Shown here piece after piece: positions 1 to 32,594 of a stretch of 32,594 nucleotides of DNA. Below the pieces are notes generated by a model. It was not told the origin of the DNA, made no database searches, and saw nothing but the letters and a program-made list of their open reading frames with translations. Origin of the DNA: an uncultured delta proteobacterium (GTDB lineage Bacteria > Myxococcota_A > Polyangia > Haliangiales > Haliangiaceae). The stretch covers positions 1 through 32,594 of the forward strand of contig CAADGB010000239.1 of NCBI GenBank assembly GCA_900696455.1. The letters run 5' to 3'. The position numbers and the translations under genes were made by a program. How positions within the stretch are numbered: the first letter of the stretch is position 1; each line of letters starts with the position of its first letter.

Positions 1-2
1 CG

Positions 3-260
3 CGAGGACCGCAGGGCGCGGCCGCGGAAGCCGGCAGGAACGTCACCGTCACGACCGCGCACACCCACCACCAGTCCGCGAGGTTCCCCCGTCAGGCATT
101 CACACAAACTTTGGGACTTGACCCCGACGTCCCTGTGTACTACGGCGATGGCGATGCGGACGCCGTCGCCACCCTCGCCGCGCTCCTGCAGACGCATCGC
201 GGTCGACGGGCCTGGCGCTGCGCAGCGGCGGTGCTACGGTCGGGCGGCAATGACCGATGA
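3..260 (+). CDS. 3' end of a possible unrecognised gene entering from the left
   Basis: One frame is open from the left edge to a TGA that overlaps the start of the next gene by 11 bases. The second half reads like a natural protein (PVYYGDGDADAVATLAALL, then an Arg/Ala-rich tail) and has G or C in most third positions; the first part is less convincing. No start codon or domain can be seen because the gene would begin outside the window. It could also be non-coding DNA. I cannot say whether it belongs to the host or to the integrated element. Confidence 0.3.
   Translation, partial: RGPQGAAAEAGRNVTVTTAHTHHQSARFPRQAFTQTLGLDPDVPVYYGDGDADAVATLAALLQTHRGRRAWRCAAAVLRSGGNDR
235..240 (+). promoter_or_regulatory. 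TACGGT, -10-like hexamer
   Basis: A TAnnnT hexamer ends 9 nt before the ATG at 250, and no Shine-Dalgarno sequence lies between. It matches the arrangement in front of many host genes in this window (for example 12979 and 18328) and suggests a leaderless transcript. No clear -35 was found. Confidence 0.35.
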
Positions 261-606
261 CGAGATCACGCTACGGCTGCTTGAGACGATGGCGAGCGGA
301 GACTACTTCTCGCTCCACGACAGCGCCATCCCTGGCCGCTTCGGCGACGTTGGCGACGAACACCGGGTGCGGCAGATCGCGTGGGACCTCATCCGCGAAG
401 GCATGTACGGCGCAGCGCAGTACGACACCGACAGCCAACACCTGATCCCGCTGGCGGATGCGCTCGACGGAGACGTGTCGGCGGAGATTCCTGTTTGGGT
501 CGAGAAGCTCATGCACGATGGTGGCATGCGCGTCTCGCGGCTCTACCCGAAGGGGCACGAGATGCTTGATGACCTCCGGCGGAAGCTGCGGGGCTCGAAC
601 CCGTAG
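250..606 (+). CDS. Small winged-helix-like hypothetical protein
   Basis: A 118-residue soluble protein that I do not recognise. I chose the ATG at 250 over an upstream ATG at 118 because the first 44 residues of the longer form are Arg/Ser/Pro-rich and look untranslated. The N-terminal helix (ITLRLLETMASG), a helix with WDLIREGMYG, and a C-terminal LYPKGHEMLDDLRR resemble small winged-helix proteins that end in a T-x-x-G-H-x-x-L hairpin and helix. This resemblance is only by eye. The gene converges on the sigma-factor gene at 649, 42 bases away. It may be the outermost gene of the element or a host gene at the junction; the TAnnnT box in front of it resembles host promoters. Confidence 0.55.
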   Translation: MTDDEITLRLLETMASGDYFSLHDSAIPGRFGDVGDEHRVRQIAWDLIREGMYGAAQYDTDSQHLIPLADALDGDVSAEIPVWVEKLMHDGGMRVSRLYPKGHEMLDDLRRKLRGSNP

Positions 607-648
607 GCATCGTGCGGGGCATGCGGGGTCCGGCCTCGAGGTCGGGGC

Positions 649-1464
649 TCACGCGGCGCAGCCGTCGAAGGAGTCCGTGCTCGCGTCGCCGTCGTTCGAG
701 GTGTCGAGCGGAGAGAACGCATCGTCCGAGTCGTTCGCGGCAAGCTCGTCCACAGCGATCTCGATCAGGCGGCCCTTGTGCCGCGCCACGGTCGCGATTG
801 GGACACCGCCGTCGCGTGTGAGCATGTCGCGGAGGTTCTCGCGAAGCTCACCCGGCACGTGCCCGCGCGCGGTCTGGAACCGGCGCACGAGGTTCTCGAA
901 CGATCGCGCATCGAGGCCAAGGTGCGTGGTCACCTCGCCCTGCCGGTGGACGCCGGTCTCGTACGAGTCGAGGAGGTCGAGGAGCGCGCGATCGGTCCCC
1001 GCCCGCAAGCGGAGGGCGTGGAAGATCTTGCCGCGGATCTCGCGCTGCTCGAACAAGCCATCCGGTCGCGTGCGCGGATCCTCGCGCCGCAGAGACATCT
1101 CGACGTCCAGCGCGGCCTCGTCCTGCGAGTCGTCCGCGCTCGTGGTGTCCAGCGGGATGTGACGGCGGCGCCGCGCCCGGTCGTACTCGTGCCACAGCTT
1201 GGAGTTGATCGTCTGCTCCAGGTGGCGCCGCAGCGTCCGCGCAGCCGGGTCCCAGCGCCGCACACCTGCGAGCGTGGCAGCGATGGCCTCGTTGACGATG
1301 TCGGTCGCCTTGCTCGGTTCGTGGCGGTTCTCGATCGAGAGGCCGCGCCCGACCTGGCGCTCGGCCCACATCGTGAGGTCACGGAGGAAGCCGGGCGCGG
1401 CCACCTCGCGCTTGATGCGCTCCATCAGATCAGGTGACGGAGGCACGGGGGGACGGTGAGCCAT
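649..1464 (-). CDS. Sigma-70-family (ECF-like) RNA polymerase sigma factor
   Basis: 271 residues. Residues about 45-105 look like sigma region 2: a helix with DIVNEAIAATLAGVRRWDP is followed by an Arg-rich helix with HEYDRARRRRHIPLD, the pattern of ECF-type factors. Residues about 135-215 (LLDLLDSYETGV, then THLGLDARSFENLVRRFQTARG) look like the region 4 helix-turn-helix. The C-terminal 45 residues are acidic and Ser/Asp-rich. An A/G-rich stretch containing AAAGGG lies about 10 nt before the ATG. The gene points away from the long rightward train of the element, and the 220-base gap between it and that train probably holds promoters for both. It is likely a cytoplasmic specificity factor for genes of the element (inference). 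No anti-sigma gene is visible nearby. Confidence 0.75.
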   Translation of the reverse strand: MAHRPPVPPSPDLMERIKREVAAPGFLRDLTMWAERQVGRGLSIENRHEPSKATDIVNEAIAATLAGVRRWDPAARTLRRHLEQTINSKLWHEYDRARRRRHIPLDTTSADDSQDEAALDVEMSLRREDPRTRPDGLFEQREIRGKIFHALRLRAGTDRALLDLLDSYETGVHRQGEVTTHLGLDARSFENLVRRFQTARGHVPGELRENLRDMLTRDGGVPIATVARHKGRLIEIAVDELAANDSDDAFSPLDTSNDGDASTDSFDGCAA

Positions 1465-1710
1465 GGTGCGCTGCCCTTTCTTCCCTGGCTGGCACCAGGG
1501 AAGACCTATGTAGCGCGCGACCCTGACACTCTGAGGCGCTCCACGGTGCCCGTTCCCGACGAGAAATCGCGTCGTGCAAGTCCGCGATCCGGGTCAGCAA
1601 TATTTGAGGCCGAAGGAAATGGGGGCATTTATTTCGCCGCCACCCCGGGGAGCCGGATCGAAAGGGGAACGCGGTCGTCTTCCGGAGTGACCGAAGCCGT
1701 CCGCCGGATT

Positions 1711-2015
1711 GAAATCGACCGCCCGCGTGCGATCGACCTGCGGCTTTCGGATCGCTCACCGGCGGATGACTTCATGGGCAAGGCGATCAAGGCGATGGAA
1801 GAAATCGACCGCCCGCGTGCGATCGACCCGCGGTTTTCGGATCGCTCACCGGCGGATGACTTCATGGGCAAGGTGATCGCTCACCGGCGGATGACTTCAT
1901 GGGCAAGGCGATCAAGGCGATGGAAGAAATCGACCGCCCGCGTGCGATCGACCTGCGGTATTCGGATCGCTCACCGGCGGATGGCTTCATGAGCACCGCG
2001 ATCGACGCCATGGGC
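1711..2015 (+). repeat. Three 90-bp direct repeats
   Basis: Unit 1 is 1711-1800. Unit 2 starts at 1801 and is enlarged to 125 bp by an internal duplication. Unit 3 starts at 1926 and diverges over its last 35 or so bases. Units 1 and 2 differ at only a few positions up to base 74 of the unit, so the expansion looks recent. Confidence 0.9.
1840..1909 (+). repeat. 35-bp tandem duplication nested in the 90-bp repeat
   Basis: Bases 1840-1874 and 1875-1909 are the same 35-bp sequence except for the last base (T versus C). Because 35 is not a multiple of three, it shifts the reading frame. Confidence 0.9.
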
Positions 2016-2031
2016 CACCGGGAGGCTCGCC

Positions 2032-3165
2032 ATGTCTGAGATCCACTTCGATCAGGAAGGCGAGCCGAACGAGCCGCACCCGTCCTGCACCGAAATCCGG
2101 TGGCGGTACTTCCCGAACCCGGGCACGCGTGGCGCGCCGCGCATCGTCCACGACAAGCGCAACGGGGGCGCGCCCCTCTACACGCCGGTGGACGTGTCGT
2201 ATGTGGAGCTGCGCGACCTCGTGGACAGCGTCGCGGGCTACTACCGCGGCGACCAGGTCGACCAGGCCCGGCGCCTGATCCCGAGCGTCAAGCCGTTCTA
2301 CGTGACGATCGCCGCGATGCCCCGGAACGCCACCGGCGGCGGCGCCGCCGATGACCTACTGGGTCTGTTGCGCCACTTCGCCGACGCCAACACGCGGCAG
2401 TCCGAGACGCTCGTCAACCAGGTGGCGGCCGTGATGCGCGAGCAACGGAAGACGCTCCGGGAGACGCGCAAGGTGATGCGCGTCGTGGCGACCGCGGATC
2501 TGCGCGAGGTGCTCGCGAAGTACGCGGCTACGATGAACGCACCGAGCGACGAGGACGACGACGACGACGACGACGAGGAGGAGACCGAGGACGAGGACGC
2601 GAGCGCAGGCGTGCTCGGCGACATCAAGGATCTCACGACCCAGGTGGTCTCGGCCTTCGAGACGTGGATGCTCGATCGTCAGGCGCAGCGCGCAGAGGCC
2701 GCCAAGGCGCGCACCGCCCAGCCCACCCCGGCGCCCGAGCCGGTACCCGCCCCGTCGCCCCCCGCCGCGTCGCCCGAGTCGACCACGCCGCCGCCCTCGC
2801 CGCCCGCCCCACCGCCGGCCGCGCCCATCCCGCCGCCGGCCAGCTCGGCGCCCACCGCACCGCCGGCCGCGCCCACCCCGCCGCCGACCAGCTCGGCGCC
2901 CGCCACATCGGAGCCGGCCGCGTCGGCCGAGACCCGTAACGCGGGGAGCCCGGTGCCGACGCCCGAGCAGTCCGCGCATCTGATGGCGATCCTGCACAGG
3001 CTCCAGCCATCCGAACGGACGATCGCGCGCGCCGCGGTCCATCGCATGCCATCGGACCAGCGGGCGCATTGGCTCGCCGAGCTGTCCCGTCTGACCGTCG
3101 ATCAAGCCGTCGAGCTGGTGCGCTCGACGATCGAGACCCGCACCAAGAAGGAGAGTGAGTCGTGA
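2032..3165 (+). CDS. Acidic/Pro-rich helical protein of the element (unknown function)
   Basis: 377 residues with no signal peptide and no recognised domain. The order is: a compact N-terminal domain (about 1-100, with RWRYFPNPGTRGAP); a long helical stretch (about 105-170, with RHFADANTRQSETLVNQV), likely coiled coil; and a run of Asp/Glu at about 173-190. A further helix is followed by a Pro/Ala/Ser linker at about 225-305 and a C-terminal helical domain (about 312-367). The tail motif WLAELSRLTVDQAVELV is echoed in the protein at 4429. GGGAGG lies 7 nt before the ATG. The end overlaps the next gene (GTGA, 3162-3165). The layout suits a structural or scaffold protein (inference). It is the first intact gene of the rightward train. 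Confidence 0.7.
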   Translation: MSEIHFDQEGEPNEPHPSCTEIRWRYFPNPGTRGAPRIVHDKRNGGAPLYTPVDVSYVELRDLVDSVAGYYRGDQVDQARRLIPSVKPFYVTIAAMPRNATGGGAADDLLGLLRHFADANTRQSETLVNQVAAVMREQRKTLRETRKVMRVVATADLREVLAKYAATMNAPSDEDDDDDDDEEETEDEDASAGVLGDIKDLTTQVVSAFETWMLDRQAQRAEAAKARTAQPTPAPEPVPAPSPPAASPESTTPPPSPPAPPPAAPIPPPASSAPTAPPAAPTPPPTSSAPATSEPAASAETRNAGSPVPTPEQSAHLMAILHRLQPSERTIARAAVHRMPSDQRAHWLAELSRLTVDQAVELVRSTIETRTKKESES

Positions 3166-4244
3166 TCGCCGTCCCCCTTCACACCAACCTGCATCCCGGC
3201 GAGCTGGAGGACGACGTGTGCCTCGGCGCCATCACCGAGGAGGTCGCCCGATGGGTCCGCGATCGAGATCCGGAGATCCTCGCCCTGGCGGCGCCTCACC
3301 GGACCACCGCCTCTCTCATCGAGGAGCTGCGCTCGCGTCCGTTCCTGGCCGACGAGGGCAACCCAGCCGAGACGCCGAAGGTGGACGCGTGCTCGCCCGC
3401 TCAGTGACTCCGCAAGAACCCGGCAGAGTTCAATTGCGTCGAGGCCGCCGCCCACTACCTCGCCATCGCCGAGCACATCGATCCGGGCCCGGTTCGACGG
3501 CTGGCCACGGTGAACACGCCGAACGGCCTGCACACGTTCCCGGTGGAGAACGGCGAGCCCGTCATCCTCGATCCGTACCACTCGCGCAACGCGCTGGCCG
3601 GCGCGCTGTTCCGCCAGGCCGCGAAGGCGCGTAACGCGTCGTGCATCGCGATGACCCCGGAGCGCACCGTCGCGTGGGTCGCGAAGATGGCCGAGGAGCC
3701 GGCGTGTGCCTTCCGTGACGGAGGTCGTCGGGTCTGCAACGGCCACCGGGCCGTGCGGGCGCTGTTCATCGGGGAGCCGCTCTGCATGGCCGACGCGAAG
3801 GACATCGCGTTCATGCTGGCGCTCGCCGGTCGCGAGTCCCATCAGTGGGGACCGGCCGGGCCGCGCATCGTCGAGGCCACCGCGCGCGCGGTCGACAAGC
3901 TCGACCAGGCCGCCGCCGAGGACTGGAAGGCGCGCACCGCGCCGGCGGTCCGCAACGCGCCCGAGCTGCGGATCGGCGGCTACACCCTGCGGCCGGATAC
4001 CGCGCTGCTCGGCGCGCTGGGCCGGGTCGGCGGCCGGCTCGGGATGCAGGCCGGGATCGAGGCGCTGCGGATCAAGCTCGCGATGCTCGGCGCGTCGCCG
4101 GCCATGCTGTCGACGGTCGAGCGGGAGCTGAACCGAGAGGGCCGCACGCTCGGCGCGCTCGCCACGCCGCCGCCGATGATCGGATCGCTCGCTGCGCTCA
4201 CCCCCGAGGCGCTCGCCGGGAGGTGGCTCGCCTCGAAGCTCTAG
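3162..4244 (+). pseudogene. Transglutaminase/cysteine-protease-like gene with in-frame TGA
   Basis: The GTG at 3162 overlaps the stop of the upstream gene, so translation is probably coupled. The frame is open for 81 residues, meets TGA at 3405-3407, then stays open to 4244 with no frame change. The joined product would be about 360 residues. Just after the stop is KNPAEFNCVEAAHYLAIAEH, then LHTFPVENGEPVILDP: a Cys...His...Asp arrangement like the transglutaminase-like/papain-like fold, with the putative nucleophile in NCVE, His in LHTF and Asp in LDP. The rest is Ala/Arg-rich and helical. No usable start lies between the stop and the Cys; the first is GTG 3510, which would omit the Cys. One changed base in a TGG, CGA or TGC codon would explain this. 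Alternatives are a sequencing error or readthrough. A hairpin terminator follows at 4280. Confidence 0.6.
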
Positions 4245-4279
4245 CCTCTCGATCCGGCTCACGCCAAGCCAGAGCTCCC

Positions 4280-4306
4280 GTGTCCGCAGGGCGGACACTC
4301 TTTCTC
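4280..4306 (+). terminator. Rho-independent-type terminator
   Basis: A perfect 8-bp stem (GTGTCCGC at 4280-4287 and GCGGACAC at 4291-4298) with a 3-nt loop is followed by TCTTTCTC. It lies 36 bases after the stop of the protease-like gene and splits the train into an upstream unit (1687-4244) and a downstream unit (from 4429). The 122 bases after it may hold a promoter for the second unit; none is clear. Confidence 0.7.
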
Positions 4307-4428
4307 GAGCTAGGCGCACCATTCACCGCCGCGCGCTCACGTCGAGCCGCGCGCCCCGAACCCGCCGAACGACCGCATCCCGCGGCGACGGCCACCGGCC
4401 GAGGGCTGCCCGGCCGAAAGGAACGCTC

Positions 4429-5172
4429 ATGTCCGAGACCACGCACACCACCATCAAGACCACCGCGAAGACCTCCACGGCGCGCCGCGTGACGCCGCGC
4501 CGCCCGAGCCGGCATCCCGATCCGGCGACCATCGCCGCGCTCGCGGCGGACGACGACGACGGCATCGACTGCGGACCCGCGATCGAAGCCATCGACGATC
4601 TGCTCGGCTGGGCCTTCGCCCTGGCGCGCAAGGACGTCGGCGACTGGCCCGAGGGCACCCGCCGGGTCCGCAGCGCGCACCGCTACGTCCGCGCGCTCCT
4701 GCGCGGCAAGACGCCGCGCACCGAGCCGCGGGGGGATCTGCTGTTCACCGCCGCGCTCCTGGTGCGCGTGTTCGAGGCCGAGATCGGGCTCGGGGTCGAT
4801 CAGGTCGCGGCGCTGCTCGACCAGCTCGGCCTCCCGCTCGACCACGCCCCGGCCGTGCGTCCCGTGCCGCCGACGCCGCAGCCCGTCCCGATCGCGCCGT
4901 CCGTGTTGCGCCACCTGCGCTCGATTCACGCCGCGCTCCCGCCCGTCGAGGCCGCCGCCGCCAGCGACGAGGCGCAGCGGCTGTCGCGCCCGATGCTCGA
5001 CGCCTGGATCGCCGCGCTCACGCGCGTCTCGGTCCCCGACGGTGCGCGCCTGGTGAGCGCCTACCTGCGCGGCGAGATCGAGGCGCCGACGCCCCGGCCC
5101 GCCGTGCGCGTCGCGCCGATGCCGTGCGTCGACTGCGTCGGTTCGCCCAGGCACTTCCGCCGGCCCGCGTAG
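4429..5172 (+). CDS. Helical hypothetical protein of the element with C-terminal CxxC
   Basis: 247 residues, not recognised. The N-terminus is Thr/Lys/Arg-rich and likely disordered (1-33), followed by DDDDG (41-45). A central helical domain (about 48-135) contains LLGWAFALARKDVG and GLGVDQVAALLDQLG. A short Pro-rich hinge lies at 142-157, then a C-terminal helical domain with WIAALTRVSVPDGARLVSAYL (193-213). That domain resembles the C-terminus of the protein at 2032. The tail carries PCVDC (240-244). There is no signal peptide or membrane segment. AAAGGAA sits about 7 nt before the ATG. The shared C-terminal domain suggests that both proteins bind a common partner (inference). Confidence 0.7.
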   Translation: MSETTHTTIKTTAKTSTARRVTPRRPSRHPDPATIAALAADDDDGIDCGPAIEAIDDLLGWAFALARKDVGDWPEGTRRVRSAHRYVRALLRGKTPRTEPRGDLLFTAALLVRVFEAEIGLGVDQVAALLDQLGLPLDHAPAVRPVPPTPQPVPIAPSVLRHLRSIHAALPPVEAAAASDEAQRLSRPMLDAWIAALTRVSVPDGARLVSAYLRGEIEAPTPRPAVRVAPMPCVDCVGSPRHFRRPA

Positions 5173-5216
5173 GTCGCGGTCCGCGGCTCACCCCCCCACG
5201 ACAAGGAGCACACGTC

Positions 5217-5816
5217 ATGAAGAAGAAGCCGAAGAAGCACGGGCGCCGCAACGCGGCCCCGGCCGGTTCCGCGCCCCGTCGGCGCTACATCCCCCGCCGC
5301 GCGCCGCTGCCCGGCTGGAAGGATGCGCTTGCCGCCGTCGTCGGCGGCGCCGGCAGCGCCGTCATCTCCGGGCTCGCGGTCAACCAGAAGATCGTGAAGC
5401 CGACGACCAGCGCCGCGATCATGATCGCGGGCGGCGGGGCGGCGGCGCTGCTCACCGAGGGCACCACGCGCGTCGTCGGCAACAGCGTCGCGTCCGCGGG
5501 CGCCGGCCAGCTCGCGCTCTCGCTCATGGCGAAGCGTGCGATCGCCGAGGAGACCGAGGCGCAGGAGCGGCGCGCGGCCGCGGAGAAGGCGGCGGCCGAG
5601 AAGCTGGCCGCCGAGAAGGCCGCCGCGGAGAAGCTGTCCGCCGAGCGGGCGGCGCAGGCGGCGGCCCAGCGCCCGCAGAGCGATCGAGGCGGCGGGTTCG
5701 TCACCTCGATGTTCCGCGACGCGATGAACGAGCTGGGCGAGCTGGGCGAGCCCGACTGGCGCGACGCCGACCTCGCCGGGGCCGACGTCTACGACCTGGA
5801 GGACCTCGCCGCGTAG
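5217..5816 (+). CDS. Basic membrane protein with Ala/Glu/Lys coiled coil
   Basis: 199 residues. I chose the ATG at 5217 because AAGGAG lies 10 nt upstream; longer readings lack support. The N-terminus is strongly basic (1-34: lysines at 2-7, then RRRYIPRR). Two hydrophobic Gly/Ala segments follow (about 36-57 and 66-80), and a weaker one at 93-105. A charged amphipathic stretch (108-151) built on repeats of AAAEK/KLAAEK is almost certainly a long helix or coiled coil. The C-terminus (160-199) is acidic, with MFRDAMNELGELGEPDWRDA. This reads as an inner-membrane hairpin with a cytoplasmic rod. Small phage membrane proteins and spanins have similar looks, but I cannot assign a family. Confidence 0.7.
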   Translation: MKKKPKKHGRRNAAPAGSAPRRRYIPRRAPLPGWKDALAAVVGGAGSAVISGLAVNQKIVKPTTSAAIMIAGGGAAALLTEGTTRVVGNSVASAGAGQLALSLMAKRAIAEETEAQERRAAAEKAAAEKLAAEKAAAEKLSAERAAQAAAQRPQSDRGGGFVTSMFRDAMNELGELGEPDWRDADLAGADVYDLEDLAA

Positions 5817-5904
5817 CGCGGCGAGCAACGGAACGGATCGGAGTCTGGATTCGCGCGAGCGGTCACGGGCCACCACAGCAACGAACCAACGAAAGGACTG
5901 AACC

Positions 5905-6360
5905 ATGGCCGACTACAACGTGATCGATCTCGACTACGACGAGCGCAACGCGCGTCCCCTCGCCATCGACAACCGGCGCCCCTCGGCGCCGGGGGTCCGC
6001 CGACCCTCCGGCGGGATCGTGGTGCCGCCGAGCGTCCGCCCGACGGTGATCACCGGCGGGGGTATCGGGGCGCCGCGCCCCTACTACCCGCCGAGCTACC
6101 CGGCGCAGCCGACGGTGGTCTACCACCAGCCGGCCCAGGCGGCGGGGCTCGCGGGCATGAGCAACGCCGAGCTGATCGAGCTGGCCGCGCTCGCGCTCAC
6201 CGCGCTCCAGCCGCTGCCCGGCGCCCCGACGGCGCAGGGTGACGTGGAGACCGACGTGGAGAACCTGGTGATCTACCAGACCGCGCTCGCGGGCCACGCC
6301 AAGCAGGTCGACCGCATCCGCGTGCTCGCGGAGGTGATCGGCAAGGTGATGCGGCGCTAG
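5905..6360 (+). CDS. Pro/Tyr-rich hypothetical protein of the element
   Basis: 151 residues, no homology recognised. Residues 1-80 are low-complexity and rich in Pro, Arg, Tyr and Gly (for example RPYYPPSYPAQPTVVYHQP at 58-76). Residues 82-150 are predicted helical, with GMSNAELIELAALALTALQP and then ENLVIYQTALAGHAKQVDRI. There is no signal peptide. The start is supported by AAAGGA about 8 nt upstream. It sits between two genes whose products look membrane- or surface-linked, all in one direction with short gaps, so a structural or assembly role in the same apparatus is plausible (inference). Confidence 0.7.
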   Translation: MADYNVIDLDYDERNARPLAIDNRRPSAPGVRRPSGGIVVPPSVRPTVITGGGIGAPRPYYPPSYPAQPTVVYHQPAQAAGLAGMSNAELIELAALALTALQPLPGAPTAQGDVETDVENLVIYQTALAGHAKQVDRIRVLAEVIGKVMRR

Positions 6361-6381
6361 CCGCGCAAGGAGGCAAGGACG

Positions 6382-6732
6382 ATGGACTTCCTCTTTCGCA
6401 GCAACGCTCCCGGCTACCGGAGCAAGGGCAAGGCGTCGCCGTCGGCGCCGAGCACCGGCGGGTTCCTCGCGAACCTCTGGTGCTCGCTGTTCGGCGGTGG
6501 TGCGGCGCCCTCGTACCGGAGCAAGGGGCAGGCGAGCGGCGCCACGGCGCCGGACGCGTCCCCGTGCTGGGCGGGTCTCTCGCAGACCCCGCAGTACAAG
6601 GCGCCCCCCGAGCCGTCGGACCAGCCCGAGCCCGAGCCGTCGTCGCCCGGCGACGACGTCCCGGAGCAGGACTGCCCGTGCGACGAGCCGGCGGTGATCC
6701 CCCAGGAGATCCACATCTACCCGGGCGGGTGA
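6382..6732 (+). CDS. Small protein with repeated P-x-Y-[RK] motifs
   Basis: 116 residues. APGYRSKGKAS (9-19) recurs as APSYRSKGQAS (42-52), and in part as TPQYK (69-73). Between the first two is a short hydrophobic Gly-flanked stretch, GGFLANLWCSLFGGG (26-40). The C-terminal half is Pro/Glu/Ser-rich and acidic with a DCPCDEP cluster (97-103). AAGGAGG lies 10 nt upstream of the ATG, one of the strongest ribosome-binding sites here, suggesting high expression. No family recognised; the repeated basic-Tyr motif may bind a partner or polymer (inference). The 127 bases after it hold no gene, only a GACT/TGAC-rich stretch near 6759-6780. Confidence 0.65.
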   Translation: MDFLFRSNAPGYRSKGKASPSAPSTGGFLANLWCSLFGGGAAPSYRSKGQASGATAPDASPCWAGLSQTPQYKAPPEPSDQPEPEPSSPGDDVPEQDCPCDEPAVIPQEIHIYPGG

Positions 6733-6859
6733 CCCACACCAGACGTGCACGACTGCCGAGTGACTGACTGACCGACTGAACCAACCGTGATGGTCCGTCG
6801 ATCGCTCGCGCGACTCCAGACCCCGATCCGATCCACATCGATGTCCACCGGAGCAACCC

Positions 6860-7939
6860 ATGGCCGATGACACCTCCACCGATGCACTCCTGGCCGGCGC
6901 GCTGTTCGTCGGCGGCGGGCTCGCCGGCTACTTCGGGAGCCGGTGGTTCCTTCCCAGGGAGGCGCAGGCGGCGGCGGCGCCGCTGCCGCCGACCGCGGCC
7001 AACGCGGCGCCGACCGCCGCCGCGCGGCCCGCGCCGACGATCGGCGTCAGCTCGACGCCGATCGCGGACCCCACCCCGATCGCGCCGGCCGCGCCTCCCG
7101 CGTCGCCCGAGCCGGTCGATGGCGGCCCGGTCACCTCGCCCGATCAGGTCGACGCCGGGCCGGTGACCTCGCCCGACCAGGTCCCCACCGCGGCGAGCGC
7201 CCCACCACCCGGATCGCTGCCGCGCACCTTCGATCCGCTGTTCGAGAAGTACCGGCGCGACGTGCCGATCGAGTTCCTCCGCGCGCTGGCGATGCGCGAG
7301 TCCGGCATGAAGCCCACCGCGACGGGCAAGGGCGGCGCCGCCTGGGGCCTGCTCCAGATCACCGAGGACGTGCGCGGCGACTTCAACCAACGGCACGGGA
7401 CCAGCTACGGCCGCGAGCGGTTGCTCGATCCGGCGACCAACATCGAGATCGCGTGCTGGCTCCTGCGCTTCATCGCCGACGGCTACCAGCGACGTCACGG
7501 CGACGTGCGCAACATGCGAACCGACTGGACCAACCCGCGCTATGTGGAGCTTGTCGTCCAGGGCTGGAACGCAGGATTCTCGGCCAGCGCGGGCGTCATG
7601 CGCGTCGTCGGCAAGCTCAAGGAGCTTGGCGCTCGCGACGTCGATATCGATCTCGTGGCGCAGAACGCCCGCTCGCTCGGCGGCGTCCGGTTCCTGTACG
7701 ACCCGGCCCGCGTGCGCTGGGCCAAGAGCGTCGCCGCTCTCTACCTCCGCGAGCGCTCGCTCTCCGAGCAGGCGCGCAACGGCTTCCTGACCTCCAACCC
7801 CGTCAGTCGAGCGGCGGGCACCGTGGCCCATGGCGCGGCCGGCGTCGCCGATGGCGTCGCGCACGCGCTCTTGATGGTGGGCATCGGCGCCGCCGTCTTC
7901 GGTGGCGTCCTGCTCGTCGCAAACGCACTGCGCGACTGA
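6860..7939 (+). CDS. Membrane-anchored lytic transglycosylase (SLT/lysozyme-like fold)
   Basis: 359 residues. A hydrophobic segment lies near the N-terminus (about 9-30, LLAGALFVGGGLAGYFG), followed by a Pro/Ala linker (38-120) in which GPVTSPDQV occurs twice (89-97, 100-108). A catalytic domain follows at about 123-250. Its signatures are ALAMRESGM, with the likely catalytic Glu at 147, then GAAWGLLQIT, then a segment ending in VVQGWNAGF. This is the SLT-type pattern of enzymes that cleave the MurNAc-GlcNAc bond of peptidoglycan. A second hydrophobic segment lies at the C-terminus (about 330-356). GGAG lies 7 nt upstream of the ATG. Having a hydrophobic segment at each end is unusual for a host housekeeping enzyme and resembles virion- or secretion-associated transglycosylases. 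It sits in the train with an M23 peptidase. Confidence 0.85.
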   Translation: MADDTSTDALLAGALFVGGGLAGYFGSRWFLPREAQAAAAPLPPTAANAAPTAAARPAPTIGVSSTPIADPTPIAPAAPPASPEPVDGGPVTSPDQVDAGPVTSPDQVPTAASAPPPGSLPRTFDPLFEKYRRDVPIEFLRALAMRESGMKPTATGKGGAAWGLLQITEDVRGDFNQRHGTSYGRERLLDPATNIEIACWLLRFIADGYQRRHGDVRNMRTDWTNPRYVELVVQGWNAGFSASAGVMRVVGKLKELGARDVDIDLVAQNARSLGGVRFLYDPARVRWAKSVAALYLRERSLSEQARNGFLTSNPVSRAAGTVAHGAAGVADGVAHALLMVGIGAAVFGGVLLVANALRD

Positions 7940-7958
7940 GCGCGCAAGGAGTCCTCCC

Positions 7959-8354
7959 ATGTCGAACGCAACCACCGCCGCCCTCGCGCTCGCTCTCGGG
8001 GCAGGCGCAGGCGTCGCGATCTACCCCTTCACCCGCGACGGCAAGAAGCCGCCCGATCGCTCGGCGCCGCCGCCCGGCGCCACGACGGCGCCGGCCGGGC
8101 CGGGTACGCAGGTCGCGTCGAGCGTGACCCCCGCGGCCCCGCCGCGCAAGCCGGGGCCGTGCTCGCTCAAGCTCGACCGGAGCGGCCTCACGCTCGAAGG
8201 CGAGACCGTCGACATCGCGACCGCGGTCGCACGCTGCAAGGTCGCCGGCCGGGCCGAGCTGGCCGTCGCCCCCGATGCGTCGGTCACGGTCAACCGCGAG
8301 CTGTACAGCGCGCTGATCACCGCGGGTGTCGCCACCGTCATCAAGACCCCCTGA
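7959..8354 (+). CDS. ExbD/TolR-like membrane-anchored protein, copy A
   Basis: 131 residues. A hydrophobic N-terminal segment (about 5-22) is followed by a Pro/Ala linker and a compact C-terminal domain (68-131). That domain has the pattern of the periplasmic part of ExbD/TolR: LTLEGETVD, then APDASVTVNRELYSALITAG, then a beta strand. Cys68 and Cys93 are 25 residues apart, and the protein at 8369 has the same pair at the same spacing, so a disulfide is likely. AAGGAG lies 9 nt upstream of the ATG. No ExbB/TolQ/MotA-like partner is seen in the window. In the known families this domain binds peptidoglycan or couples the proton motive force. Here it may act as an envelope anchor (inference). Confidence 0.65.
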   Translation: MSNATTAALALALGAGAGVAIYPFTRDGKKPPDRSAPPPGATTAPAGPGTQVASSVTPAAPPRKPGPCSLKLDRSGLTLEGETVDIATAVARCKVAGRAELAVAPDASVTVNRELYSALITAGVATVIKTP

Positions 8355-8368
8355 CCGGAGCGCGGACC

Positions 8369-8785
8369 ATGGCGAACAACGACAAGGGCAACGACACCGC
8401 GATCACCGTCGGGGCCATCGGCGGCGGCGCCCTGCTCCTGTGGTGGCTGCTGCGCCGCGTCGGCGGCGGCTCCGGCGATGGGCACGGTGGCGAGGGCGCG
8501 CCGACGTCGGCGAGCCCGCCGGACGAAGCGCGACCGACCGAGGCGGCGCCCTGCGAGGTGTTCTTGCGCGGGAAGGTGATCGAGCTGGACGGCGCCGCGT
8601 CGGACCTCCCGAGCGTGATCGCGGCGTGCCGCGCGTCCGGCAAGGCGAACCTCCGCGTCACCGGCGACACCATCCAGGGCCATCTCGTCGCCTTCGTCCG
8701 CGCGCTCAACGCGGCCGGCGTCGCCATCTTCGCCCAGGGACGGCTCGCGACCACCGTCCACGACGCGGTCGTGAGCGGACGATAG
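8369..8785 (+). CDS. ExbD/TolR-like membrane-anchored protein, copy B
   Basis: 138 residues. A hydrophobic segment (about 11-29, ending LLLWWLLRR) precedes a Gly/Pro-rich linker and a C-terminal domain (62-121). From its Cys62 this domain aligns without gaps to the protein at 7959: of 60 positions about 18 are identical, including both cysteines (62 and 87), LxGxxxD, D at the loop, and AAGVA. The two genes are therefore tandem paralogues. This copy has a 17-residue C-terminal extension (ATTVHDAVVSGR). GGAG lies 8 nt upstream of the ATG. It probably forms a heteromer with copy A in the periplasm (inference). Confidence 0.65.
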   Translation: MANNDKGNDTAITVGAIGGGALLLWWLLRRVGGGSGDGHGGEGAPTSASPPDEARPTEAAPCEVFLRGKVIELDGAASDLPSVIAACRASGKANLRVTGDTIQGHLVAFVRALNAAGVAIFAQGRLATTVHDAVVSGR

Positions 8786-8787
8786 CC

Positions 8788-9768
8788 ATGCTGTCGCCCC
8801 TTCCCACCAGCCGCGCGACCTGGGTCTTCCCGGTCCCCGACCTCGACGGCCGCCGCCCCGAGGTCTCGGACGGGTGGGCGTCCCGCCGCACGACCACGAT
8901 CAAGAAGCCCGATCGGCCGGCGGTCACGATCCCGCGGCTGCACCTCGGCGCGGACATCATGTTCCGGCGCCGTCAGCTCGGCGAGCTGGCCGACGTCTAC
9001 CCGCCCGGCTCGCGCCACGGCACGGACCGCTACTTCATGCCGGACACGGTGCCGGCGCTGGCCGCGAGCGCTGGCGTCGTCGTGTACGCGCGATGGACCG
9101 GCGTCGGCTTCACGGTGAAGGTCTTCCACCCGGAGGGCTGGACCACCTACTACACGCATCTCTCGCACGTCTCGGTGGCCGTCGGGCAGACCGTCGCCGC
9201 CGGCCAGCCGGTCGGGTTCATCGGCTACGACCCCGGCGATCCGCGCAAGCTCATGCACCTCCACTTCGAGCTGTGGCGCGGCAGGGACGATCGCGGCGGC
9301 GTGACCAACCCCGGTCCGTACCTCGACGCCTGGGAGCGCCGCAGCGTGCCGTGGTCCTGGGCGACGTCCGCCAGGCGCAACGCCGGGTTGTCGTATCGCC
9401 CGGTCGGCGACACCGGCGAGCGTTATCCCGACTGGCTCCACGCGCTCAAGGGCAAGTCGGGCGTCTACGTGATCCGCGAGCGCCGCGCGAACGGGCGTCC
9501 CGTCGTCGTCTACGTCGGGCAGAGCAACACGGGCCGCCTGTTCGAGACGCTCACACGACATCTTCAAACCTGGCGCCGGTGGAAAGGCTTCTGGGCGGGC
9601 CAGTACGCCGAGGGGCATGACCCCGGCCTCACCTACGACCGTGCGCGCGTGGAGGTCGCCGTGCGCGTCACGTCCCCCGAGGAGGCGCTCGACGAGGAGG
9701 CGCGACTCATCGCGCGGCTTCGCCCCCGCGACAACGTGATCGGCCAACCCGACGACGTCCCCTTCTGA
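8788..9768 (+). CDS. M23 zinc endopeptidase fused to a GIY-YIG nuclease domain
   Basis: 326 residues. Residues about 45-185 form an M23 (LytM/lysostaphin-type) domain with the complete motif set: H52-x3-D56 (LHLGAD), H124 (YTHLSH), and H157-x-H159 (MHLHFEL). Such enzymes cut peptidoglycan stem-peptide cross-links. Residues about 220-318 form a GIY-YIG endonuclease domain: GVY at 225-227, YVG at 242-244, Arg250 (TGRLFETL), His258, a Glu at 303/304 (DEEARLIARL) and N316. No signal peptide or membrane segment is seen, so delivery must use lysis, a holin-like route or packaging. The gene starts 2 bases after the previous stop, so it is translationally linked. Each domain is common, but the fusion is odd. 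Confidence 0.85.
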   Translation: MLSPLPTSRATWVFPVPDLDGRRPEVSDGWASRRTTTIKKPDRPAVTIPRLHLGADIMFRRRQLGELADVYPPGSRHGTDRYFMPDTVPALAASAGVVVYARWTGVGFTVKVFHPEGWTTYYTHLSHVSVAVGQTVAAGQPVGFIGYDPGDPRKLMHLHFELWRGRDDRGGVTNPGPYLDAWERRSVPWSWATSARRNAGLSYRPVGDTGERYPDWLHALKGKSGVYVIRERRANGRPVVVYVGQSNTGRLFETLTRHLQTWRRWKGFWAGQYAEGHDPGLTYDRARVEVAVRVTSPEEALDEEARLIARLRPRDNVIGQPDDVPF

Positions 9769-9789
9769 CCTCGAGACAGGAGTCCCACC

Positions 9790-10137
9790 ATGAACGATCT
9801 GATCGAAGCCATCCGCGCCGCGGTGACCCAGGGCGCGAACCCCGAACAGAAGGCGGTCGGCGCGCAGGCGTGCCGCACCATCCTGACCGCGCTCGACACC
9901 GAGGCCGGCAAGCCGCTGGCCGTGCCGAACGCACCGACGCCCCACCCGCTCTCGCAGATCGAGCCGGGGCAGGCGCTCGACCTTCTGATCGCGAAGCTGT
10001 CGGCCGGCCTCCCGAAGGAGGACGCCGCGGGAAGCTCCACGGTGCCCGCCGCCCTGGCACCGCGACGGGACCGGGGCCTCCGGATCGAGTTCGTGTCACC
10101 GCCGCAGCGGTCCGGTGCTCGTCGGAGGCGGTCATGA
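9790..10137 (+). CDS. Hypothetical protein at the end of the element train
   Basis: 115 residues, not recognised. Residues 1-80 are mostly helical (LIEAIRAAVTQGANPEQKA, later LDLLIAKLSAGLP); the C-terminus is Arg-rich (APRRDRG, then SGARRRRS). CAGGAG lies 7 nt before the ATG. The stop overlaps the next start (ATGA, 10134-10137), tying it to the excisionase-like gene. The basic tail could bind nucleic acid (inference). Confidence 0.6.
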   Translation: MNDLIEAIRAAVTQGANPEQKAVGAQACRTILTALDTEAGKPLAVPNAPTPHPLSQIEPGQALDLLIAKLSAGLPKEDAAGSSTVPAALAPRRDRGLRIEFVSPPQRSGARRRRS

Positions 10138-10469
10138 ACGGCGCCCGCACCTTCGAGGATCTGCTCCGCGACGTCGTGCGCGGCGTCGTGCGTGAGGAGT
10201 TGCACGCCGCGCTCCAGGCGCAGGCGCGCCGCAACGCGCCGGGTGAGGCCGACGACGAAGGCGAAGGCTACATGTCCCTCGCGCAGGCCGCCCGACTGGC
10301 AGCGGTCGCGCCCGGCACGATCCGCCGATGGATCCGAGAACGGCGCCTCAAGGCGTCGCGGGCCGGGCGCGTCTTCCGCATCCGGCGGCGCGAGCTGGAG
10401 CGGTTTCTCGCGGCGCCCGCAGAGAGCGTCATCCGGGAAGCGCAAGCATTCCTCTCCGACGCGGCTTGA
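10134..10469 (+). CDS. Excisionase-like helix-turn-helix protein
   Basis: 111 residues. An amphipathic N-terminal helix (1-30, LRDVVRGVVREELHAALQA) precedes a MerR/excisionase-type HTH (about 44-92): SLAQAARLAAVAPGTIRRWI, then the basic wing RLKASRAGRVFRI and RRRELERFL. This is the pattern of helix_turn_helix_17/AlpA-type DNA-binding proteins, which often serve as recombination directionality factors. It overlaps the upstream gene by 4 bases and precedes the recombinase by about 240 bases. A role in excision or regulation of the element is likely. Confidence 0.75.
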   Translation: MNGARTFEDLLRDVVRGVVREELHAALQAQARRNAPGEADDEGEGYMSLAQAARLAAVAPGTIRRWIRERRLKASRAGRVFRIRRRELERFLAAPAESVIREAQAFLSDAA

Positions 10470-10492
10470 GGAAGCCCCTTCTGTATGGCACG

Positions 10493-10503
10493 ATGTAATA
10501 CAT
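10493..10503 (+). promoter_or_regulatory. ATGTA-A-TACAT inverted repeat over a start codon
   Basis: The perfect 5-bp arms end inside the ATG at 10502. The repeat contains TGTAAT, a possible -10 box. It could be an operator for the ribbon-helix-helix-like product, or a promoter giving a leaderless mRNA. There is no ribosome-binding site here. Confidence 0.35.
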
Positions 10504-10708
10504 GGGTCAGAAGAGAACGCCGGGCCCGGAAGCACTGGGACGGGCGATGTACGCCCGACAGCCCGTGTGCTTCCGTCTGCGCGACGCGGACCATGATGCC
10601 CTGCTCGCGCTCGCCGAGCGCGCGGGCGTCGGGCACAGCACCCTCGCGCGTCGCATCGTCGAGCACTACATCAAGGAGCACGCGCCGCGGAACCGGCGCG
10701 GGAGGTAG
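10502..10708 (+). CDS. Small ribbon-helix-helix-like DNA-binding protein
   Basis: 68 residues. A short strand-like segment (PVCFRLRDADHDALLALAER) followed by a second helix (GHSTLARRIVEHYIKEH) fits the ribbon-helix-helix pattern of CopG/Arc-type regulators; the tail is basic. It ends 2 bases before the recombinase start, so the two are probably co-transcribed. An inverted repeat covers its own start codon, as expected for self-repression (inference). It may instead be the cofactor of the recombinase. Confidence 0.65.
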   Translation: MGQKRTPGPEALGRAMYARQPVCFRLRDADHDALLALAERAGVGHSTLARRIVEHYIKEHAPRNRRGR

Positions 10709-10710
10709 CG

Positions 10711-12375
10711 ATGGGTTCGAGGTACTACCGGGGTGAGAGCATCTGGCTCAAGTACAGGAACGCGTCGGGCGACCTCGACCGAAGGGCGAGCGGCTATCGA
10801 CGCGGCCAGGAGAGCAAGGCGGACGCCTTGCTTCGGGAGATCGAGCGCCAAGTCCTGGAGGAGTCCCGCAAGACCCCGAAGCCGACGCAGGCGAGCGCCG
10901 TGGCGCCGATGGCCGCACCCCAGCCGGCCCATCCCGCGCCGTCGAACGGCACGACCGCACCCACCCATGTCGATGCGCCGACCGTGAAGCAGTACGGCGA
11001 GCAGTGGATCGAGCGGCGCCGGGGCCACATCGGCTCGGTGGACGACGAGGAGACCCGGCTGGCGCTCCACGTGTACCCGTACATCGGGAGCATGGCGCTG
11101 CCCGACGTGAGGCCGCGCCACATCCGCGACCTGATCTGCACGATCAAGCAGAAGACCAGCGACAGCAGCCGCAACAAGGGGCAGCGGCTCGCGCCTCGTA
11201 CGGTTCGCCACGTCTTCATGCTTCTGGGGCGCCTCTTCAAGTCGGCTGTCATCGACGAGCACATCGCCGCGAGCCCGGTCGTGATCGAGAAGGGGCTGCT
11301 TCCGAAGAACGTCGACAAGGATCCGTCGTGGCGCCCGACGGCGATCTACGAGCGAAAGGAGCTGGTGCTCCTGCTCTCGCACCCACGCATCAAGGCCGAC
11401 CGCCGCGTGTTCATCGCCCTGGAGGGGCTCGCGGGCGTCCGGCATGGCGAGGCCGCCGGCCTGCGATGGAGCGCCTACGACACGAGCTGCGAGCCGCTGG
11501 GCAAGCTGATCGTGTCGCGGTCGTACGAGAAGGACGGCACCAAGACCAAGGCCACCCGGGAGGTGCCGGTGCATCCCGTGCTCGCGCGCATCCTGACCGA
11601 GTGGAAGGAGCACGGCTGGGCGAAGCGGTACAAGCGCGCGCCGAGGCCGGACGATCTGATCGTGCCGACGCGCAACATGAAGCCGTGCTCGTCGACGAAC
11701 GCGCTCAAGCGGCTCCAGCGCGAACTCGCGCTCTGTGGCATCCGCGGCCGCCGGGCACACGACCTGCGCCGCACCTTCGTCTCGGCGGCCCAGGAGGACG
11801 GCATCCCGCCGCACATCGTCAAGATCTGGACCCACAGCGGGAACGGCGACGTGCTGAGCATGTACACGACGATCGCGTGGTCCGTGCAGTGCGCCGAGCT
11901 GATGAAGCTCACGATCGAGCTGCCGCCTGTGGACGCCAGCGCGGACCACGGCGACGACGACGGAGGGAACGACGGCGGTGGCGACGACGAGGAGCCGTCG
12001 ATCGCGCTCGACAAGGACGCGTGCGACGACGAGCCGGCGCCTCTCGCGGCGTCGCCCGACGAAACAATCAGCGTGCCCACTGTGCCCACTGTGCCCAGGC
12101 ACACTCCTGGGCACACTCCCGATTGTGCCCAGCGAATCTCCAATGATTTCGTGATCCCAGGAGGTCTCGAACCTCCGACCTACGGTTTAGGAAACCGTCG
12201 CTCTATCCGGCTGAGCTATGGGACCGCTGCGGGGCACTCTGCCAGCCCGGCGCCCGCGCCGCAACCCGCGCTCCGGACGCAACCCGCGCGACCGCGCCCC
12301 CGCCGCCGCGCGGTTCACCCCGCCGCGTGGACCAGGCGGAGCTGGCGGAGCGCGGGGTACTCGCCGCGGAGGTAG
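10711..12375 (+). CDS. Phage-type tyrosine recombinase (integrase)
   Basis: The open frame is 554 residues. Residues 1-55 form an N-terminal arm-binding-like segment, then a Pro/Ala linker (55-90), a core-binding domain (about 90-200) and a catalytic domain (about 212-400). Catalytic residues are visible: R244 (GVRHGEAAG), K280, H350-x-x-R353 (AHDLRRTF), H375 (THSG) and Y385 (SMYTT). The domain ends near residue 405, followed by an acidic tail (ADHGDDDGGND). No stop occurs before the tRNA: from about residue 481 the frame is the antisense of tRNA-Arg and then host DNA to 12375. The last 75 residues are thus an integration artefact, and the excised form would have a different C-terminus. It integrates the element into the tRNA 3' end. 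Confidence 0.9.
   Translation: MGSRYYRGESIWLKYRNASGDLDRRASGYRRGQESKADALLREIERQVLEESRKTPKPTQASAVAPMAAPQPAHPAPSNGTTAPTHVDAPTVKQYGEQWIERRRGHIGSVDDEETRLALHVYPYIGSMALPDVRPRHIRDLICTIKQKTSDSSRNKGQRLAPRTVRHVFMLLGRLFKSAVIDEHIAASPVVIEKGLLPKNVDKDPSWRPTAIYERKELVLLLSHPRIKADRRVFIALEGLAGVRHGEAAGLRWSAYDTSCEPLGKLIVSRSYEKDGTKTKATREVPVHPVLARILTEWKEHGWAKRYKRAPRPDDLIVPTRNMKPCSSTNALKRLQRELALCGIRGRRAHDLRRTFVSAAQEDGIPPHIVKIWTHSGNGDVLSMYTTIAWSVQCAELMKLTIELPPVDASADHGDDDGGNDGGGDDEEPSIALDKDACDDEPAPLAASPDETISVPTVPTVPRHTPGHTPDCAQRISNDFVIPGGLEPPTYGLGNRRSIRLSYGTAAGHSASPAPAPQPALRTQPARPRPRRRAVHPAAWTRRSWRSAGYSPRR
12073..12131 (+). repeat. GTGCCCA repeat cluster beside the tRNA (possible recombinase arm sites)
   Basis: GTGCCCA occurs at 12073, 12082 and 12091 (9-bp spacing) and at 12125, and inverted (TGGGCAC) at 12108-12114. 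Bases 12091-12099 and 12106-12114 form a perfect 9-bp inverted repeat with a 6-nt loop. The cluster lies 21-79 bases from the tRNA 3' end, inside the integrase tail codons. This location fits arm-type binding sites of a tyrosine recombinase (inference). Confidence 0.65.
12152..12225 (-). tRNA. tRNA-Arg (anticodon CCT)
   Basis: A 74-nt cloverleaf: acceptor GGTCCCA/TGGGATC with one G-T pair, D arm GCTC/GAGC, anticodon stem ACGGT/ACCGT with loop TTCCTAA, and T arm GGAGG-TTCGAGA-CCTCC. Position 73 is A, and CCA is not encoded. It reads codon AGG. Its 3' end faces the integrase and is the likely attachment site of the element. Confidence 0.95.
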
Positions 12376-12920
12376 GCGCGCAGCCCGCTGGCGATGACGT
12401 CGGGCCGGGTGTCGGCGATGGCCACCCACCGCGGGTGGACGCCCGACTCGTCGAGGTGGAAGATGGCGTCGAGCGGCGTCGCCACGTCGGTGACGTGGCG
12501 CCCGGTGGCGCGCAGGCGGCCGGCCAACCGGGCGCGCGTCACCGGATCGGGATCGACGACGAGCACGTGCTCGACGGCCTGACACTCGAGGCTGGCGAGC
12601 AGCTCGATCTGGACCAGATCGTCGAAGCCCGCCGGCACCTCCCCGAGCGAAACCGCGACCGCGCCGGTGTCGTCGACGCGGCGTACGCGCCCGCGCACCC
12701 GCACCCACCGCGCGCGCGCCCCGTCGAGCCGCAGGTCGAGGGTGATCGGGTCGCCGCGGCGCAGGGGCCGGGGCCCGGCGTCGGCCTGGTAGCGGAGGCC
12801 GCCGCACGACAGGTCGAGCATGCGCCCGTGGCCTCCCGCGCCGCGCCGCTCGACGACGGTGCCCGCGAGCTCGACCCGGGCGTGACGGCGTCGCTCGAAC
12901 ATGTCCGCGCTCCTCCTCAT
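12315..12920 (-). CDS. PilZ domain plus receiver-like domain protein
   Basis: Two starts have good ribosome-binding sites: ATG 12920 (GGAGG, 6 nt away; 201 residues) and ATG 12902 (AGGAGG, 9 nt away). I use the first. The PilZ domain begins ERRRHARVEL, with the c-di-GMP-binding RxxxR, followed by DLSCGG (the D-x-S-x-x-G motif), so ligand binding looks intact. After about residue 110 a short receiver-like domain starts (EHVLVVDPDPVTRARLAGRL) with a possible phosphoacceptor in AIADTRPD. It lacks an obvious conserved Lys and ends early, so it may be a pseudo-receiver. It diverges from a diguanylate cyclase gene 70 bases away, making a likely producer-effector pair. Confidence 0.8.
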   Translation of the reverse strand: MRRSADMFERRRHARVELAGTVVERRGAGGHGRMLDLSCGGLRYQADAGPRPLRRGDPITLDLRLDGARARWVRVRGRVRRVDDTGAVAVSLGEVPAGFDDLVQIELLASLECQAVEHVLVVDPDPVTRARLAGRLRATGRHVTDVATPLDAIFHLDESGVHPRWVAIADTRPDVIASGLRAYLRGEYPALRQLRLVHAAG

Positions 12921-12978
12921 CGACCACCTCCGTCTGCAGCCTGGCCGAGTGGGCCGCGGACGCAAGGGACAATCGTGC

Positions 12979-12984
12979 TAGGGT
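12979..12984 (+). promoter_or_regulatory. TAGGGT, -10-like hexamer
   Basis: It ends 6 nt before the ATG at 12991 (spacer GCCTCC). The octamer TAGGGTGC recurs in front of the genes at 14642 and 28330. There is no Shine-Dalgarno, which suggests a leaderless mRNA. Confidence 0.5.
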
Positions 12985-12990
12985 GCCTCC

Positions 12991-14469
12991 ATGGTGGTCG
13001 GGTCGTACGGTGGCGTCGAACGGTCCGTCGGGCGCGATGGGCTCGACGCGCTGGCGCACGCCGCCGCCGCCGCCCTCGGCGTACCCATGGTGTTGATCAG
13101 CACCTTCGCGGCCGATCGCCAGGAGCTGGTCGGCGCGGCCGGCCTGGGCGCTGGTCAACCCCGCGTCCTCCACGACGCCGCGGTGAGCCCGCTGTGCCGC
13201 CACGTCCACGCCCACGATCGGCCTGCGATCGTCCACGACGCGCGCCGCCGTATCGCCGCCGGTGACCGCGCGCTCGCCGAGCTCGGCGTGGTCGGGTATG
13301 CCGGCGTGCCGATCCGCCGCGGTGCGCTGGTGGACGGCGTGGTGGCCGCCGTCGACCATCAGGTGCGGGCGTGGACCGCGCGCGACATCCGGATCCTCCG
13401 CGATCACGCCGAGGTCGCCGCGGCGCTCCTGGCGTCCGACGACGAGCGGCGCATGCGGGCGACGGCCGATCGCGCCCTCGGCCAGGAGCGCGCCCTCGCG
13501 AGCCTGCTCCTGCTCGCCGCTGGAGACGCCACCGTCGACGCGGTGCTGGTCGCGCTCGCCCGGCACGCCGGCGCGGCGTTCGCCGACGTGGTCGCGATCG
13601 ACGTGCCCGGCCGGGTTCGGGTGCGGGCGTGGCACGCCGCGGAGCTGCGCTTCCAGCCGCTGGTCCGCGACGGGAGCTGGCCGATCGACACCGACCGCTT
13701 CGTCCAGGGAGCGATCCTGGCGACCGGGCCGCAGTGGCTCGACGATCTTGCCGGGCGCAGCGACGTCGCCATGGCCGAGCACGCGGCGGCCGCGGGCCTG
13801 CGTTCGGCCGTGGCCCTCGCGGTGCCGGGGCGGGCCTCGGTGGTCGAGCTGCTGTTCGTCGAGCGTACGCAGGCGCGGGACGAGATCGAGCGCGCGCTGA
13901 CCGGGGTCGCCGCGCTCCTCGGCCACGCCCTGGCCAGATCGCTGGTGCCGCCCGGCGCCGAGCGACGCACCGCCGAGCTCGAGGTCATCGCGCTCCACGA
14001 CGATCTCACCGGGCTGCTCAACCGGCGTGGCTTCTTCGCGCTCGGCAGCAGCCAGCTCGCGACCGCGCGTCGCAAGCGCCTGGCCGGGGTACTGATCTAC
14101 GTCGATCTCGACGGGCTCAAGGGCGTCAACGACGACCTCGGCCACGCCTCGGGCGACGAGCTCCTGCGAGACGCGGCCGGGGTGCTCCGCCGCATCTTCG
14201 GGGATGCCGACGCCATCGCCCGCATCGGGGGCGATGAGTTCGTCGTGCTGGTCACCGACCCGGTCACCCCGGACCTCGGCGCGATCGGCGCGCGCCTCGG
14301 CGCCGAGCTGCACCGCCTCAACCGGACGCGAGCCCCCCTCCCCCCGGTGCGGTGGAGCCTGGGCGCGGTCGGCTTCGAACCGGGCTCCGCCCCGGGCCTC
14401 GACGCGCTCCTGTCCGAGGCCGACGCGCGCATGTACGCGAGCAAGCGCCGACAGCAGGTCCCCTCGTGA
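12991..14469 (+). CDS. Diguanylate cyclase with two GAF-like domains
   Basis: 492 residues, soluble. Residues about 15-150 form a GAF-like domain (GVPMVLISTFAADRQELVGA, then SPLCRHV). Residues about 165-310 form a second GAF-like domain. Residues about 335-490 form a GGDEF domain starting HDDLTGLLNRRGFF. The active site is an intact GGDEF (413-417), so it should make c-di-GMP from two GTP. The inhibitory I-site (RxxD just upstream) is missing: G404 stands where Arg is expected, though D407 is kept. Product inhibition through this site is therefore unlikely. It diverges from the PilZ gene. Confidence 0.9.
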   Translation: MVVGSYGGVERSVGRDGLDALAHAAAAALGVPMVLISTFAADRQELVGAAGLGAGQPRVLHDAAVSPLCRHVHAHDRPAIVHDARRRIAAGDRALAELGVVGYAGVPIRRGALVDGVVAAVDHQVRAWTARDIRILRDHAEVAAALLASDDERRMRATADRALGQERALASLLLLAAGDATVDAVLVALARHAGAAFADVVAIDVPGRVRVRAWHAAELRFQPLVRDGSWPIDTDRFVQGAILATGPQWLDDLAGRSDVAMAEHAAAAGLRSAVALAVPGRASVVELLFVERTQARDEIERALTGVAALLGHALARSLVPPGAERRTAELEVIALHDDLTGLLNRRGFFALGSSQLATARRKRLAGVLIYVDLDGLKGVNDDLGHASGDELLRDAAGVLRRIFGDADAIARIGGDEFVVLVTDPVTPDLGAIGARLGAELHRLNRTRAPLPPVRWSLGAVGFEPGSAPGLDALLSEADARMYASKRRQQVPS

Positions 14470-14602
14470 CCCGCCGCCCATGCGCCTCGTCGTGCTGCCG
14501 GTGAGCCAGCGCCGCGCGGTCATCCTCGAGGACGTCCGCGGGCACTCGCGCGCGACGCTTCGGCTCGTCTGACCGGCCCGCCGGCCGGCCCGCACTTCGG
14601 GC

Positions 14603-14631
14603 TTGAGCCGCGAACCGGGCTCGCATAGGGT
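14603..14631 (+). promoter_or_regulatory. Sigma-70-like promoter TTGAGC-17-TAGGGT
   Basis: The -35 is TTGAGC at 14603-14608, the spacer is 17 bp, and the -10 is TAGGGT at 14626-14631. The ATG follows 10 nt later, so the 5' leader would be only a few bases. This is the clearest host promoter in the window. Confidence 0.6.
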
Positions 14632-14641
14632 GCCTCCCCAT

Positions 14642-16570
14642 ATGCGCACCCTCACCTACCTGATCCCTGTCGCGGCCCTCCTGGCCGCGGCCTGCGGCGG
14701 CGACGACGGCGACGACGGCAACAACCCGGACGCCGGCCCGGATGCCCCCACCGGCGGCGCCTGTGGCGTCGAGGCCACCACGCTCTCGACCTACCCGGCC
14801 ACGTTCAGCGGCGCCGTGGTCGGCGCCGGCGACGACCTCGACGTGGGCGCGGGCGCCTGCGCCGACGAGCGCGGGTACTACGGCCCGTACGGCGAGGATC
14901 AGGTGATCGCGCTGACCGGCCTCACCGCCGGCGCGACCTACGTGGTCGAGCTCGACACCGAGGAGGACCTGGGGGTCTACGTCACCACGACCTGCGCCGG
15001 CGGCGCGCCGGCCACCGGCGCCTGCCTGCTCCTCGTCGATCAGAGCCTCGCCTTCGAGCGCGGCGAGTTCGTCGCCCCCGCCGGCGGCGCCGCGTTCCTG
15101 ATCGTCGACACCGCCGACGGCGTGACCCTGTCCACCGGCGCCTACACGGTCAGCGTGCGCCAGGCCGAGTGCACCACCAACCCGGAGTGCACCAGCGCCG
15201 ACGCGCCCATCTGCAGCAACTTCGAGTGCGTGCAGTGCACCACGTCGTTCCACTGCACCACCGGCGGCGCGCCGGTGTGCGACCCCGCCAGCGGCACCTG
15301 CGTGGCGGGCGGCGCCGCCTGCACCGGCGACGACGCCGGCGAGCCCGACGACGGCCCGGCCGCCGCCCGCCCCCTCGCCTTCCCCACCGCCGGCACGCCC
15401 ACCACGGTCGACGCCGCGGTCTGCAGCCTGCCCGCCACCGAGAGCGACTGGTACGAGGTGACGGCCCCTGCCGCCGGCGGCCTGCGCATCGCCGCGACCT
15501 GGACCGTCACCGCCGACCTCGACATCCGCGTCCACGACGCGGCCGGCAACCGCGTGGCCGCCGGCTTCTCCACCGTCGCGATGTCGGAGACGCTCCTGGC
15601 CAGCCTGCCCGCCGCCGGCGACTACTACATCGAGGTCTTCCGCTACGCCCCCATGAACGACGCGGCCGCCACCGCGTACACCCTGACCCTGTCGCTGCCC
15701 GAGTGCTCGACCGCGTTCGACTGCACCACCGCCGGCGAGCCGGTGTGCGCGGTCGGCGAGTGCGTGGCGGGGCCGGCCCAGTGCACCGGCGACGACGCCG
15801 GCGACGCCGGCACCGGCGACGACGGCCCGGCCGGCGCCCGCGATCTGACCGGCGCCATCGGGGTGGCCACCTCGCTCCCCGGCGCGATCTGCAACACCCC
15901 CGGCACCGAGCGCGACTGGTACCGCGTCACCACCGCGGCCGACGGCGAGGGCCTGGTCGCCAGCCTGAGCTGGACCGGCACCGCCGACCTCGACGTCTAC
16001 GTCTACGACGACGAGGGCAACCTGCTCGGCCTGTCGTGGTGGGTCAACCCCGAGGTCGTGACCCTCAGCCACCTGCCCGCCGGCACGTACTACCTGATGA
16101 TCGCCAACGCCGGCGCGGCCACGACCGCGGCCCACGCCTACGACCTGTCGGTCACCCGCACCGCGGTCCAGACCTGCACCACCAGCGCCGACTGCGCCGC
16201 CGTCCACTCGACCCAGCTCTACCGCGGCGCATGCACCAGCGGGGTCTGCGAGTTCATCCCGGCCGGCGCCCGCGCCGCCGGCGCCGCCTGCGACTCCGGC
16301 GACGACTGCACCTCGGGCCAGTGCAGCTACATCGCCTTCGAGTCCGACGCCCACCTCAGCGTGTGCACGACGACCTGCACCAGCAGCGCCGAGTGCGCCA
16401 GCCTCGGCAGCGGCTACGCCTGCACCACCGGCTTCACCACCAACGTCTGTCTGCCGGCCTGCGACAGCGATCTCGAGTGCGGCGTCAACGCCAACAGCTC
16501 GACCCTGACCACCGGCCAGCCGTGGGACTACTTCACCTGCACGGTGGCCACCGGCGCCTGTAGCCCCTGA
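14642..16570 (+). CDS. Cys-rich lipoprotein with two PPC-like domains
   Basis: 642 residues. The start at 14642 gives a clean lipoprotein signal (MRTLTYLIPVAALLAAAC, lipid Cys18) followed by acidic Gly/Asp. There are two beta-sandwich regions of the bacterial pre-peptidase C-terminal type: the first contains DWYEVTAPAAGG and TADLDIRVHDAAGN with LPAAGDYYIEV, the second DWYRVTTAADGEG and TADLDVYVYDDEGN with LPAGTYYLMI. Short Cys-rich segments (CTTNPEC, CVQCTTSFHCTTGG, CTTSADC) lie between them and fill the C-terminus (after about residue 515). No catalytic domain is seen. It is likely a surface or outer-membrane lipoprotein, typical of myxobacteria. Confidence 0.8.
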   Translation: MRTLTYLIPVAALLAAACGGDDGDDGNNPDAGPDAPTGGACGVEATTLSTYPATFSGAVVGAGDDLDVGAGACADERGYYGPYGEDQVIALTGLTAGATYVVELDTEEDLGVYVTTTCAGGAPATGACLLLVDQSLAFERGEFVAPAGGAAFLIVDTADGVTLSTGAYTVSVRQAECTTNPECTSADAPICSNFECVQCTTSFHCTTGGAPVCDPASGTCVAGGAACTGDDAGEPDDGPAAARPLAFPTAGTPTTVDAAVCSLPATESDWYEVTAPAAGGLRIAATWTVTADLDIRVHDAAGNRVAAGFSTVAMSETLLASLPAAGDYYIEVFRYAPMNDAAATAYTLTLSLPECSTAFDCTTAGEPVCAVGECVAGPAQCTGDDAGDAGTGDDGPAGARDLTGAIGVATSLPGAICNTPGTERDWYRVTTAADGEGLVASLSWTGTADLDVYVYDDEGNLLGLSWWVNPEVVTLSHLPAGTYYLMIANAGAATTAAHAYDLSVTRTAVQTCTTSADCAAVHSTQLYRGACTSGVCEFIPAGARAAGAACDSGDDCTSGQCSYIAFESDAHLSVCTTTCTSSAECASLGSGYACTTGFTTNVCLPACDSDLECGVNANSSTLTTGQPWDYFTCTVATGACSP

Positions 16571-16617
16571 GGCACGGCGCCAGCCCGGGGGCGCGAGCGC
16601 GCTCCCCGGCGGCGGTC

Positions 16618-16656
16618 GCGACGAGCCTGCGCTCCACCCGGAGGCAGGCTCGTCGC
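16618..16656. terminator. Strong hairpin between convergent genes
   Basis: A perfect 13-bp stem (16618-16630 with 16644-16656, core GACGAGCCTGC/GCAGGCTCGTC) and a 13-nt loop lie between the ends of the genes at 16570 and 16772. There is no clear T-run on either side. It is probably a bidirectional terminator or mRNA-end stabiliser. Confidence 0.55.
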
Positions 16657-16697
16657 CGTTTCGGCGGCGACCGGGTCGGCCGCGCCGGTCGGCGACC

Positions 16698-16749
16698 CGG
16701 TCGGTCGCGCCGGTCGGTCGCGCCGGTCGGTCGCGCCGGTCGGTCGCGC
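16698..16749 (+). repeat. Four tandem copies of a 13-bp repeat
   Basis: CGGTCGGTCGCGC is repeated four times without mismatch (starts 16698, 16711, 16724, 16737), with partial copies on both sides. It sits in the non-coding gap between convergent genes. No function is evident. Confidence 0.9.
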
Positions 16750-16771
16750 CGGTGGACGACCCGGCCCGACC

Positions 16772-17869
16772 CTACGGCAGGGTCGGCTCGGTCAGGTCGC
16801 CGCAGTCGAGCGCGCTCATGAACGCGACCAGGTCGGCCAGCTCGGCCGCGGTCAGGTTCTTGGAGCCGAGCAGCGCCGACAGGTTCTTGTTGGCCTGGGC
16901 GCCGTTGGCCATGTAGGCCACGGCCTCGGCCAGGGTCGCGATCGAGCCGTCGTGGAAGTACGGCGCGCTGCGCGCGACGTTGCGCAGGGTCGGCACCTTG
17001 AAGGCCGCCCAGTCCGACGGGTTGCCGGTCACCGCCTGGCGGCCGACGTCGACGTCCTGCTCGGCCTTGCCGGCGGTGCCGATGCCGGCGTTGAAGTACA
17101 CGCCGCCCTCGACCTGCATCGCGATCGAGAAGTGCGGCGGGGTGTGGCAGGCGCTGCACTGACCCTTGCCGAGGAAGACGTCGAGGCCGCGCTGCTGCGC
17201 CTCGGTGAGCGCCGCCTTGTCGCCCTTCGCGAAGCGGTCGTAAGCGGTGTCGGCGCACACCATCGTGCGCATGTACGCCGCCAGCGCGCCGGCGATACGA
17301 TCGGGGCTGGCGGCGGCGTCGCCGTAGGCGGCCTGGAACAGGGGCTGGTAGCCGGCGATCTTGCCGACCTCGGCCGCCTTCGCCCCCAGGTTGTCCTTGC
17401 CGACGCCGAGGTTGCCGCCGGCCCACGCCGCGGTCGCCTGCTCCTCGAGAGTGGCGGCGCGCCCATCCCAGTAGAAGCCGCCCTTCTGGTAGCCGATGTT
17501 CCACAGCACCGGCGAGTGGCGGGTGAGCTTCTTGTCACCGGGGCCGATCGCGATCGGATCCGCTCCTCCCGAGCCGTTCTCGTTCATGTGGCACGAGTAG
17601 CAGGAGCGCGAGCCGTCGACCGACAACCGCTTGTCGAAGAAGAGCGCGTGCCCGAGCGCGATCTTGGCGTCGCGCGCCGGATCGTCGGGCAGGGTCAGCG
17701 CCGGCATCGCCTGCAGCGCGCCCTGCGACGGCCGCGTCACCGGGGGCGGGGCCGCGGTGCCCGCGCCGGCGGTGCCGGTGCCGGTGGCGCCGCCGGCGGG
17801 CGCTTCCTTCTTCTTGCATGCGGCGACGCTCGCGGCGATCGCCAGGGCCAGGACCGTCATCCTCGTCAT
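16772..17869 (-). CDS. Di-haem cytochrome c peroxidase family (MauG/CcpA) lipoprotein
   Basis: 365 residues from the ATG at 17869. The signal (VLALAIAASVAAC, lipid Cys18) is followed by Lys and a Gly/Ala/Pro linker (20-50). Two haem c motifs are present: C90-x-x-C93-H94 (SCYSCH) and C238-x-x-C241-H242 (QCSACH). Typical family segments are visible: LGHALFFDKRLS, FYWDGRAATLEEQ, LRNVARSAPYFHDG. These proteins reduce hydrogen peroxide or oxidise partners in the periplasm. The family is certain; the substrate is not. TAGCCT lies 7 nt before the start, so the mRNA is probably leaderless. Confidence 0.9.
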   Translation of the reverse strand: MTRMTVLALAIAASVAACKKKEAPAGGATGTGTAGAGTAAPPPVTRPSQGALQAMPALTLPDDPARDAKIALGHALFFDKRLSVDGSRSCYSCHMNENGSGGADPIAIGPGDKKLTRHSPVLWNIGYQKGGFYWDGRAATLEEQATAAWAGGNLGVGKDNLGAKAAEVGKIAGYQPLFQAAYGDAAASPDRIAGALAAYMRTMVCADTAYDRFAKGDKAALTEAQQRGLDVFLGKGQCSACHTPPHFSIAMQVEGGVYFNAGIGTAGKAEQDVDVGRQAVTGNPSDWAAFKVPTLRNVARSAPYFHDGSIATLAEAVAYMANGAQANKNLSALLGSKNLTAAELADLVAFMSALDCGDLTEPTLP

Positions 17870-17876
17870 GGCCGCG

Positions 17877-17882
17877 AGGCTA
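17877..17882 (-). promoter_or_regulatory. TAGCCT, -10-like hexamer
   Basis: Read on the minus strand, it ends 7 nt before the ATG at 17869. There is no ribosome-binding site. It follows the same pattern as the neighbouring lipoprotein genes. Confidence 0.45.
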
Positions 17883-17902
17883 GCGCACAACGATCGACGC
17901 GC

Positions 17903-18319
17903 CTACTCCGGGCGGGCGCCCTCACCCGCCTCGGTCTGCGGGCTGGCGTGCCGGAGGCACTCGAGCAGCGGCGCGCACTCGCGCTCCTCGCGCATGCAGA
18001 CCTCGTACACCCGGACCTGGCGCGACGACAGCGTGTCGGCGGTGCAGGACGCGATGAACTCGCGGGTGTGCACCGGCGCGGTCTTCTCGATGTCGAGCTC
18101 GGCCAGGGCCTCGGGCGTCATCGTCGCCCGGGCGTCGGCGATCGCGCACTCGGTCAGCCGCGGCCCCAGCGCCTCGCACGCCGCCGCCTGGCGCCGCTCG
18201 AGCTCGCTCGGCCCCGGCGGCAGCGGCGCCTCCCGGGGGCCCTGCCCTCCCTTCGGGCCGCAGGCGGCCACCCCGAGCAGCAGGGTCACGGCGAGGGCGG
18301 CGGAGGGCGAGGAGCGCAT
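17903..18319 (-). CDS. Small Cys-rich lipoprotein, first of two
   Basis: 138 residues. The lipoprotein signal is MRSSPSAALAVTLLLGVAAC, then GPKGG. The mature part is helical and has six or more cysteines in pairs (AACEALGPRLTEC, then FIASC, VCMREERECAPLLEC). Function unknown; the Cys spacing and overall plan resemble the lipoprotein encoded at 18430. Such small Cys-paired lipoproteins are common in this group of bacteria. TAGGCT lies 8 nt before the ATG. It shares direction with the peroxidase gene, whose start is 34 bases from its stop. Confidence 0.7.
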   Translation of the reverse strand: MRSSPSAALAVTLLLGVAACGPKGGQGPREAPLPPGPSELERRQAAACEALGPRLTECAIADARATMTPEALAELDIEKTAPVHTREFIASCTADTLSSRQVRVYEVCMREERECAPLLECLRHASPQTEAGEGARPE

Positions 18320-18327
18320 CGCGGACG

Positions 18328-18333
18328 AGCCTA
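18328..18333 (-). promoter_or_regulatory. TAGGCT, -10-like hexamer
   Basis: It ends 8 nt before the ATG at 18319 on the minus strand. There is no Shine-Dalgarno. Confidence 0.45.
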
Positions 18334-18429
18334 CCATCGTCGCCAGGACACGGCGGCGGCGCCGACGTTGCAGGCCGCGTCCGCGCCCGGCGCCGGCGGC
18401 GCGGGGCGCCACCATGGCCGCTGGCGGTG

Positions 18430-18825
18430 TCAGCGCCCGGCGCCGGCGGCCGCGCCGAAGCGCCGGCCCTCGCTGCCCTCGTCGTCGAGCGGGGCCAGGC
18501 AGTCGCGCTCGAGCTGGGCCACCCCGGTCGCCGCCCGCGCGCACGCCACCACGCGGGCCGGCGCCTCGCGGCACTCCGCCAGCACCAGCTCGGTGTTGTC
18601 GGCGACCTCCTCGGCGGTCAGGCCGTCGGGCCCGGCCTCGGCCTGGTAGAGCGCGCGCACCGTCGGCGCCAGCTCCGCGCACGCCGCGGGATCGCCGCCA
18701 CCGCCGCCACCGCCGTCGCCGCCGATCGCCGCCCCGCCCGCCCGCGGCTTGCACGCACAGGCGGCCAGGCCCAGGGTCACGGCCAGGGACGCGGAGCCCA
18801 GGAGCCGGCCGACGATCGCGCGCAT
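18430..18825 (-). CDS. Small Cys-rich lipoprotein, second of two
   Basis: 131 residues from the ATG at 18825. The signal (LLGSASLAVTLGLAAC) is followed by ACKPR and a Gly-rich linker (GGDGGGGGGG). The mature part has four cysteines in a helical frame (AACAELAP, LAECREAP, VACARA, LERDCLAP). It is probably a distant paralogue of the protein encoded at 17903 (similar AAC-x-x-L-x-P opening and TxEE/TPEA helix). Function unknown. It is exported and probably attached to the outer membrane. TACGCT lies 8 nt before the start. Confidence 0.65.
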   Translation of the reverse strand: MRAIVGRLLGSASLAVTLGLAACACKPRAGGAAIGGDGGGGGGGDPAACAELAPTVRALYQAEAGPDGLTAEEVADNTELVLAECREAPARVVACARAATGVAQLERDCLAPLDDEGSEGRRFGAAAGAGR

Positions 18826-18833
18826 CGCCGGCG

Positions 18834-18839
18834 AGCGTA
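18834..18839 (-). promoter_or_regulatory. TACGCT, -10-like hexamer
   Basis: It ends 8 nt before the ATG at 18825 on the minus strand. There is no Shine-Dalgarno. Confidence 0.4.
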
Positions 18840-18880
18840 GCACCAGCCGCCGGGGTCGCGGCGCGGAGCTCGCGAGGGGA

Positions 18881-19645
18881 TCAGGCCGGCTCGAAGCCGC
18901 CGACGGCGAACGGCGGCGCCGCCAGGCGCTCCGGATGATCGAGCTGGAAGCGCAGGGGCGTCACGCTCACCACGCCGTCGGCGACGGTGTTGCAGTCGCT
19001 GCCCGGCCGGTCGTCGTGGCCGATCGCGCCGCCGCCGATCCAGTAGTACGGCCGCCCCCACGGATCGGCGCGCTCGGTGACGTCGTCGCCGTAGTTGCGC
19101 TTGCCGAGCGTGGTCCAGGCGTAGCGGCGCTCGCCGCGCCCCGGCAGGTTGACGTTGAGCACCTCGCCGCCCGGCACCGTGCCGCTGGCGTCGCGGATGA
19201 TCGCGGCGGCGAACTCGATCGCCTGCGCGACGTGGGTGGCGCGCGGCGCGATCGACACCGCGACCCCGGCCAGCCCGCGCAGCGCGCCCTCGACCGCGCC
19301 CGCGACCGTGCCCGAGTAGAAGACGTCGGTGCCGAGGTTGTAGCCGTCGTTGGGCCCCGACACCACCAGCGCCGGCCGCCGCGGCGCCAGGCGGAGCAGC
19401 CCCAGGTAGACGCAGTCGACCGGGGTGCCCGACAGCGACCATCGCCCGGGCGCCAGCTCGCGGGCGCGCAGCGGCTTGTGCAGCGTGATGGCGTGCGACG
19501 CCGCCGAGCGCTGGCGCTCGGGCGCGACCACCAGCACGTCGGCGGTGGTGGCCAGGGCGTCGGCCAGGGCGCCCAGGAGCGGCGCGGTGACGCCGTCGTC
19601 GTTGGTCATGAGCACCAGCGGCCGGCTCGAGGCGGGGGCGGACAT
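18881..19645 (-). CDS. surE: SurE, 5'/3'-nucleotidase
   Basis: 254 residues from the ATG at 19645; a slightly longer form from 19657 is possible. The metal-binding NDDG (15-18, in LVLMTNDDGVTAPLL) is diagnostic. It is followed by VVAPERQRSAASHAIT and the family segments SGTPVDCVYLG, VVSGPNDGYNLGTDVFYSGT and AASHAITL. Family enzymes hydrolyse nucleoside 5'- and 3'-monophosphates and short polyphosphate in the cytoplasm. The length fits the family (about 250). It stands alone on this strand, next to tRNA-Pro. No TAnnnT box or good ribosome-binding site is seen. Confidence 0.92.
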   Translation of the reverse strand: MSAPASSRPLVLMTNDDGVTAPLLGALADALATTADVLVVAPERQRSAASHAITLHKPLRARELAPGRWSLSGTPVDCVYLGLLRLAPRRPALVVSGPNDGYNLGTDVFYSGTVAGAVEGALRGLAGVAVSIAPRATHVAQAIEFAAAIIRDASGTVPGGEVLNVNLPGRGERRYAWTTLGKRNYGDDVTERADPWGRPYYWIGGGAIGHDDRPGSDCNTVADGVVSVTPLRFQLDHPERLAAPPFAVGGFEPA

Positions 19646-19670
19646 CGCCGGCACCATGCCGCGCCGCCGC

Positions 19671-19710
19671 CGAAAAGAAAACCGGGACGGCCACCTGGGT
19701 GACCGTCCCG
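19671..19710 (-). terminator. Rho-independent terminator after tRNA-Pro
   Basis: Read on the minus strand, CGGGACGG and CCGTCCCG form an 8-bp stem with a 12-nt loop, followed by GTTTTCTTTTC. It starts 7 nt after the tRNA 3' end and stops its transcript before surE. Confidence 0.85.
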
Positions 19711-19716
19711 TCCCGG

Positions 19717-19790
19717 TCGGGGCGACAGGATTTGAACCTGCGACTCCCAGACCCCCAGTCTGGTGCGCTACCAGGCTGCGCTACGCCCCG
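19717..19790 (-). tRNA. tRNA-Pro (anticodon GGG)
   Basis: 74 nt with acceptor CGGGGCG/CGCCCCG, discriminator A, anticodon stem CCAGA/TCTGG around loop CTGGGGG, and T loop TTCAAAT. CCA is not encoded. Confidence 0.95.
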
Positions 19791-19892
19791 GGTGGGACGG
19801 ACGAGATACAGCATCGGGCCCCGCCCCGCAAGCTCCCGACGCTCCCGAAGTGCGCGAACCCGGCTCGCGGGCGCGCCCCGGCGGCGCGCCGC

Positions 19893-20183
<291 letters not shown>

Positions 20184-20259
20184 TCGAGCCATCCTCCGCT
20201 CGCTCCTTGCAGGCCCGCCGTGCGGCTGGGCGTGATCCGAAGGGGTGGAACGCTCAGAC

Positions 20260-20268
20260 ATTATCACA
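20260..20268 (-). promoter_or_regulatory. Extended -10 promoter candidate for ihfA
   Basis: The minus strand reads TGTGATAAT, an extended -10 (TGn plus GATAAT at 20265-20260). It lies about 76 bases before the ihfA ATG. TTGTCC stands 20 bp upstream, a poor -35 spacing. It would allow ihfA to be expressed apart from pheST. Confidence 0.5.
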
Positions 20269-20272
20269 ACTT

Positions 20273-20320
20273 GCGAACGAGTGGGGGACAAGACCGCGAG
20301 ATCTCTCGCGGATCGTTCGC
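20273..20320. repeat. Nested inverted repeats in the pheT-ihfA gap
   Basis: The outer arms are GCGAACGA (20273-20280) and TCGTTCGC (20313-20320). The inner arms are CCGCGAGA (20294-20301) and TCTCGCGG (20304-20311) with a 2-nt loop. All are perfect. They lie 40-90 bases after the pheT stop and just upstream of the ihfA -10. Possible roles are a terminator for pheST or an operator. Confidence 0.75.
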
Positions 20321-20359
20321 GCCCCGCAAGCTCGCGAGATCCCACGCGCGGACGCGCCG

Positions 20360-22816
20360 CTAGCGCCGCTCGGCGGGGGTCTCCGCCAGCAGCCGGGCCA
20401 CGATCGCCTCGTGCGCCTGGTCGACCTCGACGTCGGTGAGCGTCCGATCGGGCGCCCGGTACGTGATCGACCACAGCATGCTCTTCTTGCCCGCGCCCAG
20501 GCGAACGGCGTCCCGGTACTCCTCGGCGAGGCGCACGGTCTCGACCAGCGGCTCGGCCACGGCGCGGATGACGTCGCGCACCCGCGCCGACGGGACGGGC
20601 GCGTCGACCAGGAGCGAGACGTCGCGCGCGCTGGCGGGGAAGCGCGGCACCGGGCGCATCTGCGCGGGAGCGGCGGGCGCCAGCTCGCCCAGGGCGAGGT
20701 CGAACATGAACACCGGCACCTCGACGCCGAGCCGCGCCCGCACGTCGGGGTGGACCTCGCCCAGCTCGCCCAGGATCCGGCCGTCGGCGCCGCGCACCCG
20801 CGCCGCCACCCCCGGGTGCAGGTACGGGATGTCGGCGGCGGCGACGTACGCCAGCTCGCCGACGCCCAGCGTCCGCGCCAGGTGCTCGAGCACGCCCTTC
20901 ACGTCGAAGTAGTCCCACGGCTGGGGCGGCCCGAGCCAGCGCGGGCGGGCGCCGGCCAGGACCGCGGCCGCGCGCAGGGGCTCGTCGCACAGCGTGGCCG
21001 GCTCGCCCTCGAGCGGCTGGCCCGGCTGGCGCAGGAAGACCGCGCCGACCTCGAACAGCGCGACGTCGCCGAGGCCGAAGCTGGCGTTGCGGGCGACGGC
21101 GGCCAGCAGGTTGGGCAGGAGCGAGGTCCGCATCACCGCCTGCTCGGCGCTCATCGGGTTGCGCACCGCCACCGGGTGGGCGCGGCGATCGCCTGGCGGC
21201 AGGCCGAGGGCGAGCGCGCGCTCGCGGCTCTGGAAGCCGAAGGTGATGGCCTCGGCGAGGCCGGCGGCGGCCAGGGCGCGGCGGGCGCGATCGGCCCGGT
21301 CGTCGACCAGCGGCGCCGGGCCGACGTGGAGCGCCGGCAGGGTCGCCGGCACGTTGCCGTAGCCGTGGATGCGCAGGATGTCCTCGATGAGGTCGACCTC
21401 GCGGGTGAGATCGGCGCGCGCCGACGGCGGGGTGACCGTCCAGTGGCCGTCGCCGGCGGCGCCGTCGGGCTCGACCTCGCAGCCCAGGCGCAGGAGCGCG
21501 GCCTCGCAGGCGCCGGCGTGGAGCTCGGCGCCGATGAGGGCGCGGGCGCGGGCCAGGCGCAGCGGCACGCGCGGGCGCGCCGGCGGCCGCGGGTAGACGT
21601 CGACGTGGCCGCGCGCGACCTTGCCGCCGCCGAGGCGGGCGAGCAGCGCGGCGGCGCGGGCGGCGGCGAGCGGGGCCAGCTCGGGGTCGACGCCGCGCTC
21701 GAAGCGCTGCGACGCCTCCGACGGCAGGGCGAGGCGGCGCGCGGTGCGGCGGATCGAGCGCGGCTCGAAGCTGGCGCTCTCGAGCAGGACCCGGGTGGTG
21801 GTGGCGGAGACCTCGCTGTCGGCGCCGCCCATGACGCCGGCCAGCGCCACCGGGTGCTCGCCGTCGCAGATGAGCAGGTCGGCGGCGACCAGCGCGCGCT
21901 CCTGGCCGTCGAGCGTGGTCATGCGCTCGCCGGCGCGGGCGCGGCGGACCGCGATCGACGCGCCGCGGAGCTGGTGCCAGTCGAAGGCGTGCAGCGGCTG
22001 GCCGAGCTCGAACAGGACGTAGTTGGTGACGTCGACCAGGTTGGAGATGGGGCGCACGCCGACGGCGCGCAGGCGCTGGGCGAAGCGGCGCGGCGACGGG
22101 CCGACGACGAGGCCGTCGATGACGCGGGCGACGTAGCGCGGGCAGCCGACCGGATCGTCGATGGTCACCGCGGCCAGCGCCGCGGCGTCGAGGTCGGCGG
22201 CCAGCGCCTCCAGGTCGGGGCCGGGCGCCGGCGGCACCAGGCGGCCGCCGAGGAGCGCGCACAGCTCGCGGGCCAGGCCGAGGTGGCCGAGGCAGTCGCC
22301 GCGGTTGGCCGGCGCCGCCACCTCGAGCACCCAGTCGGCCACGCCCAGCGCCTGCTGGGCGGGCGCGCCCGGCGCGGTGGCGTCGTCGGCGTCGAGCACG
22401 ATGATGCCGCGGTCGTCGTCGCCGATCGCGAGCTCGGTCTCGGAGCACAGCATGCCAGGCGAGTCGACGCCCTTGACCGCGCGGGTCGACAGGGTCATGC
22501 CGCCGGGCAGGGTCGCGCCCGGCGGCGCCCACAGCACCTTGCGCCCGGGCGCCGGCACGTTGGGCGCGCCGCACACCACCTGGGTCGCGCTGCCGCCGCG
22601 GGCGGTGACGACGTCGACCAGCGTGAGCTTCTGGCTGCCCGGGTGCGGGCGGGTGGCCACGACCTCGGCCACGACCACGCCGGTGAAGCCGGCGCCCAGA
22701 TCGGTGACGCCCTCGACCTCGAGGCCGCCGGCGGTGAGCGCGCGGGCGCCCTCCTCCACCGTCGGCGCGTGGGGCAGATCGCACAGCTCGAGCAACCAGG
22801 ACCAGACCGCCTTCAT
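20360..22816 (-). CDS. pheT: Phenylalanine-tRNA ligase beta subunit
   Basis: 818 residues, a normal full length (about 800). The N-terminal part carries an EMAP-like tRNA-binding region (VVAEVVATRPHPGSQKLTLV, then VVCGAPNV). Then come the B3/B4 region (with GCPRYVARVIDG), B5-type sequence (RRTARRLALPSEASQRFERG), the inactive class II core, and a C-terminal ferredoxin-fold anticodon-binding domain (RFPASARDVSLLVDAPV, later YRDAVRLGAGKKSMLWSI). With PheS it forms the alpha2-beta2 enzyme that charges tRNA-Phe; the beta subunit edits mischarged Tyr. It follows pheS by 18 bases in the same operon. AGGAG lies a few bases before the ATG. Confidence 0.97.
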   Translation of the reverse strand: MKAVWSWLLELCDLPHAPTVEEGARALTAGGLEVEGVTDLGAGFTGVVVAEVVATRPHPGSQKLTLVDVVTARGGSATQVVCGAPNVPAPGRKVLWAPPGATLPGGMTLSTRAVKGVDSPGMLCSETELAIGDDDRGIIVLDADDATAPGAPAQQALGVADWVLEVAAPANRGDCLGHLGLARELCALLGGRLVPPAPGPDLEALAADLDAAALAAVTIDDPVGCPRYVARVIDGLVVGPSPRRFAQRLRAVGVRPISNLVDVTNYVLFELGQPLHAFDWHQLRGASIAVRRARAGERMTTLDGQERALVAADLLICDGEHPVALAGVMGGADSEVSATTTRVLLESASFEPRSIRRTARRLALPSEASQRFERGVDPELAPLAAARAAALLARLGGGKVARGHVDVYPRPPARPRVPLRLARARALIGAELHAGACEAALLRLGCEVEPDGAAGDGHWTVTPPSARADLTREVDLIEDILRIHGYGNVPATLPALHVGPAPLVDDRADRARRALAAAGLAEAITFGFQSRERALALGLPPGDRRAHPVAVRNPMSAEQAVMRTSLLPNLLAAVARNASFGLGDVALFEVGAVFLRQPGQPLEGEPATLCDEPLRAAAVLAGARPRWLGPPQPWDYFDVKGVLEHLARTLGVGELAYVAAADIPYLHPGVAARVRGADGRILGELGEVHPDVRARLGVEVPVFMFDLALGELAPAAPAQMRPVPRFPASARDVSLLVDAPVPSARVRDVIRAVAEPLVETVRLAEEYRDAVRLGAGKKSMLWSITYRAPDRTLTDVEVDQAHEAIVARLLAETPAERR

Positions 22817-22834
22817 CGTGCGCTCCTGTCTCGC

Positions 22835-23887
<1,053 letters not shown>

Positions 23888-23952
23888 GGTCGTTCCCGGG
23901 GAGGAGCTTGCGGCGTGGGGCGCGGCGGAGGGGTGCGCGGGCGCGCGGGGCC

Positions 23953-23985
23953 GAAAACGAACGAGGCCGCGCGGTGGCGGCCTCG
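23953..23985 (-). terminator. Rho-independent terminator after rplT
   Basis: Minus-strand stem CGAGGCCGC/GCGGCCTCG (9 bp, 6-nt loop) is followed by TTCGTTTTC. It ends the infC-rpmI-rplT message, or acts as an attenuator ahead of pheST. Confidence 0.75.
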
Positions 23986-24023
23986 GTGGTTCGCGCCGGG
24001 CCGCAGCCCGGATGATCGTGGGA

Positions 24024-24368
<345 letters not shown>

Positions 24369-24436
24369 GGGAACCTCTGTGACGTGTCCGGTGGGTCGTG
24401 GCGGGGCGATGCAGGCGGGCGCGGGAGGCGCGAGCC

Positions 24437-24637
24437 TCAGGCGCCGTACGGCAGCATCGCGGCGATCTGGTGGTGCTGCGCCGGGCCGACGTAGCTGCCC
24501 TTGCGGAGCTGGCGCTTGCGCTTGGTGCGCCGGCCGGTCAGCAGGTGGCGGCGGAACACGCTCTGGAACTTGAACTTGCCCGAGGCGGTCCGCTTGAACC
24601 GCTTCTTGGCACCGGAGTGAGTCTTGACCTTCGGCAT
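24437..24637 (-). CDS. rpmI: Large-subunit ribosomal protein bL35
   Basis: 66 residues starting MPKVKTHSGAKKRFKRTASG, the bL35 signature; it continues FRRHLLTGRRTKRKRQLRK. The length is typical. It has its own promoter at 24652-24680 with a very short leader and no ribosome-binding site, which is unusual for a ribosomal protein gene. It lies 268 bases after infC. Confidence 0.96.
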   Translation of the reverse strand: MPKVKTHSGAKKRFKRTASGKFKFQSVFRRHLLTGRRTKRKRQLRKGSYVGPAQHHQIAAMLPYGA

Positions 24638-24651
24638 GGCGCGGAAGGCGG

Positions 24652-24680
24652 TTTATGCACGAGCCGCCGCGCCTTGGCAA
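24652..24680 (-). promoter_or_regulatory. Sigma-70-like promoter TTGCCA-17-CATAAA for rpmI-rplT
   Basis: On the minus strand the -35 TTGCCA (24680-24675) and the -10 CATAAA (24657-24652) are 17 bp apart. The rpmI ATG is only 14 nt beyond the -10, so the mRNA leader would be about 8 nt. Confidence 0.65.
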
Positions 24681-24755
24681 GCCCGTTGTCGCGGGAACTT
24701 GGCCGCCGCCCCGCGACGCAGCGGGGTCAAAAAGCCGTGAGAGATCGGGCCCCTG

Positions 24756-24904
24756 GGGGGGTAGATCCTGTCCCCGGCGGCCAAGTGCGCGGAACGGGCC
24801 GTATCGCGCCCGCGGCCGCGGCACGCCGACCAGGGTAACGCGGAACGCAACCCCTCCCAGGAGGCCAGCAAGATCGCGGCGCTGGGAGGGTGGATCCTGT
24901 CCCC
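24756..24904 (-). repeat. Two copies of a GGGGACAGGATC repeat plus a hairpin
   Basis: On the minus strand GGGGACAGGATCTACCC (near 24759-24775) and GGGGACAGGATCCACCC (near 24888-24904) are near-identical. Between them CCCTCCCAG (24852-24860) and CTGGGAGGG (24882-24890) form a 9-bp stem. They fill the infC-rpmI gap. They look like copies of a dispersed REP-like repeat, or a leader element. Confidence 0.6.
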
Positions 24905-24905
24905 T

Positions 24906-25622
24906 CTACTCCTCGTCGTCGTCGCCGACGTCGGCGTTGATCTCGTCCTCGTCGGGCTCGTCGGGAGTCTCGTCCTCGACGGGAGGCGGCTTGCCGGCGG
25001 CCTTGGCGGCGTCCTTCTTGGCCTGCAGGGCGGCGAGGACGGCCTTGCGGTTCTCCTGGGCCTTGCGGATGACGTTGGGCCGGGGGGCGATGATCATGAT
25101 CATGCGCCGGCCCTCCATGTTGGGGTTGACCTCGACGGTGGCGAGGTCGGTGGTGGCCTCGACCACGCGATCGAGGACGGCCTTGCCGGTCTGCGGGTGC
25201 GTGATCTCGCGGCCGCGGAAGACGACGGCCAGGCGCACCTTGTTGCCCTCCTCGAGGAAGCGGCGGACATGCTTCACCTTGAAGTCCATGTCGTGGCCCT
25301 CGGTCTTGGGGCGGAACTTGATCTCCTTGATCTCGACCGTCGACGCGTGCTTCTTGGCCTTGCGCGTCTGCTTGGCCTGCTCGTACTTGAACTTCCCGTA
25401 GTCCATGATCTTGCAGACCGGCGGGAACGCGCGGGGCGAGATCTCGACCAGGTCGAGGCCCTTCTCCTCGGCGAGCCGGATGGCCTCGTGGGTCTGCATG
25501 ACGCCGAGCTGCTCGCCCTCGTCCATGATGACCCGGACCTCGGGGACCCGGATACGGTGGTTGATACGCATGCCGCCCTGGGGTCGGCGGCGGTCATCGC
25601 GGCCCATCGGACGGCCGTTCAT
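24906..25622 (-). CDS. infC: Translation initiation factor IF-3 with acidic tail
   Basis: 238 residues. The N-domain begins RINHRIRVPEVRVI and carries LGVMQTHEAIRLAEEKGLDL. The linker holds CKIMDYGKFKYEQAKQ. The C-domain carries KEIKFRPKT, VKHVRRFLEEGNKVRL and VVFRGREITH. It binds the 30S subunit and checks start-codon pairing. About 55 extra residues follow the normal end (after RPNVIRKA): an Ala/Lys helix, then Asp/Glu-rich PDEPDEDEINADVGDDDEE. I use the ATG at 25622; MGRDD (25607) is an alternative. It lies between thrS and rpmI, the usual order. Confidence 0.96.
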   Translation of the reverse strand: MNGRPMGRDDRRRPQGGMRINHRIRVPEVRVIMDEGEQLGVMQTHEAIRLAEEKGLDLVEISPRAFPPVCKIMDYGKFKYEQAKQTRKAKKHASTVEIKEIKFRPKTEGHDMDFKVKHVRRFLEEGNKVRLAVVFRGREITHPQTGKAVLDRVVEATTDLATVEVNPNMEGRRMIMIIAPRPNVIRKAQENRKAVLAALQAKKDAAKAAGKPPPVEDETPDEPDEDEINADVGDDDEE

Positions 25623-25727
25623 GGCAGGACGTCGGTCTTTCGCATGGGGATCGTGTGCATCCTCGTGTTCGGTTGGAGGCCGGTTCTACCTCAGGTCACC
25701 CCGGCGATGCACCCAAATCGGGGCGGT

Positions 25728-27554
25728 TCAGGCCACGGAGGCCGCGCCGCCCCGGGGGATGGCCGCGGCCGCCCGCAGGTGGTCGACGAAGGCCTCGATG
25801 GACATCACCGGGAGCTGGCTGCCGTCGCGGGCGCGGGCGGCGACCGCGCGCGCCGCCACCTCCTTGTCGCCGCACACCAGCATGAACGGGATCTTCTCGA
25901 GCTGGGCCTGGCGGATCTTGGCGCCGAGCTTGTCGCCGCCGGTGTGGGTGTCGACGCGGAAGCCGGCCTGGCGCAGCAGCCCCGCCACCTCCTCGACGTA
26001 GGCCTCCTGGCGATCGCCGATGGCGATGACCCGGGCCTGCACCGGCGCCAGCCACACCGGGAAGGCGCCGGCGTAGTGCTCGGTGAGGACCGCGAAGAAG
26101 CGCTCGATCGAGCCGAGCAGCGCGCGGTGGACCATGACGATGCGGTGCTTGGCGCCGTCGGCGCCGACGTACGACAGGTCGAAGCGCTCGGGCAGGTTGA
26201 AGTCGACCTGCACCGTCGAGCACTGCCACTCGCGGCCCAGGCAGTCCTTGAGCTTGAGATCGATCTTGGGGCCGTAGAAGGCGCCGCCGCCGGGATCGAC
26301 CTCGAACGGCAGCCCCGACTTGACCAGCACCGCGTGCAGCGCGGCCTCGGCCACCTGCCACATCTCGGGGGCGCCGACGTAGTCCTTGGGCCGGGTCGCC
26401 AGGTAGAGCTTGAAGTCGGTGAAGCCGAAGGTGCGCAGGATGTGGAGGCAGAACTCGACCACCCGCTCGAGCTCGACGGGGAGCTGCTCGCGGGTCATGA
26501 AGAGGTGGGCGTCGTCCTGGGTGAAGCCGCGCACCCGCAGGAGGCCGTGCATCACCCCCGAGCGCTCGTAGCGGTAGACCGTGCCCAGCTCGGCCCAGCG
26601 GTGGGGCAGCTCGCGGTAGCTGCGCAGCCCCTTCTTGAACATCGTGCAGTGGAACGGGCAGTTCATCGGCTTGACCAGGTACTGCTGGCCGTCGACGTCC
26701 ATGCCCGCGTACATGTTCTCCTTGTAGAACGTCGTGTGGCCCGAGGTGTTCCACAGCTCCTCGCGCGCGACGTGGGGCGAGCCCACCAGCTCGTAGCCGT
26801 GGGCGAAGTGCTCCTCGCGCCAGAAGGTCTCGATGACGTGACGGACGCGCGCGCCCTTGGGGTGCCACAGCACCAGGCCGCCGCCGATGACCTCGTCGAT
26901 CGAGAACAGGTCGAGGTCCTTGCCGATGCGGCGGTGATCGCGGCGCTTGGCCTCCTCGAGCAGCGCGAGGTGGGCGTCGAGCTCGGCCTGGGTGGCGAAG
27001 GCGGTGCCGTAGATGTGCTGGAGCTGGGCGTTCCGCTCGTCGCCGCGCCAGTAGGCGCCGGCCACCGACAGCAGCTTGAAGGCGCCGATCTCGGCGGTGC
27101 GCGCGACGTGGGGGCCGCGGCACAGATCCAGCCAGTCGCCGGTGGTGTAGTAGCTGACCGTGGCGTCGGGCGGGAAGCTGTCGATGAGCTCGAGCTTGTA
27201 GGCCTCGCCCATCCGCTCGAACATCGCGCGGACCTCGGCGCGATCGCGCTCGTGGCGCTCGAACGGCAGGTCGGCGGCGACGATCTTCGCCATCTCGGCC
27301 TCGATCGCGCGCAGGTCGTCCTCGGAGAACGGCGTCGGCCGATCGAAGTCGTAGTAGAAGCCGGTGTCGATCGACGGGCCGATCGTCACCTTGGTGCCGG
27401 GGAACAGCGTCTGCACCGCCATGGCCATGACGTGGGCGGTCGAGTGGCGCAGGGTCTCGAGCGGCGACAGGGTCGGGGTCGCGCCGACCAGGCCGGCGAG
27501 GAGCTCCGGATCGACGGGGGCGGAGGAGGGCGAAGGTGGCGACGCGTCCGACAT
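25728..27554 (-). CDS. thrS: Threonine-tRNA ligase lacking the TGS domain
   Basis: 608 residues. The N2 editing domain is intact, with H37-x3-H41 (LRHSTAHVMAMAV) and C145/H149 (DLCRGPHV). The class II core follows: motif 2 TVYRYERSGVMHGLLRVRGF, the zinc ligand Cys in VKPMNCPFHC, and motif 3 VHRALLGSIERF. The anticodon-binding domain begins WLAPVQARVIAIGD. The first 36 residues are Ser/Pro-rich and stand in place of the usual TGS domain of about 60 residues. Upstream in-frame sequence is not TGS-like and overlaps the divergent lipoprotein gene, so the domain is truly absent. It charges tRNA-Thr. It is first in the thrS-infC-rpmI-rplT order. Confidence 0.96.
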   Translation of the reverse strand: MSDASPPSPSSAPVDPELLAGLVGATPTLSPLETLRHSTAHVMAMAVQTLFPGTKVTIGPSIDTGFYYDFDRPTPFSEDDLRAIEAEMAKIVAADLPFERHERDRAEVRAMFERMGEAYKLELIDSFPPDATVSYYTTGDWLDLCRGPHVARTAEIGAFKLLSVAGAYWRGDERNAQLQHIYGTAFATQAELDAHLALLEEAKRRDHRRIGKDLDLFSIDEVIGGGLVLWHPKGARVRHVIETFWREEHFAHGYELVGSPHVAREELWNTSGHTTFYKENMYAGMDVDGQQYLVKPMNCPFHCTMFKKGLRSYRELPHRWAELGTVYRYERSGVMHGLLRVRGFTQDDAHLFMTREQLPVELERVVEFCLHILRTFGFTDFKLYLATRPKDYVGAPEMWQVAEAALHAVLVKSGLPFEVDPGGGAFYGPKIDLKLKDCLGREWQCSTVQVDFNLPERFDLSYVGADGAKHRIVMVHRALLGSIERFFAVLTEHYAGAFPVWLAPVQARVIAIGDRQEAYVEEVAGLLRQAGFRVDTHTGGDKLGAKIRQAQLEKIPFMLVCGDKEVAARAVAARARDGSQLPVMSIEAFVDHLRAAAAIPRGGAASVA

Positions 27555-27625
27555 GGGCGGCGCAGCATGCGGCGTTTCCGGGCCAGCGACAAGCCGGGCG
27601 CGCCCCGGGCCGGCCGCCGCTGGCG

Positions 27626-27631
27626 TATCCT
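27626..27631 (+). promoter_or_regulatory. TATCCT, -10-like hexamer
   Basis: It ends 7 nt before the ATG at 27639. There is no Shine-Dalgarno. The same hexamer and similar spacing occur at 29785. Confidence 0.45.
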
Positions 27632-27638
27632 CGCCGCC

Positions 27639-28082
27639 ATGAGCCCTGCCCTTCGCCTCGCCCTGTGCGCCCTGACCCTCACCGCCGCCTGCGGCAACGA
27701 CGAGCACACGCCGGTCGACGCGCCGGTCCAGATCGACGCCGCGGCCGTCGACGCCCCGGCGACCGACGCCGATCTCGACGCGGTCACGGTCGACGCCGCC
27801 ACCGACGCCGCCAGCTCGGTCCAGGTGATCTCCTGCAGCGGCACGACCCCGGCCGCCACCATCGCCGCGACCAACTTCATGTTCTCGCCCATGGCCGTGA
27901 CCATCTCGGTCGACGACGTCGTGCGGGTCACCTCGGTCGGGTCCCACACCTTCACCTCCGACACCGGCCTGTTCGACACCTCGATCGGCCAGGACACCTG
28001 CGTCCGCTTCACCGCCGCCGGGACCTTCCCCTACCACTGCACGGTCCACCCGTCGATGACGGGCACCGTGACGGTCCAGTAG
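27639..28082 (+). CDS. Cupredoxin (plastocyanin-like) lipoprotein
   Basis: 147 residues. The lipoprotein signal is MSPALRLALCALTLTAAC (lipid Cys18), then a spacer of VDA/IDA repeats (25-58). The cupredoxin domain (about 62-147) has all four type 1 copper ligands: His103 (GSHTF), Cys134 (PYHC), His137 (VHP) and Met140 (PSMTG). Cys66 and Cys121 may form a disulfide. It is a periplasmic or outer-membrane electron carrier. Its partner is unknown; the di-haem peroxidase at 16772 is a conceivable one (inference). It diverges from thrS with 84 bases between starts. Confidence 0.88.
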   Translation: MSPALRLALCALTLTAACGNDEHTPVDAPVQIDAAAVDAPATDADLDAVTVDAATDAASSVQVISCSGTTPAATIAATNFMFSPMAVTISVDDVVRVTSVGSHTFTSDTGLFDTSIGQDTCVRFTAAGTFPYHCTVHPSMTGTVTVQ

Positions 28083-28155
28083 GCCGCGGCCGGCCCGGCG
28101 GGGCCCGGAGGCGCCCGCCCGCTACCCGCCTCGCCGCCTGCTCGCCGCCTGCTCG

Positions 28156-28227
<72 letters not shown>

Positions 28228-28317
28228 GGGAGGGCCATGAGCTACCGGACCCGCGGGCACAAGTCAAGACCGGGCGGTGACTCAAGGCGGGGCGATGTGG
28301 CGGCGCGCGGTCTCGTG

Positions 28318-28323
28318 TAGGGT
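28318..28323 (+). promoter_or_regulatory. TAGGGT, -10-like hexamer
   Basis: It ends 6 nt before the GTG start at 28330 and belongs to the recurring TAGGGTGC boxes. There is no Shine-Dalgarno. Confidence 0.45.
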
Positions 28324-28329
28324 GCGGCG

Positions 28330-29607
28330 GTGCGGACCCTCCGCTTCGTCGGCCGCGGCGCCTGGATCGCGCTCCTGCTCCTCGTCCACGGCCTGGTCTG
28401 GTTCGGGGGATGGCTCGGGCTCGTCGTCACCTTCCGCGGCAAGGCCGCGCGCCAGCGCTGGTTCGGCGCCCGGCTGGCGGCGCTGCTGATCGCCCTGGGC
28501 GCGACCTTCGTGAAGGTCGGCCAGATCATGTCGACCCGGCCCGATCTGTTCCCGCCCCACGTCATCACGGCCCTGGAGCGGCTGCAGGACGACGTCGGCG
28601 CCTTCGCCTGGCGCCACGTCGAGCGCACGTTCATGGCCGAGCTCGGCCAGCCGCCGGCGGAGCTGTTCGCCCGCTTCGAGCGCACGCCGGTGGCGTCGGC
28701 CTCGGTGGCCCAGGTCCACCGCGCCACCCTGCCGTCGGGCGAGGAGGTCGCGGTCAAGGTGCGGCGCCCCGGCCTCGACGACCTGGTCCGCTTCGACCTG
28801 TCGGTGATGCGCCTGTTCGCCCGCGTGATCGCGATCTGGCCGTCGGCGCGGCTCCTGGCGCCGGTCGAGAGCGTCGACCAGTTCGGCAACGCGATCCGCG
28901 CCCAGATCGATCTGCGCGTCGAGGCCGAGAACAACCGCCGCTTCGCCGCGAACTTCGCCGGCGACGCCGACGTCGGCTTCCCGGTCCTCCACCCGGCGCT
29001 GTGCACGCGCCAGATCCTGACCATGGGCTTCGTCCACGGCGCCAAGGTGCTCGACGCGCCGGCGCGCCAGGGCGCCGACGCCACCCGCCTGGCCCGCATC
29101 GGCTTCCGCACGCTCCTGCAGATGGTCTTCGCCGACGGCTTCGTCCACGCCGATCTCCACCCCGGCAACATCCTGGTCACCCGCGCGGGCCGGGTCGTCA
29201 TCCTCGACCTGGGGCTGACCGCCGAGCTCGACGACGCCGCCCGCCGCGCCTTCGCCCAGTTCTTCGCCGGCTGGGCCGCCGGCGACGGCAAGGTGATGGC
29301 GCGGCTCATGTCCGAGCTGTCGCCGGCGGCGCGGGTCGCCGACTACGACGCCTACGAGCGCGAGGTGGTCGCGTTCGTCGGCCGCTACCACGGCAAGGCG
29401 CTGGGCGAGGTCCAGGTCTCGACCGTGGCCTTCGACATGATGAACATCCTGCGCCGCCACCGCGTGCGCGTGAACCCGGTCTACACGATGTGCAACGTCG
29501 CCATCGCGGTCACCGAGGGGATCGGCAAGCAGCTCGATCCCAGCCTCGATCTCATCCAGGAGGCCCTGCCCTTCTTCGTCACGATCCGCGCCGCCGGTCG
29601 CCTGTGA
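28330..29607 (+). CDS. ABC1/AarF/UbiB-family atypical kinase-like protein
   Basis: 425 residues with a GTG start. A hydrophobic N-terminal segment (about 12-35) precedes the family's KxGQ motif (62-65, FVKVGQIMSTRPDLFP). The Ala-rich loop SASVAQVHRA replaces a normal Gly-rich loop. The ATP Lys is in VAVKVRRPG, the catalytic segment is HADLHPGNILV and the metal site is LDLG. The family includes UbiB (ubiquinone synthesis) and other membrane-lipid-linked ATPases. No ubiquinone or menaquinone gene is next to it, so the exact role is open. The start is chosen for its TAGGGT box. Confidence 0.9.
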   Translation: MRTLRFVGRGAWIALLLLVHGLVWFGGWLGLVVTFRGKAARQRWFGARLAALLIALGATFVKVGQIMSTRPDLFPPHVITALERLQDDVGAFAWRHVERTFMAELGQPPAELFARFERTPVASASVAQVHRATLPSGEEVAVKVRRPGLDDLVRFDLSVMRLFARVIAIWPSARLLAPVESVDQFGNAIRAQIDLRVEAENNRRFAANFAGDADVGFPVLHPALCTRQILTMGFVHGAKVLDAPARQGADATRLARIGFRTLLQMVFADGFVHADLHPGNILVTRAGRVVILDLGLTAELDDAARRAFAQFFAGWAAGDGKVMARLMSELSPAARVADYDAYEREVVAFVGRYHGKALGEVQVSTVAFDMMNILRRHRVRVNPVYTMCNVAIAVTEGIGKQLDPSLDLIQEALPFFVTIRAAGRL

Positions 29608-29784
29608 CGCGCTGTGCGTGGATCGCGGCGGCTGTGGGTCTGTGACCGGTCGTTCACGGCCGCCGCGCGTCGCCGGCGCAACGCCGGGCGGATCCGGCCA
29701 CGGCCGCGCGCGCCGCAAGCGAGCAAGAACACGAGCGCCGCGCCGATCGCGGCCGGTTTCGCTGCGATGGCACGCGACCTGCCA

Positions 29785-29790
29785 TATCCT
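29785..29790 (+). promoter_or_regulatory. TATCCT, -10-like hexamer
   Basis: It ends 6 nt before the ATG at 29797. There is no good -35 and no Shine-Dalgarno. The 189 bases from 29608 hold no other feature that I can support. Confidence 0.45.
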
Positions 29791-29796
29791 GGACCC

Positions 29797-30207
29797 ATGC
29801 GTGGACTCAACACCCTAGGTTCCATCCTTCGTCGTGTCGTCCCGGTGGCCGTGCTCGGCGGCGCGCTGGCCGCCTGCACCGTGCACGGCCGCGCCGGCGT
29901 GTTCGTGCCCGCGCCGACGGCGGTCGTGGTGGTCGAGCAGCCGCCGCCGCCCCCGCCGCGCCGGGTCGTGGTCGTGCAGCGCCCGGGCTACATCTGGGTC
30001 GACGGCTACTACCGCTGGAACGGCAACCGGTACGTCTGGCGCGACGGCTACTACGAGCGGCAGCGCGCCAACCACGTCTACCGCCCCGGCCGCTGGGAGC
30101 GGCGCGGCAACGGCCACGTCTGGGTCGAGGGTCGCTGGGAGGCCCACGGCCGCGGTCACAAGCACGACAAGGGCGACCGCCGCAAGGTCCGCGATCACCG
30201 GCGCTAG
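29797..30207 (+). CDS. WxxGxW-repeat lipoprotein
   Basis: 136 residues. The signal (SILRRVVPVAVLGGALAAC) has a lipobox; a Pro run (PPPPPPRR) follows. Then come repeats of the WxxGxW/YxWxxG type: YIWVDGYYRWNGNRYVW, then WRDGYYERQ, RPGRWERRGNGHVW and WVEGRWEAHG. These match the YXWGXW-repeat family of small exported proteins of unknown function. The C-terminus is His/Lys/Arg-rich. It is likely in the outer membrane or periplasm. Confidence 0.8.
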   Translation: MRGLNTLGSILRRVVPVAVLGGALAACTVHGRAGVFVPAPTAVVVVEQPPPPPPRRVVVVQRPGYIWVDGYYRWNGNRYVWRDGYYERQRANHVYRPGRWERRGNGHVWVEGRWEAHGRGHKHDKGDRRKVRDHRR

Positions 30208-30214
30208 CCAGGCG

Positions 30215-31069
30215 TCACCGGCGTCGCCCGGGGCGCGCGCCGAGGCGCACCCGCGGCGTGGCGTCGCGGCGCCGGCGGCCCAGCGTCGCGAGGACCACCA
30301 GCGCCAGCCCCAGGCTGGTGCCCGGCGCGCCGGCCCCGCAGCCGCAGGTCGCGCCGCCTCGCGGGTCGAGATCGAGGAAGCGGTCGTTGGCGTCGACCCG
30401 GGCGGCGTCGACGGTGAAGGGCGCGTCGATCGGCGGCGCGGCGTCGAGGCCGGCGTCGCCGGCGTCGGGCGGCGCGGCGTCGACGCCGGCGTCGCCCGGA
30501 TCCCAGGGCTGGCCGTCGTTGGGCGCGCGCGGGGGCGGCGCCTCGATCCGCCAGTCGACCTCGACGACGTTGACGTCGGCGACCCGGGCCAGGGCCAGGC
30601 CGCCGGGCGGGGCCAGGGCGCTGGTGTCGTCGGCGGGGGCGAACAGGTCGTGCACCGGCTGGGTGATCGCCCCCCACCGCACGCAGTCGTAGCGGGTGGT
30701 CGAGCTGACCAGGCAGAGCTGGCCGGCGGCGGCCGGCAGCGCCGGCACCAGCGCGGCATCGGCGGCGGTCTGGAAGGCGGCCTGGGCCGCCGGGGTCGCG
30801 AACAGCAGGAAGCTGCCGGCGACGAAGCAGGTCGTGCTGGCGAACGGCATCGCGTCGCCGAGCGTGGCGCCGTCGGGGCCGTAGGCCCGCACCACGGTCG
30901 ACGGGAACAGGCAGCCGTCGCCGCTGGCCTCGAGCTCGACGTAGCGCGCCGCCGGATCGCCGGTGGGGCCCGCGGTCACGACCTCCGACAGCCGGAACAC
31001 CGAGACCCCGGCCGCGGCCGCGCGCGGCGCCGCGATCACGGACGCCGCCACGGCCAGTCGCGCGAGCAC
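30215..31069 (-). CDS. Exported protein with MYXO-CTERM-like tail
   Basis: 284 residues from a GTG at 31069. The signal peptide is MLARLAVAASVIAAPRAAAA. The first domain (about 22-170) starts VFRLSEVVTAGPTGD and RYVELEASG and may be lamin-tail-like (weak). An Asp/Ala/Pro stalk (PPDAGDAGLDAAPPIDAP) follows. The C-terminus has ATCGCGAGAPG, a hydrophobic helix (TSLGLALVVLATLG) and RRRR, the three-part layout of MYXO-CTERM sorting tails, so it is probably surface-anchored. A further basic stretch of about 18 residues follows. No TAnnnT box is seen before this start. Confidence 0.72.
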   Translation of the reverse strand: MLARLAVAASVIAAPRAAAAGVSVFRLSEVVTAGPTGDPAARYVELEASGDGCLFPSTVVRAYGPDGATLGDAMPFASTTCFVAGSFLLFATPAAQAAFQTAADAALVPALPAAAGQLCLVSSTTRYDCVRWGAITQPVHDLFAPADDTSALAPPGGLALARVADVNVVEVDWRIEAPPPRAPNDGQPWDPGDAGVDAAPPDAGDAGLDAAPPIDAPFTVDAARVDANDRFLDLDPRGGATCGCGAGAPGTSLGLALVVLATLGRRRRDATPRVRLGARPGRRR

Positions 31070-31378
31070 GGCGCCATCATGGCAGAGCCGGCGCGCGGAT
31101 CGCACGCGCGGGGGTGAGCGTTGCCGCCGCCCCGCCGCCCCCGCCGCCCCCGACCCCGGACGACGTCGCGGCCGGCCGCGGGTGGCGCCGCGGTCACGGC
31201 CGGCGGCCGCGGGTGACGCCGCTGTCGCGGCCGCCGCCCGCCCGCGCGGACCAGCCGGCAAAGCCGGTCAACCTCCAGGCACTTGGGCAACCCTCCGGGT
31301 CGGCGCCGCGTCCTACCCCGAGGCCCGCCGGGTGTGACACAATTGTCAGGCCGGGCGCCGTCCGCGTCCCCGAGGTTC
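31070..31378. other. Non-coding gap between divergent genes
   Basis: 309 bases with no convincing gene. Long open frames here are Arg/Pro-rich by-products of the GC content. The only distinct element is the TGACA/TGTCA palindrome at 31335-31348. Confidence 0.6.
31335..31348 (+). promoter_or_regulatory. TGACA-CAAT-TGTCA palindrome
   Basis: Perfect 5-bp arms around CAAT, 30 bases upstream of the kinase start, in otherwise GC-rich DNA. It contains TTGTCA, close to a -35 box, but no -10 is seen at the right distance. It may be an operator. Confidence 0.35.

Positions 31379-32594
<1,216 letters not shown>

Follow-up and report, generated by a model that had tools for sequence, protein, structure and literature searches.

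Small tailless integrated phages encode membrane-type proteins together with wall-lytic enzymes. In the phages of this kind that resemble corticoviruses and autolykiviruses, a small core is combined with site-specific integration and with slots for accessory genes (PMC11630473). An M23 peptidase and a GIY-YIG nuclease are both encoded by ArV2, where they occupy separate genes (PMC4205034), and in the literature library that was searched no paper combines GIY-YIG with an M23 peptidase. In the window analyzed here, a stretch of 32,594 nucleotides from an uncultured delta proteobacterium (contig CAADGB010000239.1, assembly GCA_900696455.1), the two domains are joined in a single open reading frame of 326 amino acids (8788..9768, plus strand), a combination that the initial annotation, made from the sequence alone, had regarded as unusual. 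The same fusion recurs in 23 of 38 copies of a mobile element. The fusion belongs to a multi-copy family of integrative elements that are inserted in tRNA genes of MAGs of the Kofleriaceae type.

The frame and the coordinates of the fusion ORF were checked and are correct, and the possibility of a chance ORF or an artefact is dismissed by full-length homologues that are 81% identical. The joining of the two domains is borne out by Pfam, by profile comparison and by fold matches. The M23 half matches PF01551 at residues 82–165 (9031..9282, plus strand) with 68.8 bits (E 4.8e-19), well over the Pfam cut-off. In the AlphaFold2 model of the fusion (pLDDT 83), the complete M23 fold extends from about residue 4 to residue 185, with H52 and D56 located upstream of the part matched by Pfam. 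The five predicted metal and catalytic residues, H52, D56, H124, H157 and H159, which include the H-x3-D and H-x-H motifs, are invariant in 21 homologous fusions. Structure prediction, named as a check in the initial annotation, recovers both folds: the modelled N-terminal half matches several LytM-type peptidase structures with Z scores of about 16, and the modelled residues 206–319 match UvrC GIY-YIG crystal structures with Z scores of 8.2–8.6.

The assignment of the C-terminal half (residues 206–319; 9403..9744, plus strand) depends on this fold match, on profile comparison and on Pfam matches of relatives. A Pfam search of the window fusion itself gives no GIY-YIG match; PF01541 is found in 11 of 35 relatives, with a best E of 0.0029. 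The profile built from 38 element copies, when compared with the UvrC GIY-YIG profile, scores 50 (E 1.3e-8), against a best score of 20 in 40 column-shuffled controls. The residues G225-V-Y227, Y242-V-G244, E303/E304 and N316 are invariant among the 21 fusions, and G225VY, Y242VG, E304 and N316 align with UvrC. Of the key residues originally proposed, GVY, YVG, E303/E304 and the five M23 residues stand, but R250 does not, as relatives have K, N or Q in its place. The arginine that is invariant in this half is R257 (in TRH), which in the profile alignment is offset from the catalytic arginine of UvrC. Judged by profile and predicted fold, the GIY-YIG half of the window fusion is a divergent GIY-YIG nuclease.

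The linker that precedes the GIY-YIG domain is modelled with pLDDT below 50, and within it R197-N198-A199 (9376..9384, plus strand; pLDDT <50 at residues 193–199) is a putative processing site. The absence of a signal peptide, as originally stated, is true of the window copy and of its nearest relative (locus L075), but many related fusions possess a single N-terminal hydrophobic segment. All aligned fusions end in an invariant Pro-Phe (window 9760–9765, residues 325–326; alignment A5), possibly a docking tail. A fusion 60% identical to that of the window is encoded on a 3.4-kb contig (L031) of a MAG labelled Thermoflexales (Chloroflexota), which reflects either misbinning or long-range transfer.

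Across the elements, the GIY-YIG domain is the constant component and its partner changes. M23 is the fusion partner in 23 of the 38 copies, a protein of the c8 family (with C3-type domains) in five and a c10 protein in one; the remaining nine are short separate ORFs, and the elements that contain them encode M23 in another nearby gene. Two distinct M23 lineages are joined to the nuclease. The GIY-YIG half is more conserved than its partners (mostly 60–77% identical to that of the window), is present in a single copy in each sampled element and retains its key residues. Since M23 and GIY-YIG occur as separate genes, their joining is not needed. The separate genes of sister elements, the exchange of partners and the motif in the linker together suggest a precursor that is later cut apart. 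Accordingly, the fusion itself is real, but the proposal that one protein is used for both activities is improbable, and the wall enzyme and the nuclease probably do not act as a single fused protein.

The order of the element core, as established from predicted and clustered genes of 41 loci, is c9-c5-c6-c1-c1-c7, followed by an SLT transglycosylase and/or a C3-type protein, c10, M23/GIY-YIG, c2, small genes and a recombinase of the tyrosine or serine type. Genes for c11, c25 and an ImmA/IrrE-type peptidase are often found ahead of it. In the window, the gene left of the core, c11 (649..1464, minus strand), is conserved in this position and encodes a putative regulator that appears sigma-factor-like by eye and has no Pfam match. 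All the genes from c9 to the integrase lie on the plus strand. The first core gene, c9 (2032..3165), encodes an N-domain, an acidic linker and a C-domain, with RN[AG] at residues 43, 98 and 302, and is followed by c5 (3162..4244), a putative transglutaminase-fold cysteine protease, and by a helical protein (4429..5172) that was recognized as c6-like by eye and not clustered automatically. Next come the hydrophobic, Gly-rich membrane-type protein c1a (5217..5816) and the small protein c1b (5905..6360), with Arg-Asn-Ala at residues 11 and 14, respectively; the small Pro/Gly/Ser-rich protein c7 (6382..6732); an SLT lytic transglycosylase (6860..7939) bearing a terminal hydrophobic segment; and two copies of c10 (7959..8354 and 8369..8785), both small and with an N-terminal hydrophobic segment. 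Downstream of the fusion are c2 (9790..10137), a small protein of helical appearance that is conserved and occurs in most sampled elements; c21 (10134..10469) and c22 (10502..10708), by eye HTH/excisionase-like and ribbon-helix-helix-like, the latter small; and a tyrosine integrase (PF00589; 10711..12375), the ORF of which extends into tRNA-Arg(CCT) (12151..12225, minus strand), at which the element is integrated and which forms its right end. Beyond the integrase and the tRNA, ordinary chromosomal genes follow (PilZ, GGDEF, SurE, PheT). Upstream of several other elements (L162 7073–8350, L158 8044–9099, L161 4883–5986, L099 18347–19405) there are recurrent regulators that combine an FHA domain with an AAA-lid or HTH part; these probably belong to the control region of the unit.

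Searches of the core against Pfam and PHROG detected no recognizable capsid, packaging ATPase, terminase, portal, relaxase or secretion genes. In the window core, the PHROG scan returned profiles of the wall-lytic type, including M23 and SLT domains known from tail and head proteins, besides weak matches to profiles of unknown function, with no terminase, portal or major capsid protein among them. Neither Pfam nor PHROG indicates a double jelly-roll capsid protein in the core (the fold comparison covered c5 and the fusion), and for relaxases and type IV secretion ATPases there is no Pfam match in the core, the window unit being covered from contig base 1 on. The conserved core families include no P-loop protein, only chance matches to the motif.

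The mobility of the elements is evident from their number, their insertion sites and their sequence identity between genera. The genome from which the window derives (73% GC; some of its close relatives are MAGs under the labels Kofleriaceae and Myxococcales) contains six GIY-YIG copies, and many related genomes contain several. In most loci that extend to the recombinase end, this end is located at a gene for tRNA or tmRNA, and many different tRNA genes are used; none was seen there in some loci, e.g., L068, L072, L073, L078 and L079. One element is hosted by a tmRNA gene (L096 6341–6698). The sole clear flanking repeat is a perfect 46-bp copy of the end of tRNA-Gly at a distance of 31.2 kb (L099/L160), and therefore whole units can exceed the 10-kb core. 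A left attachment repeat was found neither for the window, where the contig begins at base 1, nor for most other loci. Between elements from two genera (genomes G000 and G009), the DNA identity is 93.8% over 9.9 kb, whereas the pheT genes of the same genomes are 76% identical, which points to recent horizontal transfer.

Among 379 sampled genomes of the phylum, the GIY-YIG profile detects only this family and, in one further family (f25), two genomes; scans of viral contigs with the P0001, c5 and GIY-YIG profiles confirmed no relatives, and in phage and plasmid collections similarity is found at the level of M23 only (c9 is too little conserved for a profile scan). Besides a protein that is transglutaminase-like by eye, the f25 islands encode M23 and small hydrophobic proteins, and their GIY-YIG domain has a gene to itself; the recurrence of this combination supports a functional link between its components. 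A comparison of c5, c9 and c1a with their f25-island analogues does not support homology, and the f25 island that was checked (L148) shows no enrichment of the Arg-Asn motif. The gene sets of four such islands (L154 8678–18088, L148, L155 and L156) comprise an acidic protein with a beta-rich-looking C-terminus (possibly a capsid), the transglutaminase-like protein, a PG-binding protein, M23 and separate GIY-YIG; a ParA gene lies nearby in L155.

Between the GIY-YIG gene and c2 the elements contain a slot for variable genes that are unrelated from one element to another. In L064 (9893–14860), this slot is filled by CrcB, DUF190, enolase, a dynamin-like GTPase and an MFS protein, a set resembling fluoride resistance, in an element that is otherwise 94% identical; a Mom-like gene lies directly after the fusion in L066 (9279–9824), and a SUKH-1 gene in L071 (10762–11670), on the opposite strand and not common to other elements. 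Within the 31-kb tRNA-Gly unit, L160 (8455–17021) encodes type I restriction-modification and TIR/ThsB-like and caspase-like genes, and L083 (12234–18080) encodes a methyltransferase and LlaJI-type restriction genes left of the core, with a second serine recombinase at the far side. Given this restriction, TIR/caspase-like and fluoride-resistance-like cargo, the elements probably shape the defence and fitness of their hosts.

The protein c5 is a possible transglutaminase-fold cysteine protease with a Cys-His-Asp triad: C83, H115 and D128 are invariant wherever the sequences cover them, and the N-terminal domain of the c5 model best matches the cysteine peptidases PeiP and PeiW (pseudomurein endoisopeptidases) and CPR-C4, weakly, with Z scores of 5.5–6.5. 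The structural matches (Z <8) include an unrelated axoneme protein among the top rows, and a Foldseek search of the model against the PDB and viral models returned nothing at E <0.001. The window copy of c5 has an in-frame stop (3405–3407) between the N-terminal part and the catalytic cysteine, where other elements are open, and so the element in the window may be decaying or may rely on another copy.

A candidate substrate motif emerges from the element proteins themselves. The tripeptide Arg-Asn-Ala (RNA in the one-letter code) occurs 172 times in 313 element proteins against 23 expected, an approximately sevenfold excess in which the sites are not independent because the proteins include homologues; in the host proteins of the same loci, 9 are observed and 8.4 expected. 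The enrichment is seen in all 16 elements tested singly (11 against 1.2 in the window), and a few small host sets (L079, L073) also are high. In an unbiased tripeptide scan of 24 families, Arg-Asn-Ala is found in at least 40% of the members of 11 families and ranks with the leading tripeptides when families are counted, the sole leader not built from common residues. Ahead of the GIY-YIG domain, RN is present in 37 of the 38 copies and RN[AGST] in 32. The sites often lie at junctions, namely at the C-terminus of c6, at about residue 12–14 of c1b, and in c9 behind the N-domain and ahead of the C-domain; in c5, RN occupies two invariant positions that divide the modelled domains, with R244-N245 invariant in 17 of 17 sequences. 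Arg-Asn-Ala may therefore be where the elements' own protease cuts.

Under the scheme that these observations suggest, and to which an even chance is assigned, the fusion is a precursor, and c5 cuts between the wall enzyme and the nuclease within a virus-like module for crossing the envelope. The precursor would be produced by the tRNA-inserted elements, and its M23 half would be directed to the envelope, in many relatives by way of the N-terminal hydrophobic segment, where it would open peptidoglycan together with the element transglycosylase and the small membrane-type proteins; the GIY-YIG half would be the conserved DNA enzyme of the element. Cleavage by c5 at Arg-Asn-(Ala/Gly), both in the flexible linker of the fusion and in c5 itself, c9, c1, c6, c8 and other proteins, would then release the nuclease and bring about the maturation of a complex, virus-like or vesicle-like, that crosses the envelope and carries element DNA from cell to cell. 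The particle is a guess, because no capsid or packaging ATPase was found in the core, and the carrier may be a tailless virion, a vesicle or the particle of a helper. A bolder version, to which a low probability is given, is that the elements represent a new class of self-transmissible elements without a protein capsid, in which a membrane-vesicle-like DNA carrier composed of small membrane-type proteins, wall enzymes and nuclease is matured by an Arg-Asn-specific cysteine protease in Gram-negative Kofleriaceae.

That the Arg-Asn motif is instead a conserved interaction or structural element and the fusion acts uncut, for example by holding DNA at the wall-opening complex, appears rather unlikely. 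Cleavage is predicted from the motif, which in some proteins also lies inside apparently folded segments, and the first c5 site adjoins a helix; however, in c6, c9, c1, c8 and the fusion the motif is found in linkers or near the ends of the chain, and joining is dispensable where M23 and GIY-YIG have genes of their own. This variation in partners bears also on the notion of the GIY-YIG half as a selfish or homing-type module that attached itself to element genes: it is found with M23, c8 and c10 partners or alone and exceeds them in conservation, but its single copy per sampled element, its preserved key residues and the lack of any sign of insertion into intact genes make this highly improbable.

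The two remaining explanations assign the fusion a destructive role. As a delivered antibacterial effector, its M23 half would carry a GIY-YIG DNase toxin into neighbouring cells, and an adjacent gene would confer immunity; wall cutting and DNase activity fit this possibility, as do the SUKH-1 gene that adjoins the fusion in L071 and the usual proximity of c2. Nevertheless, it is unlikely: the nuclease is strongly conserved, unlike diversifying toxins, the SUKH gene is confined to the one locus and replaced elsewhere by unrelated cargo, no secretion system or delivery domain is seen, and the gene is tied to a mobile element. The original proposal of a delivered effector or virion-associated entry protein survives in part: a delivered or virion-associated entry protein is the best class of explanation for a protein of a mobile element that also encodes a transglycosylase and small proteins with hydrophobic segments, but a free-standing effector is unsupported, no recognized immunity gene being conserved next to the fusion, L071 aside, and c2, always nearby, being at most a candidate. 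Even less is to be expected of a role in lysis, in which SLT, M23 and nuclease would burst the host and degrade its DNA and would take no part in entry. Profiles of the phage endolysin type do match the M23 and SLT parts, but no capsid or progeny-making genes are recognized, a nuclease active at lysis would endanger the DNA of the element itself, and the many small proteins with hydrophobic segments do not suggest a holin–endolysin pair.

The element family is apparently undescribed, a tRNA-integrating mobile element with an apparently new module, and an odd domain fusion thus leads to a multi-copy, recently mobile family in poorly studied bacteria related to myxobacteria. If Arg-Asn-Ala cutting does take place, it would reveal how the parts of the element mature and which of them travel. 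With the M23/LytM domains of virions and endolysins, such as phi29 gp13 at the tail tip and the M23 domains of phage tape-measure proteins, the fusion shares the fold, the metal and catalytic residues and the predicted opening of the wall by a protein of a mobile element; it differs in the nuclease that is attached through a linker with an element-wide motif. The fold and the motif residues are those of the GIY-YIG superfamily (the N-domain of UvrC, homing and restriction enzymes), whereas the element copies contain an insertion of their own (WRRWKGFW...HDPG.TY), have wall enzymes and element proteins as partners and, in the window, escape detection by Pfam. PeiP, PeiW and CPR-C4, the top if weak structural matches of the c5 N-domain, have Cys-His-Asp in the same order, but c5 possesses additional helical domains that are set apart by RN motifs. 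The elements are similar to the small tailless integrated phages in their small core, integration and accessory slots, and also in their membrane-type proteins and wall-lytic enzymes; no double jelly-roll capsid or packaging ATPase is recognized in them, and they add the putative maturation protease and the RN motif. Finally, insertion in tRNA genes, a recombinase and variable defence and resistance cargo are shared with phage satellites and defence-carrying integrative islands, from which the elements are distinguished by a wall-opening and putative maturation module of their own.
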